Shown here: one piece after another, positions 1-64,000 of the stretch
Layout: every line of letters starts with the position of its first letter
How positions within the stretch are numbered: the stretch's first letter is position 1
NCBI RefSeq assembly: GCF_900100335.1
Contig: NZ_FNFE01000001.1
Coordinates: 620,001 to 684,000, forward strand
DNA from: Natronorubrum texcoconense
GTDB taxonomy: Archaea > Halobacteriota > Halobacteria > Halobacteriales > Natrialbaceae
Direction: 5' to 3'
DNA: 64,000 nucleotides
The notes under the pieces: generated by a model
Seen by the model: the letters and a program-made list of their open reading frames with translations, nothing else
Told to the model about the DNA's origin: nothing
Databases searched by the model: none
Made by a program: the position numbers and the translations under genes

Positions 1-1243
1 GCCACTGGCTGAGGATCTCGACGCCGTTCTCGCGGACGACGACCATCTCCTCGACGCGGACGCCCTGTCGACCGGCGGGTTCCTGGGTCTCGACGGCCAT
101 CGTCATCCCCTCCTCGATCTCGATGGGGTGATCGGGCGAGAGGCCGCGCCAGATGAGCGGGACCTCGTACAGCTGGAGCCCGAGCCCGTGGGCCCAGTGG
201 TTCGTGGTCATCTGCCAGTGGTCGTCGGCGCCGTAGTAGTCGGCGTGTTCGCCCTCCATATCCGGGAACGCTCGTGCGATTTCGTCGGTCGTCGCACCGG
301 GTTCGATGCGCTCGAGGACGTCGTAAAGGTTGTCTCGAGCCGTCTCGTAGGCCTCCCGCTGCTCCTGGGTCGGCTCGCCCATCGAGAACGTGCGGTAATA
401 ACACGATCGGTAGCCGAGGTAGCCGATGTTGTAGAAGTCGGCGTAGACCAGATCCCCCGGACGGATCGCCCGATCGGTGGTGTTGGCCTGGTGTTTGGGC
501 CACGTGTTCGGCCCGGCGGTGAGGTAGCCGCCGCCGACGAACGCGCCGTGACGCCACAGTTCGCGGACCGCCTCGCCCCAGACTTCGGTCTCGCGCATCC
601 CCGGCTTCGCGGCGTCTTTGATCGTCTGGAAGCCCGCCTCGCAGATCGACGCGACCATCCGCAGACACTCGATCTCGTCGTCGGTCTTGATCTTGCGGGC
701 ATCTTCCATGACCGCGTTGCAGGTCTCGACGTCGGTCTCGAGGCCCTGGTCCTCGAGCGCGGCGAGCAGCCCTCGGTTGCCGACGTCGACGCCGAGCGTC
801 TCGTCGGCGACGCCGTAGTCGTCCATCGCCTCGGCGATGCCCTCGGCCATCGTCGAGAGCAGGAAGTCGCGGGCCGAATTCCGGCCGGACGCTCGCGGAA
901 CGTTTCCGAGCCCGGGGCAGGCGTAGCGGATGTCGTGCAGCCAGGGACAGTTGAACCGCTGGTTGCTCGCGTGGTCGGCGGTGTCCCAGTGAACGATGTC
1001 GCCGCTCTCAGTGAGGAGGGTGTAGTGGTCCGCGCCGCTCCCGCCGGTCATCGCCAGCCCCGTCACGTAGCGGATGTTGGGATCCGAGACGAAGAGCATC
1101 GCACTGAGGTCCGTCTCCCGGAGGCGCTCGAGCGCTCGTTCCTTGCGCTCATCTCGGAGTCGCTGCGTGTCGATCCGTTGCTCCCAGTCGACGGCCTGCG
1201 TGCCGCGCGTGCCTTCCATGAACTCCCGCTCGTAGAACGTCAT
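1..1243 (-). CDS. M24-family metallopeptidase / DddP-like protein (C-terminus cut by window edge)
   Basis: This is a creatinase/prolidase-fold (M24) protein. Family members are Xaa-Pro peptidases, creatinases or the DMSP lyase DddP. At least 414 residues are visible and the C-terminus runs off the left edge. The conserved M24 blocks are present: D269 in the strand that begins the metal site, the R-T-F block near residue 285, H352 in an HGLG motif, E385 and E398. In the usual pattern a second Asp lies three residues before the Arg of RTF, but here that position is Cys281, and Tyr271 sits where DddP has another Asp. The spacing of the I-G-x-x-G-Y segment looks more like DddP than like prolidase, so the name is tentative. 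A TATA-like box on the minus strand (1267-1274) lies about 28 bp upstream of the chosen ATG, which supports this start and leaderless expression. Confidence 0.8.
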   Translation of the reverse strand, partial: MTFYEREFMEGTRGTQAVDWEQRIDTQRLRDERKERALERLRETDLSAMLFVSDPNIRYVTGLAMTGGSGADHYTLLTESGDIVHWDTADHASNQRFNCPWLHDIRYACPGLGNVPRASGRNSARDFLLSTMAEGIAEAMDDYGVADETLGVDVGNRGLLAALEDQGLETDVETCNAVMEDARKIKTDDEIECLRMVASICEAGFQTIKDAAKPGMRETEVWGEAVRELWRHGAFVGGGYLTAGPNTWPKHQANTTDRAIRPGDLVYADFYNIGYLGYRSCYYRTFSMGEPTQEQREAYETARDNLYDVLERIEPGATTDEIARAFPDMEGEHADYYGADDHWQMTTNHWAHGLGLQLYEVPLIWRGLSPDHPIEIEEGMTMAVETQEPAGRQGVRVEEMVVVRENGVEILSQW

Positions 1244-1309
1244 GTACTGACGTATCACTGCAGCCCACTAAATCGTACCGCTGGCGGTGACCGGCGACGG
1301 ACACCGGAG

Positions 1310-1315
1310 TATAAG
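1310..1315 (+). promoter_or_regulatory. TATA box for the small gene at 1340
   Basis: TATAAG is centred about 27 bp upstream of the ATG at 1340, the spacing expected for a leaderless archaeal transcript. It supports the short downstream gene and its start. Confidence 0.6.
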
Positions 1316-1339
1316 GGATATCGCGTGCTACAGATACAC

Positions 1340-1516
1340 ATGCCTATCCCCGGCTACGATCCCGAAGACATCGACGAACAACTCGAGTCGCGTCTGGACG
1401 ACGGCGAGATCGAACGGAAGCTGACCGATTCGGAACTCGAGGCCTACCGCGACGGCGACGCGAACCTGATCGACTTCCTCGACGAGGAGGAGATCGAAGG
1501 GATTCTCGGTCGCTAG
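1340..1516 (+). CDS. small acidic hypothetical protein (58 aa)
   Basis: This is a 58-residue acidic protein that starts MPIPGYDPED and ends EGILGR. It is probably mostly helical, with charged segments rich in Glu, Asp and Leu. I do not recognise a domain. The composition is typically haloarchaeal. A good TATA box sits 27 bp upstream of the ATG, so it is likely a real leaderless gene rather than chance reading. It is transcribed divergently from the M24 gene, and their promoters share a 95-bp gap. Upstream in-frame extension is possible but would overlap the divergent gene, so the short form is preferred. Confidence 0.6.
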   Translation: MPIPGYDPEDIDEQLESRLDDGEIERKLTDSELEAYRDGDANLIDFLDEEEIEGILGR

Positions 1517-1596
1517 TAGCGTAGACGCCTGGCGCGAGACGTACGTGAGCGGACGAGTGCTCGAGTGGAGGAAATGAGTGAACAGGGCGTTCTACA

Positions 1597-1731
1597 GTCG
1601 CTGGCAACGGTGAGAGCCACGTCCTCCCCAGCCGATTCGTTCGCTCGCTGCGCTCGCTCACTCATCCCTCGCGTGGCGTCGAGCGGCGACTCACTGATCG
1701 TTCGTCGCCGCTCAGCACGCGCCACCACGTA
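1597..1731. repeat. dispersed intergenic repeat, copy 1
   Basis: This non-coding block shares several conserved segments, in the same order, with 60268-60437. They are ccacg-n-cctcccca-n-ccgattcg, then cactcatccctcgcg, then a gcgccacc..cacg end. In this copy the middle part has the short inverted motif cgctcgctgcgctcgct. It lies in the gap between the small gene and the convergent amine oxidase gene and has no credible ORF. It is probably a family of dispersed haloarchaeal repeats. Confidence 0.6.
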
Positions 1732-1784
1732 TGGACGAACGTCCGAACTGAGAAACGTGACCAAATCGGACAGTCCGCCGACGA

Positions 1785-3815
1785 TCAGTCGTCGTCCGCG
1801 TCCGCCTCGCAGCCGCCGTGACCGTGACCCGGCACGTCCTGGCCCTCGATCGCGTGCTGGGGCGGGACGTCGATCGCCGGACTCTCGTCGAAGAAGTTGG
1901 CCGGCTGGAGTTTGAAGCTGTAGACCTGCACCGGGAGGATCGGCCAGTCCTCGGGTCGCGTCACGTGGTTCACGCCGAGCGTGTACCAGCAGACTAGGTC
2001 TTCCTCCTCGAGGTCGCGATCCTGCTCGGTCCAGGCCGGCAGCCCAGCACCGCCCGGGTGCTGGTTCGGGTACCGGCCCGACGGGTACCGCTCGTCCTCG
2101 CGGAACGGCGTCGCCCACAGGTGATATTTGATAAATCCGGATCGTTTCATCACGCTCGAGTCGGACTGCATCGCCGCTTCCACGTTGTCGCCGGGCACGA
2201 GCCGATACCCCGTCGGTTTCCCGAGGCCGTTCGCCGCGGTCGGGTTCTCGATCTGCCAGTAGCGACCCTTGAGCGAATCGATCAGGTCCTTCGCCTCTCC
2301 CTCGCTCGTCAGTTTCTCGCGCTTCGCGTAGAAGGCGTTGCCGCCGGGGTTGTGCGTTCGATCGTCGGCCTCGCCCATCGGATCGAAGCCGCCCGGCCCC
2401 GACGGCACTTGTTGATTTTCGACGCGGTAGAGCGAGTTCGGGCCGTCGTCGACGTTCAGGTCGAGCCGGAAGTTGAAGAAGTGCTGGTGGATCGGCCCCG
2501 TCAGCTGCGGGGCGACGAGTTCGCCGTAGCCCGACGGATCCTCGTCAGGACCGACCGCGGAGACGCTGTCGATTCCCGTCAGGCGGACCTCGACCTCGAT
2601 CGAGGCGTCCTGGTAGAAGTACCAGTTGAAGATGTAGTCGTAGTTGCCCACGGCGGCGACGAACGAGACGACGAGGCGACGTCGCCGCCGGACCTCGTCG
2701 CTTCCCGTCCGCCAGTCGCTGCGCTCCCAGAGCGTGCCGTTGTCCTCCTCGTGGAGGCAGATGGCGTTCTCGAGCACGTTCGGATCGCCCGCCGCGGTGT
2801 TCATCACGGCGTCCCAGTAGTGCATGTGGCCGAGGCAGTCACAGCCGTTCGTCAGCGATTTCGCGAGCCGGCCGATGTTGTACTCGCCGACGTCCATCGC
2901 GTTCTTGAACCGATCGTTGATATCGGTCGTGCCGTAGGGGACCGACATCTCGGCGCAGGAGGCTCGGTCGATAATCGAGCGGATCTCGCCGTCGTCCTCG
3001 TAGCCGATATCGTAGAGAACGAGCCCCTCGCGCTGGGTCCAGCCCACGCGCATGTGCCAGCCCTGCCACTCGAGTTTCCGGCCGTCGACGCTCCAGCTCG
3101 GTCCGTCGGGCTGATCGACGTTGTATGGGGCCAGATCGTCGCGAAGGTCGACGTCGTTCTCGCGATAGGCCATCTCCTTCGGCGGCAGCGGTTCGTCCTC
3201 GTCCGGCGGCCCGTAGTCGACGACCTTCACCACTTCCATCCGATCGAGGTCGACGAACGTGTGAATGCCCGTCAGCGGCTTCGCGTATCCCTCGTCGCCG
3301 GTCTCCTCACTCGGGCGGAGGAAGGACAGGCCGTGGGCCAGCCGCTTCGACCGATCTACATCTTCGGGGACGAACTCGTGGCCGACCGACCACGGGTCGA
3401 CCATCGCCCGGTCGGTGTTCTCGACGCCGCGTCGCTCGACGGCTTCCTGCCACTCCGCGTTGGCCTTCACCGCCTCCTCGCAGGCGATAAACTCCTCGAT
3501 CGCGATCGACGGCTGGGCGCCCTCGACGTGCTCCCACGAAACGACGGACTCCGCCTCGAGCGAGACGACCGCCTCGATCGTCTTCCGGTCGGTGCCGTTC
3601 CTGACGACGATTCGGGCTCGACGATCGGGAACGTCGCCGCCGGCGTCGTACGCTGCGAGCGCCTCTTTCGAAGGTTCGGCCAGTTCGATTTTGATGCAGA
3701 GGCTCTCCGAACCGACGTCGCGTTCGTCGGTCAGAATCTCGTACGCCGTCTCGATCTCTTCGGGCTCGAGCGGATCGAGCGGGTGGTCGGCCTCGGCAAT
3801 GGTTTCCGTTGCCAT
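1785..3815 (-). CDS. primary-amine oxidase (copper/topaquinone)
   Basis: This enzyme oxidatively deaminates primary amines (RCH2NH2 + O2 + H2O to aldehyde, NH3 and H2O2). The 676-residue length is normal for the family. The topaquinone precursor is Tyr392 in the N-Y-D-Y motif. A candidate catalytic-base Asp lies upstream in VLYDIGY. The H-Q-H pair near residue 440 and a C-terminal His in NHVTRPEDWP are the expected copper ligands. No signal peptide is visible, so it should be cytoplasmic. It would supply aldehyde and ammonium from biogenic amines. Its TATA box (3836-3843, minus strand) is about 25 bp upstream of the ATG, supporting this start. It is a single-gene transcript in a haloarchaeal context, and the substrate cannot be told from sequence. 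Confidence 0.93.
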   Translation of the reverse strand: MATETIAEADHPLDPLEPEEIETAYEILTDERDVGSESLCIKIELAEPSKEALAAYDAGGDVPDRRARIVVRNGTDRKTIEAVVSLEAESVVSWEHVEGAQPSIAIEEFIACEEAVKANAEWQEAVERRGVENTDRAMVDPWSVGHEFVPEDVDRSKRLAHGLSFLRPSEETGDEGYAKPLTGIHTFVDLDRMEVVKVVDYGPPDEDEPLPPKEMAYRENDVDLRDDLAPYNVDQPDGPSWSVDGRKLEWQGWHMRVGWTQREGLVLYDIGYEDDGEIRSIIDRASCAEMSVPYGTTDINDRFKNAMDVGEYNIGRLAKSLTNGCDCLGHMHYWDAVMNTAAGDPNVLENAICLHEEDNGTLWERSDWRTGSDEVRRRRRLVVSFVAAVGNYDYIFNWYFYQDASIEVEVRLTGIDSVSAVGPDEDPSGYGELVAPQLTGPIHQHFFNFRLDLNVDDGPNSLYRVENQQVPSGPGGFDPMGEADDRTHNPGGNAFYAKREKLTSEGEAKDLIDSLKGRYWQIENPTAANGLGKPTGYRLVPGDNVEAAMQSDSSVMKRSGFIKYHLWATPFREDERYPSGRYPNQHPGGAGLPAWTEQDRDLEEEDLVCWYTLGVNHVTRPEDWPILPVQVYSFKLQPANFFDESPAIDVPPQHAIEGQDVPGHGHGGCEADADDD

Positions 3816-3835
3816 GGTACAATCCTGCACAGTCT

Positions 3836-3843
3836 GGTATAAG
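3836..3843 (-). promoter_or_regulatory. TATA box of the copper amine oxidase gene
   Basis: On the minus strand this reads CTTATACC. It is centred about 25 bp before the ATG at 3815, which points to a leaderless transcript. Confidence 0.55.
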
Positions 3844-3931
3844 AAACTTCCCGGCGGTGACAGTTGCTCGAGCCTGCCGTTCAGCTCAACCGGCCAGAGT
3901 GACCTGGTCGGGCCTGACGGCGGACCCGACG

Positions 3932-4897
3932 CTACACCGGCTCGAGCCCGTGTTCCTCCCGTAACACGTTGATGTACTTCCGGAAGCCGGACTCGAGGTC
4001 GTACTGGGCCTCGTAGCCCAGATCTTCCTGGGCCTTCGTCATGTCGAGGTTCTGCGTCCAGGGGAGTTCCCCCTCGTCGGAGACGTCGATGTCGGCGTCG
4101 GGAAGCACGCTCTCGACAGTCTCGGCGGCCTCGCGGACGGTCGCGAGCACGCCGCGGACGTTGTAGACCCGCTGGGTCAGGTCCGATTCGGGCGTGAACG
4201 CCGCTTTCCGGAACGCCTGCGCGATGTCCTCGACGTGTTGCCAGTCGATCGCTTGATCGCCGTATTCGACGCTGTAGGGCTCGCCGAGCGCGGGCTTCTC
4301 GATGATGTTCGCCAGAAAGGCCGAGCCGCCGGTCTCGCGGTAGGGCCCGTAGGCGACCGTCGGCCGCAGCGCGACGTGGTCGAGGCCGTAGTCCTCGTGG
4401 TAGACTCGCGCTTGGTGTTCGTTGTACTCTTTCGTCGCGCCGTAGAGCGTGTCGGGGTAGACGAGTTCCGTCTCGTCGACCCACTCCGCGTCGTAGTTGT
4501 GCGGCGGAGCGTAGGCCGCCGCCGAGGAGGCCCACGCGACGCGCTCGACCTGATCGTCGAGCGTGCGTGCGGCCTCGAAGACGTTGTTCGTCCCCAAAAT
4601 GTTCACGTCGGCCGCCGCGCGCGGGTTCTCGCGTGCGGTCGTCGTCAACAGCGCCGCGAGGTGGACGATGTGCGTCGTCCCCGTCTCCTTGACCGCGCGG
4701 ATCACGTCGGTCGGCTCGGCAACGTCGCCGCGTCGCACCTCGGTCTCGTCGGCGACGCCGAGTTTCTCGAGGATCTCGGTGTCCGTCGAGAGGTCGTAGG
4801 CCACGACGTCGTGGCCGTGTTCCAGCAGGTCCTGTACGACGTAGGAGCCGATGAAGCCGGTTCCGCCGGTTACCAGCACCGTCGTTTCGTCGGTCAT
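3932..4897 (-). CDS. NAD-dependent epimerase/dehydratase (extended SDR)
   Basis: This is a 321-residue extended short-chain dehydrogenase/reductase. The Rossmann glycine motif GGTGFIG is at residues 11-17 and the catalytic Y152-x3-K156 pair is in YGATK, with a Ser/Thr-rich strand just before it. Such enzymes epimerise or dehydrate nucleotide sugars, or reduce related substrates, in the cytoplasm with bound NAD(P). The substrate is not clear from sequence. There is a gap of about 115 bp to the amine oxidase gene. A TATA-like sequence (ctatac on the minus strand, near 4925-4930) lies about 30 bp upstream of the ATG, so it is probably transcribed on its own. Confidence 0.88.
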   Translation of the reverse strand: MTDETTVLVTGGTGFIGSYVVQDLLEHGHDVVAYDLSTDTEILEKLGVADETEVRRGDVAEPTDVIRAVKETGTTHIVHLAALLTTTARENPRAAADVNILGTNNVFEAARTLDDQVERVAWASSAAAYAPPHNYDAEWVDETELVYPDTLYGATKEYNEHQARVYHEDYGLDHVALRPTVAYGPYRETGGSAFLANIIEKPALGEPYSVEYGDQAIDWQHVEDIAQAFRKAAFTPESDLTQRVYNVRGVLATVREAAETVESVLPDADIDVSDEGELPWTQNLDMTKAQEDLGYEAQYDLESGFRKYINVLREEHGLEPV

Positions 4898-4992
4898 GTG
4901 ATCCTCGTATTCGGTTCGGTCATGTATAGATTGGTGATCGTTCGAGTCGTTCGATTCGATTCGTTTCCGTCTGGCCCCTCAATTGGAACTCG

Positions 4993-6690
4993 TTACTCAT
5001 GCAATCCCCCGATCGATTCGTAGAACGAGGAGGCTAGCGTGGCTGCCATATCCTCCTCGCGGTCGATCCGGACGTCGATCACGTGGGGCACGTCGGCCAC
5101 CTTGCCGTCCTCGAGCGCCTCGGCGAACTCGTCGGGTTCGGTCACGCGCGTGCCGACGGCGCCGAAGGCCTCGGCGACTTTGACGAAGTCCGTATCGTGG
5201 AACTCGACGCCGGCGATATCGCCGTCTTCGTGTTGCATCTGTCGGACCATCCCGAGACTGGTGTCGTTGAGGACGACGAACGTCGGCGCGACGCCGTACT
5301 CGACGGCGGTCTCGACGCTGTTCATCGTCATCGAGAACCCGCCGTCGCCGGCGACCGCGATCACGTCCTTCTCGGTGGTCAGCGCCGCCGACACCGCCGC
5401 CGGGTTCGCCCAGCCCATCCCGCCGACGCCGCCGCTTCCGAAGTAGGTCCGCACCGCGGGCGTCTGGAGGTAGTACAGCAGCCAGAACCGGTTGTTTCCG
5501 GAGTCGGCGGTAACGATCGTGTCTTCGTCGACGACCGACTCGATCACCTTCGCCGCGCGCTGTGGTTTGATCGGGGCCGAATCGTCCGCGCACTCGGATG
5601 CGGTGAACCACTCTCGGGCGTTCGCCGCCCGCTCTTTCGCCCAGTCGTTCGCCCCCTCGCCGGCGTCGGCGAGCGCGGCCAGGCTCTCCGTCGCGTCGCC
5701 GATGAGGCCCACGTCCGCGGGGTAGACCCAGCCGGCGTTGCGGGTGTCGACGTCCGCGTGGATGATCGTCTGCTCGTCCGGCCGGATAAACTCCGGTGCC
5801 TGCCAGTTGGTATCCATCGGATTCAACCGGCAGCCGACGACGAGCAGCGTATCGGCCTCGCTGACGACCTGGTTCGCCCCTTCGTGGCCGAACGAGCCGA
5901 TGACGCCGCCGGCGCGCTCGTCGGTCTCGGGGTAGGTCGATTTGCCGAGATAGGAGGTGACGACGACGCAATCGTAGGCATCGGCGACCGTCGCGAGTTC
6001 GTCGTAGGCCCGTGCAGCATGGACGCCATTCCCCGAGACGATCACCGGGCGTTCGGCGGCCTCGAGAGCTTCGACGGCCGTTACGACGTCCGTCGCCGCC
6101 GGCGCAGCGTCCCACGTCCGCGTCTGCTCGCGCGCGTCCCACGCGGTCGGCGTCGGATCGTCGGGAACGTCGTCGGTGATCGCGCCTCCGTCGAGGATGA
6201 TCGCCGTCGGGCCGGGACGGCCGGCGACGGCGTGTTTGAACGCCAGTTGCGTCGATCGAAGGGTTTCGATCGGCGTGCGCGGGAACCACCACTCCTTGGA
6301 GACGCCGTCGAGGATCGAAGGGAGGCTGAACCCGCCGTAATCGCCTCTGGCCTGCTGGTACGGGGCCAGCGTCGAGTACTCGCCGCGCTCGGAGGCCTCG
6401 GTGAGGACGACCATCGGCGACGACGACAGCCGCGCCTCCATCTGACCGATCATCCCGAGGCTGCCGATCCACGGTCCCTGGCCCATGAGGACGCCCGGCG
6501 TCCCGGTGAGTCGGCCGTGCATCTCGGCCATGACGCTCGCCTCGCGTTCGTCGCGCGGCCGGACGAGCGTCACCGCCGAATCGGGGAGGTCCTCGAGCAG
6601 TTCGATCACCCGACCGCCCGGGTAGCCGAAGACGTATTCGACGCCGAGTTCCTCGAGCGTGTCGACGAGTGCGGACGCAGTGGTCGTCAT
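4993..6690 (-). CDS. thiamine-diphosphate-dependent enzyme (acetolactate-synthase-like)
   Basis: This 565-residue enzyme has the three-domain layout of the acetolactate synthase/benzoylformate decarboxylase family: a PYR domain with the cofactor-activating Glu48, a central domain around 180-310, and a PP domain with GDGG (Asp449) and a following N-D that bind Mg-ThDP. Family members decarboxylate or ligate 2-oxo acids. The residue before Glu48 is Asp rather than the usual His, and no ALS regulatory subunit is adjacent, so it is unlikely to be the housekeeping ALS. Its start overlaps the stop of the upstream EthD-type gene by 4 bp (ATGA), so the two are translationally coupled. The neighbours (EthD, VOC, HD and IclR genes) suggest a catabolic role, which is inference. 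Confidence 0.85.
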   Translation of the reverse strand: MTTTASALVDTLEELGVEYVFGYPGGRVIELLEDLPDSAVTLVRPRDEREASVMAEMHGRLTGTPGVLMGQGPWIGSLGMIGQMEARLSSSPMVVLTEASERGEYSTLAPYQQARGDYGGFSLPSILDGVSKEWWFPRTPIETLRSTQLAFKHAVAGRPGPTAIILDGGAITDDVPDDPTPTAWDAREQTRTWDAAPAATDVVTAVEALEAAERPVIVSGNGVHAARAYDELATVADAYDCVVVTSYLGKSTYPETDERAGGVIGSFGHEGANQVVSEADTLLVVGCRLNPMDTNWQAPEFIRPDEQTIIHADVDTRNAGWVYPADVGLIGDATESLAALADAGEGANDWAKERAANAREWFTASECADDSAPIKPQRAAKVIESVVDEDTIVTADSGNNRFWLLYYLQTPAVRTYFGSGGVGGMGWANPAAVSAALTTEKDVIAVAGDGGFSMTMNSVETAVEYGVAPTFVVLNDTSLGMVRQMQHEDGDIAGVEFHDTDFVKVAEAFGAVGTRVTEPDEFAEALEDGKVADVPHVIDVRIDREEDMAATLASSFYESIGGLHE

Positions 6691-7013
6691 TCGTCAGTAG
6701 CGTCCACGTGTACCGTTTCTTTGACGACCATTCGCGGCCCGGCGCCGGGATCGGTGAACTCGGCTGCGTCGTCCATGACCTCCTGACCCACGTCGGACTC
6801 GAACGCGTCGTTCAGCGCCCGTCCGTCCTCGAACGTGAGCTCGAGCACGCCGTCGTACTCGGCGTCGTCGGGGTTCACCGGTACTGACGTGCTGTACCGT
6901 TTCAGGCCGGGCAGGTCGCGGGCGATATCGGCGTGATCGCCCTGCCACCGCTCGGCGAACTCCTCGTGGCTGTACTCGTCGCTCCGGACGAGAAACTCGA
7001 CCAGTTTTGTCAT
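6687..7013 (-). CDS. EthD-type small dimeric alpha/beta-barrel protein
   Basis: This 108-residue protein has the EthD pattern. It begins KLVEFLVRSDEYSHEEFAE, followed by W-x-x-D-H, then a short strand and a C-terminal V-K-E-T-V-H strand. EthD proteins are ferredoxin-like dimers found next to degradative enzymes. Some have isomerase-like or lyase-like activity, and many have no known function. The gene is first in a two-gene operon and overlaps the ThDP enzyme by 4 bp. It is divergent from the VOC gene, so they probably share a control region. It resembles one half of the duplicated protein at 7719-8435. Confidence 0.8.
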   Translation of the reverse strand: MTKLVEFLVRSDEYSHEEFAERWQGDHADIARDLPGLKRYSTSVPVNPDDAEYDGVLELTFEDGRALNDAFESDVGQEVMDDAAEFTDPGAGPRMVVKETVHVDATDE

Positions 7014-7131
7014 GCAACGCCACTGTTGGGTTCCGCCGACTTTGTTCTATCGGTGCGGTGTGTCCACAGCAGTCGCGGTGATTGTGTACGCGCACCAAAC
7101 AGCTATGTGTGCGGATCGAGGTATCTGCGGT

Positions 7132-7605
7132 ATGTCCGTGTCCGAGATGCCTGCGATGCGCGTCGATCACGTCGGCATCGCCGTCGAGTCGATCGACGAC
7201 GCCGAAGCGCTGTTGTTCGTGCTCGGTTGCGAGAAGATCCACGAGGAGTCCAGTGAGTACGGGGCGTTCACCTGGGCGACGTACGTCCTCGGGGACGCCT
7301 CCCGACTCGAGCTCATCGCCCCCGAGGACGGTTCGGAGTCGTTCCTGACGGACTTCCTCGAGCGGCAGGGGCCCGGGCTCCACCACGTCACGCTCGAGGT
7401 CGCGGATCTCGAGCGAGCGGTCGACGTGCTCGAGGCGCACGACGTTCCCGTCGCCGACTACGCCGAGTTCGAGCACTGGAGTGAGGCGTTCGTTCCGCCG
7501 TCGAACCCGACGGGCGCGTTGTTCCAGTTGATGGAGTACTATGACGGCTACGCGGACTACCGCGAGGCTGGAACGCGGCTATTCGTACACGACGAGCCGC
7601 TCTGA
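7132..7605 (+). CDS. VOC (glyoxalase/methylmalonyl-CoA epimerase-like) protein
   Basis: This 157-residue protein has two beta-alpha-beta-beta-beta VOC modules. The metal ligands expected for methylmalonyl-CoA epimerase all appear present: a His in VDHVGIAV (about residue 13), a Glu in LELIAPED, a His in LHHVTLEV and a Glu in LMEY. It may isomerise an acyl-CoA or act on another vicinal-oxygen substrate. The start is uncertain: ATGs at 7105, 7147 and 7156 are in frame, and I chose 7132 as a compromise. It is divergent from the EthD/ThDP pair and about 110 bp ahead of the tandem EthD gene. This neighbourhood argues for a catabolic role rather than propionate metabolism alone. Confidence 0.75.
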   Translation: MSVSEMPAMRVDHVGIAVESIDDAEALLFVLGCEKIHEESSEYGAFTWATYVLGDASRLELIAPEDGSESFLTDFLERQGPGLHHVTLEVADLERAVDVLEAHDVPVADYAEFEHWSEAFVPPSNPTGALFQLMEYYDGYADYREAGTRLFVHDEPL

Positions 7606-7718
7606 CTGCACTGGGGTTGACGGACCCGTCTAACACCGGCAGCCAGAAGCGCAGTAGCGGCCTGCCGGGTGATCACAGCCCTCATCATTTATTGTACTGT
7701 GCGAAAAACACGCTCGTG

Positions 7719-8435
7719 ATGTACAAACACGTGGCCCTACTGGTCCGTCAGGACGGCCTGTCTCACGAAGAGTTCGTCGAGCACTGGCAGACCGAACACA
7801 CCCCGATCGCCCGCGAGATCGAGGGCGTCGTTCGCTATCAACAGGTGCTGCCGACCGAACCGGACCACGCGGAGTTCGACGGGATCGCGGAGCTCTACTT
7901 CGAGGACCTCGAGGCCCTCCACGACGCGCTCGGCAGCGAAGGGTCGCGGGACTACGACCCCGAGAAGGGGAAAGCCAAGGAAGCCCGCGAGGACGTCGAC
8001 AACTTCCTCGCGATCGAGGAACGACCCCGGTTTATCGGCGAGGAAATCGTCCAAAAGGACGAGGTCGACGGCGATACGGACGGGCTCTACAAGCATTCGG
8101 CGTTTCTCGTCCGACAGGAGGGGATGAACCACGAGGAGTTCGTCGACTATTGGCAGACCAATCACACGCCGATCGCTCGCGAAATCGAGGGCGTCGTGAA
8201 GTACAACACGATCCTGCCGACCGATCCCGAACACGCGGAGTTCGACGGCGTCGCCGAACTCTACTTCGAGGACATAGAGAAGCTGTACGACGCGCTCGGC
8301 GGCGAAGGCTCCCGGGACTACGATCCCGAGAGAGGCAAGGCGAAGGAGGCCCGCGAGGACGTGGACAACTTCCTCGCGATCGACGAACGGCCGCGTCTTA
8401 TCGGTCGGGAACGCCTCGTCACGGACGAGCGCTGA
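7719..8435 (+). CDS. tandem-duplicated EthD-type protein
   Basis: This 238-residue protein is made of two head-to-tail EthD-like modules (about residues 1-112 and 125-238) joined by a short acidic linker. Both contain the blocks EEFV-x2-WQT-x-HTPIAREIEGVV and GKAKEAREDVDNFLAI. The halves are close to 75-80% identical by eye, so the duplication is fairly young. EthD proteins usually dimerise, so the fusion may be a built-in pseudodimer. A TATA-like sequence (catttattgt, 7686-7695) is about 28 bp before the ATG. The HD-domain gene follows after 5 bp and is probably in the same operon. Confidence 0.8.
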   Translation: MYKHVALLVRQDGLSHEEFVEHWQTEHTPIAREIEGVVRYQQVLPTEPDHAEFDGIAELYFEDLEALHDALGSEGSRDYDPEKGKAKEAREDVDNFLAIEERPRFIGEEIVQKDEVDGDTDGLYKHSAFLVRQEGMNHEEFVDYWQTNHTPIAREIEGVVKYNTILPTDPEHAEFDGVAELYFEDIEKLYDALGGEGSRDYDPERGKAKEAREDVDNFLAIDERPRLIGRERLVTDER

Positions 8436-8440
8436 TCGCC

Positions 8441-9040
8441 ATGTCGGAGCCAGATTTCGATTTCGACGGACAGGTCCGCGACGCGTTTCCGGAACTCGAG
8501 GAGATCGAGGACGGCGACCTTCGCGAACGCGTCGTCGAGGCGTGGGTTCTTGCCCTGGAACGCGGCGGCTGGCGGGACGTCGAGGACATCCCCTACGCCT
8601 GGAACATCCACGAGGTCTCGAACATCGAACACGTCCGCGGCGTCACCCGCATCGCCCTCGAGTCAGCCCGCGAGCAACGGGAGTTTCACGGCGCCGACCC
8701 GGATGTCGACACGATCGCCGCCGCGTGTCTCCTCCACGACGTGGGCAAGTGCTACGAGTACCCCGCCTTCGTAGACGACGAACTGCTCGCAGCGCCCGAC
8801 CCGACCTACGTCAGCGAGGAGATTCCCCACTCCATCTCCGGCTACGCGCTCGCCCACGAGGTCGGCTGTCCGCTACCCGTCCAGCGCGCGATTCCGCACT
8901 TTCTCGGCGAAGTACCGAAACGGACGCTCGAGGCCGAACTCGTCAAGAGCGCGAACTCCGCCTCGTCGAACGCCATCACGGAGGCGACGATGGGGATCAC
9001 GCTACAGGAGTGGGTCGAGGAGTACTCCCAGACCTCGTAA
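8441..9040 (+). CDS. HD-domain metal-dependent hydrolase-like protein
   Basis: This 199-residue protein has an HD-superfamily core: a first His in NIEHVRGV (about 66), the HD pair in LLHDVGK, a His in EEIPHSISGYALA and a His in AIPHF. HD proteins are usually metal-dependent phosphohydrolases of nucleotides or phosphate esters. The substrate here is unknown. It begins 5 bp after the EthD fusion gene and is most likely co-transcribed with it. Other possibilities include a non-hydrolytic sensor role. Confidence 0.8.
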   Translation: MSEPDFDFDGQVRDAFPELEEIEDGDLRERVVEAWVLALERGGWRDVEDIPYAWNIHEVSNIEHVRGVTRIALESAREQREFHGADPDVDTIAAACLLHDVGKCYEYPAFVDDELLAAPDPTYVSEEIPHSISGYALAHEVGCPLPVQRAIPHFLGEVPKRTLEAELVKSANSASSNAITEATMGITLQEWVEEYSQTS

Positions 9041-9080
9041 CCGGGTCGGCCGTGAGACAGCGCCGAAATCCGGTATCGGG

Positions 9081-9116
9081 TTCGAACGATACGAACGAAA
9101 TCACGGACCGTTCGAA
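9081..9116. promoter_or_regulatory. TTCGAA repeats upstream of the IclR gene (candidate operator)
   Basis: TTCGAA occurs at 9081-9086 and 9111-9116, 30 bp apart. The second lies just upstream of a TATA-like stretch (near 9130) for the ATG at 9160. A TTCGAATAG variant recurs downstream at 10016-10024. Self-dyadic sites upstream of an autoregulated IclR gene are plausible, but this is inference. Confidence 0.3.
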
Positions 9117-9159
9117 TAGCGGGAACAGGCTTTTGTCAGTTCTTCCCGAATGTGCACAC

Positions 9160-9927
9160 ATGGCAAGCGACTCGCGACACAGGCCGGTCGAAACCGTCGA
9201 AACCGCCTTCGACATCGTCGACGTGGTCAAAGCGGCCGACGGTGCAAGGATCACCGAGATCGCCGCCGAACTCGAACTGGCGAAGAGTACGGTTCACCGC
9301 CACGCGAAGACCCTCGAGGCGCGGGGACTGCTCGTCCAGGAGGGCGATACTTACCGTATCAGCACGTGGTTCCTCGATTACGGGATCCACGTTCGCAACC
9401 GTCACCGACTGTACGACGTCGCCAGACCGAAAGTCGACGAACTCGCCGCCGAAACCGACGAGAAGGTCTGGTGCGTGATCGAAGAGCACGGCGTGGGCGT
9501 CCACATCTACGGTGCCCAAGGGCGACACTCCGTGAAAACCCACGCTCGGATCGGCCAGCGGACGCACCTCCACCAGTTCGCCGCGGGGAAGGCGATTCTC
9601 GCACACCTCCCCGACGAACGAATCGAGCGGATTCTCGACGACTACGGCCTTTCCGCACAGACGGATCGGACGATCACCGATCGCGACGAACTCCGCGAGC
9701 ACCTCGAGACGATCCGCGAACGAGGGTACGCGTTCAACCGCGAGGAGTCGGTGATCGGCGTCCACGCCGTCGGCGCGCCAGTCAGAAACGAGTCGGGCAC
9801 CGCGATCGGCGCGATCAGCGTCGCCGGTCCCGCAAATCGGCTGCGCGGCGATCTGATGACCGAGGACCTCCCCGATCTGCTGCTCGGCGCGACGAATGAA
9901 GTCGAAGTCAATCTCGCCCACTCGTAA
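9160..9927 (+). CDS. IclR-family transcriptional regulator
   Basis: This 255-residue regulator has an N-terminal winged helix-turn-helix (about 10-75, with LAKSTVHRHAKTLEARGLL as the recognition region) and a C-terminal GAF-like effector-binding domain (about 90-250) with the conserved FAAGKAILAHLP and IGAISVAGP blocks. IclR proteins sense aromatic, sugar or short-chain acid metabolites and control adjacent catabolic genes. It sits between the EthD/HD genes and the amidohydrolase, so it is the likely local regulator. A TATA-like sequence lies about 28 bp upstream and TTCGAA motifs flank it. Confidence 0.88.
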   Translation: MASDSRHRPVETVETAFDIVDVVKAADGARITEIAAELELAKSTVHRHAKTLEARGLLVQEGDTYRISTWFLDYGIHVRNRHRLYDVARPKVDELAAETDEKVWCVIEEHGVGVHIYGAQGRHSVKTHARIGQRTHLHQFAAGKAILAHLPDERIERILDDYGLSAQTDRTITDRDELREHLETIRERGYAFNREESVIGVHAVGAPVRNESGTAIGAISVAGPANRLRGDLMTEDLPDLLLGATNEVEVNLAHS

Positions 9928-9944
9928 ATCGGATCGAGGCTCGC

Positions 9945-9968
9945 GCTCGAACGGCTCTTCGTTCGAGC
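9945..9968 (+). terminator. perfect 9-bp hairpin after the IclR gene
   Basis: The stem is GCTCGAACG (9945-9953) and CGTTCGAGC (9960-9968), with a 6-nt loop, beginning 18 bp after the IclR stop. There is no following T run, so it could be a processing or terminator hairpin or an operator-like dyad. Confidence 0.35.
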
Positions 9969-10177
9969 TGTTCGAACACCGATGAGACTGGCTCACCGTT
10001 CGCGTTCGACTTCGATTCGAATAGTTGGACGTGAGCGTCCGAACGTTCGAGTATCCCACGAATGACCGCTATCGAGGGGAGCGAGTGAGACGGTATCGAG
10101 ACGAAGCGATCCGCCTTGGCTATTACAAATGTACCTCTGTAATTCGCTCTCTGTGTGCGAGAAGAGGAGGAACAATC

Positions 10178-10231
10178 ATGTACAATGGTGGCGGAAAGCG
10201 CGGCGGATACCGTTTCGATCCGTTCCCATAG
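10178..10231 (+). CDS. putative 17-residue peptide with strong Shine-Dalgarno site
   Basis: This tiny ORF encodes MYNGGGKRGGYRFDPFP. AGGAGG at 10165-10170 sits 7 nt before the ATG, an ideal Shine-Dalgarno spacing that is uncommon in this mostly leaderless genome. A TATA-like tattacaaat (10121-10130) would place the transcription start about 20-30 nt before the SD site. No other gene follows on this strand, because the convergent amidohydrolase ends at 10281. It is either a real Gly-rich micro-protein or an accidental match. The 353-bp gap between 9928 and 10280 otherwise holds only the 9-bp hairpin and TTCGAA-rich sequence. Confidence 0.4.
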   Translation: MYNGGGKRGGYRFDPFP

Positions 10232-10280
10232 CTCGAACGGAGCGTGAAAGACGGTCGGGTCCGAACGACCGATCGACGGC

Positions 10281-11150
10281 TTACAACTCGAGGAACTCCT
10301 CGGCGGTCTCCCAGAGGATTTTGCGCTGAATCGACTCGTCGAAGTCGAGTTCGGCGAACTGCTCGAGCCACGGTTCGGGCTCGAGCATGGGGTAGTCGGT
10401 TCCGAACATAACCTTGTCCGAGAGGAGCGTCTGGGCGTACTGGAGCACCTGGTCGTCGATATATCTCGGCATCCAGCCGGAGAGATCCATGTAGACGTTG
10501 CCCTTCTGTTGGCAGATCGCGAGCTGTTCTTTCTCCCAGGGGTAGGCGGGGTGGGCGATGAGAATCTTGAGGTCCGGGTGTTCGGCCGCCACGTCGTCGA
10601 TCAACATCGGATTCCCGTACTTGATCTTCAACCCGCGGCCGCCCGGCGAACACGCCCCGAGCGTCGAGTTGCCCCCGTGGAAGACGACGGGAACCCCGAG
10701 ATCCTCGATGGTCTCCCAGAGCTCCTCGTGTTCGGGGTCGGACGGGTCGAACCCCTGGGCGATCTGCTGGAACTTGAACCCGGAGAGATCTAGGTCGTCG
10801 ACGCAGCGAACCGCCTCCTCGACGCAGTCGTCTTTGAGTGGGTCGACGGAGCCGAAGCCGACGAAGAAGTCGGCGTACTCGTCGCGAACCTCGGCGACGT
10901 AGTCGTTCGGAACGGGCGGATTTCCGGTGTTCGTTTCCGCGTCCCAGCCGAGCAAGACGGCGCGGCCGACGCCGGCGTCCCGATACTCCTCGAGCATGTG
11001 CTCGTACGTGTCCGGCTCGAGGTCGGCACCGAACCGGTCGGCCGCGTCTTTCATCATCTGCCCGCCCGCATCGTGGAGGAACTCGCTCGTCGGCTGGTGG
11101 GCGTGCATATCGATTGCGCGCGGCTCGTCGAGTACGGTGGGTGTTCCCAT
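10281..11150 (-). CDS. amidohydrolase family 2 (ACMSD-like) protein
   Basis: This 289-residue TIM-barrel metal-dependent hydrolase has the H-A-H pair at residues 16 and 18, a His in VFHGGNSTLG, a His in LIAHPAYPW, and an Asp in FGTDYPM. That is the usual metal/catalytic set of the ACMSD/2-pyrone-4,6-dicarboxylate hydrolase branch. Members decarboxylate or hydrolyse aromatic ring-cleavage or related acids. The gene ends convergently toward the IclR locus, which fits a catabolic cluster of unknown substrate. A TATA-like sequence (11171-11180, minus strand) about 26 bp upstream supports the start. Confidence 0.85.
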   Translation of the reverse strand: MGTPTVLDEPRAIDMHAHQPTSEFLHDAGGQMMKDAADRFGADLEPDTYEHMLEEYRDAGVGRAVLLGWDAETNTGNPPVPNDYVAEVRDEYADFFVGFGSVDPLKDDCVEEAVRCVDDLDLSGFKFQQIAQGFDPSDPEHEELWETIEDLGVPVVFHGGNSTLGACSPGGRGLKIKYGNPMLIDDVAAEHPDLKILIAHPAYPWEKEQLAICQQKGNVYMDLSGWMPRYIDDQVLQYAQTLLSDKVMFGTDYPMLEPEPWLEQFAELDFDESIQRKILWETAEEFLEL

Positions 11151-11170
11151 GGTACGAGCGATGGGATGAC

Positions 11171-11180
11171 ACTATATGTA
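11171..11180 (-). promoter_or_regulatory. TATA box of the amidohydrolase gene
   Basis: The minus strand reads TACATATAGT, centred about 26 bp before the ATG at 11150. This is consistent with a leaderless transcript. Confidence 0.55.
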
Positions 11181-11704
11181 TTTTCGTCCGCAGAACGCCG
11201 ATCTCGTTCGCGCCGGTCCCTGAACAATCACATTCAAAACTTTTTCGACTAATTACCAGTTATCACATACGTCCGGGAAGATATCGTCGCTATTTTCCGT
11301 AGAGGGAAATCCCGACCTCTGGATGCAGTTTAACGGTGGTTGAGGAAATTTTCCGATTTGTTCTTCTGGGTTGTTGACCGAACTCCCCGAAGAAGGAAAT
11401 TGGGTTCCTTGACGCTTACATGGGGCACTTTATCCGTTTGGATGGATCCCGCGCGATATTAGAAAGTAACTATATATGTTGTTTAAAACTCATTCACTTA
11501 TAGATGTCATGTCGCTCTCTGTAGGTACTGTTCCGCGCTACACCAACCTGGGAGATCCGACCAGTCGGCGGGATGAATCGGACCGCGGTAGCCGACCGTC
11601 GACGGACGAACGATCGCCGTCGAACGACTGCGCGTAGAATCGATGAAGTCGTCGCTTGCGGCGCCGATACCAGTCGGCACAGAGCGACCGACTTGAGCCG
11701 ATTC
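11181..11704. other. 524-bp intergenic region with AT-rich island
   Basis: This region lies between the amidohydrolase promoter and the end of the helicase gene. About 11220-11510 is clearly AT-rich compared with the rest of the window. It contains ctatatatg near 11471-11478, which could act as a TATA box. A 42-codon ORF (11509-11637, plus strand, starting MSLSVGTVPRY) follows it by about 35 bp. I see no conserved domain or RNA structure in it. It could be a promoter/regulatory region, a relic of a mobile element or a small gene. Confidence 0.35.
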
Positions 11705-14518
11705 TCACTCCGACGAGAGTCCGCGCAGTGACTCCTCGCCGATTTCGTCGAGCACGTGCTCGTGAAACGCCTGTAAGGCGGCGCTCTCGTCCTCCGCGAG
11801 GACGACATCGCTGGCCGAGAGGGTGGCCAATCCGAACGCCCGCGGCGTCGGCGAGTCCAGCAGTTGGCGTTCGAGCGCGATGTTGCCGGCGTCGAGCGCG
11901 TCAACGAAGGCCTCGATCTCCCGCACGTCGAGTTTGTCCTCGAGAATCTCCCGATAGGTCTCTTCGATGACCGCGAACTCCTCGAGATCCTCGGCGAAGC
12001 CGAGCAGCATCTCGCTCGAGACCTGCTGTTGGCTCGCGGACTTCTCGTAGCCCTTGTAGCGTTTGAGGATCATCAGCGACCGCGTCGCGTTGATCCGGAA
12101 GTACCGCTGGAGGAGGTCGGTGCCCGAAAGGGCGGCCCGAAGATCCTCGCGCACCTGTTCGGGCTCGAGGTCGTCGACGATTCCCTCGATGTCGACCTTC
12201 CGGTTGAGCGGCATCGAGAGGACGAAGCCGTTGTCGGCGACGGCGACGCGGACGTTGGCGGTCGCCTCCTGAGCGCAGCGGTAGGCCAGCAGCCGCGAGA
12301 GGCCGTCGTTGAACTGCCGGCCGTACAGCGAGTGCACGTAGTAGTGGCGCTCGTACTCGTCGCGGTCGCGGACGACCTCGATAGCGAGTCGCTCGTCGGT
12401 GCTGACGCTCTCCGCGCCCGCGTAGCGGAACTGGTGTTCGAACAGCCGCGCGATCGCCCGCACGCTGTCGTCGTCCAGCGGGAACTCCCGGAGCCAGGCG
12501 CGGACCCGCGGCGGCCCACCCTCCTCGAAGTGAGCGAGGAGTTCGCCCTGAAATTCGAGGATCTCGCGACCCAGGTCGTACGACAACGGCAGCCGTTCGG
12601 AGTACCACGAGGGAACGGTCGGCCGCGCGCTCGTGCGGTCGACGTACACCTTCGAGCCGCGACGGTAGCGGTACTCGAAGTGGTCCCCGCCGAGGACGAA
12701 GACGTCCCCCTTCTCGAGCGTGTCGAGGTAGCTCTCGTCCAGCTGGCCGACCCACTCGTTGCTCCCGCGCGTGGAGACGTCGCAGGTAAACGAGTCCGGA
12801 ATGGTCCCGATGTTGGTCATGTAGATGACCCGCGCCAGCCGGCCCCGTTTGCCGATCAGCGTCTCGCCGACGGGGTACTCCTCGTAGTGGTGCTCGCCGT
12901 CGGGCGGGTCGTTTGCGTCGCGCCAGATCTTCGCGTAGACGTTGCGATCTTCGAGGCCGGCGTACTCGGCCGTGAGGTACCGCATCAGCGACTCGTACTC
13001 CTCGTCGGTGTAGTTCCGGTAGGGGTAGGCACGGCGCAGGATGGCCTTCAGGTCGGACTCGGGACGGATATCCGCGATGGCCATCCCGTAGACGTGCTGG
13101 GCGGCGACGTCTTGGGCGTTCTCGGGGATCGAGACGGAGTCGACGAACCCCTCCTCGGCCTTCTTGAGCATGACCGCACACTCGAGCAGTTCGTCCCGAT
13201 CCAGCGCGATGACTCGTCCCGTCACGGTCTGACCGACGCGGTGGCCCGCTCGCCCGACGCGCTGGAGGAGGGAGGCGACTGATTTGGGCGAACCCACCTG
13301 AACCACGAGATCGACGTGGGGCATGTCGATCCCCAGTTCGAGGCTCGTCGAGGTCGTCACCACGTCGAGGTCGCCGTCTTTCAACCGGCCCTCGATATCC
13401 TGTCGAACCTCCTTCGAGAGGCTGCCGTGGTGACAGCCGGAGTTTCCCTCGTCGTAGGCGTCGAACTCCTCGCGGAGGTTGTGAAGGACTCGCTCCGCGC
13501 CGGAGCGCGTGTTCGTGAAGACGATCGTGTTCGTGTGCGCTTGGATGTGCTCGTGGAGCATCCGATAGAACCGCTGCTGGACGACCTCGCGGGACGTGTT
13601 GATCAGATCGTCGGTGGGACACTCGAGTCGCATGTCGAACTCTCGAGCGAAGCGGGCGTCGACGATGTCGTACGGGCGGGAGTCTCCGATGGGTTCGTCT
13701 TGTCCAACGAGGAACTCTGCGACCTGCGAGAGCGGTTCGATCGTCGCCGAACAGCCGATTCGGGTGATCTCACCCTCGGCCAGCGCCTCGAGTCGCTCGA
13801 GGCTCACCGACAGGTGCGTGCCGCGTTTCCCCGCCGCCAGCGAGTGGATCTCGTCGACGATGACGTACTCCACCGTGCGAAGCTTCTCGCGGAACTTGGG
13901 GGAGTTGAGCAGGATGGCGAGCGTCTCGGGGGTCGTGTTGAGGATGTGGGGCGTCTCCTCGAGCATCTTCTGGCGGTCGTAGGAGGAGGTGTCGCCGTGG
14001 CGGATGGCGTGGCGAATCTCGCCCATCGCCGTGTCGTCGTCGCGCTCGGCGACGATTTCCTCGATGCCCTCGAGCGGAACCTCGAGGTTCCGGTGGATGT
14101 CGTTGGCGAGCGATTTGAGGGGAGAGACGTAGAGGCAGTAGACGGCGTTCTCGAGGCTGTCGGAAGCGTCTTGGTCCCGGGCAGACGGCTCTCGTTCGTC
14201 AACGTCGGGAGACTCGCGGTTCCGTCTGTAGAGTTCGTTGATGATCGCACAGAAGGAACTGAGCGTTTTCCCCGACCCGGTCGGCGCACAGACCAACGTG
14301 TTCGTTCCGTCGTGGATTTTCGGGATCGCGCCCCGCTGTGGCGGCGTGAAAAAGCCCTCGTTCTCGGGAACGAACTCACCGAACTCCTCGAGCCACCACT
14401 CCTGAACCGCGGGCTCTAAGAGATCGAAGACGTTGCGGTCCTCGATGGTGACGGACGCCGGATCGAAGGGGAGGTCGTCGTCGGCGACCGGCAATTCGAG
14501 GCCGTCGTTCCCGCTCAT
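11705..14518 (-). CDS. Lhr-type ATP-dependent DEAD/DEAH-box helicase
   Basis: This 937-residue superfamily-2 helicase has the motif I Walker A APTGSGKT (about 78-85), a DEIH box (VDEIHS), SAT in CSATIEPL, then a helicase C domain with VFTNTRSGAERVL and the motif VI-like VGRAGHR. A long C-terminal region of the Lhr type follows. Lhr helicases unwind branched DNA or RNA:DNA hybrids and act in repair or restart; some bind RNA. The ATG at 14518 (MSGNDGLELP) is preferred to a GTG 42 bp upstream. The gene stands alone on its strand. Orthology to a particular Lhr subgroup would need a tree. Confidence 0.9.
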   Translation of the reverse strand: MSGNDGLELPVADDDLPFDPASVTIEDRNVFDLLEPAVQEWWLEEFGEFVPENEGFFTPPQRGAIPKIHDGTNTLVCAPTGSGKTLSSFCAIINELYRRNRESPDVDEREPSARDQDASDSLENAVYCLYVSPLKSLANDIHRNLEVPLEGIEEIVAERDDDTAMGEIRHAIRHGDTSSYDRQKMLEETPHILNTTPETLAILLNSPKFREKLRTVEYVIVDEIHSLAAGKRGTHLSVSLERLEALAEGEITRIGCSATIEPLSQVAEFLVGQDEPIGDSRPYDIVDARFAREFDMRLECPTDDLINTSREVVQQRFYRMLHEHIQAHTNTIVFTNTRSGAERVLHNLREEFDAYDEGNSGCHHGSLSKEVRQDIEGRLKDGDLDVVTTSTSLELGIDMPHVDLVVQVGSPKSVASLLQRVGRAGHRVGQTVTGRVIALDRDELLECAVMLKKAEEGFVDSVSIPENAQDVAAQHVYGMAIADIRPESDLKAILRRAYPYRNYTDEEYESLMRYLTAEYAGLEDRNVYAKIWRDANDPPDGEHHYEEYPVGETLIGKRGRLARVIYMTNIGTIPDSFTCDVSTRGSNEWVGQLDESYLDTLEKGDVFVLGGDHFEYRYRRGSKVYVDRTSARPTVPSWYSERLPLSYDLGREILEFQGELLAHFEEGGPPRVRAWLREFPLDDDSVRAIARLFEHQFRYAGAESVSTDERLAIEVVRDRDEYERHYYVHSLYGRQFNDGLSRLLAYRCAQEATANVRVAVADNGFVLSMPLNRKVDIEGIVDDLEPEQVREDLRAALSGTDLLQRYFRINATRSLMILKRYKGYEKSASQQQVSSEMLLGFAEDLEEFAVIEETYREILEDKLDVREIEAFVDALDAGNIALERQLLDSPTPRAFGLATLSASDVVLAEDESAALQAFHEHVLDEIGEESLRGLSSE

Positions 14519-14747
14519 TGTGGTCGACTCGGAGGGCGGGAGGGAAGAGGGTTTGCCCACCGGAGTGAAAGTGAACGGAGGCGATTCGATCGATCGAATT
14601 CCGTCGACGGAACGGGTGTCCCTGCACGCGCAAGCCGTTCGTATTTATTGTCGACTGTCAACCAAGCGAAGCGCAGGATGACGTGAGGCTGCGGCACACG
14701 ATTTGCGAGGAGCGATCGAGCCACCGAACTGCGTCGTCGAACACGCT

Positions 14748-15671
14748 ATGAGCCGACTGACACGTCGTACGCTACTCTGCGGAATTTCGCTTTCGGTCGG
14801 AGTGGGAGCCCTCTCCGTCGGTACGCGGGAGAGTCGGTTGTTCGCTTCGGATTCTGATTCCGGGTCGGGCGTCGATGACGACGCGTTCGATCCGGCGACC
14901 GACGGGTTCGGATTCGACAACTACTCGACGCCGCCCGTCGCTCCCGATCCGACCGCGTTCGTTTCCGAAAGCGCTCTTCAGGAGTCCCTGTCGGCGTCCT
15001 GGGAGACGGCGCTCGGCGACCGACTGTCGCTCCCCGCGAGTGCCACCCCCGAGAGCCAGATTCGAACGGTCGCCGAACGGCTCTACGCGAACGCCAACCG
15101 ACTGTTCGGTACGAAGGGATACTGCTACGGGATGGCGATGGCAGCGCAGTGGTACTTCGAGGAGCCGAGCGCCCGTCCCGTCGACCGCGAATCGACCAGC
15201 GAGATCGAACACGTCAACGATCCGCTCGAGGATCGAGATTCCTCGCCCGTGCGGGACGATATCGAGCGATTCCATCGAAGCCAGTTCACCGACCTCGAGT
15301 CGTGGCTCCGACGGCGAGTGCTGCTTCGGCCCGAGTGGATCGACTACCGATCGCAGGCCGACGAGATTCGCGAGGCGATCGACGAGTACGGCTCGGCGGG
15401 CCTGACGATCTCCGGCGAGAACGTACTCGAGGCCCACTACGTGCTGCTCTACGATTACGACGTGAGTGAGACCGGGATCACGTTCGCCGCGTACGATCCG
15501 AACGACACCGCGGACGAGTACGCGAACAGAAGCGACTCGCGGACCGTCGGCATCGATACGACCAGCGACGAACCGCTGCTGGGATCCTACGAAGGGACGT
15601 ACGATCGGTTCCTGTTCGATCGAACGGACCGAGCCGTCAGCACCCGGATCAGAGCGGATCAGGACCGCTAG
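14748..15671 (+). CDS. exported papain-like-fold protein of unknown function (Tat-like signal)
   Basis: This 307-residue protein begins with a twin-arginine-like signal (LTRRTLLCG), then a hydrophobic stretch to about residue 25, so it is probably exported by Tat. The mature part has a likely cysteine-protease-type triad: Cys126 in GYCYGMA, His230 in EAHYVLLYDYD and Asp250 or Asn252 in AYDPND. The order and spacing resemble papain-like or C39-like folds. I do not know its substrate, and it could be non-proteolytic (amidase or transferase). The 229-bp gap upstream is divergent from the helicase and contains no clear site. Confidence 0.6.
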   Translation: MSRLTRRTLLCGISLSVGVGALSVGTRESRLFASDSDSGSGVDDDAFDPATDGFGFDNYSTPPVAPDPTAFVSESALQESLSASWETALGDRLSLPASATPESQIRTVAERLYANANRLFGTKGYCYGMAMAAQWYFEEPSARPVDRESTSEIEHVNDPLEDRDSSPVRDDIERFHRSQFTDLESWLRRRVLLRPEWIDYRSQADEIREAIDEYGSAGLTISGENVLEAHYVLLYDYDVSETGITFAAYDPNDTADEYANRSDSRTVGIDTTSDEPLLGSYEGTYDRFLFDRTDRAVSTRIRADQDR

Positions 15672-15677
15672 CTCGCG

Positions 15678-16754
15678 TCACAGCTCCGTCACGACCTCGA
15701 CGCCGCGCGTGTCGTACTCGCTCATCGCCGCGAGTCGGTCGGAGACGTCCTCGAGCGTGACGCGATTCGTGACCAGCCGTTCGGGCTCGAGCGCACCCGA
15801 GTCGATCATCCGCAGCAGCTCGTCGTACCGCGACGGCGGCATGCCTCGAGAGCCGACGACGGTGACGTCCCAGCGGGTCATCTCGTCGATCGGCAGCGAC
15901 ACCTCGCCCTTTTCGGCGGCCGTCGTCAGCCCGATCTGGACGTGCGTGCCGCGGATACGGAGACAGTCGACGCTGTTGCGGCAGGTTTCGGCGCGCCCGA
16001 GTGCGTCGACGGAAACGTGCGCTCCCCCATCGGTGATCGACTCGATTACGATGGGGACGCCCGGCTCGCCCGCGTCTTCGCGTGCCGCTGCGTTCACCGT
16101 CTCCTCGGCTCCGAGATCTGTCGCCATCGCGAGCGGCTCGTCGCGAACGTCGACCGCAATCACGCGGGCACCGAGTGCGGTCGCGATCTGAACGGCGGCC
16201 AGTCCCAGGCCGCCACAGCCGTGGACGGCTACCCAGTCGCCGGCGTCGATGTCGGCCCGATGGGCGAGCGCGTGGAACGCGGTCACGTACCGACAGCCGA
16301 GCGCGGCGACCGCCTCCGCGGAGACGTCCGCCGGAAGCGTTGCGGTATTGAAATCGGCGTGGGGAACGTGAACCTGTTCGGCGAACGCGCCGGGAACGCT
16401 CGATTCGAACCCCAGCGCGTAGCCGTCCTCGCAGACGTTCCCGTGACCGTTCCGGCACTGATAGCACGACCCCTCGCCCAGATTGAACGGCACCGCGACG
16501 CGGTCGCCTTCCTCGAGCGTGTCGACTCGCTCGCCGACTCGAGCGACCCGTCCCGCCGGCTCGTGGCCGAGGATCTGCCCCAGCGGCACCTGATCGTCGG
16601 CCCACTCGCCGTGGCCCTGCCAGGCGTGCCAGTCGCTCCGACAAATGCCGCAGGCTTCGACGTCGACGACGACCCCGTGGGGGGCCAGTTCGGGCGGGTC
16701 GACGGACTCGATCGACAGCGGTTCGCCGTAGGCCTCGAGTACTGCAGCGCGCAT
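15678..16754 (-). CDS. zinc-dependent alcohol dehydrogenase (MDR family)
   Basis: This is a 358-residue medium-chain dehydrogenase. The catalytic zinc ligands C35, H64 and E65 lie in the usual N-terminal motif (GHEPAGRV), and the Rossmann motif is the GCGGLGLAA stretch. The structural zinc site is atypical: C97, C100 and C108 are present, but the first Cys is replaced by Glu94, which may still bind or may leave a weakened site. The enzyme reversibly oxidises alcohols or polyols to aldehydes/ketones with NAD(P). Its stop lies 4 bp from the end of the papain-like gene (convergent). The substrate is unknown. Confidence 0.87.
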   Translation of the reverse strand: MRAAVLEAYGEPLSIESVDPPELAPHGVVVDVEACGICRSDWHAWQGHGEWADDQVPLGQILGHEPAGRVARVGERVDTLEEGDRVAVPFNLGEGSCYQCRNGHGNVCEDGYALGFESSVPGAFAEQVHVPHADFNTATLPADVSAEAVAALGCRYVTAFHALAHRADIDAGDWVAVHGCGGLGLAAVQIATALGARVIAVDVRDEPLAMATDLGAEETVNAAAREDAGEPGVPIVIESITDGGAHVSVDALGRAETCRNSVDCLRIRGTHVQIGLTTAAEKGEVSLPIDEMTRWDVTVVGSRGMPPSRYDELLRMIDSGALEPERLVTNRVTLEDVSDRLAAMSEYDTRGVEVVTEL

Positions 16755-16867
16755 ATCGTGGCTGTCGTGGGGTGACGAGTTAAGATATCCGGCACGCGAG
16801 TCGCCGGCTGACCGACCCGACGCTCCAAGAGGGTACGCTTATCGGCCAGGCCGTGTGAGTGTCTGGT

Positions 16868-17602
16868 ATGCGAGTCACCTTTCTCGGAAGCGGCAGCGCG
16901 ATGCCGACGGGGGAACGATTCCAGACGGGAATTCTCGTCCAGGAGGGCGGCCGAACGCTGCTCGTCGACTGCGGGTCGGGCGTCCTCCACCGGCTCCAGC
17001 AGTCCGGCGTCGGCTACGAGAACGTCTCGACCGTCCTCCTCACGCACCACCACCTGGATCACGTCGCCGACCTGCTCCCGCTGATGAAAGCCCGCTGGCT
17101 CGCCGGCGAGGAACACCTCGAGATCGTCGGCCCGCAGGGAACGAAATCCCTGCTCGACGACTTACTCGAGGTCCACGAGTACATGCAGGGGAAACTCGAC
17201 CTGCAGGTTCGCGAGGTCGTCCCCGGCGAGTTCTCCGTGGCGGGGTTCGACGTCTCGGCCTACGAAACCCGCCACTCGCTGCCGTGTCTGGCCTATCGGT
17301 TCGGCGATCTGTTCACCTTCAGCGGCGACAGCGAGGCCTTCGCCGGCCTGGCGAACTTCGCCGAGGGGTCGGCGATTCTGGTCCACGACTGCTCGTTCCC
17401 CGACGACGTCGACGTCTCGAACCACCCGACACCGGAGACCCTCGGCAAGGCGTTGGCCGGCCGGGAGATCGGCCGCGTCTACCTGACCCACCTCTATCCC
17501 CACACCGACGGTCGTCACGACGAGATGCTCGAGTCGATCGCGACGCAGTACGACGGCGACGTGCGATTCGCCGAGGATCTCACGACGATCTCGGTCGAGT
17601 AG
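16868..17602 (+). CDS. metallo-beta-lactamase fold hydrolase (RNase Z-like)
   Basis: This 244-residue MBL-fold protein begins with MRVTFLGSGSAMPTGERFQTG, the usual start of RNase Z/phosphodiesterase-like MBL proteins. The metal-binding T-H-H-H-L-D-H block is at residues 59-65, a later His is in ETRHSLPCLAYRF, an Asp is in FSGDSE, and a final His is in YLTHLYPH. Likely substrates are nucleotide phosphodiesters or another ester. It lacks obvious tRNA-binding extensions, so tRNase Z is only one possibility. The ATG at 16868 is chosen. It is divergent from the alcohol dehydrogenase gene. Confidence 0.83.
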   Translation: MRVTFLGSGSAMPTGERFQTGILVQEGGRTLLVDCGSGVLHRLQQSGVGYENVSTVLLTHHHLDHVADLLPLMKARWLAGEEHLEIVGPQGTKSLLDDLLEVHEYMQGKLDLQVREVVPGEFSVAGFDVSAYETRHSLPCLAYRFGDLFTFSGDSEAFAGLANFAEGSAILVHDCSFPDDVDVSNHPTPETLGKALAGREIGRVYLTHLYPHTDGRHDEMLESIATQYDGDVRFAEDLTTISVE

Positions 17603-17747
17603 CTAGCTGACAATTAGCATACGGCTACGAATTTGGACGCGTTCGGTACTATCCTCTCCGATTCCGGATAAAGATTGACGCTCGGTCACTCATAGATGTT
17701 CTTTCGTGAGAATAATACACATGCTGACACTCGTATCCGAACAGGTA

Positions 17748-17753
17748 TATAGC
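17748..17753 (+). promoter_or_regulatory. TATA box for the RND exporter operon
   Basis: TATATA is centred about 28-31 bp before the ATG of the short upstream ORF at 17781, so the transcript probably starts at or very near that ATG. Confidence 0.6.
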
Positions 17754-17780
17754 GGGAGTTTGTAGGATCGTAACAACAGA

Positions 17781-17828
17781 ATGGTCCCCTGTACCCAGGC
17801 GGCGAATTTCGAAGAGGTGAGCGGATGA
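17781..17828 (+). CDS. 15-codon upstream ORF overlapping the RND exporter start
   Basis: The ORF encodes MVPCTQAANFEEVSG and ends TGA at 17826-17828, overlapping the exporter ATG at 17825 as ATGA. A GAGGTGA Shine-Dalgarno-like run at 17814-17820 lies inside it, 4 nt before the exporter ATG. Because the TATA box places the transcript start at about this ATG, the uORF is probably translated leaderless and coupled to the exporter. It may control or prime exporter translation. The peptide itself has no recognised function. Confidence 0.45.
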   Translation: MVPCTQAANFEEVSG

Positions 17829-20800
17829 GTCTCCCGAATCGACTCGCGGATATCGTGACGACTCACTCCAAGATCGTCATTCTCGCCCTGTTGCTGACGA
17901 CGGCGCTCGTCGGTGCGGGAATGCCGATGGTCGACGACGACTCGTCGCTCGATCAGTTCGAGAGCGAGTCGGACGAAGCCCAGGCGCTCGAGGATATCGA
18001 CGAGCGGTTCGAGTCCGAAGGTGACGAGAATACGACGTCAGTGCAAGTGATAGCCAGGGGCGATAACGTCCTCACGCAGGAGTCGCTGATCGACTCACTG
18101 GAGTTCCAACAGGAGATCCACGCGAACGAGTCGATCAACGCGACGCTCGTCGAGAACGACTCGATCACCGGCGTCGAGAACATCCTCGCGATCACGGCGA
18201 TCAGTCAAGAGCAGGCCGCTGAGCTCGAAGCGCAGGGCGCCGAACTCGAGGAACGTGAAGCCGCACTCGAGGAACGGCGCGGCGCGCTCGAGGACGGACT
18301 TAACGAGACGATCGAACTCCACAACCAGTACGAGGCCCAGCTCGCAGCCGGCGACGAGGGCGGCGCCGCGGAGACCGAAGCCGAAATCGAGGCCACCGTC
18401 GAGGGCGCAGCCGAGGCAGCCGAACTCGACGACGAGCAGACTGCCGAGTACGAGGAGATGGTCGAACAGGCTCGCGGCATCGAATCAGAGCGAATCGAGA
18501 TTCGCGAAGAGACGGACAACTACGAAGAGGATCCGGAATATCAGGAGCTGACCGAGAGCTTCGAAGACGTCTACGCCGGCGCGACGTTCGGCGTCCTCGA
18601 GGACGAGTACGACGAACTCGAGGCGGACTCCGAGCAGTTCCAGGAAGAACAGGCGGCACTCCAGGAGAACGATGGCGACCAGCCGTCGCTCGACGAGCAG
18701 ATCGAAGCCCTCGAAGCGCTCGACGACGACGAGTTCGAGGAGCTCCTGACCGACACGCTCGACGACGACGGGAACAACGACGCTGCAGCACTCGGCTTCA
18801 TGGCGTCGTCGTACGACCCCGGATCGACCCAGGCCGACGCCCGCATGACGATGGTCATGCAGCAGATGGACGGCGACGCGATGGAGATGGGCGGTGACAC
18901 CGGCGGGGTTCTCGAGAGCCAACTCGACCTTCGTGAGCTTGCTAACCAGCAAGATCAGGAGTACATGGTCTTCGGTATCGGCATCATTACCGACGAAATC
19001 GACCGTTCGATGGGCGACAGCCTCGCCATCGTCGGCCCACTCGCGCTGTTGTTCGTCGTCGTCGCGCTGGTCGTCGCCTACCGGGACCCGCTCGACATCG
19101 CGTTAGGGGTCGCCGGAATCGGTGCCGTATTGGTCTGGACGTTCGGCTTCATGGGCTGGGCCGGCATCGCGTTCAACCAGATGATGATCGCGGTGCCCGT
19201 GTTGCTGATCGGGCTCTCTATCGACTACGCGATACACGTCTTCATGCGCCACCGGGAACAACGCGAGGCCGACGGTGTCTCGAGCACCGTCCGCGGTTCG
19301 ATGACGATCGCACTCGCCGGCGTCGGCGTCGCCCTCGTCTGGGTGACCGCGACGACCGCGATCGGGTTCCTCGCGAATCTGGTCAGTCCCATCGGTCCCA
19401 TTCGGGAGTTCGGCGTCATCAGTTCGTTCGGAATCCTCGCCGCGCTGATCATCTTCGGCGCGTTGATCCCGGCCCTCAAAGTCGAGATCGATTCCCTCCT
19501 CGAGTCGCGCGGAATGAGTCGTCGAAAGCGCGCGTTCGGGACCGGCGAGGGACGGTTCACCAACGTCCTCACGCTGGGGTCGACCGCGGCGCGAAAGATC
19601 CCGGTGATCGTCCTGATCGCCGCGCTGTTGCTCACCGCCGGCGGCGTCTACGGCGCGACGCAGGTCGACACGAGCTTCGACGAGGAGGACTTCCTCGCGG
19701 AGAGCCCGCCAGCTTGGACCGAACACCTGCCGGGCGGGATGGCCCCCGGTGAGTACCAGGCCGCAGACGACCTCGAGTTCGTCAACCAGAACTTCCAGCG
19801 CGAGGACACGCAGGCCCAGATACTCGTCGAGGGAGATATAACGGACGACGACGCCTTACAGCGGTTATCGGACGCCCAGGACGAAGCCGCAGAGAGCAGC
19901 ACCGTCTACACGCTTCCGAACAGCGAGGCGGACGTGCAGGGGCCGATCTCGGTGATGGAGGAGACGGCCGCACAGAACGAGTCGTTCAACGAGTCGTATC
20001 AGGCTGCGACCGACAGCGATGGCATCCCCAACGAGAACCTCGACGAACTGTACGACGAACTGTTCGAAGCCAACGAGGACGCTGCGAGTACCGTCCTCCA
20101 CCGAACGGACGAGGGCAACTACGAGTCGGCCCGGCTGATCATCTCGACGCAGGGTGACGCCAGCTTCGGCGACACGACCGACGAGATGCGCGAAATCGCC
20201 GGCACCATCGACGTCGACGGAACCGGCGATCAGCGTAGCCTGAACGCCGGCGACGGCGAACTCAACGCCATCGCGACCGGCGATCCGATCGTCAGCTACA
20301 TCGTCGAACAGGACCTGCTCGATACGGTCCTCCAGAGTCTGATGATCACGCTCGTGGCCGTCTTCGGCTTCCTGACGGCGGCCTACTGGCTGACCGGCAA
20401 CAGCGCGACGCTCGGGACGGTAACCCTGCTCCCGGTCGCGTTCGCCGTCAGCTGGATCCTGGGGACGATGCACCTCCTCGACATGCCCTTCAACGTGTTG
20501 ACGGGGATGATCACCAGCCTCACCATCGGACTGGGCGTCGCCTACAGCATCCACGTCAGCGCGCGGTACACGCTCGAACTCGAGCGCCAGGGCAACGTCT
20601 GGTCGGCGATGCACACGACCGTCACGGGAACTGGCGGTGCGCTGCTCGGCAGTGCGGCGACGACGATCGGCGGCTTCGGGACGCTCGCCTTCGCCATCCT
20701 GCCGGTGCTCCGACAGTTCGGAATCATCACCGGGCTGACGATCGCGTACTCGTTCCTCGCGAGCGTGATCGTCCTGCCGACACTGCTGGTGCTCTGGACG

Positions 20801-20932
20801 CGGTACTTCGGTCCGGACGTTTCCTTCGAGACGTCGGGGTCGATTGCCGGGACGCCGACCGCGAGCGACGGGGGCACCGAGCAACAGACCGAAACCGAAA
20901 TAGCGGACGACGCCAGAGACGAGGGAGAGTGA
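17825..20932 (+). CDS. MMPL/RND-family exporter with coiled-coil insert
   Basis: This 1035-residue membrane protein has the two-fold RND layout: an N-terminal TM (about 18-35), a large extracellular domain, a five-to-six-TM block with GLSIDYAIHVFM, a further TM and second extracellular loop, then a second TM block with GLGVAYSIHVSA. The first block keeps an Asp in the IDYAIH motif, but the second has VAYS in its place. The first extracellular domain carries a long heptad-like, Glu/Ala/Leu/Arg-rich stretch around residues 130-240 that looks like a coiled coil. RND/MMPL proteins move lipids or hydrophobic compounds with proton motive force. The TrmB-like gene follows after 6 bp and probably regulates it. 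Confidence 0.88.
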   Translation: MSLPNRLADIVTTHSKIVILALLLTTALVGAGMPMVDDDSSLDQFESESDEAQALEDIDERFESEGDENTTSVQVIARGDNVLTQESLIDSLEFQQEIHANESINATLVENDSITGVENILAITAISQEQAAELEAQGAELEEREAALEERRGALEDGLNETIELHNQYEAQLAAGDEGGAAETEAEIEATVEGAAEAAELDDEQTAEYEEMVEQARGIESERIEIREETDNYEEDPEYQELTESFEDVYAGATFGVLEDEYDELEADSEQFQEEQAALQENDGDQPSLDEQIEALEALDDDEFEELLTDTLDDDGNNDAAALGFMASSYDPGSTQADARMTMVMQQMDGDAMEMGGDTGGVLESQLDLRELANQQDQEYMVFGIGIITDEIDRSMGDSLAIVGPLALLFVVVALVVAYRDPLDIALGVAGIGAVLVWTFGFMGWAGIAFNQMMIAVPVLLIGLSIDYAIHVFMRHREQREADGVSSTVRGSMTIALAGVGVALVWVTATTAIGFLANLVSPIGPIREFGVISSFGILAALIIFGALIPALKVEIDSLLESRGMSRRKRAFGTGEGRFTNVLTLGSTAARKIPVIVLIAALLLTAGGVYGATQVDTSFDEEDFLAESPPAWTEHLPGGMAPGEYQAADDLEFVNQNFQREDTQAQILVEGDITDDDALQRLSDAQDEAAESSTVYTLPNSEADVQGPISVMEETAAQNESFNESYQAATDSDGIPNENLDELYDELFEANEDAASTVLHRTDEGNYESARLIISTQGDASFGDTTDEMREIAGTIDVDGTGDQRSLNAGDGELNAIATGDPIVSYIVEQDLLDTVLQSLMITLVAVFGFLTAAYWLTGNSATLGTVTLLPVAFAVSWILGTMHLLDMPFNVLTGMITSLTIGLGVAYSIHVSARYTLELERQGNVWSAMHTTVTGTGGALLGSAATTIGGFGTLAFAILPVLRQFGIITGLTIAYSFLASVIVLPTLLVLWTRYFGPDVSFETSGSIAGTPTASDGGTEQQTETEIADDARDEGE

Positions 20933-20938
20933 CCATCC

Positions 20939-21700
20939 GTGACTGACGACGAGAGCGAGGCCGTCGACGCGTTCGAACGACTCGGGCTCACCAGCTACGA
21001 GGCGAAGGTGTTCATCGCCTTACACCGACTGGGGTCCGGAACCGCCCGGGATGTCGCCGACGTCACCGACGTGCCTCGCTCGCAGGTGTACAGCGTCGCC
21101 GAGAGCCTCGAGGAACGAAGCTTGCTCGAGGTCCAGCAGTCGAGCCCGATCCGCTACCGACCGGTCAGCATCGAGGAGGCCCGGAACACGCTCGAAAAGC
21201 GGTTCGAACGCGAGCAGGAACGGGCGTTCGATTACGTCGAGGGGGTCAAAGAGGAGTCGGCGACGGAGGAGACACAGGAGGACCTCTGGACCGTCCGCAG
21301 TCGCGATCGGGTCGACAGCCGGGTCGTCGATCTGCTCTCGCAGGCCGACGATCGGATCATCTTCGGCACGCGGCTGCCGACGTTCGTCACGGAGTCGATC
21401 GAACGGACCATTCGGGAGCGAGCAGCCGCCGGCGTCTCGGTCATCGTCATCAGTCGAACCGACGAGATTCGGGACCGGTTCGCCGCTATCGACGGTGTCG
21501 AGACCGAGACACCACCCGACTTTCGCGAGAGCGACGAGCGATCCGGACGGATCGTCGTCGTCGACGGGGAGAGCATTCTGCTGAGCGTGGTCGACGACGA
21601 CGGGAGCGAGACCGCGATCTGGAGCTCCGACTCGCTGTTCGCGTCCGTGCTGATCCAGTTGATCGAAGCGAGCGACCAGTTGCGACCCGACTCGGACTGA
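20939..21700 (+). CDS. TrmB-family transcriptional regulator
   Basis: This 253-residue regulator has an N-terminal winged helix-turn-helix (about 10-75; LTSYEAKVFIALHRLGSGTA and the VPRSQVYSVAESLEERS recognition helix). A C-terminal TrmB-type domain follows, with a phospholipase-D-like DDRIIFGTRL strand. TrmB proteins sense sugars or other ligands and repress or activate adjacent genes. The start is GTG at 20939, six bases after the exporter stop, so it is in the same operon and probably controls exporter expression. Confidence 0.85.
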   Translation: MTDDESEAVDAFERLGLTSYEAKVFIALHRLGSGTARDVADVTDVPRSQVYSVAESLEERSLLEVQQSSPIRYRPVSIEEARNTLEKRFEREQERAFDYVEGVKEESATEETQEDLWTVRSRDRVDSRVVDLLSQADDRIIFGTRLPTFVTESIERTIRERAAAGVSVIVISRTDEIRDRFAAIDGVETETPPDFRESDERSGRIVVVDGESILLSVVDDDGSETAIWSSDSLFASVLIQLIEASDQLRPDSD

Positions 21701-21721
21701 CGGATCGTCCGTCTGTCGCTG

Positions 21722-22789
21722 TTACTCGAGTCGGTACCGTAACAGCGCCGCGATACCGCCGAGATTCGAGAGCTGCTGGCCGGGCGGAAATTCGCTCGAG
21801 AAGACCGTCACGTCGCCGCCTTTCTGTTCGGTCGTGCGGACGATGTCGTCGACGCTGATAGCCCACTCGCCGTCGGGGCCGCGTTCTTTCTGCAACCGGT
21901 CGTCGAGGACGAGCAGGCGTTCGATCGCGCCGAACTCGGCGGCCTGCTTTACCTGGTCGGGGCCGTAGGCGGCTTTCGCGCCCTCGGCCATGCGTCGGGT
22001 GAGTTCGTCGATGTACTCGGCCTCGCTCTCGATGCGGGTCTCCTGCTGGACGTCCGCGACGGCGCCGCGTTTGAGCACCTCGTGGACGCCGCGGTCGCCG
22101 ACGCTGGCCGTATCGACCATCGTAATTCTCTCGGCGACCTCGGGCTCGTTGTTTTCGATGTACTTTTTCGCGTCCTGTTTCGTAAAGCCGGGGCCGGCGA
22201 GGATGATCGCGTCCACGTCCTGACGTTTGAGGACGTCCGCGAGCTCAGAGAACAGCTCCGAGCGGCCGCGGCTGTACTCGCCTTTCCCGGTCGTGCCGGT
22301 GATCGTCGCGCGCTCCTCGGTGCCGTACTGGGCGACCGTGTGAACGTGGGCCTGTCCCTCCTCGACGGTAGCGATGGCGACGTCCGGGTTCTCGGTGGCC
22401 TCCTCGGCTTCCTCGAGCCGAGCCTTCTGATCCGGCTTGAACCGCTTCTCGATCGAGAGCTCTTCGCGCTCCTCGACGTTCAGCGTGTGGTGAAAGCCCA
22501 ACTGGTCCTCGCGCGAGCAGGCGACGATCTCGCCGCCGACCCGAAGCCGGTTGGCGAACTTGTGGAACTCGATGTCGTCGACGGCGATGGCGACCCACAT
22601 CGGCTCGCGCTCGCCGCCCGTATCGCGCATCTGGTCGTCGTTGCGCTGAATCCGCCGGGTCGTGTCGCCCGCGACGCGGTCGCCGGGCTCGAGGACGTAC
22701 TGCAGGTGCCAGAGGTCGTCGACGCTCTCGGGGACGACGGTGACCCGTTCGCGCCCGCCCTCGACCTGCTCCCGGTCTTTGATCTGCAT
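21722..22789 (-). CDS. pelA: Pelota, archaeal ribosome-rescue factor (Dom34)
   Basis: This 355-residue protein has the three Pelota domains: an Sm-like N-terminal domain (about 1-130), a central eRF1-like domain (about 135-260) and a C-terminal eRF1 domain 3. It lacks the GGQ tripeptide of true release factors. Pelota works with aABCE1 and EF-1A-like GTPases to split stalled ribosomes without peptide release. The start is at [12 protein letters not shown]. It is convergent with the TrmB gene, with a 21-bp gap. Confidence 0.92.
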
Positions 22790-22891
22790 ACCCGGCCCTT
22801 CTCGAGGGGTCGGTAAGTGCGTGACGGATCCGACGGTAGCGCGAGCGTCTTCGGATCGAAATTCGGAGAGGAATCAGCGAATCGGGGCCGT

Positions 22892-23863
22892 TCAGGCGTG
22901 TGTGAGATAGTTTTCGGAGCACCAGACCCACTCGTTGGCCGACGGCACGTACAGGCCCCACCAGGTGATGTCGTCACACTGTTCGGGACCGTTCATGATC
23001 TCGGCTTGGGTTCCCTCCGAGAGCGTCAGCACGACGTCGTCGTTGAGACACGGCTGCTCGCGACCGTTGAGATCAGTCGTCGTGACGACGTTGTCGCCCA
23101 TTTCGAACGTGCCGCCACCACCATCACCGCCGCCGTCGCTGTCGCGGACGAGGTCCGCAAAGTGAGCCATATCCCAGTCGGGGTACGGACAGGTTCGGCC
23201 GCCGTGGTGGAAGCTGCTACAGTCACCGTCCGGAACGTGCGTGTGGCCGATGATCCCGCCGGGTTCGTTCTGAATGCAGGTGTTACTCGTGTAGAACTCG
23301 AGGGGGATGTCGTGCATGTCGGCGATACAGCGGACGAGGTCCGCCGAGGACTCGTAGCACGCGTCGGTGATGCCGTTGTCGTCGAACCACTCGTGTTCGA
23401 TGCCGATCGATCGGTGGTTGGCGATGTATCGGGCGTGCCAGGCCGCGCGATCGTGGTGGACGAGTTGATCGACGTGGCCAGCTGAGGGTCCCTCAGTCCA
23501 GTCGTAGTTCTTCACGAGGTAGTGGGAGCTCACACCCGAGTTCGAACTGGTCAACGTGTTCAACGCGCCCTGATAGGCGCCTGCGGTCACGTGGATGACG
23601 ATCCAGTCGATGCCGTGGTCTCGCGAACTGTGATTCGCCGCCTCGACCCATCGGTCCGCGGCGTCACATTCGGTGTGTGATGCCGTTACTCGGCCGGACT
23701 GAGTACCGAGAAGCGTTCCGGTTCCCGCGGCAACACCGGTCGCCTGCAGGAACCGCCGTCGTTTCCACCGTCCATCGTCGCCGTCAGTCCGTGCCGTTTG
23801 GGAGCGATCGGTTCGGTTCTCGTCCGATGCTGCTGTGTCACGTCCAGCGCAATTGAGACACAT
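22892..23863 (-). CDS. Tat-exported peptidoglycan-amidase-like protein (Amidase_2) with SH3-like tail
   Basis: This 323-residue protein starts at the ATG at 23863, supported by a TATA box 25 bp upstream. Residues 34-40 (KRRRFLQ) form a Tat signal, followed by a hydrophobic segment. The catalytic domain resembles N-acetylmuramoyl-L-alanine amidases of the T7 lysozyme/PGRP family. The zinc ligands seem complete: His91 in IVIHVTAG, His207 in GHTHV and Cys215 in GDC, with 8 residues between the last two as in T7 lysozyme. A C-terminal region of about 60 residues resembles an SH3-like cell-wall-binding module. Haloarchaea lack murein, so it may attack bacterial walls or a different substrate. Confidence 0.82.
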   Translation of the reverse strand: MCLNCAGRDTAASDENRTDRSQTARTDGDDGRWKRRRFLQATGVAAGTGTLLGTQSGRVTASHTECDAADRWVEAANHSSRDHGIDWIVIHVTAGAYQGALNTLTSSNSGVSSHYLVKNYDWTEGPSAGHVDQLVHHDRAAWHARYIANHRSIGIEHEWFDDNGITDACYESSADLVRCIADMHDIPLEFYTSNTCIQNEPGGIIGHTHVPDGDCSSFHHGGRTCPYPDWDMAHFADLVRDSDGGGDGGGGTFEMGDNVVTTTDLNGREQPCLNDDVVLTLSEGTQAEIMNGPEQCDDITWWGLYVPSANEWVWCSENYLTHA

Positions 23864-23884
23864 GACAGCGTGTGCCACGCCCCG

Positions 23885-23892
23885 TGTAATAA
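23885..23892 (-). promoter_or_regulatory. TATA box of the amidase gene, deciding its start
   Basis: The minus strand reads TTATTACA, centred 25 bp before ATG 23863. This favours that start over an in-frame candidate at 23920. Confidence 0.55.
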
Positions 23893-24105
23893 CAGACGGC
23901 CATAGTATCGTAACTAGCATGCTAGAGATATTGTATTAATTTATATCGAATGGAAATAATTGTCAGTTGGTCTCGGACGCTATCTGGACGGTATCGGTCC
24001 ATCCCTCGAGGAAGATTCGTCTGCAGTTCGTATCGGGCTTCGCTACAGTCACGATTGGTACTGAATGGCATAGTTAGGGACGCACGGTATCTCCATAGGG
24101 AGACA

Positions 24106-24654
24106 ATGGAGTGTATGAAACTCGCACACGTCCAGCTCTTCGAAGACTTCGGCACGCGCTCGCTCGCGGTTCACGCAGTCATGGTCCTCGCGTTCGTCAA
24201 CGCAGTCCTCGCGGGACTGTTTATTCAAGGCGAGATCGGCCTCATCTCGTTCGTCGCCCTGCTCAACTTCACTGCGGGGCTGTGGGTCGCTCACTCGATT
24301 CACTCGCTGGGTAACGTCTCGAGCGACGACGAGTACGACGGCATCCTCAACGAGTTGCTGGACCGCGACACGAGCACCAACACCGACGTCTCCGGGTCCG
24401 GATTCGATACGGGCCGCTTCGGCCGCCTGCTCGCCCTCATCGCGGCCGTAACGGCGGTCTCGCTGCTGACCTCCGCACAGGTCCTCGAGGGTTCGATCTT
24501 CCCAATCGCGATCGTCGCCGTCGGGGCCGTCGCCGTCGTGACGGCGATTATCGGCTTCCTGATCGCGGTGGGTGCGTCCTACGACGAGAGCCAGCAACGC
24601 TGGACCGACCGGATCGACGCGAACGCGGAGACCGACGGCGGCGAGGACAACTGA
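24106..24654 (+). CDS. haloarchaeal membrane protein (about 4 TM)
   Basis: This 182-residue protein has four likely membrane segments: about 18-37, 40-62, 105-125 and 130-155. A hydrophilic loop between helices 2 and 3 is rich in Asp/Glu/Ser. I recognise no family. The start is either MECMKLAHV (24106, used here) or the Met three codons later at 24115. It is divergent from the amidase gene, with a 242-bp gap of no clear motifs, and convergent with the small gene at 24748. It is probably an integral membrane protein of unknown role. Confidence 0.65.
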   Translation: MECMKLAHVQLFEDFGTRSLAVHAVMVLAFVNAVLAGLFIQGEIGLISFVALLNFTAGLWVAHSIHSLGNVSSDDEYDGILNELLDRDTSTNTDVSGSGFDTGRFGRLLALIAAVTAVSLLTSAQVLEGSIFPIAIVAVGAVAVVTAIIGFLIAVGASYDESQQRWTDRIDANAETDGGEDN

Positions 24655-24710
24655 TCACGACCTCGTCCCTCGCCAACGGAGAACTCGACGAACGGCCGTC
24701 GAAACGAAGC

Positions 24711-24730
24711 GATCCGAAAAAGAACGACCC
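24711..24730 (-). terminator. oligo-U terminator region (minus strand)
   Basis: The minus strand carries a T5 run (cgttctttttcgg) just past the stop of the small gene at 24748, in the convergent gap. This fits an archaeal U-tract terminator. No T run is clear on the plus strand. Confidence 0.35.
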
Positions 24731-24747
24731 GAAGCCGCGCGATCCGT

Positions 24748-25041
24748 TCAGTCGACGAGATCCTCGAGTTTCCCCTTCGTCTTGTCCACGGCGGTTTCGA
24801 ACGCTTCCTCGATCTCCTCGACGGAGCGTTCGACGAGTCGAACGCGCTCTTTCGGGACGCGCCGCACCACGTCGTTGCCGTCCTCGTCGGTGCCGTAGGC
24901 GAACAGCCAGTGACCTTGGAAGTAGGCGATGTGGTCGTTGTCGACGGTCGCTCGCTCGAGGTCGCCGGTTGCGGTTTCGTAGACGATCGTCGCCTTGCCC
25001 AGTTCGAGATCGGTTTCCGTGTCGGTGTCCAGTTCGACCAT
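24748..25041 (-). CDS. small acidic haloarchaeal protein (97 aa)
   Basis: This 97-residue protein begins MVELDTDTETDLELGKATIVYE. It has three to four beta-strand-like segments, then a helical C-terminal half (RSVEEIEEAFETAVDKTKGK). No domain is recognised. The start is at 25041, which gives the compact conserved-looking form. It is divergent from the gene at 25366. Function is unknown. Confidence 0.6.
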   Translation of the reverse strand: MVELDTDTETDLELGKATIVYETATGDLERATVDNDHIAYFQGHWLFAYGTDEDGNDVVRRVPKERVRLVERSVEEIEEAFETAVDKTKGKLEDLVD

Positions 25042-25365
25042 GGTCGACGCGTCTACCGTCGGCGGTGTAGGCCTGGGCCCGGCACGTGCAGCCCAGTTCA
25101 GCCGAGACGGATGGACTCGCCGTCGAATCGTTCCCGAATCGCCTCCTGACTCGGCGACTTCGCTCGGTCCAGCGTCGACTGTGCTAGTCGGGAACTGTGC
25201 CAGCCGGCGACCGACCCTGTTCCAGAAAATTCTGCCGCTATCTCGGACTGATCGGTCGGGAAAATCACGGCCTAGTCGGTCGGTTTCAGCCTCGCCCCGA
25301 ACCGCCGCATCGGTAAGCATTGCCCTGTTCGACGGATGAAGACCCGTCGCGGTCCAACGGAGCGT
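25042..25365. other. 324-bp divergent intergenic region, no clear motifs
   Basis: This gap separates two divergent small genes. It contains no good ORF, tandem repeat or strong hairpin. No clear TATA-like box is visible. I see nothing else in it. Confidence 0.4.
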
Positions 25366-25680
25366 ATGACGATCGCACTGCGAACGCTCGACGACGGCGC
25401 GTGGATCAGCGTCAACGACAGCCGGCAGGTGAGCGTGAGCGACGTCTGGACGCTCTCTCGAGGCGTATTCTGTGACTGCGAACCCGCGTACGTCCTGCTC
25501 GAAGGCTTCGTCGACGTCGGCGTCGACGGCTCGATCGTGACCGCGGACGCCGTCGGCCAGTGTCTCGACTGCGGCACCCGCGACTCGATCGATCGGTTAC
25601 CCATCGGGCAAATCGTCGACGGCGAGTTCGAACCGTACGGCCCCGAAGGCGTCCAGTCGCTCGTGGAACCCGGGCGCTAA
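25366..25680 (+). CDS. small hypothetical protein with CxC and CxxC
   Basis: This 104-residue protein starts MTIALRTLDDG. It carries a C-x-C pair (FCDCEP) and a C-x2-C pair (CLDCGT), which could together bind zinc, spaced by about 40 residues of beta-rich sequence. It is otherwise unrecognised. It is upstream of, and possibly co-transcribed with, the nitrite reductase gene, although that gene has its own TATA box about 75 bp downstream. Function is unknown. Confidence 0.6.
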   Translation: MTIALRTLDDGAWISVNDSRQVSVSDVWTLSRGVFCDCEPAYVLLEGFVDVGVDGSIVTADAVGQCLDCGTRDSIDRLPIGQIVDGEFEPYGPEGVQSLVEPGR

Positions 25681-25756
25681 GACGGCGGTAATCGATACTG
25701 GCAAAGGCAACCGGAATCGGTGAGAACCGGGGCAAACTGACGACAGACGGGGGGGC

Positions 25757-25762
25757 TTATAC
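25757..25762 (+). promoter_or_regulatory. TATA box of the nitrite/sulfite reductase gene
   Basis: TTATAC is centred about 26-27 bp before the ATG at 25786, consistent with leaderless transcription. Confidence 0.6.
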
Positions 25763-25785
25763 ATCCCCACCATACAACGGATCCA

Positions 25786-27564
25786 ATGCCTACTGACGTC
25801 GAGCAGTGGAAGGACGAACTCTACGGCACCGATATCCGGGCCGAAATCGAGCACTTCGCCGAGAACGGCTGGGAGTCGATTCCGGACGACGAACAGGACG
25901 CCTGGTTCGAGCGGTTCAAGTGGTACGGCCTGTACCACCAGCGAGCCGGTCAGGAGTCGTACTTCATGATGCGGATCGGTCCGCCGGGGGGCGTCCTCGA
26001 GCCCGGACAGTTCCGACGCATCGTCGAAATCGCGGACGAGTTCTCCCGCGGGCCCGCGACAAACCCCGAGTTCGGCAACGGCTGGCTCGACGTGACGACC
26101 CGACAGGCGATCCAACTCCACTGGATTCGTCTCGAGGACGTCCCCGAAATTTTCGAGCAGCTAGAGGACGTCGGCCTCTCGACGGTCCAGGCTTGCGGTG
26201 ACTCCTGGCGGAACATCGTCGGCTGTCCGGTCGCCGGCAAGGACAAACACGAGCACGTCGACGCCGACGCGCTCGCGACCGACCTCCACGACACGTTCAA
26301 GGAGAACGAGGCGCACTCGAACCTTCCTCGGAAGTGGAAGGTCTCGGTAACGGGCTGCGACGAGGGCTGCGGCCAGGGTGACATCAACGATCTGGCGTTC
26401 GAGCCCGCCGAGAAGGAGATCGACGGCGAGTCGGTAACCGGCTACAACGTCCGCGTCGGCGGCGGCCTCTCGCGCAACGAGCCGCGGTTCGCCCGGAACA
26501 TCGACGTTTTCGCCACGCCGGAGCAGGCCGTCGAGGTCGCGGGCGGCATCTCGGCGCTGTTCCGCGATCACGGCGACCGCGAGAACCGATACAACGCGCG
26601 AATCAAGTTCCTCGTCGACGAGTGGGGCCCCGAAAAGCTTCGCGAGACGCTCCAGGAGGAGTACATCGACTTCGAACTCGAGACCGCGGGCGAGGACCTC
26701 CGGGACTCCTACTCCTACAACGCGGGCGAGGCCGACGGCAAACACGACCACGTCGGCGTCCACGAGCAGGTCGACGGCAACTACTACGTCGGGCTGAACG
26801 TGCTGGTCGGCCGGATCGGCGTCGACGACGGCTACGCGCTCGCGGACGCGGCGGAGGAACACGGCTCGGGCGAGGTTCGACTCACCCAGCGTCAGAACAT
26901 CATCCTCACCGACGTGGCCGAGGAGAACGTCGACGACCTGCGCGCGGAACCGGTGCTCGAGGACTACAGCCCGGACCCGCACCCGTTCCAGCGCGGCTCC
27001 ATCGCCTGTACGGGGACCGAGTTCTGCTCGCTCTCGATCGTCGAGACGAAGAATCGCCAGGTTCGCTACGGCCGCTGGCTAACCGAGAACGTCACCCTCC
27101 CCGAGGGCGTCGAGAACTTCCACATCCACCTGTCGGGCTGTACGGCCTCCTGTGCCCAGCCACAGATCGCCGACGTCTCGCTGCGCGGCATGAAGACGCG
27201 CAAGAACGGCGAACCGGTCGAGGCGCTCGACATCGGCCTCGGCGGCGGCCTCGGCGAAGAGCCACAGTTCGCCTCGTGGGTCACCGAGCGCGTCCCGGCG
27301 GACGAGGTCCCCGGCGCGATCGCGAACCTGCTCGAGAACTTCGCGGAAGCGCGCGACAGCGACGAACAGAGCTTCCGGGAGTTCGTCGCCGACCGCGACG
27401 ACGAGGAACTCGCCGACCTGATCGAACCCGAGGAGACGAACTACGAGGACCCGTTCATGCACAACACGAAGCGAACGTGGTACCCCTACGCCGAGGAGGA
27501 CGGCCTCGACGAGAGTCCCGCTCCCGCTCGTGCGGACGGGACGCCGATCCCGTCGGACGACTGA
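25786..27564 (+). CDS. ferredoxin-dependent assimilatory nitrite (or sulfite) reductase
   Basis: This 592-residue sirohaem/4Fe-4S reductase has two ferrite-like halves. The four cluster/sirohaem Cys are C408 and C414 (C-T-G-T-E-F-C) and C452 and C456 (S-G-C-T-A-S-C). That is the C-x5-C...C-x3-C pattern of nitrite and sulfite reductases. It reduces nitrite to ammonium (or sulfite to sulfide) with ferredoxin. No nitrate reductase, nitrite transporter or sulfate-assimilation gene is next to it, so nitrite is likely, but sulfite is not excluded. The small DUF6360-like gene lies 129 bp downstream. The start is supported by a TATA box. Confidence 0.88.
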   Translation: MPTDVEQWKDELYGTDIRAEIEHFAENGWESIPDDEQDAWFERFKWYGLYHQRAGQESYFMMRIGPPGGVLEPGQFRRIVEIADEFSRGPATNPEFGNGWLDVTTRQAIQLHWIRLEDVPEIFEQLEDVGLSTVQACGDSWRNIVGCPVAGKDKHEHVDADALATDLHDTFKENEAHSNLPRKWKVSVTGCDEGCGQGDINDLAFEPAEKEIDGESVTGYNVRVGGGLSRNEPRFARNIDVFATPEQAVEVAGGISALFRDHGDRENRYNARIKFLVDEWGPEKLRETLQEEYIDFELETAGEDLRDSYSYNAGEADGKHDHVGVHEQVDGNYYVGLNVLVGRIGVDDGYALADAAEEHGSGEVRLTQRQNIILTDVAEENVDDLRAEPVLEDYSPDPHPFQRGSIACTGTEFCSLSIVETKNRQVRYGRWLTENVTLPEGVENFHIHLSGCTASCAQPQIADVSLRGMKTRKNGEPVEALDIGLGGGLGEEPQFASWVTERVPADEVPGAIANLLENFAEARDSDEQSFREFVADRDDEELADLIEPEETNYEDPFMHNTKRTWYPYAEEDGLDESPAPARADGTPIPSDD

Positions 27565-27693
27565 GCCTCGCAACGCCGAACCGGGCTACTGCGTTCTGCG
27601 GTACTGCGGTCCCCTTTTCGAACGCGCTGTACTGATTGCTTCGGCAGTGCCGGTCTCGAGTCGCCTAAGTGCGTTCGACCGCTCCGTTCCAGT

Positions 27694-27975
27694 ATGACCG
27701 ACCGACTGATGAAAGTCAACGCCTACACGACGCTCGACCTCGTCGATGCCGTCGCCAAGGGACAGGAGTTCGAAACCGAAGCGTTCGCCGTCGCGAACGC
27801 GACCTCCGACAAGAAGGTCCCCGACTGCGTCCGACTGCAGTTCGAACTCGACAACATGACCGAAGAACACCTTCCCGCTCACATGGAAGAACTCGAGTTG
27901 ACACCGGAGCAGGCGCGAACGCTCGCGGCCGACCTCGAGAAGCACGCGGATCGCGTCGAGAATCACGACCAGTAG
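27694..27975 (+). CDS. small DUF6360-like protein (93 aa)
   Basis: This 93-residue protein starts MTDRLMKVNAYTTLDLVDAVAKGQ and has a mixed alpha/beta pattern with an acidic helical tail. It resembles a small protein family common in haloarchaea (DUF6360-like by my recollection). It lies downstream of the nitrite reductase gene with a 129-bp gap, so it could be co-regulated. Function is unknown. Confidence 0.6.
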   Translation: MTDRLMKVNAYTTLDLVDAVAKGQEFETEAFAVANATSDKKVPDCVRLQFELDNMTEEHLPAHMEELELTPEQARTLAADLEKHADRVENHDQ

Positions 27976-28082
27976 CCGGATCCAGTAGGTCGGGTCGACG
28001 TCCAGAAAACCGGTGCACTGCGTATCGAGGTACACCGTCTCGGAGCGGAGAAGCGTCGGCGGATCGGCTGCACCGCACCTGC

Positions 28083-28904
28083 TCACGTTCGAGTCGCGAC
28101 GGTCTGCAGGTACTGGTTCTCGACGATCGCCGTCCCGTCCGTTGCACGGTTGTAGCGTTCGAAGACGTCGCCGAGATCGTTACGGAGACGCTCCCGTTCG
28201 TCCGCATCGAGCGTCTCGAGCGCCCGGATCGTCGGGCCGAAGTACGTGCTGAATACGTCCACCGCGTGATCGATCGATCGGTAGTACTGCAGTGCAGTCC
28301 GTCGGTTACTGTCGATCGTTCGCGTGTCCGCTCCGAGTAGTTCGTCGAGCCCCTCGTCAGTACCCCAACGGAGGGGCGACTGGACGCCGGGCGGTGGCGG
28401 AACGTACCGAGCGTGCGTGGCGAACCAGTCCCCGCTCCAGCCGTCGGGAATCGGACCTGCCAGGCCGATCCTGCCGCCGGGTTTGCACACCCGGAGCAAC
28501 TCACGTGCGGCCCGCTCCTGGTCGGGCGCAAACTGCACGCCGTACACCGAAAGGATCACGTCGAAGCTGTCGTCGGGGAAGGGCAGATCCTGTGCGTCGC
28601 CGACCCGAAAGTCGATCTCCTGTCCGTTGGCCCGTGCGCGGGTCTTCGCCCGCTCGATCAACTCGGGGACGTAGTCGAGACCCGTAACGTCGCAGTATCG
28701 ACGCTCCGCGACCAGCGCCGCCGTACCGCTTCCACACGCCACGTCCAGGACCCGTTCCCCGGGATGGGGGTCGACGGCTTCGCACAGCGTCTCGGCCATG
28801 ACGACGTTTTGCCGGGAGATCTCGTTGAAATCGCCGCTGGCCCACGTCTCTCGTTGCCCTTTCGTAATGCTGTCGTAGTCGGCCGAATCCGTGTCGTCGG
28901 TCAT
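28083..28904 (-). CDS. class I SAM-dependent methyltransferase (UbiE/MenG-like)
   Basis: This 273-residue Rossmann-fold methyltransferase has motif I VLDVACGSGTAAL (about 53-65), the acidic motif II strand VTGLDYV, and the post-motif block DLPFPDDSFDVILSVYGVQFAPD. It starts MTDDTDSADYDSITKGQRETWASG. Related enzymes methylate quinones, arsenite or small molecules, and the substrate is not known here. Its promoter region includes the 81-bp palindrome at 28922-29002. Confidence 0.83.
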   Translation of the reverse strand: MTDDTDSADYDSITKGQRETWASGDFNEISRQNVVMAETLCEAVDPHPGERVLDVACGSGTAALVAERRYCDVTGLDYVPELIERAKTRARANGQEIDFRVGDAQDLPFPDDSFDVILSVYGVQFAPDQERAARELLRVCKPGGRIGLAGPIPDGWSGDWFATHARYVPPPPGVQSPLRWGTDEGLDELLGADTRTIDSNRRTALQYYRSIDHAVDVFSTYFGPTIRALETLDADERERLRNDLGDVFERYNRATDGTAIVENQYLQTVATRT

Positions 28905-28921
28905 CTCGAGTGCCTCGTGTG

Positions 28922-29002
28922 ATACGGACCGTTGTAAGTCAGTTCCGGTGCAACCGCGACCGTTCTGCGGTTGCACCGGTAAACCGTTACAACGGACCGT
29001 AT
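28922..29002. repeat. 81-bp palindromic element, copy 1
   Basis: This is an almost perfect inverted repeat with ends ATACGGACCGTTGTAA and CCGTTACAACGGACCGTAT. Its core is ccggtgcaaccgc / gcggttgcaccgg around a short centre. It shares the end and core plan with 32781-32862 and is followed by a similar agtcgtcg. Its size and symmetry suggest a MITE-like or hairpin repeat rather than a gene. It lies immediately upstream of the methyltransferase gene. Confidence 0.65.
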
Positions 29003-29177
29003 GAGTCGTCGGTTTTCGCGGCCCGGTCGCTCAACGGTTAGAGAGGACGCCGGACCGCATATACATTGTGTGTCATTATCAAACATGGACTGGTCGGATC
29101 GCTATCTCTTTTCGGCGTCCGGAGTCACTCACTCACGTCGATCTAACGACCTAAAAACCCCATCGGGGAGCCGACGA

Positions 29178-31355
29178 TCAGTCGTCTTTGATCCGGCTCC
29201 CGCCCGGCGGCATGAAGTGTTGAATGCGGTCCGGACTGGCGATTTTCCGGACGAACGACTCGTCCTCGAACTCCTCGCGGAATCGTCGATAGATCCGCTT
29301 GGCCGCGTCGGCCTGCGCGTAGCGACCGGGCTCGAGTTCGATCGTCGTCGCCGCCCGATCGACGACGGCCGAGGGCGGCCCGCCGATGACGCGGGTGTAC
29401 GGCTCACACTGGATGCCGACCGCGACGCCGACCGGCGTATCGTCGTAGTAGGTTCGATCGCCGCGAATCGCGAAGCCGCCTTTCTCGAGGTACTCGCCGC
29501 TCTCCGGCGTCTTGGTGACCTGGTCGGAGTCCACGGCGTAGACGTCGCCCGCGTAGCGACCGTCCTTCCAGACCGACGCGTAGGAGACGGCGAACTGCGC
29601 GGCCTCTTCGATGCTCGTCTCGGGCAGTTCGATATCCGAGGAGGACGCCTCGCTCGGATCCGTGGCCTTCAGGACGGTGACGGGGCCGCCGTGGGCCTGG
29701 GTGTGGAGGACTTTGTCGCCCGGCTCGAGGTACTTCTTCACTAACTCCTCGTTCTGATCGGCGTTGCGTCCGCCGATCACGAGGTAGCCGTCGCTGGTGT
29801 GGAACCAGCGGAACCGGTCGTACCAGGGTTCGTTCTCGCGGACCGGAACGGAGGGCATCGAGAGCCAGTCTCGATCCTCGTTCTCCTCCTCGTCCGCGTC
29901 GTCTCCCTCGTCCTCACCGTCGTCGGCTTCCCACTGGTCGCGACGGCGCTTGGCTTCCTCGAGGTCCTTTCGGGTGTTCTCGATGGCCGAAAGCGCCCCT
30001 TCCTTTTTCTCCTCGACGGCTTTGGCCTCGGTGTAGAGTCGGTCGGCGTTCTGCTCGACGCCCTGGGTGGTCTCGAGGTCGACGTAGTCGCCATCGACCT
30101 CGACCGTCACGATCCCCTCGCTGCCGTCGACGTCGATGACCGCCTCCGCGGCTTCGATCCCCTGCTCCGCGCCGGCCTCGAAGCGCTCCTCGATCTCGTC
30201 CCAGGGCCGGTCCTGGGCGCGCGCCTCTTGGATCGTCGAGAGAATGTCGTCGACCAGGCCGTACTCGGCGTACAGCGACTCGGCCTGCTCGCGAAGCATG
30301 TCGGCCTCCTGCTCGAAGCCCTCGATCGCCCCCTCTTGTTGCTCGATGATGCGCTTCTGTTTGGCGATCTCCTCCTCGAAGTCGGGACGCTGGTCGGTCG
30401 GATCCGGCTCGCCTTCCTCCTCGAGTTCGAGCCGGAAGAAGTAGTCGTCGAGCGCGCTCAGATAGGAGTCGTACGGCTCCGAAGCCAGTTCGACGTGTTC
30501 CTCGAGCGGGAACGGCGTCGCGTCGACGACGCGGTCCGGACTCGAGTCGCCGCCGTCCCCGTCGTTCTCCTCGCCGTCCTCGCTGCCGTCGCCGTCCTCG
30601 CTCTCGTCCGCGAAGTAGAGTCGCGGATCGAAGTTACTGTTTCGCAGATCGAGCGCCAGCCGTTCGATCGCCTCGTAGAGTCGGTCGTAGACGTCCTCGC
30701 CGGCGTCGCTGATGTCCATCGCCTTCTCGACGCCCGCGCGGGTACAGATCTCCTCGGCGTAGAGGCCGCCGAAGTTGAGCTGGGTCGCCAGCGTTCGGAC
30801 GACGTCGGTGTCCGACTCCTCCATCTCGTAGTCGAACGCCTCCTGGGAGACCGTCAGCGGGTTCGTTCGGCTGTCCGGGAACTCGTAGCGCGAGCCCGGG
30901 ACGACCGTCCTCGACTTCAAGCGGACCGTCTCGAGGCAGTCGATCACTTCGTACTCGCCGTCGGTGACGGCGACGTTCCCCTGCCCGAACAGTTCGACGA
31001 TAATCCGAGTGGTGCCGTCCTCGCGCTCGAAGGTGAACTCGAGGATACGGTCGAACTCGAACTGCTCGACGCCGGCGAAGTCGGCCCCAGAGAGACGGTT
31101 TCGGAGCATCATCGCGAACTGCGGCGGTCGGCCCGGGGCGTCCGGCACGCGCTCGGGGGCGACCGTGTGGGCGCGTTTGACCTCGCCCACCTCGATGATG
31201 AGTTCGAGGCGGCCGCGATCGAAGTCCCGCATCTTGAGTCGCACGAGATCGTCGCCGTAGAGATAGGCCTTGTCGAGCTTCGCTCCCTCGTAGGCCCCGA
31301 GTTCCCCGACGAGGGCGGCGAGGTCGACGCTCGTAAGCTCCCGCTTTGGATCCAT
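29178..31355 (-). CDS. archaeal RqcH/NEMF ribosome-quality-control protein
   Basis: This 725-residue NFACT-domain protein has an NFACT-N domain (about 5-110) with the conserved D102-R103 pair, NFACT-M/coiled-coil segments and an acidic low-complexity insert near residues 265-290, then a C-terminal NFACT-R-like domain and a conserved PPGGSRIK end. RqcH/NEMF proteins bind the 50S subunit carrying stalled peptidyl-tRNA and add or assist C-terminal Ala tailing. The start MDPKRELTSVDLAAL is standard. Pelota lies about 7 kb away, so both main ribosome-rescue routes are in the window. Confidence 0.9.
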   Translation of the reverse strand: MDPKRELTSVDLAALVGELGAYEGAKLDKAYLYGDDLVRLKMRDFDRGRLELIIEVGEVKRAHTVAPERVPDAPGRPPQFAMMLRNRLSGADFAGVEQFEFDRILEFTFEREDGTTRIIVELFGQGNVAVTDGEYEVIDCLETVRLKSRTVVPGSRYEFPDSRTNPLTVSQEAFDYEMEESDTDVVRTLATQLNFGGLYAEEICTRAGVEKAMDISDAGEDVYDRLYEAIERLALDLRNSNFDPRLYFADESEDGDGSEDGEENDGDGGDSSPDRVVDATPFPLEEHVELASEPYDSYLSALDDYFFRLELEEEGEPDPTDQRPDFEEEIAKQKRIIEQQEGAIEGFEQEADMLREQAESLYAEYGLVDDILSTIQEARAQDRPWDEIEERFEAGAEQGIEAAEAVIDVDGSEGIVTVEVDGDYVDLETTQGVEQNADRLYTEAKAVEEKKEGALSAIENTRKDLEEAKRRRDQWEADDGEDEGDDADEEENEDRDWLSMPSVPVRENEPWYDRFRWFHTSDGYLVIGGRNADQNEELVKKYLEPGDKVLHTQAHGGPVTVLKATDPSEASSSDIELPETSIEEAAQFAVSYASVWKDGRYAGDVYAVDSDQVTKTPESGEYLEKGGFAIRGDRTYYDDTPVGVAVGIQCEPYTRVIGGPPSAVVDRAATTIELEPGRYAQADAAKRIYRRFREEFEDESFVRKIASPDRIQHFMPPGGSRIKDD

Positions 31356-31470
31356 ATCGTAACTGCCCGGCGCTGTCAAAAAGGCGTGTCGCTCCGTCGC
31401 GGCGACGGCGAGGGTGAAACGGGACCGACAGTCGGAAAGGCTAATCCGGACCGACCCCCTTCGTGACCGT

Positions 31471-31557
31471 ATGAGCGACACTGTCGACGCCCGACGAAAG
31501 CGGGCTGGGTGGCGCATCCAGCAGCGCGAACAGGACAGCGGAGGTCGCCACCCATGA
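31471..31557 (+). CDS. 28-codon ORF overlapping the start of the next gene
   Basis: The ORF encodes a short basic peptide that starts MSDTVDARRKRAGWRIQQRE. It ends TGA at 31555-31557, overlapping the ATG at 31554 as ATGA. GGAGGT at 31540-31545 lies within it, 8 nt before that ATG. A weak TATA-like ggctaatcc sits about 28 bp upstream. This may be a leaderless, coupled leader ORF or a genuine small gene. Confidence 0.4.
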   Translation: MSDTVDARRKRAGWRIQQREQDSGGRHP

Positions 31558-32192
31558 GCCAGCCAGACGACCGCCCGTGGAAGAAGGTCTCCCGGTTCCC
31601 CACGTTCGTCGACCACTTAGAGGACGAGGGCGCGTTTTCCGTCAGAGAAATCGTCGCGAACCTCGACGTCGACATCCCCGTCGACGGCATCGTCTACCAC
31701 GACCGGGGCATCCGCGCGCCGGGCTACGACGCGACGTTCATCCACGAGCCGTCCCGAAGTCGACCCGCGTTCAGCGTCGAAGTCGACACGGTCGGCCCGC
31801 GAAACACCTGGGCGGTGTTCGACGCCCAACTCGGCTGGGATCTCTACCTCCTACAGGCCGACGGCGTGGCGGCGCTCGCCTGGGTGAGCGACGAGGAGTA
31901 CAAGACCGAGGAGGCGACGATGTTCGAAACGAAACACGACGCGCTCGCCGCGGGTCGATTCTCATTCGGCGTCTTTCTCTACTCGGGCAGCGACTGGGAG
32001 GAGCGCGTCGACCGAATCGAGCGAACCGACGCGCCGGCGTATCTCAAGCGCGACGACGGCACGCCGGTGATCCCGCAGAGCCCCTCGGAGTTCTACGAGT
32101 ACATCGGCTCGAGCGCGACCGAGTTGCGCCAGAGTGGCGGCAACGCACCGCCGTATCTCGGAATCCTCGAGGTCGAGGTTACGATCGACTGA
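31554..32192 (+). CDS. hypothetical protein (212 aa)
   Basis: This 212-residue soluble protein begins MSQPDDRPWKKVSRFPTFVD. It contains alternating beta-strand and helical segments, a conserved-looking VDGIVYHDRGIRAPGY stretch and an acidic surface typical of halophiles. No family is recognised. Translation is probably coupled to the 28-codon ORF by an ATGA overlap and an internal GGAGGT. It could be an uncharacterised haloarchaeal enzyme or binding protein. Confidence 0.6.
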   Translation: MSQPDDRPWKKVSRFPTFVDHLEDEGAFSVREIVANLDVDIPVDGIVYHDRGIRAPGYDATFIHEPSRSRPAFSVEVDTVGPRNTWAVFDAQLGWDLYLLQADGVAALAWVSDEEYKTEEATMFETKHDALAAGRFSFGVFLYSGSDWEERVDRIERTDAPAYLKRDDGTPVIPQSPSEFYEYIGSSATELRQSGGNAPPYLGILEVEVTID

Positions 32193-32260
32193 CTGATCGG
32201 GTCCGAATTTTCGCCTCTCGAGTGCTCTGGAAGCGCAGGTAGCGACGGCGGGCGCGGTGA

Positions 32261-32683
32261 CTACCGGTGTTGCTCGAGAAACGCCTCGAGTTCCGACTCG
32301 ACGTCCGCGGGCGTCTCGTACTCGAGGACGCTGACCGCGTCGCTGCCGCGAATCATCGCGGAGAGGTCGTGGTCCGCCGCGGGACGGTACAGACAGAGCA
32401 CGGGCGTCTCCCCCTCGACCGCCCTCGCGATCTCGTAGCCGACGCCGAGGCTGGGCGTCGACACCTCCGCGACGAGACAGTCGGCCCGGCGGAGCCAGGC
32501 GACGTCCTGATCGTGAATGTCGGCGTCGGAGAGCCCCTCTTCTTCCTCTTTCGCTTCGATGTCTTCCACCCCGACGTGTTCGGTGAGGACCGTGCCGTGT
32601 CGCTCGATGATCTCGACCAGCTCCGCGTACAGGTCGACGTCGGACCGACCGCCGCGGATGGAGCCGCTGAAGAAGACGTCCAT
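32261..32683 (-). CDS. nucleoside 2-deoxyribosyltransferase / DNPH1-like N-hydrolase
   Basis: This 140-residue protein begins MDVFFSGSIRGGRSD and contains a buried Glu and the EVSTPSLGVGYEIARA block, typical of the N-deoxyribosyltransferase/RCL (DNPH1) family. These enzymes cleave or transfer the base of 2-deoxyribonucleotides, often for nucleotide salvage or sanitisation. It is short, as in DNPH1. The function is inferred from the family; the exact substrate is not clear. Confidence 0.72.
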   Translation of the reverse strand: MDVFFSGSIRGGRSDVDLYAELVEIIERHGTVLTEHVGVEDIEAKEEEEGLSDADIHDQDVAWLRRADCLVAEVSTPSLGVGYEIARAVEGETPVLCLYRPAADHDLSAMIRGSDAVSVLEYETPADVESELEAFLEQHR

Positions 32684-32780
32684 ACTGTGCCCCTGTCGTC
32701 CACTGGACTATCAGTATTGTCACACGGATCCGGTGCTCGAGTTCGTTCTCGGCGGCGGTCGAGAACGCATCTCGCTTCTC

Positions 32781-32862
32781 ATACGGAGTACTGTAACGAT
32801 TTACCGGCGCAACCGCGATCCGGGCGGCGGTTGCGCCGGAAATGACTTACAGTAAACCGTAT
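32781..32862. repeat. 82-bp palindromic element, copy 2
   Basis: This inverted repeat has ends ATACGGAGTACTGTAA and TTACAGTAAACCGTAT, with the core ccggcgcaaccgc / gcggttgcgccgg. It shares end and core sequences, and the following agtcgtcg, with 28922-29002. It lies just downstream of the TenA-like gene and overlaps only the end of its stop codon. It may act as a terminator-like hairpin or be a MITE-like insertion. Confidence 0.65.
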
Positions 32863-33629
32863 CAGTCGTCGAAGCCGTTGCCCGCGTCCTCGTACGCTGC
32901 GTCGAAGAACGCGACCTCGAGGTCGACCGTTCGCCGGAACAGCGATTCGACTCGAGCCTGCCGCCGCGGCGATAGCTCGGGACCGACGGCGTCGAGTTGG
33001 CCGCGGAGCCAGTCGACGAACTCGCGAAAGTCCGCGGTCGCGTGGAGATCGATCCATTCGGCGTAGTAAAACGGGAGATCGGCGCCCGCGCTCGGCGGGC
33101 CGTCGGCGTCGGGGTCCGCGTGCGTCTCGACGGCAGCGACGGCCCACTGCTCGTAGATCCACTCGGCGGGAACCAGCACGGCGAGCGTCTCCGCGTAGCC
33201 GCCCTCGCGGGACGCCCGGCCGAGCAGATCGATAAACGCCGCGGTGGGTTCGGCCAGCTGCGGATCGGTTCGGCGCGAGTCGGGCACCTCGAGCGCGTCG
33301 AACGAGCGCACGAAGTAGTCGTCCTCGTCGTCGGTGATCGTCTCGAGGAACTCGACGAGCGGTCGTTTCGCAGCCATATCGGGGGCCTGCCCGACCGCAC
33401 GGCCGAAGACGCTGACGAGGTCGTTGACGAAGGCGTAGTCCTGAACGAGGTAGTCGGCGAAGGCGTCGGTGGATAGCGTCCCGGCACCGAGTTCGTCCGT
33501 GAACGGGTGTTCGACCGCATCGGTCCAGGCAGGTTCCGACTGCTCGCGGAGCCAGTCGGTGAATCGGGCCTCGTCGGTTTCGTCGGCGCTGACTGCGTAC
33601 TCCGCGTACGTCTCGAACGGTTCAGTCAC
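32862..33629 (-). CDS. TenA-family protein, Glu type (no catalytic Cys)
   Basis: This 255-residue TenA/HEME-oxygenase-fold helical protein starts at GTG 33629. The position of the TenA nucleophile Cys135 is Ala155 with Glu156 next to it, so it is of the TenA_E type rather than a classical thiaminase II. Some TenA_E proteins are still implicated in thiamine salvage or have other roles. It overlaps the upstream TenA gene by 4 bp (GTGA), so the two are co-translated as a pair. Confidence 0.75.
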   Translation of the reverse strand: MTEPFETYAEYAVSADETDEARFTDWLREQSEPAWTDAVEHPFTDELGAGTLSTDAFADYLVQDYAFVNDLVSVFGRAVGQAPDMAAKRPLVEFLETITDDEDDYFVRSFDALEVPDSRRTDPQLAEPTAAFIDLLGRASREGGYAETLAVLVPAEWIYEQWAVAAVETHADPDADGPPSAGADLPFYYAEWIDLHATADFREFVDWLRGQLDAVGPELSPRRQARVESLFRRTVDLEVAFFDAAYEDAGNGFDD

Positions 33630-34285
33630 AGCTCCCACCCCTCGAGCGTGTACGCCATCTCCCAGAATCGATACTCGAGTTTGGCGCTCGTCAGAAACGC
33701 CTCTCGCATGGCGTCGTGTTCGCCGGGGTACGTTTCCGCACAGTGATCGACGAACTCCCGACACCACGCCGTCGCCTCGCGGAACTCCTCACTCGTGTAC
33801 ATCTCGATGAACGGCGTGTACCGGTGTTCTTCGTCGGCAAGTTCCGCCATGTGCTCGGCGACGTCGAGGTAGCCCTGCATGCAGGGGTACAGCGCCGCCG
33901 CGATTTCGGCGATCGACCCTTCGTAAGCGGTTCGCACGAGAAAGTTCGTGTAGGCGACGCAGGTCGGCGCCTTCTCAACGGACTCGAGTTCCGCTTGGCT
34001 GATTCCGTAGTCAGCCGCGAACTCCCGGTGGAGATCCATCTCGTGGTCGAGTACCTCGTGGGCGACGCCCAGCAGGTGGGTCATCGTCTCCTCGTCGCGA
34101 GCTTTCGAGCCCGCGATCGAGAACAGCCGCGCGTAATCGAGCAGGTAGCGATAATCCTGTTTCACCCAGTGGCGGAACGCCGCCTCGTCTACCGTCCCCG
34201 CCGCGAGTTCGCGGACGAACGGGTGGTCTTTCTGTGCCGTCCAGATGTGCTCGCCATCCGAGAGCAGTTGGTCGCTGAAAGCCAT
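33626..34285 (-). CDS. tenA: TenA-family aminopyrimidine aminohydrolase/thiaminase II (Cys type)
   Basis: This 219-residue TenA protein has the catalytic Cys135 in ALYPCMQGY at the same number as Bacillus TenA, and Glu/Tyr pairs in the active-site helices. TenA hydrolyses 4-amino-5-aminomethyl-2-methylpyrimidine (and thiamine) to HMP for thiamine salvage. It is first in a two-gene operon with the Glu-type TenA gene. A TATA-like sequence (34313-34321, minus strand) precedes the ATG by 28-36 bp. No TPP riboswitch is seen upstream. Confidence 0.83.
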   Translation of the reverse strand: MAFSDQLLSDGEHIWTAQKDHPFVRELAAGTVDEAAFRHWVKQDYRYLLDYARLFSIAGSKARDEETMTHLLGVAHEVLDHEMDLHREFAADYGISQAELESVEKAPTCVAYTNFLVRTAYEGSIAEIAAALYPCMQGYLDVAEHMAELADEEHRYTPFIEMYTSEEFREATAWCREFVDHCAETYPGEHDAMREAFLTSAKLEYRFWEMAYTLEGWEL

Positions 34286-34840
34286 CTCGGTTCGAGACTG
34301 AGGACCGCCACCGTATTATAACGCACTAGTACAACTCGCTGTTATTCGCACGGACTCGGCGTCCGTCGGTCGCGGCCAGGGGACGGTCGAGACCAGTCGC
34401 TCGTGCGAAACGTGCCTGTCGTTGCTGCAACCTGTCCGGCGAACACGAAAGAGCACGCCGTGATAGTTCGTTCGGTGGGGACGAACGCGTTGGGGAGCTA
34501 CATCGGCGTGCTGAGAGGCAACTCGGTGTGCCGTTGTCGGTCTGGGGGAACGGACAACGGTGCCGACGAACGTCGGCGTTCGATAAACGCTACCTGAGCC
34601 ATTATAAATTTTCCCTATTTCGGATAATATTTAACCAACTCCGAACAGGAGTCACGCTGTTGTCGTTCCGTCGGAGCTCCGGTGAGCGACACCCTACCCT
34701 GGAAATAGCGCCACTGAGAGCACCAGCGCGGATCTTCGACGGCGCACCAGCGAACGGTCCGAACCCGTCCCCTCGAGCGGCGACGCTGCAGACTAAACTG
34801 AACACGATTCCGAAACGCGTTTTCGAACCGCAAGAATCGG
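34286..34840. other. 555-bp intergenic region with AT-rich centre
   Basis: This gap lies between the tenA promoter and the end of elp3. It has an AT-rich stretch near 34600-34650 (cattataaatttt...ggataatattt), which could hold a plus-strand TATA box. No credible gene follows. The tenA TATA box is at its left end. I see no tRNA or riboswitch match. Confidence 0.35.
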
Positions 34841-36508
34841 TCAGAGCCGTTTGCTGACGTACGGGCCGTCCTGGTGGTAGCCGAGTTTCTCCCGGTAGTA
34901 CTCTCGAGCGCCGATACCCGAAATCACGCTGACCTTGTCGTAGCCGGCGTCTGCGGCGAGCGCTTCGGCTCGCTCCATCAGCCGACGGCCGTAGCCTTTG
35001 TGCTGGTGCTGGTCCGTCTCCCCCTCCTCGCCCATGGCGACCTCGGTGCCGTAGACGTGGAGTTCGCGGACGAGCGCGGCGTTCTCGAGCTCCGGGCGCA
35101 CCGGGTCGTTCGGGAACCGCAGCCGACAGAAGCCGATCAGCAGGTCCTGCTCGAAGTCCTCGAACGAGATGAAGTGCTCCGTGCCGCCGCAGGCGTCGTA
35201 GGTCAGCACGTCGAGTTCGATCTGGTCGGGTTCCTCGTCGTTCATCCCGGCCTCGCGACAGCGGATGCAGTCGCACGACCAGCCGTGCTCGTCCATGCGT
35301 TGTCGGGCGAGCTGTCGAAGGTTGGACTTCCAGACGCCGGCGTCGATGTAGTCCGCCGGGATGTCCCGCTGGACGCGCTGGAGGCGCGTATACCGCGGGA
35401 TCATGTCCTTGATCTCGGCGACGAGGTCGGCGGCTTCCTCGTTGTCGAGCGGGTCGTACTCCCCTTTGTGCCACCAGTCGTAGGTCGCCGTCCCGCGGAC
35501 GATGAGCGTCGGATAGATCTTCAGGAAGTCCGGCTTCCACTGTTCCTGCTCGAAGATTCGCCGGAAGTCCTCGAGACACATCTCCTTCGACATGCCGGGC
35601 TGGCCGGGCATCATGTGGAAGCCGACCTTGAACGCCGAATCCCGGAGGCGCTGGTTGGCCTCGATCGACGCCTGCGCGCCGTGGCCGCGGTGCATCTCCC
35701 GGTTGATGCGCTCGTAGGTCGTCTGGACGCCGACCTCGACTTTCGTCCCGCCGAGGTCGAGCATGCGGTCGATCTGCTCCGGGTCGCACCAGTCGGGTTT
35801 GGTCTCGAACGTCGTCCCGATATTGCGGATATCGTTCGTCTCGTTCTCGGCGATGACGTCCTCGAGATACTGCCACTCGTACTCCTCGGGGTCCTGTGCG
35901 AAGCTGACGCCTTCGGCGGGTTCGGGCTGCTTGTCGACGTCGAAATCGTTCATCGCCTCGAGTGCGCGTTTGACGAACCACTCCTGGTAGTCGTGGCTGC
36001 GGGCGGTCATCGTCCCGCCCATCAGGATCAACTCGACTTTGTCGACGGGGTGGCCGATCTCGCGCAGTTGCTCGAGTCGCAGCGTGACCTGCCCGTAGGG
36101 ATCGTAGTCGTTCTGCACGCCGCGTGCGGCGGCGGGTTCGTCGCCCGTGTAGCTTTGGGAACTCGAGAACTCCGAGTCCGGGCCGCCGGGACAGTAGAGA
36201 CACTTCCCGTGGGGACAGCGCTCGGGCGAGGTCATGATCGCGACCGGCGAGACGCCGGAGGCCGTCCGAACCGGCTTGCGCTGGAGGACCGCCTCGAGCT
36301 CCTCGCGGCGCTCCTGGGGCGCGTAGTCGAGAATCTCGGAGTTCTTGGGTACCTTCGGTGCCGAGAACTCAGAGCAGGTCTCGAGTTTGGCTTTTTCGAC
36401 CTCGTCGCGTTCGATCTCGCCCGCGAGAATCCGCTCGACGAGCGTCGCACAGACCTGCTCGAAGGCGTCGGTCTCGGTCGGATCGGAGTCGGGCGTCTCG
36501 GTACTCAC
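34841..36508 (-). CDS. elp3: Elp3-like tRNA U34 carboxymethyl-type modification enzyme (radical SAM-GNAT)
   Basis: This 555-residue protein has the Elp3 layout: a radical-SAM domain with C98, C103 and C106 in C-P-H-G-K-C-L-Y-C, plus a C-terminal GNAT acetyltransferase domain (HQHKGYGRRLMERAE). Archaeal Elp3 alone can modify wobble uridine of tRNA to cm5U using acetyl-CoA and SAM. The start is GTG at 36508 (VSTETPDSDP), decided by a TATA-like box (36531-36540, minus strand) about 28 bp upstream. A longer form is not supported. Confidence 0.9.
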   Translation of the reverse strand: MSTETPDSDPTETDAFEQVCATLVERILAGEIERDEVEKAKLETCSEFSAPKVPKNSEILDYAPQERREELEAVLQRKPVRTASGVSPVAIMTSPERCPHGKCLYCPGGPDSEFSSSQSYTGDEPAAARGVQNDYDPYGQVTLRLEQLREIGHPVDKVELILMGGTMTARSHDYQEWFVKRALEAMNDFDVDKQPEPAEGVSFAQDPEEYEWQYLEDVIAENETNDIRNIGTTFETKPDWCDPEQIDRMLDLGGTKVEVGVQTTYERINREMHRGHGAQASIEANQRLRDSAFKVGFHMMPGQPGMSKEMCLEDFRRIFEQEQWKPDFLKIYPTLIVRGTATYDWWHKGEYDPLDNEEAADLVAEIKDMIPRYTRLQRVQRDIPADYIDAGVWKSNLRQLARQRMDEHGWSCDCIRCREAGMNDEEPDQIELDVLTYDACGGTEHFISFEDFEQDLLIGFCRLRFPNDPVRPELENAALVRELHVYGTEVAMGEEGETDQHQHKGYGRRLMERAEALAADAGYDKVSVISGIGAREYYREKLGYHQDGPYVSKRL

Positions 36509-36530
36509 TACACTGATTTGGACGGTCGCG

Positions 36531-36540
36531 GCGAATAAGC
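36531..36540 (-). promoter_or_regulatory. TATA box deciding the GTG start of elp3
   Basis: The minus strand reads GCTTATTCGC, centred about 28 bp before GTG 36508. This supports a leaderless GTG start. Confidence 0.5.
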
Positions 36541-36679
36541 GTGTCGGAGTCGGGACCCCCATGCGACGGTCTCGACGGTTCGAACGGGACTGTACACCCG
36601 ACGTGTGATCGGTGGCATCCGTCGCAGCCCGACCGACAATGCGTACGGTTTTTTCGCTCTCGTTCCCTACGTCCGTCCG

Positions 36680-37114
36680 ATGCACGAGGTCGAGGTTTCG
36701 TCCGTCGTTCTCCCCGCCGCGCCGGAGTTATTGGAACAGCTGTCACCGCGGGCGATTCTCGAGTCCGCCGAAATCTACGAGATTCTCGAGGCGAGCGCCG
36801 ACGGGACGGAGTTTTCGGTCTCGGTGGAAGAAGACGAGATGACCGTCGCGTTCACCGAACTCGAGGACGGCTACGAGTACACGTTCGTCGACGGCGGGGG
36901 AACGTTCGAAGAGCGTTACTCGAGACTCACCGTCGAGGGCGGGTCGGAGACGCGCGTCACGGCCGTGACGCGCTACTCCTTTCAGTCCCGGTGGTCGTTC
37001 GTCCTGAACCGCCTCGGCGCCGGCACGGTCACGACGGAACTCGAGACGACCATCTACAATCTCGTCCAGCGGACGTACGCCGACGAGTCGGACGCGGAAC
37101 CGCACGACGCGTAG
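36680..37114 (+). CDS. SRPBCC-fold protein
   Basis: This 144-residue protein has the START/SRPBCC pattern: an N-terminal MHEVEVSSVVLPAAPELLEQL, a central beta-rich segment and a C-terminal helix (TTIYNLVQRTYADE). Such proteins bind lipids or polyketides, or are polyketide cyclase-like. The ATG at 36680 is preceded by a TATA-like ggtttttt at about 28 bp. It is divergent from elp3. The ligand is unknown. Confidence 0.72.
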   Translation: MHEVEVSSVVLPAAPELLEQLSPRAILESAEIYEILEASADGTEFSVSVEEDEMTVAFTELEDGYEYTFVDGGGTFEERYSRLTVEGGSETRVTAVTRYSFQSRWSFVLNRLGAGTVTTELETTIYNLVQRTYADESDAEPHDA

Positions 37115-37156
37115 CTGGGAGTGATCAAAAACGCTCGGAACCGACCGAACCCGCCC

Positions 37157-37648
37157 TCAAACCGTCGTGAACTCGGACACCGCCGATTCGTCGAACGCGT
37201 AGATCTGCAACGGCTCGTCGCCCGGCGGTCCCATTCCCGGCGAGTGCTGGGGCATTCCGGGAGCCGTGAGCCCGTCGACGTCGGGTTCGTTCTCGAACAG
37301 TTCCTCGACCGCCTCGAGCGGCACGTGCCCCTCCACGAGGTAGTCGCCGAACTCGAGGGTGTGACAGCTCTCCGCGTCGGCCGGTACGCCGAGATCGCGT
37401 TTCACCGCGTCGAGATCGTCCGTCGCCTCGACCCGAACGTCGATACCGTTCGTCTCGAGGTAGTCGACGTACTCCGAGCAGCAGCCACACGAGGGGTCGT
37501 GGTGCTGGGTAACCGTATCGACGGGAAGCGAACCGGACCACGCCCAGTCGTTGGCGTCGCTTGAACCGCCGAGATCGAAGCAGCCGGCGACTCCGGCGAG
37601 CGCGAGCGTCGCTCCCGATGCACATAGCGTTCGTCGCGTGATGGTCAT
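37157..37648 (-). CDS. DUF411-like lipoprotein (metal-binding)
   Basis: This 163-residue protein starts MTITRRTLCASGATLALAG, which is a Tat-type signal followed by a lipobox (LAGVAGC, Cys23). It is therefore probably a Tat-exported lipoprotein. The mature part has HHDPSCGCCSEYVDYL and a DUF411-like fold, similar to small periplasmic metal-binding (copper/CopG-like) proteins. It is next to the SHOCT membrane protein gene, with a 43-bp gap. A copper-handling role is plausible but not shown. Confidence 0.72.
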   Translation of the reverse strand: MTITRRTLCASGATLALAGVAGCFDLGGSSDANDWAWSGSLPVDTVTQHHDPSCGCCSEYVDYLETNGIDVRVEATDDLDAVKRDLGVPADAESCHTLEFGDYLVEGHVPLEAVEELFENEPDVDGLTAPGMPQHSPGMGPPGDEPLQIYAFDESAVSEFTTV

Positions 37649-37691
37649 GGTCGGCCGTAGCGAGTCGACCGTAATAGGACGTCCGGTTGGC

Positions 37692-38186
37692 TCAGGTCTC
37701 GTACTCGGGTGTCCGGTCGCGGTCTCGGTCCCGCGCGCTCGCTTCCCGACCGCGTCGTCGCTGATCGGCGGCCTCGATCGTCTCCGTCTCGAGGAGTCGG
37801 TCGAGTTTCTGCTCGAACTGGTCGTCGGTGAGTTCGCCCGCCGCGTAGCGTTCGCGGAGGGTCTCGAGGGCGTCGCCGGGCGTGGACTCGGCACGATTCG
37901 GCTTCGCGTCGGCGGCCGTCGACTCGTCGCTCGAAGCCTCCTCGCTCGTCCCCCACCAGTCGTCCCAGGAGTCGTCGCCCCACCAGTCGTCCCACCACTC
38001 CGCGCGGTCCGCTTCGTCGCCGTACAGGAGGGCGACGAGGGGAACGACGACGATGTAGCCGACGAGCAAGACCGCCAGCCACCACGACTGTCCGGTGAAC
38101 ATCGCCGCGAGCCAGAGACCGGTGACGATCATCGCCGTGATCTCGGTGATGTTCTCACGGACGCGGGTCGCAGGATCGTCGCTCAT
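37692..38186 (-). CDS. SHOCT-domain membrane protein with Trp-rich repeat
   Basis: This 164-residue protein has two TM-like helices (about 15-35 and 38-58), then a Trp/Asp repeat (DWWDDWWGDDSWDDWWG-like), then a C-terminal SHOCT domain (LRERYAAGELTDDQFEQKLDRLL). SHOCT proteins are usually short membrane-associated oligomerisation modules. The function is unknown. It is upstream of the DUF411 gene on the same strand. Confidence 0.72.
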   Translation of the reverse strand: MSDDPATRVRENITEITAMIVTGLWLAAMFTGQSWWLAVLLVGYIVVVPLVALLYGDEADRAEWWDDWWGDDSWDDWWGTSEEASSDESTAADAKPNRAESTPGDALETLRERYAAGELTDDQFEQKLDRLLETETIEAADQRRRGREASARDRDRDRTPEYET

Positions 38187-38296
38187 GCGTATTGATACAC
38201 CTGCTGAACCGAAAGCTGTTTCCACTGAACGGCGTCGCCACTATGCGAGTAGAGCGGTGTGGAGGAGCGGGACTGACGCGTGTCCGGCGTGGTCGG

Positions 38297-40507
38297 TTAC
38301 GCGAGGGTCTCGCCGAGTGCCTCGAGTGCGGCGTCGCGAACGGCGTCGCGTTCGCCCGGCAGGAACTCGACGTGGCCGTCCTGCCCGCCGACGACGCTGA
38401 CGCCGGCGTTCGGTGCCGCTGCGGCGATTGCGTCACCGAGGTCGCGGACGTTCAGCGCCGCGTTCGCTCGAACGTGCAGTTCGTCGTCGCCGACGCCGAG
38501 GGTGACGAACGGTTCGTCGTGTTCCTCGCGCTGGCGTCGGTGGAGCGCGTCGAGCAACAGCGTCGTCGTCGGGAAGTTGTAGCGGTGGGTGAACGCGTCG
38601 GTGTCGAGGACGGCGACGGTGACGCCGTCGACGGTCTCGGTGGTCAGGTTCTCCCGGGCCGTCTCGAGTTCGGTCTCGAGTTTCGCGCGGAACTGTTCGG
38701 AGACGTGGGCCGCGAGGTCGCCGTCTCGCGGCGTCGAATCGCCGTCGGCGAACAGCAGGTCGATCACGAGTTCGCGCTTGTCCTTGTACGACTGGTAGTA
38801 GGCCTCGAGCGCGACGGCTTCGCGGCGCTCGGAGATGCCGGTCTCGTCGTAGCCGGCCTCGGTCGCGAGGTCGACGTACGCCTCGGGGGCGTTCTCCCAG
38901 TAGCTGACGGCGGGGAGGTGGACGAGGTCGTCACGGACGTCGTCGTTGACGTGGGCGGCGACGTTCGCCGCGAGTGCGGTCGACGTGAGGTCGGCGACGT
39001 CGACGCCGGCGAGCGAGGGCGCGACGGCGATCGAGACCGCGTCGGTGATCTCGTCGTCGGCGCGACTGTCGTCGATGACGATCGTCTCAGCGTCGTACAG
39101 CGAGAGCAGATCGTAGCCGTCGACGGACTCCTCGGTCGAGCCGGCGTCGACGAGGAGTACGAGCGGCAGTTGCTCGCCGTGGCGGTCGCGAGCCTCGAGC
39201 ATCGAGGTAACGTCGTTGGTGGCGGCGTCCATGTCGTAGACGCGGCCGTCGAGCGGGCGGCGCTCGAAGTAGTGGTACTCCGCGTCCTCGCGGGTGTGTT
39301 TCTCGCGGATCAGCGGAAGCACGGCGCGCTCGATGGCGGCGCCGGCGACGTAGCCGTCGGCGGTCGCGCCGTGGCGCACGACGATCGGTCGGGCCTCCAT
39401 GACGGCGCGGCGGATCGCGGTCGCGGCGTCGACGAGATCGTCCTCGACGGCCGAGACGGCGTCGTGGTCGGCCAGCAGGGAGACGTCGGCCGGGCGGGCC
39501 TCGGACTCGATCGCGTCCTCGAGGCGCTCGCGGATGGTCTCGCCGTCCTCGCCGTCGAGGATCTCGAGCGTCTCGGTTTCGACCTGAAGGTCGCCGTGGT
39601 GGCGCTCGACCTCGCCCTCTAAGGCGACGACGTCGTCGATCTCGACGGCGGGGTAGGCGCGGACGCCGGCCTCCTCGAACGCCGCACACTCGACCGTCGC
39701 GGTCTCGTCGCGCAGTTCGAAGACGGTCGGACCGCTGGTCTGGCGGACGCCGGTGATCTCGCCCTCGAGTCGGACGACGGTGCCGACCTGGTCGTCGATG
39801 GCGTCGATCGTCGTTCGGTTGAGCGCCGGTTCGGCTTCGGGTTCGGCGTCGGCGGCGTCGTCCGTTGCCGGCGTCGACGCGGCGGCGCTCTCGGTCGCGA
39901 CGGAGCCGCTGGCGCTGCCGGCGGCGACGGTTTCGGACGCGTTCGGCGCGCCGGATCCGTCGGACGGTCCGGAGTCGTCGACGGCCGTCTGCAGGTCGCC
40001 GGCTTCGACGTCGGCGTCGTCGGCCGACCCGCCGGCTGCGGCGGTGTCCTCGCCGGACGTGTCCGCGGAGCCGGCGTCGTCGGTCGAATCGCCGTCGCCG
40101 GTCGACTCGCTCCGGTCGTCCTCGAGGTCCTCGGGGAGCACCTCGTCGTCGCCGGTGTCGATCAGCTTGCCGCGGAACTCGCGTTCGCGCTGACGGATCG
40201 ACCAGCCGAGGTCGACGTTCCCGTTGTCTCGGACGCTGAGGACCTGGACGTAGACGTCGTCGCCGGGTTCCCAGTCGAGACTCTCGAGTCGTTGATCTAG
40301 TTCGCTTCTATGCAACAGGCCGGTGACGTGGTCTCCGATGTCGACGAAGACACCGAAGTCGGCGTAGCCGTCGACGGTGCCCCGGTAGTAGCGTCCGGGG
40401 GAGAGTGCTGAGGCCGAACTGCCTCGAAATTCGAAGACAGCATCCTCCTCGTGACTCTTGCAGATCTCGCCGTCAACGGGTGTGCCACAGATGATACAGT
40501 TACCCAT
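38297..40507 (-). CDS. S1/OB-fold DHH-like protein with eroded catalytic motifs
   Basis: This 736-residue protein starts with a small zinc motif (C4, C7, C16, H19), then an S1 RNA-binding domain (about 35-105), an acidic linker and an OB-fold domain (about 235-330). A DHH/RecJ-type phosphoesterase region (about 370-540) and a DHHA1-like tail follow. The expected DHH triad is replaced by DDS (VIDDSRADD), and the H-x-D-x-D-G region is H-G-A-T-A-D-G. These changes suggest it is not a competent nuclease, although related archaeal RecJ-like proteins can have structural roles. It might bind RNA or ssDNA. The stop is at 38297. Confidence 0.75.
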   Translation of the reverse strand: MGNCIICGTPVDGEICKSHEEDAVFEFRGSSASALSPGRYYRGTVDGYADFGVFVDIGDHVTGLLHRSELDQRLESLDWEPGDDVYVQVLSVRDNGNVDLGWSIRQREREFRGKLIDTGDDEVLPEDLEDDRSESTGDGDSTDDAGSADTSGEDTAAAGGSADDADVEAGDLQTAVDDSGPSDGSGAPNASETVAAGSASGSVATESAAASTPATDDAADAEPEAEPALNRTTIDAIDDQVGTVVRLEGEITGVRQTSGPTVFELRDETATVECAAFEEAGVRAYPAVEIDDVVALEGEVERHHGDLQVETETLEILDGEDGETIRERLEDAIESEARPADVSLLADHDAVSAVEDDLVDAATAIRRAVMEARPIVVRHGATADGYVAGAAIERAVLPLIREKHTREDAEYHYFERRPLDGRVYDMDAATNDVTSMLEARDRHGEQLPLVLLVDAGSTEESVDGYDLLSLYDAETIVIDDSRADDEITDAVSIAVAPSLAGVDVADLTSTALAANVAAHVNDDVRDDLVHLPAVSYWENAPEAYVDLATEAGYDETGISERREAVALEAYYQSYKDKRELVIDLLFADGDSTPRDGDLAAHVSEQFRAKLETELETARENLTTETVDGVTVAVLDTDAFTHRYNFPTTTLLLDALHRRQREEHDEPFVTLGVGDDELHVRANAALNVRDLGDAIAAAAPNAGVSVVGGQDGHVEFLPGERDAVRDAALEALGETLA

Positions 40508-40587
40508 CTACTCGAACCAAGCAGTTTCGCCCTAAAACGGTTGTCGAAATGCGCTCGGCGCGAGAATCACTACGCGCGGCCCGTTCG

Positions 40588-40851
40588 TTACTCGAAAACC
40601 GGTGAATCGTCCTCGAGCGCCTCGATATCGCTCGCGATCTTCCGAACGTCTTCGGGAAAGAGTGACACTTGCACTTCGTTTCCGTCCGCATCCTCGAAAA
40701 CGAGTTTGACGCGCTTGTCGCCGAACTCTCGAGCCTCGGCCTCGTCGACCTCGAACAGTTTAACCGTCGCCGACTTGTTCGTCGGGCCGACGTTCTTGAT
40801 CGACCCCTCGTTCAACTCAACCATGAACTCGTCGAGATTCAGCGTGAGCAT
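40588..40851 (-). CDS. small conserved haloarchaeal protein (87 aa)
   Basis: This 87-residue protein starts MLTLNLDEFMVELNEGSIKNV. It is predicted as mixed beta strands with a helical C-terminal segment (SLFPEDVRKIASDIEALEDD). It lies 80 bp upstream of the DHH-like gene on the same strand. No function is recognised. Confidence 0.6.
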   Translation of the reverse strand: MLTLNLDEFMVELNEGSIKNVGPTNKSATVKLFEVDEAEAREFGDKRVKLVFEDADGNEVQVSLFPEDVRKIASDIEALEDDSPVFE

Positions 40852-41003
40852 ACGCGGTCGTACGGACCGGGGGTAGAAAACGACACGGCATCGTCGCCGT
40901 CGGTTACGAATCGGGTCATCGAATCGAGAGAGCGAACCGGCGGGCCGTCGGAACGAACGCTCGGCCAGTTTTAAGGTGAATTCGACCGAACCGACGACGT
41001 GCT

Positions 41004-41732
41004 ATGCAGGTCACCTGGCACGGCCACTCGACGTGGCACGTCACCGTAGGGGAGACGGAGCTATTGATCGACCCGTTCTTCGACAATCCGAAGACGGATC
41101 TCGAGCCGTCGGATATCGACGCGCCCGACTACGTGTTGCTCACGCACGGCCACGCCGACCACATCGCCCACGCCGGCGAGTTCGCCGAGGCGACGCTGGT
41201 CGCGACGCCGGAGCTCGTCTCCTACTGCGAGGAGGAGTTCGGCTTCGAAGACGCCGTCGGCGGCATGGGCATGAACCTCGGCGGCACCGTCGAGTGTGGG
41301 GACGCGTACGTCACCATGGTCCGTGCCGACCACACGAACGGCATCATGACCGAAAACGGAAAAAGCGGCGGGATGCCCGCGGGCTTCGTCATCTCGGATA
41401 CGAAGCCGACGCAAGTGAACGACGAGGAGTCGACGACCATCTACAACGCCGGCGACACCTCGCTGATGTCCGAGATGCGCGACGTCATCGGCGCCTATCT
41501 CGAGCCCGACGCGGCCATCGTTCCGATCGGCGATCACTTCACGATGGGGCCACAGCAGGCCGCCATCGCCGTCGACTGGCTCGACGTCGACTACGCGTTC
41601 CCGCAGCACTACGACACCTTCCCGCCGATTGAACAGGATCCCGAGACGTTCGAGAGCGAGGTTGCGGCGACGGGCAGCGACGCCGAGGTCGTCGTGCTCG
41701 AGGCCGACGAACCGTTCGAGATCGACTCCTAG
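41004..41732 (+). CDS. UPF0173 metallo-beta-lactamase-fold hydrolase (UlaG-like)
   Basis: This 242-residue protein has the MBL core T-H-G-H-A-D-H near residue 50, a DHTNG loop and a C-terminal [12 protein letters not shown] segment. The UPF0173 family is widespread in archaea and related to UlaG L-ascorbate-6-phosphate lactonase, although its true substrate is unknown. A T6 run at 41755-41760, 23 bp past the stop, is a likely terminator. It is divergent from the small protein at 40588. Confidence 0.83.
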
Positions 41733-41744
41733 GCGGTCGAGAGG

Positions 41745-41762
41745 GGCGGCTCGCTTTTTTAG
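41745..41762 (+). terminator. oligo-T terminator after the UPF0173 gene
   Basis: A T6 run after GC-rich sequence, 20-30 bp past the stop, is a typical haloarchaeal transcription terminator. Confidence 0.5.
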
Positions 41763-41820
41763 TCCGAAACGGGAAGTTCTCCGTCCGACTAGCGCGCGAG
41801 AATGAGAGAACGCGAGAGAA

Positions 41821-42324
41821 TTACTGCGGTATCGGCGGTAGTTGTACCTGGTTGCACCAGAACTGCTCGACCGATTTCGCGAGCGGACCGAATTCGTCGG
41901 AGTCGTCCGGCTTCGTCAGGTAGGCGTTCGCCCGAGCATCGTAACAGCGTTCGATGTCTTCGGTGGCGTCGGAGTTCGTGAGCATAATCACGGGAAGCGG
42001 TCTGAGCCGGGGGTCGGCTCTGATCGCCTCGAGAACCGAACACCCGTCGCGTCCCGGTAGATTCAGATCGACGAGGGCGAAATCGGGAAGCGTCGCTCCC
42101 TCGGAATCGACTCGTCGAGCGAGGAGGTCGATAGCGTCGTCACCATCTCTTACGGGGTGGAGAACGATATCAGCGTCTCCCGCTTCGAACGCTTCCCGGA
42201 CGAGACGAATATCATCGGGGTTATCTTCGACGAGAAGGATTTCGACCGGTGCATCGGGGTTATCTTCGACGAGAAGGATTTCGACCGGTGCATCGGAGTC
42301 CTTCAGGTAGCTGTAGTCAGACAT
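41821..42324 (-). CDS. response regulator receiver protein with duplicated N-terminal segment
   Basis: This 167-residue single-domain receiver has phospho-acceptor Asp86 (FALVDLNLPG), a Thr/Ser switch (LTNSDA) and a Lys in YLTKPDD. The segment PVEILLVEDNPDA (residues 13-25) is repeated exactly as PVEILLVEDNPDD (26-38), so the strand-1/acidic-pocket region is doubled. This is caused by a 39-bp perfect DNA duplication. The second copy is next to the rest of the fold and is probably the functional one. It lacks an output domain and may act by protein contact. Confidence 0.78.
   Translation of the reverse strand: MSDYSYLKDSDAPVEILLVEDNPDAPVEILLVEDNPDDIRLVREAFEAGDADIVLHPVRDGDDAIDLLARRVDSEGATLPDFALVDLNLPGRDGCSVLEAIRADPRLRPLPVIMLTNSDATEDIERCYDARANAYLTKPDDSDEFGPLAKSVEQFWCNQVQLPPIPQ
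42213..42290. repeat. 39-bp perfect tandem duplication
   Basis: The units 42213-42251 and 42252-42290 have the same sequence (cat cgg ggt tat ctt... pattern), encoding 13 residues. The duplication is intact and in frame, which argues for a very recent event. Confidence 0.8.
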
Positions 42325-42635
42325 GGGTAGATCACGAGTGTGGGTTCACTGATGCGTCCGTGACCGTTACACGACCATTCTTCGGCGGACTCCCTCGAAA
42401 GGGAGACGCATAGGGCTAACTCTCTCGTTACAGGTGATTGGAACTACACACTCATAAGAGGGAGTTTAACCCGGATCGTCAAACAATCCGACGGAAGTCG
42501 GTTCGCGAAGAGCCTCATTCAGCGGCGTCGCCAGAAACCACAGCCCCGCAAACGGCCCGATTCCTCTCAAACGAACGGACGGTACCGTTCCGGAGAGCAA
42601 CGTTTACACCGCAGGCTGTGGACGTCTCGAGTGCT
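42325..42635. other. 311-bp divergent region
   Basis: This gap lies between the response regulator and OsmC genes. It contains gcaggctgtgg near the OsmC start and no clear TATA box or hairpin. I see no gene in it. Confidence 0.35.
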
Positions 42636-43031
42636 ATGGCGAAACAGGTCACTACCGTCTCCGAGGAGGGGTTCAGTGCGACGAACGAGATCCGCGATTT
42701 CGAGACGACCATCGACGCGACCGGCGAGGAAGCACCCGACACGCTCGAGGCTCTGCTGGCCACCTATGCGTCCTGTTACGTCCCCGCACTGCGGGTCGGC
42801 GGCGAACAGCGCGGCGCCGGGGATCTCGGTCGGGTCGAAATCGAGACGAGCGGCGACCTCAACGACGACGACAAACTCGAGTCGGTGTCCTTCGACATCC
42901 GCGTGGAAGCCGACGTCGACGACGAAACCGGCGAGAAGGTCGTCGAGCGTGCGTTCGAACTCTGTAAGGTTCACGACGCGCTGAAGTCGGAGCTACACGC
43001 CGAGACGAGTTTCGAAGGCGGCGCGTTCTGA
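42636..43031 (+). CDS. OsmC-family peroxide-detoxifying protein
   Basis: This 131-residue protein keeps both OsmC peroxidatic/resolving Cys (Cys47 in YASCYVPAL and Cys110 in ELCKVH). OsmC/Ohr proteins reduce organic hydroperoxides, usually with lipoamide or other thiols. The length is normal. It is divergent from the response regulator. The Ohr-versus-OsmC type is unclear. Confidence 0.8.
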   Translation: MAKQVTTVSEEGFSATNEIRDFETTIDATGEEAPDTLEALLATYASCYVPALRVGGEQRGAGDLGRVEIETSGDLNDDDKLESVSFDIRVEADVDDETGEKVVERAFELCKVHDALKSELHAETSFEGGAF

Positions 43032-43158
43032 GCGTCGATCGGGTATCGAGATCGATCGACGCGTGACGACGGCCGGCGACGAACGTGTTTATTTTCACGA
43101 CTGTTATCGGCTCTAGACGGTCCAAACCCACATATCCGCTGGCGTGTTCGGGACGTGT

Positions 43159-44208
43159 ATGCGATGGCGACGCCGGTTGGCGATCGTGATGGTTGCTGGA
43201 CTACTCGTCCTCTCCGGCTGTGTCGGCGGGTTCGGCGTGAGTGACGACCCCGAAGACGCTGCCAGTGGCGACGACGCCGTCGACGGCGAACTCGAGATTC
43301 ACCACATCGACGTCGGACAGGCCGACGCAACGCTGCTCGTTACGCCGGCTGGCGAGACGATACTGATCGACACGGGTGACTGGCGACAGGACGGCCAGGG
43401 TGTGATCGACTATCTCGAGAGCGAAGATATCGATCGGGTCGACCACCTCGTCGCGACCCACGCCCACGCGGACCACATCGGCGGCCACGCGGCCGTCATC
43501 GAGCACTTCGAGGAGCACGGCGAGGGCGTCGGTGCAGCCTACGACTCGGGCGTCGCCCACACGAGCCAGACGTACGAGAGCTACCTCGACGCCGTCGAGG
43601 CGTACGAGATCCGGCTCTTCGAGGTCAGCGAAGGTTCGACGCTGCCCCTCGAAGATGGCGCCGTCGAGGCGACCGTGCGGAACCCGCCCGACGATGGTGG
43701 GGACGGACTCCATTTCAACAGCGTCGCGCTCAGCGTCGAGTTCGGCGAGTTCACGTACTTGACGACCGGTGACGCCGAGCGAAACGCCGAACAGCGGATG
43801 GTCGACGCACACGGCGACGACCTCGCGGCCGACGTCTATCAGGCCGGCCACCACGGCTCCTCGACCTCATCTACCGATCCGTTCCTCGACCGCGTCGATC
43901 CGGACATCGCAGTCGTCTCGAGCGCACTCGAGTCCCAGTACGGACACCCACACGACGAGGTGCTCGAGTCGTTCGCCGACCGCGATATCGTGACGTACTG
44001 GACGGCCGTCCACGGTGACATCGTCCTCACGACCGACGGGACCGACGCCTCGGTGACGGCCGAGCACGACGAACCGACGGATCCGGAGACGCTGCTCGAG
44101 CGAAAGCACGAACCGGAGTCCGACTCCGTATCGGCATCATTGCACCCGCCACAGCCATCGGCGGAGGCGGGAGTTGATACGCCGTCCGCACCTACTGGTA
44201 GCCTATGA
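43159..44208 (+). CDS. ComEC-like metallo-beta-lactamase lipoprotein
   Basis: This 349-residue protein has a lipobox (LLVLSGC, Cys21) after a basic N-terminus, so it is probably a lipoprotein. A ComEC C-terminal-type MBL domain follows, with T-H-A-H-A-D-H-I-G-G-H, DTGDW and GHHGSSTSSTDPFL. In bacteria ComEC uses such a domain for DNA uptake, but a free secreted MBL of this type may be a nuclease or phosphodiesterase. It overlaps the DUF3006-like gene by 4 bp (ATGA). Confidence 0.8.
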   Translation: MRWRRRLAIVMVAGLLVLSGCVGGFGVSDDPEDAASGDDAVDGELEIHHIDVGQADATLLVTPAGETILIDTGDWRQDGQGVIDYLESEDIDRVDHLVATHAHADHIGGHAAVIEHFEEHGEGVGAAYDSGVAHTSQTYESYLDAVEAYEIRLFEVSEGSTLPLEDGAVEATVRNPPDDGGDGLHFNSVALSVEFGEFTYLTTGDAERNAEQRMVDAHGDDLAADVYQAGHHGSSTSSTDPFLDRVDPDIAVVSSALESQYGHPHDEVLESFADRDIVTYWTAVHGDIVLTTDGTDASVTAEHDEPTDPETLLERKHEPESDSVSASLHPPQPSAEAGVDTPSAPTGSL

Positions 44209-44477
44209 CCGAGACCGACACTGCGGTCGTCGACCGAATCGTCGACGGGAAGACGGCCGTGCTCCTGCTCGAGGCGGGCGACACCGTCGTCGACGAGCGG
44301 ACGATGGCGGTCGAGTCGCTGCCCGAGGACGGCCAGCACGAAGGAGCCGTCTTCGACGTGGTACTCGAGGACGACGAACTCCGGGAGCTAACGTATCGGC
44401 CGTCGGTGGAACGGGAACGACGAGAGAGCGCACAGGAGCGATTCGACCGGCTCTCGGAGCGGCTTCCCGACGAATGA
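44205..44477 (+). CDS. DUF3006-like small protein
   Basis: This 90-residue protein begins MTETDTAVVDRIVDGKTAVLLLE and has a short beta-rich N-terminal half and a charged C-terminal helix. The pattern V-D-R-x-x-D-G-x-x-A-V-L-L is that of DUF3006 proteins, often next to ComEC-like MBL genes. It overlaps the MBL gene by 4 bp, so the two are coupled and may work together. Confidence 0.7.
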   Translation: MTETDTAVVDRIVDGKTAVLLLEAGDTVVDERTMAVESLPEDGQHEGAVFDVVLEDDELRELTYRPSVERERRESAQERFDRLSERLPDE

Positions 44478-44831
44478 GGTGAGCGCCCGCTCGCTGTGCT
44501 GTGGGTCACGTATGGAGAGAGGTGGAAGGAAGGTGGTGGGGTGGAAACCCCAACTGGTGGTTCGGGGTGCGTGGGATGACACGACGACGGATCGCCGTCA
44601 GTCGGAGGGACGGATGTCCGCCGTCGACTGGTACTTTCACGGACGATGCATTAGCCGTACTGCCAAATTATGTTGGCACTCCACTGTGGAAGAGTGTCAC
44701 GGCACACGTACTGGCTCGCGGAGGGCGGCGAACCTGCTGACGTGCCGGGTTCACCGACGAGCGAGAGAGCGAGCGCGAACCGCTCGGGTTCGATGGGCAG
44801 GTTCAAGACGTTGCTCGCGTCAGCCACAGGC
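44478..44831. other. 354-bp intergenic region upstream of the gamma carbonic anhydrase
   Basis: This region is purine-rich at first (aaggtggtggggtgg) and has a near-perfect dyad at 44661-44678. It has no convincing gene. The in-frame ATG at 44670 for the carbonic anhydrase gene is disfavoured because the added N-terminus is low-quality sequence. Confidence 0.4.
44661..44678. promoter_or_regulatory. TGCCAA-N6-TTGGCA dyad (candidate operator)
   Basis: Two 6-bp half-sites form a perfect inverted repeat around ATTATG. The AT-rich centre might also contain a TATA-like element for transcription of the carbonic anhydrase gene, whose ATG is at 44832. The binding protein is unknown. Confidence 0.4.
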
Positions 44832-45332
44832 ATGTTACGATCGTTCGACGGGATGGAACCACAGATCGCCGACTCGGCGTACGTCGACGAGGCCGCAGTC
44901 GTCATCGGGAACGTCGTCGTCGAAGCCGACGCGAGCGTCTGGCCGAACACGACGCTGCGGGGCGATCACGGCCGGATCGTCGTCGGCGAAGGCGCGAACG
45001 TCCAGGACAACGCCGTCCTCCACGAGGACGCCGAACTCGAGCCCTACTCGACGGTCGGTCACAGCGCGATCGTCCACGATGCGACCGTGGGCGAGCGCGC
45101 GCTGGTCGGCATGAACGCGGTCGTCCTCGACGGCTCACACGTCGGCGAGGGGGCGGTCGTCGCGGCCGGCAGCGTCGTCACCGAAGACACCGAGATCCCG
45201 CCGTCGACGCTCGTCGCCGGCGCGCCCGCCGAACCGAAGACCGAGATCGACGATCCGCGACTCGAGCGGACGGCCGATCGGTACGTGGAACTCTCGAGGA
45301 AGTACGCGGAGACGTCCGAACGCCTCGATTGA
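44832..45332 (+). CDS. gamma-class carbonic anhydrase/hexapeptide-repeat protein
   Basis: This 166-residue left-handed beta-helix protein has repeated hexapeptide turns and the metal ligands His64 (VLHEDAE), His77 and His82 (VGHSAIVHDAT). The 77/82 spacing of 5 matches the gamma-CA ligands. Such proteins interconvert CO2 and bicarbonate or act as acyltransferase-like proteins (PaaY). The start MLRSFDGMEPQIADSAYVDE is the standard family N-terminus. Confidence 0.82.
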   Translation: MLRSFDGMEPQIADSAYVDEAAVVIGNVVVEADASVWPNTTLRGDHGRIVVGEGANVQDNAVLHEDAELEPYSTVGHSAIVHDATVGERALVGMNAVVLDGSHVGEGAVVAAGSVVTEDTEIPPSTLVAGAPAEPKTEIDDPRLERTADRYVELSRKYAETSERLD

Positions 45333-45404
45333 CTCCCGACTCGCGGCCGATTCGATCCGCGAGCGATGAAAACCCTGATAGCACCACCGTCCCAACCAGT
45401 GTGT

Positions 45405-45869
45405 ATGAGTGACAGCCCGTGGACGGACCGGATCGTCGGCGCGCGAATGACCGTCGATCAGGAGTTCACCTCGCGGATCGTGGAGTCGCAGTTTTCCAGC
45501 CAGCAGTGGAGTCTGATCATGACCGCGACGGAGTTCGAGATCGAACACCCCGACGATCCCGACCGGGCACGTATCGTCGCCAACACCGAGAAGGTCGAGC
45601 AGATCATCCCCGAACTCGAGAACGTCGGCGCCGGGATGGGGATGGGCGGACAGCCACAGGGACGACAGGGCGGCTCCTCGAGCGGCGGGGTTCTCGGCTC
45701 GATCAAGGGTGCGCTCGGATTGGGTGGCGGCGACGGCGGCGACTCCCACGCCGAACAAGAGCGTGCAGCCGAACAACTCACGCAGGAGTACGCCGACGAG
45801 TTGCAGTCACATCTCGAGTCGAACGGCCGCTGGGACTCCGTTCGACAGGCTGCAGCGACGGAGGAGTAG
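45405..45869 (+). CDS. DUF5799-like haloarchaeal protein
   Basis: This 154-residue protein starts MSDSPWTDRIVGARMTVDQEF. Its first 80 residues form a likely alpha/beta domain, followed by a Gly/Gln-rich linker and a helical C-terminal tail. It resembles a conserved haloarchaeal family (DUF5799 by recollection). Function is unknown. It is followed by another small gene 126 bp downstream. Confidence 0.65.
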   Translation: MSDSPWTDRIVGARMTVDQEFTSRIVESQFSSQQWSLIMTATEFEIEHPDDPDRARIVANTEKVEQIIPELENVGAGMGMGGQPQGRQGGSSSGGVLGSIKGALGLGGGDGGDSHAEQERAAEQLTQEYADELQSHLESNGRWDSVRQAAATEE

Positions 45870-45995
45870 AAACGGAGCGACCGTTCGGCGGGGAGGCGTC
45901 GACGTGGGCTATCGTCACACAGCTTACGGACACCTCGATTCGACGCGCCGATGCAAGCCACAGCACCTTTACGGACGCCACGCCTCGGTAGCGGT

Positions 45996-46286
45996 ATGAC
46001 AGACGACATCGAGACGACGACGTTCGAGATCACCGCCGACGACGACAGCACCGACGACGTAACCATCCCGTCCGGACTCGTCGATCTCGTCGCCGAGGGC
46101 GACCAGTCCGACGCCGAAACGATCGGTGACATCACCCTCCTCTCCTTCGCCAGCCGCGCCCACCACATCGTCCACCACGGAGAGGGCGCGGACGAGGAAC
46201 TCGAGGCCCAGGAAGCTCGCATCATGGATCTGTTCGAGGAGCGATTCGGCGTGACCTACGGCGAAGCGACCGGCCACCAGCACTAA
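45996..46286 (+). CDS. small haloarchaeal protein (96 aa)
   Basis: This 96-residue protein is acidic (MTDDIETTTFEITADDDSTD). It has a central HHIVHHGEGADEE stretch with three His, and it ends in EATGHQH. It may be a small conserved haloarchaeal family. The His-rich part could bind metal. Function is unknown. Confidence 0.55.
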   Translation: MTDDIETTTFEITADDDSTDDVTIPSGLVDLVAEGDQSDAETIGDITLLSFASRAHHIVHHGEGADEELEAQEARIMDLFEERFGVTYGEATGHQH

Positions 46287-46407
46287 TCGCGGTTCGAACT
46301 GCGAGCGACGACTCAGACGAATACGTTTTCCGCGAAAGTCGATCGACCGATAGCGCGTCGTCCGCTTCAGGATTCGCTCGAGACGGGGTTGCCGTTGGTC
46401 GCGTCGG

Positions 46408-49400
46408 CTACGCCGCAGCCTCCGCCGGTTCCGCACCCGAATCGGGGGCCGATTCCTCTGGCTCCTCGGGAGTCTCAGGATCCTCGGGCTGCTGATCGGC
46501 CGGTTCGTCGTCCTCGTCGTCGTCCGTCTCAGGGACGCCCTCGTCGGGCTCGTCACCCGAATCGTCCGTCTCGTCCGCGTCCGTGGGCGGTTCCTCGGTC
46601 TGTGGTTCATCAGCGGGCGTCTCGTCCTCGAGCGGTCCGTCGGCCGGTGCCTCGTTCTCGAGCGGTTCCTCGGTTGGCGTCTCATCATCGAGCGATCCGT
46701 CGATTGGCGCTTCGTCGGCAGGCGCGTCAGCTGGGTCTTCTTCGACCGGGTCGTCAACAGGTTCGTCCGCTGATTCCGCCTCCGCTGGCTCGTCGGTCTC
46801 CTCGGTCGCTTCGTCCGCTGATTCCGCCTCCGCTGGCTCGTCGGTCTCCTCGGTCGCTTCGTCCTCGAGGCCGGTCTCGTCGGCCGCCTCGATCGTCACC
46901 GTCGTCTCGGCGGTTTCGTTCTCGCTCGAGACTGTAACCGTGTACTCGCCGGGCTCGAGATCGTCGGTTTCAGCCGTCAGCGTCGTCTCTTCGACGGCGC
47001 CGGGCTCGAGTGATACCTCCGTCGTATCGACGGTCTCGCCGTCGAGCGCCAGTTCGATCTCCTGGCTGTCTTCCGCCTCGCCGACGTTCTCGAGTTCGGC
47101 GCCGACCTCGAGCGTCTCGCCCTGCTCGACGGGGTCGTTCGTTTCCGTGATCGCGACCGAGAATTCGGCGTCCTCCGTGGGATCGATCTCGCCTGCGGTC
47201 TCCGTCGCGGCGGGTTCGACTGCGTCGTCCTCGTAGTCGTAGTTACTCATGTCGACCGCCCAGACGAGTCGCTCGTCGTCGGTCTCGGGCGTCCACTGGA
47301 CGGTGAACTCGTTCGTTCCGGGCGCGAGTTCGTCGACCGGCTCGTCCTCGGTCGTACCCTCGAGGAACTCGCTGCCGACGATCAGTTCGGCGTCGTTCGG
47401 GTTCTCGTAGCCGAAGGTGACGTCAATTCCGTCGTCGGTCGGCTCCGTCTCCTCGACGGTGAGGTCGGGCAAGTCAGGTCGGACCTCCTCGATGCACTCG
47501 CTCGCGTCGGGGTTCGGATGATCGATCGACCCCGGGATCGCATCGGGTGAGGCAAAGCCGGTGATCGCGGTTCCGAAGTTACCTTCGGGGACCGTCACGG
47601 TCGCGCCGTCGGCCGTCTCCTCGACGGCGAACTCCTCGCCGGTCTCGTAGGTGATCGTTCCCTCGAACGGCGCCTCGACGTCCTCGCCGACCGTGATCGC
47701 GTACTCGCCCATCGTGTTCCCGAAGCCGCCAGATTCGTAGAACCCGGTGGCGACGATGATCGTGTCGCCGTCCTCGAACGAGCCCGTCACTTCGGCCTGG
47801 GAGCAGTCGACGAACGTCGCCTCGAACGTCTCCCCGTCGTCGACCGTGTACTCGATCGTCTCGCTCGCGAGGACGCCGTCCGCGTCGGCATCGGCCCCGT
47901 CGCCGTCGACGTCAGTTTCCGTCTCCGTCGTCTCCGCGGCCGATTCGACCGCAACCTCGAGCGTCGCGTTCTCCTCGAGCGGCGGCTCGAGATCGAGCGA
48001 CTCGAGTTCGACGATCTCGTTGCCCTCGACGGTCTCGCTCGCCGCGCGCTGCTCGCCGTCCGCGTCGGTGACGGTGAGTTGGTAGTCCACGTCGGCGCTC
48101 GCCTCCTCGACGGTCAGCGTCTCGCCGTCACCCGTCTGGTCGCTCACGTTGAGCGTCGCCTCCGGCTCCGGGGCCGGCGGTTCGTCCGCGAGCGTGTACT
48201 CGATCGATTCCGTCGCGAGTTCCGCGTCGCCATCGCCGACGACGCTCACGTCGACAGTCGTGGACGCCTCGATCGGCGGCTCGAGGGTCAGTTCGAGCTC
48301 CGTCTGCGTCTCGTTCGCCTCGAACTGCTCGCTCTCGACCTGTTCGCCGTCGTATGCCGCAGCGACGGTGAAGTCGGTATCCGCGCTCGCTTCGTCCACG
48401 ATGAGCGTTTCGCCGTCACCCTCCTGATCGCTGACCGCGAGAGTCGCTTCGGGATCAACTGGGTCGTCGGGCTCGCCCGGATCGTCGGGAGCGTCGACCG
48501 TCACGAGCGCCGTATCGAGCACCGGTGCGCCGCCCTCGGTGACGTACGGCTCGTCCTCTTCGCCGTCCGAGGCTGCGTACTGGAACGACTCGTCGTCGGT
48601 CGTCTCGTGGTGGGCTACCGCGACGAGGGGCTGCTCCCCATCGATCGGTTCCTCGAGGTCGATCTCGACGTCGGTGTGCTCACCGCTCTCGAGGTAGCTC
48701 GAGACCCCGACCACGCCGTTCGGATCGGCCGCGGTGTCGCCGGCGTAGATCGCCACGAACCCGCCCTCGGAGAGTTCGACGCTGTCGACGCTGACGCGCT
48801 CGCCGTCGCTGTCCTGGTCACTGAACGCGATCGACGCCTCGCCCTCGAGTTCGTCGACCGTCTCGATCTGCTGCTCGATCTCGATCTCGACGTACTGACT
48901 GATCTCGGTCGGGTCGTCGATCCCCTCCTGAACCGCGTACGCCGTCGCATCACTTGCGGTCTCTTGGATCAGAATCTGCAACTGCGTGATGCTGATCTGC
49001 TGGTACTGTATCACCTGTGCCGTCTGCTGGCAGGCGGCGCTAGCCGCGAACTGGATCTGCTGGACCGTTGCCTCCTGATGTTGCATCAACACGCCGCTCG
49101 CGCTCCCGCTCGCGAGGACCTGAACCTGCGTGACGTCGACGATCTGCGTCTGGATTACGGCACCCTCGCCGGCACCGAACGCGGCAGCCTGAACCTGTTC
49201 GACCTCGACGACCTGCTGTTGGATCGCGCCCTCGATCGCGCCTTCGGCCGCACCGACGGCGGCGTACTGGATTTGCGTGATCGAGATCTCCTGTTGCTGG
49301 ACGAGCACGCCGCCGGCGGCACCGTCAGCCGCGGCCTGGATCTGCTCGACGGACGCCTCCTGACTCTGAGCGATCGCTCCCGTCGCCGCACCGACGGAGG

Positions 49401-50565
49401 CCTCCTGGATCTGCGTGATCGAGATGCGCTGGACCTGCTCGACGGTGATCGTCTGGACCTGTTTCAGCGCTCCCGCGCTCGCTCCGCGCGCCGCGGACTG
49501 GGTCTGCTCGACGGTGACCTCCTGTTGCTGGACGAGCGCTCCCTTCGCGCCGCCCGTCGCGGCCTTCTGGATCTGTTTGATGTCGACGCGCTGGTATTGC
49601 TCGACGTCGACGTCTTGGGTCTGCTCGAGTGCCTCCTGGGTCGATCCCTCGAGCGCGCCGGCCGACGCGCCCGCCGCGGCGTGCTGGACGTGCTCGAGCG
49701 TCACCTGCTGGCGCTGGTCGACGGTTATCTGCTGGTACTGCTCGAGGGCACCGTAGGCCGCACCCTGTGCGGCCTCCTGGATCTTCGGCGTCTCGTCGAT
49801 CCCCTGTGCGCCGGCCTCGAACGCGGCGCCGGCCGCAGCGCCTTGCGCTGCGACCTGAATCTGCTCGACCTCGACGCGCTGTTCCTGGGCGAGCGCACCG
49901 TGGGTCGCACCCCACGTCGCGGCTTGCATCTGGCTCGCTTCGACCGTCTGGTACTGAGCGAGCGCCCCGTCGGTCGCGCCGCCCACGGCGTACTGAATCT
50001 GCTCGGCCTCGACCTGCTGTGACTGCATCAGCGAGCCGTGGACCGCACCTTTCGTCGCCTCCTGAATCTGCTCGACCTCGGCTTCCTGGTGCTGCGTGAC
50101 TGACTCGCTAGCCCCGTCGATCGCCGTCGCTCGCTGCTCCTGGGTCACGTTGACGCCCTGGGACTGGGCCAGTTCGATCCCCTCGTCGATGCCGGCTTCG
50201 ACGCCGTCTGCTTGTGCTTGGGCGAGCGTCACCTGCGCATCCGCCTCGCCGACGGCAGCGTCCGACTCACCGTCCGGATTCTCCCCGTCCGCGCTGGCGG
50301 TGTCCGCGGTCGCCGTCGTCGGCTCCATCGCGACCAACTCGAGTGACTCGCTCGCGTCCGCGTCGTCGACGTCCGATCCACCGTTCGCCTCGGCCTCGTC
50401 ACCGGTGTCGATCTCGGTCGTTTCGCCGTCCGAATCGCCGGGGCCCTCCTGTCCGGCGTCGAACGGAGCGATAGTGCCCCCGAGCAGCGGCAACGCCATC
50501 ACACTGGTTATCATCAGGAACGCGACGAGCAGCGTCGCGGCGACCGCAGCACGTCCCTTGTTCAT
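46408..50565 (-). CDS. giant secreted protein with 23-residue Gln/Gly/Ala repeats, DUF7282-like and CARDB-like domains
   Basis: This 1385-residue protein starts MNKGRAAVAATLLVAFLMITS, a Sec-type signal or N-terminal anchor. Residues about 160-535 contain at least 15 copies of a strict 23-residue unit, roughly V-x-V-E-Q-I-Q-x-A-A-x-G-A-A-x-G-A-L-x-Q-x-Q. The Q-x-Q pairs fall at 166, 189, 212, 235, 354, 377, 408, 431, 457, 480 and 503, mostly 23 apart. Three DUF7282-like modules follow (SDQ-x-GDGE motifs near 580-840), then a beta-rich middle, a CARDB-like domain (SVAITETNDPVEQGE) and an Asp/Glu/Pro-rich tail. No PGF-CTERM or C-terminal TM is seen. It is probably a cell-surface or secreted adhesin-like polymer, and the function is unknown. 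Confidence 0.82.
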   Translation of the reverse strand: MNKGRAAVAATLLVAFLMITSVMALPLLGGTIAPFDAGQEGPGDSDGETTEIDTGDEAEANGGSDVDDADASESLELVAMEPTTATADTASADGENPDGESDAAVGEADAQVTLAQAQADGVEAGIDEGIELAQSQGVNVTQEQRATAIDGASESVTQHQEAEVEQIQEATKGAVHGSLMQSQQVEAEQIQYAVGGATDGALAQYQTVEASQMQAATWGATHGALAQEQRVEVEQIQVAAQGAAAGAAFEAGAQGIDETPKIQEAAQGAAYGALEQYQQITVDQRQQVTLEHVQHAAAGASAGALEGSTQEALEQTQDVDVEQYQRVDIKQIQKAATGGAKGALVQQQEVTVEQTQSAARGASAGALKQVQTITVEQVQRISITQIQEASVGAATGAIAQSQEASVEQIQAAADGAAGGVLVQQQEISITQIQYAAVGAAEGAIEGAIQQQVVEVEQVQAAAFGAGEGAVIQTQIVDVTQVQVLASGSASGVLMQHQEATVQQIQFAASAACQQTAQVIQYQQISITQLQILIQETASDATAYAVQEGIDDPTEISQYVEIEIEQQIETVDELEGEASIAFSDQDSDGERVSVDSVELSEGGFVAIYAGDTAADPNGVVGVSSYLESGEHTDVEIDLEEPIDGEQPLVAVAHHETTDDESFQYAASDGEEDEPYVTEGGAPVLDTALVTVDAPDDPGEPDDPVDPEATLAVSDQEGDGETLIVDEASADTDFTVAAAYDGEQVESEQFEANETQTELELTLEPPIEASTTVDVSVVGDGDAELATESIEYTLADEPPAPEPEATLNVSDQTGDGETLTVEEASADVDYQLTVTDADGEQRAASETVEGNEIVELESLDLEPPLEENATLEVAVESAAETTETETDVDGDGADADADGVLASETIEYTVDDGETFEATFVDCSQAEVTGSFEDGDTIIVATGFYESGGFGNTMGEYAITVGEDVEAPFEGTITYETGEEFAVEETADGATVTVPEGNFGTAITGFASPDAIPGSIDHPNPDASECIEEVRPDLPDLTVEETEPTDDGIDVTFGYENPNDAELIVGSEFLEGTTEDEPVDELAPGTNEFTVQWTPETDDERLVWAVDMSNYDYEDDAVEPAATETAGEIDPTEDAEFSVAITETNDPVEQGETLEVGAELENVGEAEDSQEIELALDGETVDTTEVSLEPGAVEETTLTAETDDLEPGEYTVTVSSENETAETTVTIEAADETGLEDEATEETDEPAEAESADEATEETDEPAEAESADEPVDDPVEEDPADAPADEAPIDGSLDDETPTEEPLENEAPADGPLEDETPADEPQTEEPPTDADETDDSGDEPDEGVPETDDDEDDEPADQQPEDPETPEEPEESAPDSGAEPAEAAA
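46762..46857. repeat. 48-bp perfect tandem duplication in the giant gene
   Basis: The units 46762-46809 and 46810-46857 are identical. They encode 16 residues each of the acidic EETDEPAEAESADEA-type tail. An intact duplication suggests recent slippage in a low-complexity segment. Confidence 0.75.
48961..50090 (-). repeat. 23-codon protein-level repeat block
   Basis: This is the coding region of the 15 or more 23-residue units. DNA identity between units is low, but the protein period is strict. Eight-residue inserts (Q286 to Q294, Q325 to Q333 and Q379 to Q387) double the strand-like part in some units. Confidence 0.75.
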
Positions 50566-51080
50566 GTCTCGACTCCCCGCTCGGTGGCCGTCGCGGACCG
50601 CTGCCGCAGGTCGTGATTTCCGCACCGTCGGCTCTCTCCGTCGTCTCCTCGACCGTTACCGCTGACGGCGACAGTCGATCGATGACCGTCTCCCCACCCA
50701 CAGGTCGGCTGCCGGTCGCGGCTCTTCCCCTGACGCCCACTATCGAATGTCATACTCACAGATCGCATCAGTTCTCAGTCATCGGGCCGAACGAGCGCTT
50801 AAGCTACGCCGGTCGTTTCAGTTAGTACCGAGAGACAATCGACCATTACGGTCCTCGAGACCGCCGAACTCGCGGGGGCGATCGAGTGGCTGGACTGCGA
50901 TGGTTCGCTCGCGATTGGTACCGGCTGGCGGACTCGAGAGTACGGGCCCGTGACAGGAACGCTCCGTTTTGTGCCGTTCTCACGCTACCGGCATCGCTAC
51001 CAGACGGTCGATATGACGGCGAACTGTCGGACACCTCGGAAACCGAAGTGTTGAACTGGGTTTACGAGAGAGTCGGTGCC
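50566..51080. other. 515-bp divergent region upstream of the giant gene and bioY
   Basis: The gap is GC-rich and has no convincing gene. ctta-type AT-rich spots near 50799 could be promoter elements for the minus-strand gene. A gttgaactgggttta segment lies just ahead of bioY (51047-51062), in a position where a biotin-responsive operator could occur, but I cannot assign one. A longer in-frame bioY start is unlikely. Confidence 0.35.
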
Positions 51081-51668
51081 ATGGAAACGGAAGGGAGCTC
51101 GGTGGAGCTCGTAGATGGGGACGTCGTCCGGCAGTTCGCCCGGGCAGCGGTGCTCGCGGCGCTACTCGGGGCAGTAGCGCCCGTGGCAATACCGCTCCCG
51201 CTATCGCCGGCACCGCTCACGTTGCAGGTACTGTTCGTCTTTCTCGCCGGTCTCGTGTTGGGGCCCGTCTGGGGATCGGTGTCGATGCTGCTCTATCTCA
51301 CCGCCGGGGCGATCGGCATTCCGGTCTTCGCGGGGTGGGAAGCCGGTCTCGGAACGCTGTTCGGCCCGACGGGCGGCTACCTCTGGTCGTACCCCGTCGC
51401 CGCGGCGCTGATCGGGGCCGTCGTTCACCGCGGAACCGATCTCCGCGATCCGGCCGCAGTCCCTCTGCCGATCGTCGTCGTGGCCCTCGTGATGGGGACG
51501 ATCGTCATCTACGGCATGGGGACGGGCTACGCCGCTTGGCTGCTCGAACTCGAGGCCTGGGAGGCGATCGCCGGCTTCGCGCTCCCGTTTATCCCCGGCG
51601 AACTGCTCAAGATGGCCGCCGCGATCGCCATCGTCCAGAGCGGCCGAATCGAGCCGATTCAGTCGTGA
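51081..51668 (+). CDS. bioY: biotin ECF transporter S component BioY
   Basis: This 195-residue membrane protein has about six TM segments and the BioY pattern, including the GWEAGLGTLFGPTGGYLWSY loop. BioY binds biotin and works with EcfA/EcfT (BioM/BioN) to import it. The ATG at 51081 gives a normal BioY length. The gene is first in an operon: ecfA starts 14 bp after its stop. Confidence 0.9.
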   Translation: METEGSSVELVDGDVVRQFARAAVLAALLGAVAPVAIPLPLSPAPLTLQVLFVFLAGLVLGPVWGSVSMLLYLTAGAIGIPVFAGWEAGLGTLFGPTGGYLWSYPVAAALIGAVVHRGTDLRDPAAVPLPIVVVALVMGTIVIYGMGTGYAAWLLELEAWEAIAGFALPFIPGELLKMAAAIAIVQSGRIEPIQS

Positions 51669-51681
51669 TCGAGGGGACGAA

Positions 51682-52386
51682 ATGATCGACTTTCGCTCCG
51701 TCTCGTACGCCTTCGACGACGTCTCCGTCCTCGAGGACGTTTCGCTCTCGATCGCGGACGGGGAGTTCGTCGTCCTCGCGGGTGCCAACGGCAGCGGGAA
51801 GACGACGCTGTTGCGCCACTGCAACGGGCTCCTGACCCCGGACTCGGGCACCGTTCTCGTCAACGAAACGCCCGTTTCGGACGATCTCATCGCCGCGCGC
51901 TCGAGCGTCGGCATGGTGTTCCAGCACCCGCGCGACCAGTTCGTCGCCGCGACGATCGGCGCCGACGTCGCCTTCGGTCCCGAGAACCTCGGCCTCGAGC
52001 GCGAAGAGATCGATCGACGGGTCGGCGCCTCTCTCGAGGCGGTCAACCTGGCCGGTCGCGAAGACGAGCGCATCGACCAGCTTTCGGGCGGCGAACAGTC
52101 CCGCGTGGCTATCGCCGGCGCGCTCGCGATGGAGCCCACCCACCTCGTTCTCGACGAACCGTTCACCGGACTCGACGATCCGGCGCGACGGTCCGTCCTC
52201 TCGCGCCTCGAGGCCCTCGTCGCCGACGGCACCGGCATCCTCCTCGCGACCCACGACCTGCGGGACGTCGTCGGTCTGGCCGACCGCATCGTCGCCATGC
52301 GCGACGGTCGCGTCGTCGTCGACGATTCGCCCGAGGACGCGCTCGAGGACCTCGCGGGACTCGAGGTTCGCGTGCCGGACACCTGA
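51682..52386 (+). CDS. bioM: ECF transporter ATPase (BioM/EcfA)
   Basis: This 234-residue ABC ATPase has Walker A GANGSGKT, signature LSGGEQSR and Walker B LVLDEP followed by a THDLRDV switch-His. Its position between BioY and an EcfT-like gene identifies it as the energising subunit for biotin uptake. It may also energise other S components. Confidence 0.9.
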   Translation: MIDFRSVSYAFDDVSVLEDVSLSIADGEFVVLAGANGSGKTTLLRHCNGLLTPDSGTVLVNETPVSDDLIAARSSVGMVFQHPRDQFVAATIGADVAFGPENLGLEREEIDRRVGASLEAVNLAGREDERIDQLSGGEQSRVAIAGALAMEPTHLVLDEPFTGLDDPARRSVLSRLEALVADGTGILLATHDLRDVVGLADRIVAMRDGRVVVDDSPEDALEDLAGLEVRVPDT

Positions 52387-52422
52387 TCGAACGTATCCTC
52401 GACAGCGCTCACGCACCCAACG

Positions 52423-53127
52423 ATGCTCACCTACGACCCCGACGACACGCTCGCCCACCGGCTCGATCCCCGCTCGAAGCTGGGCGTCCAGATCGGGTTC
52501 GCCGCGACCGCGCTGGCCCACACCGGCTCGAGAGCGCTGCTGATCCTCTCCGTCATCGCTGCGCTGATCCTGCTCGCCGCTCGCGTCTCGGTGCTCAGAG
52601 CGCTCTACGCGTATCGGTTCGCACTGGTCTTTCTCGGGCTCGCGCCGCTGCTCGCGGGGCTGACCCTCGGCTCGCCGTGGTTCGACCTCGGGGACGCGGA
52701 GACCTCCGCCCGCGCGAGCTACCGAGTCCTCCTCATCCTGCTCGTCAGCGCGGCGTACGTCCGCTCGACGCCGATTCGCGCGTCTCGAGCCGCGATCCAG
52801 CGGACGATCCCCGGCAAGCCCGGCCAGTTGCTCGGCGTGGGCGTCTCGCTCATCTTCCGGTTCCTCCCCGTGTTGCAGGCCGATATCCGGACGATTCGGG
52901 ACGCGATGGCCGCACGACTCGGCGACGAACGCGGCGTCGTCGACCGCGCGAGCACGATCGGACTGCTCGGCCTCACGCGTGCGTTCGACCGGGCGGATCG
53001 ACTCGCGCTCGCCATGCAGGCGCGCTGTTTCGCCTGGAATCCGACGCTTCCCCACCTCTCGTTTTCGCGACTGGACTACCCCGTTCTCGCGCTGGCCGTC
53101 GTGCTCGTGCTCTCGGCGCTGCTCTGA
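52423..53127 (+). CDS. bioN: ECF transporter T component (BioN/EcfT)
   Basis: This 234-residue membrane protein has about five TM segments and the two coupling-helix motifs of EcfT in modified form: A-A-R-L-G near 164 and A-R-C-F near 200 in place of the usual Ala-Arg-Gly. It links BioY to the ATPase. It follows ecfA by 36 bp and completes the bioYMN operon. Confidence 0.87.
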   Translation: MLTYDPDDTLAHRLDPRSKLGVQIGFAATALAHTGSRALLILSVIAALILLAARVSVLRALYAYRFALVFLGLAPLLAGLTLGSPWFDLGDAETSARASYRVLLILLVSAAYVRSTPIRASRAAIQRTIPGKPGQLLGVGVSLIFRFLPVLQADIRTIRDAMAARLGDERGVVDRASTIGLLGLTRAFDRADRLALAMQARCFAWNPTLPHLSFSRLDYPVLALAVVLVLSALL

Positions 53128-53148
53128 GCGATCTGCGTCGAATCGGGG

Positions 53149-54597
53149 TCACCGGAGTTTCCCGGCGAGCACCTTCGCCGCGACGAGCACCGGATCCCAC
53201 GTCGTGTTGAACGGCGGCGCGTACGCGAGATCGTAGTTCTCCAGTTCGAAGACGGTCGCTTCGGCCTCGAGCGCACCGACGACCGCGTGGCTCCGGTGGA
53301 CCGCGCCCTCGCCGTACTCGCTGACGAGGCTCGCGCCGAGCACGCGTCCGGAGTCCCGGTCTGCGGTCAGCGTGACGGTGACGGTGCCGCCCTCGGGATA
53401 GTAGCCCGCGCGCGATTTCGCGTCGACCGTCTCGGTGACCGGCTCGAACCCGGCCTCGAGCGCGTCGTCGTGATCCAAAATGCCGGTGCGCGCGGCCTCG
53501 ACCTCGAACGCCTTGACGGCCGCCGTCCCGGCGACGTCGCCCCCTTCGGTGGGCTGTCCGGCGACCGTCTGGCCGACTGCACGGCCGTGACGGTTCGCAG
53601 TGAGCGCCAGCGGAACGTAGACTGGGTCGCCCGTGACGGTGTGTGTCGCCTCGGCGCAGTCTCCCGCCGCGTAGACGTCCGGAACGTTCGTCTCGCAATA
53701 GTCGTCCGTCGCGACCGCCCCCGTTGGCCCGAGTTCGACCCCGGCGGCTTCGGCGAGGTCGGTCCGCGGTCGAACGCCGGTTCCGACCAGCACCATCTCG
53801 ACATCGACTCGCTCGTCGGCGGTGACGACGGTCTCGACGGCGCCGGCCTCGTCTGCGTCCCCGCCCTGGACGGCACCTCCGCCCTCGAGAGCTGCGACTT
53901 CGCTCTCGAGATACACGGTTACGTCCTGCTCCCGCAGGTGATCGGCGACCGCTTCGCTCGTCGCCTCGCTGAAGCCCGTCAGCACGCGGTCGCCGCGCTG
54001 GAACAGGTGCACTTCGAAGCCGTTCGCGGCCAGCGCTTCGGCCATCTCGAGGCCGATGTAGCCGCCGCCGACGATGCCGACGGGGCCGGTACAGTCCTCG
54101 AGATACTGACAGGCCGGGCCGCGGTCCGGCTGCTGGAACGACTCGCCGTCGCGCGCTCGAGCGACGTACTCCCGGAGTTCCTTCCCGTCGCTCATCGAGC
54201 CGAGGGTGTAGACGCCCTCGCGGTCGATGCCGTCGATCGGCGGGACGACCGCCTCGGCACCGGTGGCGAGCAGCAGGTGATCGTAGGACTGGACGACGCT
54301 CCCCGACTCGCTCTCGGCCGTGACTGTCCGCTCGTCGGGATCGATCGCGACGACCTCGTGGCCCGTCCGGAGGTCGATGTCGCGTTCCTCCCGGAACTCT
54401 TCGGGCGTGACCGAGACGAGCGCTTCGAGCGACTGGATCTCCCCTTTGACGTAGTATGGCAAGCCGCAGGCGCCGTAGGAGACCCACTCCCCCTTCTCGA
54501 AGACGACGACCTCGAGGTCGGGGTCGTCGCGCTTCGCTTTGCTGGCCGCGGACATGCCCGCAGCGTCACCGCCGACGACGACGAATGTGTCCGTCAT
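53149..54597 (-). CDS. FAD-dependent pyridine-nucleotide-disulfide oxidoreductase (CoA-disulfide-reductase-like)
   Basis: This 482-residue flavoprotein has an N-terminal FAD dinucleotide fold (VVVGGDAAGMS), the single redox Cys44 in YGACGLPYY, an NADH Rossmann fold (IVGGGYIGLEMAE) and the conserved C-terminal AYAPPFNTTWD. The single active-site Cys is typical of CoA-disulfide reductases and NADH oxidases of this family. It could reduce CoA disulfide or oxidise NADH with oxygen. It ends convergently with bioN. Confidence 0.85.
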   Translation of the reverse strand: MTDTFVVVGGDAAGMSAASKAKRDDPDLEVVVFEKGEWVSYGACGLPYYVKGEIQSLEALVSVTPEEFREERDIDLRTGHEVVAIDPDERTVTAESESGSVVQSYDHLLLATGAEAVVPPIDGIDREGVYTLGSMSDGKELREYVARARDGESFQQPDRGPACQYLEDCTGPVGIVGGGYIGLEMAEALAANGFEVHLFQRGDRVLTGFSEATSEAVADHLREQDVTVYLESEVAALEGGGAVQGGDADEAGAVETVVTADERVDVEMVLVGTGVRPRTDLAEAAGVELGPTGAVATDDYCETNVPDVYAAGDCAEATHTVTGDPVYVPLALTANRHGRAVGQTVAGQPTEGGDVAGTAAVKAFEVEAARTGILDHDDALEAGFEPVTETVDAKSRAGYYPEGGTVTVTLTADRDSGRVLGASLVSEYGEGAVHRSHAVVGALEAEATVFELENYDLAYAPPFNTTWDPVLVAAKVLAGKLR

Positions 54598-54616
54598 TGG
54601 CTGAAGTACACCGCCA

Positions 54617-54874
54617 TCAGTTGGACGGTGTTCCGACTTGCTCGCCCGTTTCCGTCAGCGAGTACACTGATTGGCGTGCGTCCCTGAACGAGACCTGGTC
54701 TTCGACCAGCCCGCCCTCTTTCAGTCGGGAGAGGCCGAACCGAGCGGTCCGGCGCGGCAACATCGTCTCGTCGGCGATCTCGCCCTGGGTTAGCGAGCCG
54801 TTGTACTCGAGCACTTTGAACACCAGTTTCGCGCTCGGCGGGAGGTCGGATAACGTCTCCAAAGGTGGTTCCAT
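54617..54874 (-). CDS. small winged-helix (MarR/ArsR-like) regulator
   Basis: This 85-residue protein has a wHTH core (LTQGEIADETMLPRRTARFG recognition helix) and a beta-wing (VSFRDARQSVYSLT). It resembles short haloarchaeal MarR-type regulators. The start ATG at 54874 is about 26 bp from a TATA-like tttaca. It is next to, and may regulate, the flavoprotein gene (19-bp gap, same strand). Confidence 0.7.
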   Translation of the reverse strand: MEPPLETLSDLPPSAKLVFKVLEYNGSLTQGEIADETMLPRRTARFGLSRLKEGGLVEDQVSFRDARQSVYSLTETGEQVGTPSN

Positions 54875-55088
54875 TGCTTGGGCTTTCGACTCGACTACGT
54901 GTAAACCATTGCCTGCTCGTGCACGTCTCGCACACATCCGGACGCGTTCCCGAAATCGTCGCGACGAACGCCGAACCACCGGCGGACCTCGGTCGCGGAG
55001 AGTGGCCTCGAGCGACGTGCGGGTTCGAACGGGGCCCAACTGGGGTATCTCGGTCTCCGACGAGCGCGTTTCGACAGCGCCGGGTCCG

Positions 55089-55787
55089 TCAATCGGCGTC
55101 GCGTTTCTCGCACACGACGGTGTACGTGGTCCCGTGCATGTAGGTGTCGACGATCTCGCTCCGCTCGAAGACGGCCTCGAGCGATGCCGCGACGTCACCG
55201 TCGGGGTTCCAGTTCGCGTACCAGCGCAAGAACCGCCGGAGGACCGGGTTCAGGACTCGAGCGGGGCCGTCGGGGATCGGTCTGATATCGAAGACGACGA
55301 ACGTCGCGTCGGGGATCAACGACCGGTAGACGGTCTCGACCGTCCGCGGAATATCGGGCATGACGGCGAGCGAGAGCGTCGCGAGCGCCGCGTCGAACGG
55401 CTCCTCGAACTCGGCCGTCGTCGCGTCGGCGCGACGAACGTCGACGTTCTCCCAGCCGTGGGCGTCGATCCGGGCTCGCGCTTTTTCGATCATCACCGGG
55501 CTGTAGTCGACGGCGACGAGTTCGCCGGACTCGCCGATATCGTCGCGGAGGCGCTCGAAGTTGACGCCCGGCCCGCAGCCGATCTCCAGGACGCGGTCGC
55601 CCGGCCGGAGGTCCAACCGATCGATCGCAGCTTCGCGCATCGGTTCGAAGTCCCGTTCGCTCATCTCGTACCAGTCGCTCCAGCGATTCCAGACGGTGCG
55701 ACTGCGCTCGAGGTGGGCCGCGTGCGCTTCGTCGACTGAACCTGAGCCGCCGGTCGCTGGATCTCGTTCCCGGGGGTCCGTGGCCAT
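55089..55787 (-). CDS. class I SAM methyltransferase
   Basis: This 232-residue protein has motif I RVLEIGCGPGVNF, the acidic strand VAVDYSP and the DAALATLSLAVMPDIP block. It is similar to UbiE-type small-molecule methyltransferases. The C-terminal YMHGTTYTVVCEK strand is intact. The substrate is unknown. The 5' region is divergent from the phosphopantoate ligase gene. Confidence 0.8.
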   Translation of the reverse strand: MATDPRERDPATGGSGSVDEAHAAHLERSRTVWNRWSDWYEMSERDFEPMREAAIDRLDLRPGDRVLEIGCGPGVNFERLRDDIGESGELVAVDYSPVMIEKARARIDAHGWENVDVRRADATTAEFEEPFDAALATLSLAVMPDIPRTVETVYRSLIPDATFVVFDIRPIPDGPARVLNPVLRRFLRWYANWNPDGDVAASLEAVFERSEIVDTYMHGTTYTVVCEKRDAD

Positions 55788-55942
55788 GGTAGCAGTTGCG
55801 ACGGTAGCTGCGAGTAACTACACACGAAATCTATCGTGTCTTTATTACATGTACTCCGGGGAGCCGAGCCGGCGGTCGTCCGGACGCCGCTCTTTTACGC
55901 CTGATTCCTGTTCGACTCGCGAGTATTCGACGGATCGGTCTG

Positions 55943-55950
55943 TTTTTTAT
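55943..55950 (+). promoter_or_regulatory. TATA-like box deciding the GTG start of the phosphopantoate ligase
   Basis: TTTTTTAT is centred about 26 bp before GTG 55973, which supports a leaderless GTG start. Confidence 0.5.
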
Positions 55951-55972
55951 CGGCCGAATCCAGTGATCGATC

Positions 55973-56752
55973 GTGACCGAGTACGACACCGTCTCCGCCG
56001 ACGTCGAGCACGAAGACGAGATACCGGAGGATCACCCCAGATACCAGGACCTGCTGACGCGCCACCGGATCGAGAAGGGTGTCGAGAAGGGCATCACGCA
56101 CCTACAGGGGATGCACGCCGAAGGCCGGGGGAGCGCGTTCGACTACCTGTTGGGCGAGGAGACGATTCCCAGCGCGGACGCGGCCGAGCGGGCGGCCGCG
56201 GCTCACCTCCTGCTGGCCGACCATCCGGTGCTCTCGATCAACGGCAACGTCGCCGCGCTGGTTCCGGGCGAGATGGCCGAGCTGGCGGCGGCGACCGGCG
56301 CCGACCTCGAGGTCAACCTCTTCAATCGCACGCCCGAGCGGATCGGGGAGATCGCGGCGCATCTGCGCGATCACGGCGCCGAGGATGTCAAAGGGCTCGA
56401 GGCCGACGCGCGGATTCCGAACCTCGACCACCAGCGCGCGAAGGTCGACGAGGACGGGATCTACGCCGCCGACGTCGTGCTCGTCCCGCTCGAGGACGGC
56501 GACCGCGCCGAGGCGTTGGACGAGATGGGGAAGACCGAGATCGTGATCGACCTGAACCCCCTCTCGCGGTCGCCGCGGGTCGCCGAGGTGCCGATCGTGG
56601 ACAACATCATCCGCGCCGTACCGAACATGACCGAGCACGCCCGCGAGCTGGCCGACGTCGACGAGGCGGAACTGCAGCGGGTTATCGACGAGTTCGATCG
56701 AGAGGCGGCGCTCGAGGAGGCGGAAGAGCGGATTCGGTCGGGTGAGCTCTGA
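55973..56752 (+). CDS. archaeal 4-phosphopantoate-beta-alanine ligase (DUF137)
   Basis: This 259-residue protein is the archaeal phosphopantothenate synthetase (PPS). It has HRIEKGVEKGITHLQGMHAEGRG and a C-terminal DLNPLSRSPRVAEVPIVDNIIR segment typical of the DUF137 family. It joins 4-phosphopantoate and beta-alanine with ATP for CoA biosynthesis, replacing bacterial pantothenate synthetase. The GTG start is supported by a TATA-like box. Confidence 0.88.
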   Translation: MTEYDTVSADVEHEDEIPEDHPRYQDLLTRHRIEKGVEKGITHLQGMHAEGRGSAFDYLLGEETIPSADAAERAAAAHLLLADHPVLSINGNVAALVPGEMAELAAATGADLEVNLFNRTPERIGEIAAHLRDHGAEDVKGLEADARIPNLDHQRAKVDEDGIYAADVVLVPLEDGDRAEALDEMGKTEIVIDLNPLSRSPRVAEVPIVDNIIRAVPNMTEHARELADVDEAELQRVIDEFDREAALEEAEERIRSGEL

Positions 56753-56769
56753 CTCGTCGCCGAACGGAG

Positions 56770-57426
56770 TTAGAATCTGTCGGTCACCGTCGGCGAGACG
56801 GCGTCGCGACCGTCGTCGCGATCGATGACGCGATTGCGTTCGTTGTCGAAGACGGGGAGTTTCGATTTGAGCGCGGCGACGGCTTCTTCGACCTGATAGT
56901 ACGAGACCGAGAGGTACTCGCTCGCCCGGCGCGTGAACGAGTCGTCGACCTCGTAGTCGATGCCGTCGGAGCCGTTGAGACACTCCTCGTCGTAGTTGAT
57001 AAGCCAGCGGCGGGCGAGTTCGACGCCCTTCTCGGCGTCGTAGCCGCGGGCGACGTAGTGTTTGTAGGGGTGGCGAATCCACGAACACTCCCAGTGGGCG
57101 TAGACGTCGACCTTCTCGGCGTTTTCGACCTCGTGGAGGACGACGTGCAGTTGCATGTCGGCCAGCGGCGACGCTCGCCAGACCCACGACCCCTCGGAGG
57201 TATTCCCGTCGGTGCGGACCTTCAGCGACGAGATCGGGTTGCGCGAGAAGCCGAGTTCGGCGAGAATCTCCTCGAGGCGTTCCTCGGAGCAGTGAGTCGT
57301 CAGCGCGTACTCGTCGGCCGTGGTGTGGCTGACGGCGTAGCCGTCGAAGCTTCCGGAGATCAGGTAGTGGATCTGCGGCCACGTACTTCGGCGGACGGCG
57401 TTGACGAAGTCCTCTCTGTAGCCCAT
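56770..57426 (-). CDS. hypothetical haloarchaeal protein (218 aa)
   Basis: This 218-residue soluble protein starts MGYREDFVNAVRRSTWPQIHY. It is aromatic-rich (Tyr and Trp throughout), with alternating alpha/beta predictions and an internal HPYKHYVARGYDAEKG segment. No family is recognised, but it looks like a complete, well-conserved protein. An upstream in-frame ATG at 57504 would add 26 weak residues, so the shorter start is preferred. Confidence 0.6.
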   Translation of the reverse strand: MGYREDFVNAVRRSTWPQIHYLISGSFDGYAVSHTTADEYALTTHCSEERLEEILAELGFSRNPISSLKVRTDGNTSEGSWVWRASPLADMQLHVVLHEVENAEKVDVYAHWECSWIRHPYKHYVARGYDAEKGVELARRWLINYDEECLNGSDGIDYEVDDSFTRRASEYLSVSYYQVEEAVAALKSKLPVFDNERNRVIDRDDGRDAVSPTVTDRF

Positions 57427-57556
57427 CGAAGGAGATACGAGACTCACCCGAAAGGATGTTCGGCAGGCATATGCGAAATCCCCGAACGAGGGAGGGACGG
57501 CCATGCTACCGCCGGTAGTACTGTTACACTGCTCGCCGTACTCCCTTCGGTTACTG

Positions 57557-57844
57557 ATGACCGAGTGGATCGATCCGCCGGACGACGATGTCGTCGCCCG
57601 TCTGGAGCTCGATACGACGCAGGAAGCACCGGAGATTCGGCTCGTCGAGATCGTCGCCGACCTCGAGAGCGTCCCCGAGACCGAACTCGACCCGATCTAC
57701 AACAGTATCGACGACGTGGTCGACTCGCTCCTGTCGTCGCCGCCGTCTTCGACCGCGAACGCGGAGCTCGAGTTCACTTACGAGGGGTACCGAATTCACG
57801 TCAAACAGGGTGGAACCGCCGTCTTTCGGGACGCGACCGTCTGA
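57557..57844 (+). CDS. HalOD1-domain protein
   Basis: This 95-residue protein is almost entirely a HalOD1 output domain (LVEIVADLESVPETELDP...LEFTYEGYRIHV). HalOD1 is a haloarchaeal module found alone or fused to receivers. It is thought to be a signalling output domain. A TATA-like tgttacac lies about 29 bp before the ATG at 57557. Confidence 0.78.
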   Translation: MTEWIDPPDDDVVARLELDTTQEAPEIRLVEIVADLESVPETELDPIYNSIDDVVDSLLSSPPSSTANAELEFTYEGYRIHVKQGGTAVFRDATV

Positions 57845-57902
57845 CGGCTCCGTCTGAAATCGCATCTTCAGGATCCGAGGACCGCCCGGACGATTCATCG
57901 GG

Positions 57903-57908
57903 TATAAA
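57903..57908 (+). promoter_or_regulatory. TATA box of tyrS
   Basis: TATAAA is centred 28 bp before the ATG at 57934, which is classical for a leaderless haloarchaeal gene. Confidence 0.65.
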
Positions 57909-57933
57909 TTCCTCCTCCCGCTTCAGTCCACAC

Positions 57934-58914
57934 ATGGATACCTACGACCTGATTATGCGAAACGCCGAGGAGGTCGTCACCGACGAGGAGGTGCGCGAAC
58001 TCGCCGCCGACCCCGCCGGCAAGCGCGCCTACGTCGGCTACGAGCCCTCCGGCGTGCTCCATCTCGGGCACCTGCTGACGGCGAACAAACTCATCGACCT
58101 CCAGGATGCCGGGATGGAGGTCGTCGTCCTGCTCGCCGACGTCCACGCCTACCTCAACGGGAAGGGAAGCTTCGAGGAGATCCGTGACACCGCCGAGCAG
58201 ATGAAAGCCCAGTTCGTCGCCTACGGGCTCGACGAGGACACCACCGAGTTCGTCTACGGCTCCGAGTACCAGCTCGAGGAGGAGTACACCCTCGATTTAC
58301 ACGAACTCGAGCTGTCGACGACGCTCAACCGCGCCCAGCGCGCGATGGCCGAGATTCAGGGCGGCGAGACCGCGAAGGTCAGCCACGTCGTCTACCCGCT
58401 GATGCAGTGTCTGGACATCGAGTACCTCGACCTCGATCTCGCCGTCGGCGGACTGGATCAGCGCAAGGTCCACATGCTCGCCCGCGAGGAACTGCCCGAA
58501 CTCGGCTACGATGTCCGGCCCGCGCTCCACACGCCCATCGTCGCCGACCTCACCAGCGGCGAGGGGAAGATGTCCTCGAGCGAGGGGGTCACCATCTCGA
58601 TGGAGGACTCGACGGCGGAGCTCGAGGAGAAAGTCAACTCGGCGTTCTGCCCCCCAACACGGGATCCCGAGGGCGACCTCGAGAACCCCGTCCTCGAACT
58701 CTTCGAGTACCACGTCTTCCCGCGCTTCGAGGAAGTCGTCGTCGAACGCCCCGAGAAGTACGGCGGCGATCTGACCTACGAAGCCTACGAGGCTCTGGCC
58801 GCGGACCTCGAGTCGGGCGAACTCCACCCCGCCGACGCGAAGGGGACGCTCGCGACCTACCTCGACGAACTGATCGCGCCGGGGCGGGAGAAACTGCTCG
58901 AGATTCGAGACTGA
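57934..58914 (+). CDS. tyrS: tyrosyl-tRNA synthetase
   Basis: This 326-residue class Ic aminoacyl-tRNA synthetase has a HLGH signature (VLHLGHLL), the tyrosine-site residues of the YVGYEPSG loop, and the KMSSS loop (EGKMSSSEGV). The archaeal/eukaryotic TyrRS length is about 320-350. It charges tRNA-Tyr. The start is supported by the TATA box. Confidence 0.95.
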   Translation: MDTYDLIMRNAEEVVTDEEVRELAADPAGKRAYVGYEPSGVLHLGHLLTANKLIDLQDAGMEVVVLLADVHAYLNGKGSFEEIRDTAEQMKAQFVAYGLDEDTTEFVYGSEYQLEEEYTLDLHELELSTTLNRAQRAMAEIQGGETAKVSHVVYPLMQCLDIEYLDLDLAVGGLDQRKVHMLAREELPELGYDVRPALHTPIVADLTSGEGKMSSSEGVTISMEDSTAELEEKVNSAFCPPTRDPEGDLENPVLELFEYHVFPRFEEVVVERPEKYGGDLTYEAYEALAADLESGELHPADAKGTLATYLDELIAPGREKLLEIRD

Positions 58915-58929
58915 TCGGTCGGCCGGCTA

Positions 58930-58992
58930 ACCGAGCGACGATCGACTAACCGCTTGACTGACCGATCTACCGATCGATCTACTGATCGACCG
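58930..58992. repeat. short degenerate direct repeats (GATC/CGATC motif)
   Basis: A cgatcgact / accgatct / accgatcgatctactgatcgacc-type motif is repeated several times between tyrS and the acyl-CoA dehydrogenase gene. It may be a protein-binding array or simple slippage. Confidence 0.4.
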
Positions 58993-59072
58993 ACTGGGCC
59001 GCTCTTTGTTGCACCGCCGGCATGTCAGAACTTCGGCGATGGGTTGAGGCTCGTTCGACGTGAGAAGAAGGT

Positions 59073-60212
59073 ATGTCGTTTCATCTCACACCGGAGCAGG
59101 AAGCCATCCGCGACGCGGTCGGCGAGTTCGGCGCCGAGGAGATCCGGCCGGTCGCGGCGGAGTACGAAGCTGAACAGCGGTATCCCGCGGGTCTGCTTTC
59201 GGACGCGGCCGACCTCGACCTCGTCGCACCCCACGTGCCGGAGGCGTACGGCGGGGCCGGAATGGACGCGATTTCGACGGCCATCGTCACCGAGCAGTTG
59301 TGGCGCGCCGATCCCGGCGTCGGCGGCTCGATCGCTGCGGCCGATTTCGGGACTGGGATGCTTCTCGAGTACGGCGACGAGTGGATGTGCGAGGAGTGGC
59401 TGCCACGGATTACGGCCGGAGAGACGCCCATTGCGACCGGAATTTCGGAACCCGCACACGGCTCGAACGTGGCCGGGATGGAGACCCGTGCTGAGAGGGA
59501 TGGGGACGAGTGGGTCATCAACGGCCAGAAGATGTGGATCACGAACGGCACCGTGGCGGACGTGGCGATCATCATGGCCAAGACCTCGCCGGAGCGGGGC
59601 CACGGCGGGATCACCGCGTTTCTCACGCCGACCGACGTCGACGGCTACGACGCGACGCGAATTGACAACAAGCTGGGTATCAAAGCGCAGGACACCGCCG
59701 AGATCGTGCTCGACGACCTTCGCGTTCCGGAGGAAAACGTCGTCGGCGAGGTCGATAAAGGGTTCTACCAGTTAATGGAGTTCTTCGCACCCGCTCGAGT
59801 CGACGTCGCCGCGCAGGCGACCGGGGTAGCCCAGGCGGCGCTCGAGGAGGCGGTCTCGTACGCAAATGAGCGCGAGCAGTTCGATCGGAAAATTTCGGAG
59901 TTTCAGGCGATCCGCCACAAAATCGCCGAGATGGCGACGAGCGTGGAGGCCGGCCGGTCGTTGGCGTATCGCGCGGCGGCGAGCCTCGAGTCGGGCGACA
60001 CCGATCGGGCGACGCGACTCGCGTCGATGGCGAAGCTGTTCGCGAGCGAGCGCGCCGTCGAGGTCACCGACGACGCGCTGCAGGTTCACGGGGGCGCGGG
60101 CTACGTCACGGACCATCCGGTCGAGCGGTTCTACCGGGACGCCCGCGTCACGAAGATCTACGACGGCACGAGCGAGATTCAGAAGGGGATCATCGCCGAT
60201 CAGTTGCTCTAG
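59073..60212 (+). CDS. acyl-CoA dehydrogenase (Glu-to-Asp at the catalytic position)
   Basis: This 379-residue protein has the standard acyl-CoA dehydrogenase fold: an N-terminal helical domain, a middle beta domain (GISEPAHGSNVAG and W-I-T-N-G) and a C-terminal helical domain. The position of the catalytic base, usually Glu in Y-E-G-T, is Asp364 here (YDGTSEIQ). It may still be a working acyl-CoA dehydrogenase with a smaller or altered active site, or have specialised chain-length use. The substrate is unknown. No ETF genes are adjacent. Confidence 0.85.
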   Translation: MSFHLTPEQEAIRDAVGEFGAEEIRPVAAEYEAEQRYPAGLLSDAADLDLVAPHVPEAYGGAGMDAISTAIVTEQLWRADPGVGGSIAAADFGTGMLLEYGDEWMCEEWLPRITAGETPIATGISEPAHGSNVAGMETRAERDGDEWVINGQKMWITNGTVADVAIIMAKTSPERGHGGITAFLTPTDVDGYDATRIDNKLGIKAQDTAEIVLDDLRVPEENVVGEVDKGFYQLMEFFAPARVDVAAQATGVAQAALEEAVSYANEREQFDRKISEFQAIRHKIAEMATSVEAGRSLAYRAAASLESGDTDRATRLASMAKLFASERAVEVTDDALQVHGGAGYVTDHPVERFYRDARVTKIYDGTSEIQKGIIADQLL

Positions 60213-60267
60213 GCGAGGCTATCCGTCGTCCGTTTCTGCAAGCGTACTGGTGACGCAGATACGCTGC

Positions 60268-60437
60268 TCGCGCTGGCAGCGACGATTGCCACGCCCTCCC
60301 CAACCGATTCGCTCAGTCGCTATGCTCCCTCACTCATCCCTCGCGCAATTTTGAACGGCGTCTCACTCGGCCCGTCGCTCGCTTCGCTCGCGACTCGTTT
60401 TCGTTCGCCGCCGTTCAGCGCGCGCCACCGCACGTGG
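60268..60437. repeat. dispersed intergenic repeat, copy 2
   Basis: This copy shares, in order, the same segments as 1597-1731 (ccacg-cctcccca-ccgattcg, cactcatccctcgcg, gcgccacc-cacg) with inserted and diverged centre sequence. It fills most of the gap between the acyl-CoA dehydrogenase and birA genes, with no convincing ORF. Confidence 0.6.
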
Positions 60438-60492
60438 TTCGATTGGCTTCGGATCCCGCCGATTCAAGTACGAGCGCGCCCCTCTCGAGTGT

Positions 60493-61437
60493 ATGACCAC
60501 GAACGAGACGCGACGGTCGATCCTCGAGGCGCTCGCAGAGGGGCCGGTGTCGGGCCCGCAACTGGCCGAGTCGCTCGACGTCTCGCGGGCGGCCGTCTGG
60601 AAGCAGATCGACGCGCTCCGGGACGCCGGCTTCGAGATCGAGAGCGGGCCGACGGGCTACGAACTGGCCGCGGTGACGGCGTACAACGGGCCCGCCGTGG
60701 AGTACGAACTCGAGGCCCCGTTCTCGATCGAGTACCACGACTCGATCGGGAGCACGAACGATCGCGCACGCGAGTTGGCGTCCGAGGGAATGACCGACGT
60801 CGTCGTGCTCGCGGACGAACAGGTCGGCGGCCGGGGACGGCTCGAGCGCGAGTGGTCGGCGCCGTCGGGCGGGGTCTGGCTGAGCCTCGTCACGCGGCCC
60901 GACATCGCCCCCGCACAGGCGCCGCTGTACACGCTCGCGGCGTCGGTCGCGACGGCGCGTGCGGCCCGCGAAGCGGGCGTCGACGCGCGAATCAAGTGGC
61001 CCAACGACGTGGTCGTCCCGGTTGGCGACGAGGGCGAGTACCGGAAGCTGGCGGGCATTCTCACGGAGATGGAGGGCCAGATGGACCGGGTGGACTGGAT
61101 CGCCGCCGGGATCGGCGTCAACGCGAACATCGACGCCGACGCGCTTCCCGAGGGTGCGACGAGTATTCGTGCCGAAGCGGGCGACGTCGACCGCCGACGG
61201 TTCGTCCAGCGGCTGTTAGAGGAGTTCGACCGCTACCGAGGGGATCTCGAGGCCGTCGTCCCGGCCTGGCGCGATCTGGCGCTGACGCTCGGCCAACGAG
61301 TACGAGTCGAGCGGGCGACGGGCGAGATCGTCGGGGAAGCCGTCGACGTCACCGAATCGGGCGCGCTCGTGATCGAGACCGAGGACGGTCGGGAGACGGT
61401 CGCGGCTGGCGACTGCGAACACTTACGGCCGGTCTGA
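60493..61437 (+). CDS. birA: biotin-protein ligase BirA with HTH domain
   Basis: This 314-residue protein has an N-terminal winged HTH domain (about 1-60), the biotin-ligase domain with G-G-R-G-R-L-E-R-E and K-W-P-N-D, and an SH3-like C-terminal domain. It biotinylates the carboxylase carrier protein. The HTH suggests that it also acts as a biotin-dependent repressor, as in bacteria, possibly of the bioYMN operon 7 kb away (inference). Confidence 0.92.
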   Translation: MTTNETRRSILEALAEGPVSGPQLAESLDVSRAAVWKQIDALRDAGFEIESGPTGYELAAVTAYNGPAVEYELEAPFSIEYHDSIGSTNDRARELASEGMTDVVVLADEQVGGRGRLEREWSAPSGGVWLSLVTRPDIAPAQAPLYTLAASVATARAAREAGVDARIKWPNDVVVPVGDEGEYRKLAGILTEMEGQMDRVDWIAAGIGVNANIDADALPEGATSIRAEAGDVDRRRFVQRLLEEFDRYRGDLEAVVPAWRDLALTLGQRVRVERATGEIVGEAVDVTESGALVIETEDGRETVAAGDCEHLRPV

Positions 61438-61468
61438 TCAGTTCCCGCCAAAGCTGAGAGGCGGTCGG

Positions 61469-61945
61469 TCACTCGGCGGCGAGCTGTTTTTCGTCCGTCC
61501 GCTCCTCCGGTTCCGGCATGTTGACCCGGACGGTCAACACCGGAACCGGCGCGTGACGAACGACGCGTTCCGTGACGCTGCCGAGTAAGAGTCGATCGAT
61601 GCCGCCGCGACCGTGGGTTCCCATGACGACGAGGTCGCACTCGTCGGGCTGGGCGTGCTCGACGATGACCCGGCTCGGAGACCCCTCGAGCACCCTCGTT
61701 TCGACCTCGACGTCGGCCGGTGCGAGTTCCTCGACCCGCTTGACGGCCGCCTCGCCCTCCTCGCGAAGCGCACCGGTAATGCCGTCCAGAGGCGTTTCCA
61801 TCGGCAGGCCGCCGTAGCCGGCCACGCTGACGACGTAGATCGCCCGAACCGTCGCGTCGTGGGCCTGCGCCAGATCGAACGCGTACTCGAGGGCGCGTTC
61901 GACCTCCGACGACCCGTCGGTCGGAACGAGGATACAGTCGTACAT
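61469..61945 (-). CDS. universal stress protein UspA
   Basis: This 158-residue protein has the UspA fold with a C-terminal ATP-binding motif (GTHGRGGIDRLLLGSV). The stretch G-x2-G-x9-G is kept, so it probably binds ATP. It ends with an acidic Gln/Glu-rich tail. It may respond to stress or starvation. A TATA-like sequence (ttattatacc, near 61974-61983) is about 33 bp upstream. Confidence 0.85.
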   Translation of the reverse strand: MYDCILVPTDGSSEVERALEYAFDLAQAHDATVRAIYVVSVAGYGGLPMETPLDGITGALREEGEAAVKRVEELAPADVEVETRVLEGSPSRVIVEHAQPDECDLVVMGTHGRGGIDRLLLGSVTERVVRHAPVPVLTVRVNMPEPEERTDEKQLAAE

Positions 61946-62052
61946 GCTATATGTGAACGTTTAGCACCCAATGGTATAATAACGTTGTTGTCGTGTTCCG
62001 GAACTGTCACACGTGCGAGGGAGACCGTCGATCGTATCACGGAGTGACGCGT

Positions 62053-63075
62053 TCAGCCCTCGAAAACGACCTCGCGCACGTCGTCGACGCCGGCTCGACG
62101 AACCACGGCCCGAACGGGGTCGCGAGCGCCCGAGAGATTGTCCGAGTCGCCGTCGAGAACTAACAGCCGTGCTTTCAGACCGGGATCGACCAGTCCGTAC
62201 TCGAGTCCGGCGATCTCCGCGCCGTTGATCGTCGCCATCCGGAGGATTTCGTCGGCCGAGAGCTCGGATAGTTTGGCGAGGAACTCCATCTCTCGAAACA
62301 TCGACGGCGAGTTGAGCATCACGTTGTCCGTGCCGAGCGCGAGCGTCGTCCGCTCGTTCAGTTCCGAATACGGCGAGAGCCCGACGTCCGTCACGAGATT
62401 CGAACGGGGACAGACCGCGATCGGCACCTCCTGATCCGCGATTCGCTCGAGGTGGTCCGACTCGGGGTGGACGACGTGGACTAAAAAGTCGGGCTCGAGG
62501 TCCAGCGCGGGGTGGATATCGCTCGCGTCCACTTCGCCCGCGTGGATGCCGAAGGGTTTGCCAGCCTCCCGCGTTGCCGCCCGTTCCTCGCCGAACTCGG
62601 CGTCGTTGGCTCCACTGGCGCCGTAGCCGTCGCCCGCGTGCATCGCGTCGATGGAGCCACGGCCGAAGGTGACGGTGTCGATCTCGAGGCCCTCCACTGC
62701 GGCCTCGAGCTGTCGGACGCCCTCGACGTCGCCCTCGCGGAACTCGAGACAGGCCGCGGTGCCGGCTCGCTGCATGAACCGGAGGGATCGACGCATGGCG
62801 TCGACGAGTTCGTCGCTCGATGCCTGCCGAAGTAAGCGGTGTTTCAGCCCGTCCGGCGGGGCGACGAGTTCCTCGAGCGAGAGCCCGCGCCCGGCCTCCT
62901 TGGCGATCGAGTCGCCGATGTGCGTGTGGGCGTTGACGAACGCTGGACAGATGATATCCGAACTGTCAACTGAGGCTTCCTCGACCGCCTCGATCCGACC
63001 GTCGTCGCCGATCACGATTCGTCCCTCCACCGGCTCAAAGTCGCGGCCCCGGAGGACGATCCCCGTTCGTTCCAT
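62053..63075 (-). CDS. amidohydrolase (Atz/Trz-like or chlorohydrolase-type)
   Basis: This 340-residue TIM-barrel amidohydrolase has His50 and His52 in NAHTHIGD, a His in IHAGEVD, two His in VHVVHPESDH and an Asp in ALGTDNVML. It is related to the Atz/Trz and guanine/cytosine deaminase group, with an N-terminal beta sandwich. It probably deaminates or dechlorinates a heterocyclic substrate. The substrate is not known. Confidence 0.82.
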   Translation of the reverse strand: MERTGIVLRGRDFEPVEGRIVIGDDGRIEAVEEASVDSSDIICPAFVNAHTHIGDSIAKEAGRGLSLEELVAPPDGLKHRLLRQASSDELVDAMRRSLRFMQRAGTAACLEFREGDVEGVRQLEAAVEGLEIDTVTFGRGSIDAMHAGDGYGASGANDAEFGEERAATREAGKPFGIHAGEVDASDIHPALDLEPDFLVHVVHPESDHLERIADQEVPIAVCPRSNLVTDVGLSPYSELNERTTLALGTDNVMLNSPSMFREMEFLAKLSELSADEILRMATINGAEIAGLEYGLVDPGLKARLLVLDGDSDNLSGARDPVRAVVRRAGVDDVREVVFEG

Positions 63076-63217
63076 ACCACTGTGTTCGCACTGTGCGCCT
63101 TCAACGGTTCGGGGTCGAACGATCGGGAGTCAGCGACGGCCGGTTGATCGATACGTCTCTCACGTACCGGACTGAGACGGCAACACAGGCATATCCCTCG
63201 AGCGCATCCGTGCTAGC

Positions 63218-63679
63218 ATGAACCAAATCGAGGTGTTCGAAGAGATCGACGCCCCGCCGGAGGTCGTCTGGGACGTCCTCCTCGAGTTCGAGAGCTACCC
63301 CGAGTGGAACCCGTTCGTCCGAGCGATCGAGGGCGAACCGACCGAGGGTGAACGGCTCCGGGTGCGGATCGATCCGCCGAACTCCCGCGGAATGACGTTC
63401 AAGCCGGAGGTCGTCGCCGTCGAGGAGAACCGACGACTCGTCTGGCTCGGCCGACTGGTGGTTCCGTTCGCCTTCGACGGCTACCACGAGTTCCACTTGG
63501 AGCCGATCGATGCTGGTGAGCCGAGTGGAGCGAGGCGAACGCGGCTGCTCCACCGCGAGACGTTCCGCGGCGCGCTCGTCCCGTTACTGTTAGATCAGGA
63601 GTCCCTCGAGGCCGGGTTCGCGGCGATGAACGCCGCGGTCAAAAAGCGCGCCGAGGCGCGGGTCGAAGCGACGAAGTGA
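63218..63679 (+). CDS. SRPBCC-domain protein
   Basis: This 153-residue START/SRPBCC protein has IEVFEEIDAPPEVVWDVLLEF and WNPFVRAIEG, typical of polyketide-cyclase/AHSA1-like members. It binds a hydrophobic ligand or acts as a small-molecule enzyme of unknown type. It is divergent from the amidohydrolase gene and convergent with the HAD gene (3-bp gap). Confidence 0.72.
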   Translation: MNQIEVFEEIDAPPEVVWDVLLEFESYPEWNPFVRAIEGEPTEGERLRVRIDPPNSRGMTFKPEVVAVEENRRLVWLGRLVVPFAFDGYHEFHLEPIDAGEPSGARRTRLLHRETFRGALVPLLLDQESLEAGFAAMNAAVKKRAEARVEATK

Positions 63680-63682
63680 GGC

Positions 63683-64000
63683 TCACAACAGGTCCGGAAT
63701 CGCGTCGAGTCCCGCTATCTCGTACGTCGGCGCTCGCTCGAGGTCGTACCCCTCGCGGTGGGCCCGTCGGATGAAGGCCACGTCGATACCCGCGGCTTCG
63801 GCGGCCTGAATATCCACCCAACTGTCACCCACGTACAGCGCGTTCTCGGTGCCGAGTTCCTCGAGCGCGAGCGCGAGGTAGTACGGGGTCGGCTTCTTCC
63901 GATCGATCCCCTGGACGGTCGGCTCGCGGCCGTACCACTCGTCGAACCAGTCGAGGTCGTAGTGGTCGACGATGTTGCCGATCGTCTCGTGTTGGTTGTT
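63683..64000 (-). CDS. HAD-family hydrolase (5' end cut by window edge)
   Basis: Only the C-terminal 105 residues are visible, in one open frame to the window end. HAD motif III Lys (RKKPTPYYLALALEELG) and motif IV GDSWVDIQAAEAAGI are intact. The fold and spacing suggest a phosphoglycolate phosphatase or similar small HAD phosphatase. The N-terminal part, including the DxDxT motif, is outside the window. Confidence 0.7.
   Translation of the reverse strand, partial: NNQHETIGNIVDHYDLDWFDEWYGREPTVQGIDRKKPTPYYLALALEELGTENALYVGDSWVDIQAAEAAGIDVAFIRRAHREGYDLERAPTYEIAGLDAIPDLL

Follow-up and report, generated by a model that had tools for sequence, protein, structure and literature searches.

How ribosomes reach the start codon of an exporter gene is the question raised by a locus of Natronorubrum texcoconense in which a 15-codon upstream open reading frame (uORF) ends on that very codon. 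The small frame might be translated to feed ribosomes to the exporter, it might set or sense something, or it might be there by chance. We analysed the locus in its window, the whole stretch of 64,000 nucleotides in which all coordinates below are given, and compared it with homologous loci inside and outside the host family.

The uORF, the exporter and their neighbours

The uORF (MVPCTQAANFEEVSG; 17781–17828, plus strand) runs from an ATG at 17781–17783 to a TGA at 17826–17828. Its stop codon overlaps the exporter ATG (17825–17827) as ATGA (17825–17828, plus strand), and a Shine-Dalgarno-like (SD) GAGGTGA (17814–17820, plus strand) lies within it, 4 nt 5' of the exporter ATG. The first-pass annotation had called the uORF, the overlap and the GAGGTGA, and all three are present in the sequence where it placed them. 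Further upstream on the same strand are a TATA box, TATATA (17746–17751), and a BRE-like CGAAC (17738–17742). Across 67 aligned homologs, the C at -44, the AA at -42/-41 and the T/A columns at -35 to -32 from the uORF ATG (uATG) are conserved.

The exporter (17825–20932, plus strand) is an RND-superfamily protein of 1035 aa with an MMPL domain (Pfam MMPL, E 1.3e-29; 103.7 bits against a cut-off of 20.5). Its best NCBIfam model is HAE3 (TIGR00921), at 197.6 bits; since this is below the cut-off of 351.9, we do not file the protein as HAE3. No ATG, GTG or TTG occurs in the exporter frame 5' of the annotated start, homologs are similar to the exporter from the Met at 17825 onward and, judged by frame and alignment, the start at 17825 is sound. 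A TrmB-like regulator gene (20939–21700, plus strand; Pfam TrmB PF01978, E 1.5e-18) follows, its GTG start lying 6 nt 3' of the exporter stop in the junction sequence.

Two other neighbours were recorded. A metallo-beta-lactamase-fold gene lies upstream on the same strand as the exporter (16862–17602); ribonuclease Z-like models fit it best, yet score below cut-off, and it neighbours the exporter at many loci, three of them outside the family (L200, L206 and L212). The product of 22892–23920, on the minus strand, matches the domain Amidase_2 (N-acetylmuramoyl-L-alanine amidase; E 8.8e-20). Peptidoglycan is not known from haloarchaea, which bears on the substrate of this protein.

The position of the TATA box allowed us to estimate where the transcript begins. 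When TATA-like 6-mers were located relative to downstream candidate ATGs in 464 kb of the host genome, their distances peaked at 30 nt and were mostly 27–34 nt, whereas TATATA here begins 35 nt before the uATG, as it does in the homologs. The expected 5' end is therefore at about 17776 ± 2 (drawn at 17775–17779, plus strand), not at 17781. The first-pass annotation had a TATA box setting the transcript start at about the uATG; the box is there, and the predicted start moves upstream. Going by this spacing, the uATG would be preceded by a leader of some 5 nt (about 3–7 nt). In a study of Haloferax volcanii, leaderless was defined as a leader of 0–5 nt (PMC4983044, as excerpted). The predicted leader is borderline to that definition, so 'near-leaderless' is the safer term, and strict leaderlessness is a property that we infer rather than regard as proven.

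Conservation of frame and overlap, but not of the peptide

A search with exporter residues 1–160 gave a match in 124 of 125 family genomes, and 129 oriented upstream regions among the matches listed were examined (30 from the search and 99 fetched). We counted nine regions of MSW-type paralogs apart, leaving 120 family regions. In 113 of these 120 regions among the matches listed, an ATG opens a uORF whose end lies on the exporter start (109 of 110 when counted by genome, 29 of 29 by genus), whereas an ATG open to the exporter start occurred in only 3/120 and 9/120 regions in the other two frames. The same coupled-ATG test is passed by 26 of 367 sampled genes of the host genome. A count that made no use of any motif gave ATGs at -90 to -24 in a ratio of 128:12:31 by frame in the family regions among the matches listed, against 77:47:76 in the own-genome control of 367 predicted genes. 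The seven family regions that missed were a copy without the promoter motif (L043), one with an abutting stop (L117) and five paralog-type regions, in four of which (L139, L154, L156 and L158) the uORF stops several nt before the start.

Anchoring on the promoter motif yielded an ATG in 106 of the 129 regions among the matches listed; the other 23 had no recognisable motif, and nine of those were the MSW-type paralogs. The ATG was in the coupling frame in 102 of the 106 (99 ending NTGA and three TGATG, among the matches listed). Read by eye, three of the four exceptions go back to a wrong choice of ATG by our script, and the fourth has a TAG abutting the exporter ATG. These 102 motif-anchored coupled uORFs, again among the matches listed, contain no in-frame stop in 1451 codons, a zero that follows partly from how the set was selected, compared to 74/1451 and 28/1451 in the other frames. 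They span 9 to 25 codons with the frame kept: the distances from uATG to exporter start are 26, 32, 35, 41, 44, 50, 53, 56, 59, 71 and 74 nt, all of one frame. For ten frame-free length changes all to keep the frame, the odds are about (1/3)^10, a rough bound that ignores relatedness. The homologs are related by descent, so that counts of sequences overstate the number of independent events. On this comparative evidence the coupled uORF is more than chance.

The SD-like sequence is also common among these homologs. A match of at least 5 to GGAGGTGATC, which we take to be the anti-SD string, was found in 81 of the 102 coupled homologs among the matches listed and in 60 of the 367 sampled genes at their furthest-upstream start; a 16S gene on which to check the string was not found in the host's own genome assembly.

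We also searched for the promoter motif without using the exporter as a query. In a draw of 293 genomes from the order, the motif (at most 2 mismatches) was found in 42, once per genome: 41 of the 63 family genomes and 1 of the 230 others. That single outside match (G159) lies directly 5' of an exporter homolog. A reversed control pattern matched 1/293 genomes. A public genome collection gave 27 exact matches, in records of Natronorubrum, Natrinema, Natronococcus, Natrialba, Natronolimnohabitans, Halostagnicola, Halobiforma, Haloterrigena, Natrarchaeobius and Natrialbaceae only. The order draw and the public collection were pooled into 57 loci, some genomes occurring in both sets, of which the 8 without an exact motif were left unread. 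At all 49 exact-motif loci (49/49) the next ATG opens an ORF that ends on a start codon as NTGA. These uORFs have 12–56 codons; the longest include frames of 49 or 56 codons in three named Natrialba records (L223, L227 and L238) and of 47 and 56 codons in two further genomes (L172 and L173), all still ending NTGA. Such long uORFs with the overlap retained are hard to explain unless translation up to the exporter start matters.

The peptide behaves differently from the frame. In 29 non-overlapping pairs of close relatives, differences in uORF codons 4–10 fell on codon positions 1:2:3 as 73:67:62, compared to 96:52:234 in exporter codons 4–50 of the same pairs. This codon-position test detected no purifying selection on the uORF peptide in the 29 pairs. 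The GC content at codon positions 1, 2 and 3 was 0.57, 0.58 and 0.65 in the uORF and 0.67, 0.42 and 0.84 in the exporter; with a third-position value of 0.65 versus 0.84, the uORF is unlike optimised coding sequence. Its interior is variable across the 67 aligned homologs, unlike the stretch from TATA box to uATG. Some peptide similarity is seen within the genus (MVPxxQ...FE). Furthermore, the RNA of 17778–17877, the one sequence folded, was no more stable than its shuffles (z 0.06). Translation of the uORF thus appears to have been kept while its product has not.

Outside the family, 42 of 65 genomes of the order gave a match, and 30 returned loci were examined, with starts moved by our script to the nearest start codon. 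Sixteen of the 30 have an ATG-started coupled uORF, with unrelated peptides and differing distances from operator to ATG; the remaining 14 include four with a GTG-started uORF only and one with an abutting stop. Three of these 16 are less secure: the start taken for L197 is an assumed TTG, and L218 and L220 are only distantly homologous (39% and 34% identity), with 25-codon uORFs that could have arisen by chance. Only two of the nine MSW-type paralogs have a coupled uORF, and the five that were examined have neither the operator described below nor a TrmB gene. A paralogous exporter copy elsewhere in the host genome (G000:C7; L015, at ~980–1020 of that region) has an 11-codon ATG ORF whose TGA ends 1 nt before a GTG start. 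This ORF and those of L139, L154, L156 and L158 are possibly a second, looser version of the coupled layout.

How usual the layout is was surveyed in 464 kb of the host genome (the window and 20 further stretches), with the 367 genes called by a crude home-made prediction at the furthest-upstream start. In all, 46 ATG uORFs of 8–27 codons end on start candidates. Only two of the 46 also have a suitably spaced TATA box and lack a long frame upstream, namely the uORF at 17781 and one at an internal start. ATGs with a TATA box and open to the start of the 367 genes numbered 2, 2 and 0 by frame, with no excess in the coupling frame. A general haloarchaeal habit is therefore not supported in this genome: the coupled uORF with a TATA box is an unusual layout here, not a genome-wide one.

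A probable operator and the TrmB-like gene

The stretch between TATA box and uATG holds the element GTTTGTAGGATCGTAACAACAG (17758–17779, plus strand), an imperfect inverted repeat that is near-invariant in the 67 homologs and that we regard as a probable operator. Its family-wide form is GTTTGTAGGATCRTAACAACAGNATG, also nearly invariant, and in several outside families it comes closer to a palindrome, TGTTWGTA-N3-6-TACWAACA. A best palindrome match with at most 4/16 mismatches was found in 110 of the 129 family regions among the matches listed, compared to 26 of 645 mononucleotide shuffles. In the host genome the element has a single site at up to 3 mismatches and the idealised palindrome has none, and we rejected the idea of a regulon-wide motif.

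All ten genomes of the genus (10/10) carry the TrmB-like gene 3' of the exporter. Downstream DNA was available for 40 further loci, 20 outside and 20 inside the family (the exporter-end coordinate of one, L305, is unreliable). A TrmB match was present in 24 of the 40, and every one of these 24 has a site with at most 4/16 mismatches; of the 16 loci without a TrmB match, 12 have 5 or more mismatches and four have 3 or fewer. Because the element tracks the TrmB-like gene, a repressor operator is likely, and the TrmB-like protein is the candidate to bind it. A TrmB-family site downstream of BRE and TATA is the arrangement reported for repression in the available part of PMC4158304, and since TATA-downstream TrmB sites go with repression there, we infer that the TrmB-like protein would act as a repressor.

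This locus shares with those TrmB-family repressors the TrmB-type HTH and the site downstream of TATA. In contrast, its TGTTWGTA...TACWAACA site matches none of the TrmB motifs in the excerpt of that paper (TACT-N3-AGTA, TATCAC-N5-GTGATA and TACT-N7-8-GAGTA; PMC4158304), and the target here is an RND-superfamily gene. The site is also unlike the CG-rich OxsR motif given for another TrmB-family protein in the part of PMC9426492 at hand. We considered that the uATG might be kept merely because it touches the operator; outside the family the distance from operator to ATG varies while the coupling persists, which disfavours this reading.

Explanations for the coupled uORF and related systems

We hypothesize that the uORF loads ribosomes onto the exporter message, and we hold this highly probable for the combination of near-leaderless entry, termination-reinitiation and a probable TrmB-type operator. 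Transcription would start a few nt before the uATG, and ribosomes would enter at this 5'-proximal AUG by the leaderless route that is favoured in haloarchaea. After about 15 codons, whose sequence would be immaterial, they would terminate at the TGA of the ATGA and reinitiate at the exporter AUG, aided by the GAGGTGA in the uORF. The TrmB-like protein made from the downstream gene would act as a repressor at the TATA-proximal operator. Start, frame and overlap are kept while the peptide drifts, and the uORF therefore most likely feeds ribosomes to the exporter. The anatomy, the conservation of start, frame and overlap, the lack of peptide conservation and the co-occurrence of operator and TrmB gene are seen in the sequences; the 5' end, actual translation of the uORF, reinitiation, the identity of the repressor and the exporter substrate are predictions. 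The first-pass annotation had proposed reinitiation from a leaderless uORF, and of this the coupling is upheld by what is kept and what is not; its strict leaderlessness is not.

The explanation that comes closest overlaps with ribosome loading in mechanism and differs in purpose: a translated, coupled uORF would lower or set exporter output by partial reinitiation, or would sense the state of translation. Direct leaderless initiation serves most genes in haloarchaea (in H. volcanii 72% of protein-coding transcripts are leaderless, according to the portion of PMC4983044 consulted), so an added step calls for an explanation. Few such layouts occur in the host genome, as the two cases in 46 indicate, and the MSW-type paralogs mostly lack both this layout and, where examined, the operator and TrmB gene. 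However, the efficiency of reinitiation cannot be gauged from sequence, and we regard an output-setting purpose as possible but doubtful. Less likely again, though worth naming, is that the uORF serves a regulated exporter operon as an ancient control element whose sequence does not matter: initiation at a 5' AUG followed by reinitiation would be imposed on every exporter ribosome and would tie exporter output to the translation machinery (initiation factors, recycling, inhibitors), as a second layer atop the TrmB-type operator next to the transcript start.

A chance ORF in an ordinary 5' UTR of 45–50 nt, with direct initiation of the exporter at GAGGTGA, is very improbable. The SD is strong and well spaced, the overlap alone is not rare given the 26 own-genome genes that pass the test, and the TATA-bearing ATGs of the sampled genes show no preference for the coupling frame. 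However, frame and overlap are kept in all 29 genera through many length changes, and we reject a chance ORF with direct SD initiation on this conservation of frame; furthermore, in Haloferax an SD within a 5' UTR gives no support to initiation de novo (PMC6728339, as excerpted). Weakest, if only slightly, is a sensing or stalling leader peptide that would control the exporter as an attenuator, which the place of the uORF at the 5' end of the exporter message and the within-genus peptide similarity would suit, but which we reject on the codon-position test and the unremarkable fold: neither a conserved or residue-enriched peptide nor, in the one sequence folded from 17778, an alternative RNA structure was found, and uORF lengths range from 9 to 56 codons.

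Ribosome loading by a coupled uORF has precedents in its parts. In the termination-reinitiation pairs of H. volcanii (Huber et al. 2019, PMC6728339, available part), an ATGA overlap is combined with an SD inside the upstream gene, and both the overlap and an SD inside the upstream ORF are found here. All nine tested pairs (9/9) were strictly coupled, and it is noted there for four of the nine that translation did not begin de novo from the internal SD (PMC6728339). Those pairs are ordinary genes, such as urease subunits and ribosomal proteins, whereas here a throw-away ORF, some 15 codons long and at the 5' end, takes the upstream place. Mycobacterial leaderless mRNAs (Shell et al. 2015, PMC4633059, as excerpted) are alike in having a 5'-terminal small ORF with an RTGA overlap; in one example among them, leaderless initiation and coupling are conserved and the peptide is not, and the study discusses an SD embedded in the upstream ORF. 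Both the RTGA-type overlap and a linkage conserved without the peptide are seen at our locus. In the portion of that study available, however, the mycobacterial case concerns bacteria, with two species compared and transcript ends and ribosome profiling measured, whereas ours is archaeal and known from sequence; what sets it apart is the deep conservation of a single locus, together with the probable operator and the TrmB-like gene that go with it. Like a TrmB-repressed operon, the locus has a gene with a TrmB-type HTH adjoining the exporter, in a predicted operon.

Babski et al. (2016, PMC4983044) reported related uORFs in H. volcanii, with 15–31 codons and upstream of ordinary genes. They sit in long 5' UTRs of 150–250 nt, 7 of 16 genes have their own start site, and the section on uORFs does not mention an overlap with the gene start. 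In the available text of a 2025 review (PMC12548453), delivering ribosomes is named as a proposed function of a short uORF. Among open-access titles and abstract openings we found no description of an operator-linked conserved uORF in archaea, which is weak evidence of absence. The mechanism is thus known in parts from mycobacteria and Haloferax, and the deeply conserved, operator-linked archaeal case is the part that is new to us.

Within these bounds the locus would be a clean natural archaeal case in which what evolution preserved is that a tiny ORF is translated, and not what it encodes, across 29 of 29 sampled genera and in homologs outside the family. It fits the view that a haloarchaeal leader bearing an SD still needs ribosomes to be delivered. 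Its natural variants, with uORFs of 9–56 codons and with ATGA, GTGA, TGATG or an abutting stop at the junction, would allow the requirements of reinitiation to be measured. Finally, it points to a class of conserved uORFs that searches for conserved peptides miss.

Follow-up and report, generated by a model that had tools for sequence, protein, structure and literature searches.

The window, i.e., the whole stretch of 64,000 nucleotides of Natronorubrum texcoconense DNA analysed here, encodes a putatively secreted protein, named Qrep, whose N-terminal array of 23-residue repeats is predicted to be an all-helix alpha-alpha solenoid, with tandem helices packed regularly and one helix in each unit. 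The repeat had been noticed in a first-pass annotation, which compared it with curli and other beta fibres: the observation of the repeat stands and the fibre reading falls.

Architecture of Qrep and its repeat

The reading frame runs from an ATG at position 50565 to a stop codon at 46408-46410, as the first-pass annotation had placed it (Table 1). The N-terminus resembles a signal peptide, and its conservation among orthologues suggests that Qrep is cleaved and secreted. The match to DUF7282 (PF23951) comprises two stretches (E 2.8e-34; 118.1 bits with a gathering cut-off of 27), and CARDB (PF07705) is likewise above its gathering score (E 7.9e-6; 26.5 bits with a cut-off of 22.7). Asp and Glu together make up 46% of the tail. 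The secreted modular architecture read from the sequence at first pass, including the CARDB-like module and the acidic tail, is thereby supported. The description of three modules as DUF7282-like was fair but loose: one is a clear Pfam match, while the second and the third (about residues 697-925) resemble each other (46% identity) and the DUF7282 module only weakly. No paper naming DUF7282 was found in a literature search.

Table 1. Coordinates of the Qrep gene and its parts within the window.
Feature	Position	Strand	Basis or remark
Whole gene, 1,385-aa secreted repeat protein (Qrep)	46408..50565	-	ORF; secretion putative
Predicted signal peptide, residues 1-24	50494..50565	-	Hydrophobic core; V-x-A-like cleavage site conserved in orthologues
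Acidic linker, fast-evolving, residues 25-104	50254..50493	-	20% identity among Natrialbaceae
Helical N-cap and 23-residue repeat array, residues 105-570	48856..50253	-	Periodicity, unit scoring, AlphaFold2 models
Conserved putative surface patch, units 0, 2, 4	49753..50040	-	H176, W218, H222, E264, Q267, Y271
K330	49576..49578	-	Conservation 98% in Natrialbaceae, 93% in other relatives
DUF7282 domain, residues 577-689	48499..48837	-	Pfam; beta-sandwich in model
Two DUF7282-like modules, residues 697-925	47791..48477	-	Mutual identity 46%
Two further conserved modules without Pfam name, residues 926-1134	47164..47790	-	
CARDB domain, residues 1135-1222	46900..47163	-	Pfam
Acidic Pro-rich tail, residues 1223-1385	46411..46899	-	Interspecies identity 21%

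Within residues 105-570 the BLOSUM autocorrelation is greatest at lag 23 with a z of 11.1, and 200 shuffles reach a z of 4.1 at most. Minor peaks at lags 8 and 31 reflect the insertion of 8-residue VxVEQxQ segments. Scoring gave 13 clean units (starts at residues 158, 181, 204, 227, 253, 284, 323, 346, 377, 400, 423, 449 and 472), flanked by degenerate units and a helical N-terminal cap. The spacing is mainly 23 residues, with steps of 26, 31 and 39 at the sites of short inserted pieces. At least 15 units at almost exactly 23 residues had been claimed; the period is real, but the array is less strict than that. Since the repeat is conserved across species, a chance pattern is ruled out.

The units share the consensus Q-x-Q-x-V-[T/S/D/E/N]-V-[E/T]-Q-[I/V]-Q-x-A-A-x-G-A-A-x-G-A-L-x, in which a conserved alternation of Q and V occupies positions 1, 3, 5, 7 and 9. 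The Gly residues at positions 16 and 20 are invariant in the 13 units sampled across Natrialbaceae. Position 6 is T, S, D or N in 82% of units, which is the composition of a helix N-cap, these four residues being generally preferred at helix starts.

The profile search proposed at first pass assigned the repeat to no known family: Pfam gave no match to the repeat of the window protein at E up to 1, no Pfam or NCBIfam family (TPR, HEAT, ARM and TALE included) matched above its curated cut-off, and the repeat profile retrieved no PDB sequence at E up to 1. Literature searches on haloarchaeal solenoid or Gln-rich surface proteins also returned nothing on point.

Conservation, conserved patch and exchange of modules

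The repeat domain was matched in 31 of 61 relatives and in 110 of 391 haloarchaeal genomes, and a search with the paralogue found in this genome was positive in 104 of 125 Natrialbaceae genomes, so that the domain is not the isolated curiosity it might have seemed at first. Its occurrence in the other haloarchaeal families is patchy. A scan of GTDB r220 with one genome per species, which depends on short conserved peptides and which remote relatives can escape, found haloarchaea only, and a sample of the phylum gave no occurrence outside the class. Viral origin or spread was considered and rejected, as IMG/VR holds no relative and the fold comparison with viral proteins gave nothing significant.

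No part of the protein is better conserved across Natrialbaceae than the array (67% identity with full coverage; compare the linker and tail in Table 1). In 476 of 520 comparisons of units between Natrialbaceae species the orthologous unit was the best match; this mostly one-to-one register implies that the units diverged before the radiation of the family and have kept separate identities. Extra sequence inside the array is seen in a few members as split matches, and the arrays of relatives differ in length. Compared with its nearest relative, the protein has a dN/dS of 0.10 in the array, 0.14 in DUF7282 and 0.32 in residues 1-104. Judged from these comparisons, the array is an old domain on which selection acts. 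That most Natrialbaceae retain a putatively secreted protein whose repeat none of the searched databases names marks a gap in the knowledge of the archaeal cell surface.

Variability within the predicted helix is greatest at unit positions 12, 15, 19 and 23, which form one helical stripe that was taken as outward (52 sites). Six non-Ala residues of these 52 are conserved beyond Natrialbaceae: H176 (95% in Natrialbaceae, 78% in other relatives), H222 (97 and 88%), E264 (100 and 87%) and Q267 (97 and 100%), together with W218 (97%; W, Y, F or H in 91% of other relatives) and Y271 (98%; Y, F or H in 94%). All six lie on the alternate units 0, 2 and 4, for which the chance is about 4e-4 over all such triples with thresholds chosen after looking at the data. 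If the helices alternate between layers, this places the residues on one face of the array. Their exposure is suggested by variability and register, and the patch could instead be a packing feature. Judged by its conservation, the likeliest reading of the patch is that it specifically binds a ligand or a partner. It is common to members with DUF7282, beta-helix, TSP3 and CAP, or other C-termini. Most of it is missing from short relatives with Tat signals, which means that binding through this face cannot account for the function of the whole family.

Sequence comparison shows C-terminal modules exchanged between lineages on a common array. The partners of the array include DUF7282 with CARDB, a NosD-like beta-helix, TSP3 repeats with CAP, and carboxypeptidase-regulatory-like domains; some relatives carry neither DUF7282 nor CARDB, two (L085 and L099) have little beyond signal and array, and others have a hydrophobic segment and then basic residues at the C-terminus. 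The twin-arginine signals of several short members suggest, from what the Tat pathway does, export after folding, which fits an ordered domain.

The reading we favour, with about as much doubt as confidence, is that Qrep is a helical rod that is secreted, binds a specific ligand on one face and carries exchangeable surface modules. The protein would work at the cell surface or just outside, with its N-terminal domain forming a rigid alpha-alpha solenoid of one helix per 23-residue unit. In each unit a QxQxV loop would lead through the N-cap at position 6 into a helix of about 16 residues, the Ala/Gly faces of which lie in AAxGAAxGAL. These GxxxG faces would allow unusually close packing, in keeping with the Ala/Gly composition of the helices, and successive helices would fall into two layers by turns. 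The layer that contains units 0, 2 and 4 would display on them the His/aromatic/Glu/Gln patch, to which a ligand or a partner protein would bind specifically, the remainder of the array serving as scaffold. The C-terminal beta-sandwich modules and the acidic tail may extend or dock the protein.

A plain spacer or stalk, in which the solenoid does no more than keep the beta modules at a distance from the cell as a stiff rod and the conserved residues have a structural role, is possible though not probable. It would suit a rod-like array joined to unrelated C-terminal modules and the differing array lengths of relatives. However, a spacer should allow its units to drift or change in number, whereas those of Natrialbaceae keep their identity, and the conserved polar and aromatic surface residues are confined to one face. 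For the rod with a ligand-binding face, the conserved patch is a concrete, mutable target for finding the function, and the domain exchange suggests that one rod serves many surface modules. Tentatively, such proteins may be a new family of natural, nearly flat solenoids of one helix per repeat, so far from haloarchaea only, that act as general receptor rods with a ligand-recognising face and swapped C-terminal effector or anchor modules. Candidate ligands of such a rod are possibly a B vitamin, a corrinoid or an archaeal surface component.

Gene neighbourhood

In the Natrialbaceae contigs that are long enough, the gene lies between a divergent bioY-cbiO-cbiQ transporter and DUF7545-DUF5799. 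In several genomes without the gene DUF7545 adjoins bioY directly (e.g., G164, with about 126 bases between them), which makes the gene a discrete insertion or loss, and a function that requires bioY was rejected because these genomes keep both neighbours. bioY is at least partly a positional neighbour of the gene. Elsewhere, bioB-bioF-bioD follows the Tat paralogue in this genome, btuF-btuC adjoins the gene in seven genomes of one other genus, and a Halorarius copy is near a cobalamin cluster.

Together with the transporter, these adjacencies would fit a protein that binds or captures a B vitamin or a corrinoid outside the cell. They were noticed after the first cases and form an unproven, at most suggestive lead. 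A role in the acquisition of biotin or B12 is improbable: bioY is retained beside DUF7545 where the gene is missing, most of the approximately 28 locus types have no biotin or B12 gene nearby, and one bioD adjacency (L182) is absent from its relatives. A general rule of vitamin loci was abandoned, as 18 more loci added only further copies of the btuF locus type.

Predicted fold and comparison with known systems

Two AlphaFold2 predictions bear on the fold. For residues 100-693, which include DUF7282, 46 sequences gave a pLDDT of 85.4 and a pTM of 0.73, with helices throughout the array, strands in DUF7282 only and a pLDDT that spans 85 to 40 across the five models. Residues 118-372 alone (48 sequences) reached a pLDDT of 89.5 and a pTM of 0.89, all five models being above 81. 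The structure prediction suggested at first pass thus returns a regular solenoid and not disorder. In the models the unit is a single helix of about 16 residues that begins at position 7-8, and neither prediction has a beta strand in residues 105-570. The description of part of the unit as strand-like is therefore not supported, and the N-cap at position 6 also speaks against it.

At the outward positions, mutual information is strongest for unit pairs i and i+2 (p 0.0024-0.0034 with shuffled unit order as the control), and that between positions 12 and 23 peaks at i and i+1 (p 0.026); both rest on approximately 71 effective sequences, from which shared ancestry is not fully removed. Such couplings are expected if the helices alternate between two layers. 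In a comparison of the repeat-only model with the PDB, the one clear match was FD15 (8UGC; Z 10.6, rmsd 7.8, 238 of 255 residues). The other VIA-align matches have a Z of 6.1 at most, within the range that its notes call a common arrangement.

A parallel beta-alpha solenoid of the LRR type, with a short strand and a short helix in each coil, might account for the alternating Q and V, but it is quite improbable: besides the missing strand, helices of about 16 residues leave a linker too short to run back, the couplings are strongest at i and i+2 rather than i and i+1, and FD15 is of helix-turn-helix-turn type. Very improbable is the amyloid or curli-like fibre of the first-pass annotation. The repeats of curli (CsgA) are similar to the Qrep unit in length and in Gln and Gly content, there is a Gln ladder, and at positions 1-9 conserved residues alternate with variable ones, a pattern compatible with an extended strand. 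Against this stand the helical models, the N-cap signature, the absence of curlin from the Pfam matches of 48 array members at E up to 0.5, with no other Pfam match of the repeat above cut-off, and neighbouring genes that include no curli genes. Least credible is an enzyme with the patch as its catalytic site, e.g., on a surface polysaccharide. The residue types of the patch do occur in helical polysaccharide-active enzymes and the DUF7282 part of the model resembles a carbohydrate-binding module (8WAE, Z 8.1), but the array has no sequence or clear fold match to an enzyme family, its flat rod face has no obvious cleft and the aromatic residues vary (W/Y/F).

With the alpha-alpha solenoid as the preferred fold, Qrep can be set beside several known systems. 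Gly-zipper families (PF13441) share the GxxxG spacing, but they match only 5 of 48 members and weakly (best E 0.0079), and Qrep appears as a soluble Gln-rich array of many helices. Haloarchaeal surface proteins with DUF7282 (PF23951) and CARDB (PF07705) have the same C-terminal domains, which do not themselves include the repeat array. TAL effector repeats and other natural alpha-alpha solenoids are also helical repeats, and Foldseek gave local matches to TALE chains; however, whole-chain TM-scores are low (about 0.1-0.15) and Qrep has no sequence family match. A TALE-type unit has two helices in 33-35 residues, compared with one in 23 for Qrep. The closest structural likeness is to FD15, a designed flat helix-turn-helix-turn repeat protein with 8.7 angstrom between the helices of adjacent repeats (PMC10721895). 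Both are straight alpha-alpha repeats, but FD15 is synthetic and presents regular carboxylate arrays, while the outward positions of Qrep vary between units and form no regular array, for which reason mineral or ice templating by analogy was rejected. The rmsd of 7.8 means that the curvature differs, and no homology is implied. If the predicted fold is right, Qrep would be the natural equivalent of the flat helical repeats made by design, its Ala/Gly helices being closely packed in high salt.

Empty site and neighbouring genes

In several genomes that do not have the repeat gene, bioY directly adjoins the DUF7545 gene, and these two flanks thus delimit a clean empty site, which could reflect either gain or loss of the repeat gene. 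Outside Natrialbaceae, the repeat gene is adjoined by the corrinoid transporter genes btuF-btuC in seven genomes, all of a single genus.

Features of the repeat gene and associated loci
Feature	Location	Strand
DUF7545 gene	window 45951-46286	
bioY	window 50886-51668	
Open frame antisense to the repeat, 647 codons	window 48079-50022	+
Perfect 48-bp tandem duplication, 2.1 copies	window 46762-46864	
Repeat protein paralogue, 505 aa	locus L090 9215-10729 (contig C5, window's own genome)	
Repeat gene with btuF-btuC	loci L104, L109, L179, L181, L197, L199, L200	

Additional copies and biotin genes

The paralogue, found solely in the window's genome and its nearest relative (G003), bears a Tat signal, its array is shortened, and bioB-bioF-bioD lie immediately downstream of its gene. 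In one genus (loci L182 and L172) a zinc-ribbon gene is followed by a second copy of the repeat gene; bioD-bioF-bioB come next in L182, and no such genes follow the second copy in L172 and its relatives.

Sequence features of the gene and of related arrays

The tandem duplication falls within the stretch that encodes the acidic tail. The translation of the antisense frame is rich in Arg, Leu and Asp and seems to arise as a side effect of GC-rich coding sequence on the opposite strand.

Repeat arrays from other families (e.g., at loci L103, L084 and L104) contain up to 18 N-x-S/T sequons. A single form, N[V/A/I/T/L][S/T], accounts for 227 of the 329 array sequons and resides mostly at unit position 6, suggesting that the array loops may be glycosylated or that Asn may merely serve there as the helix N-cap.
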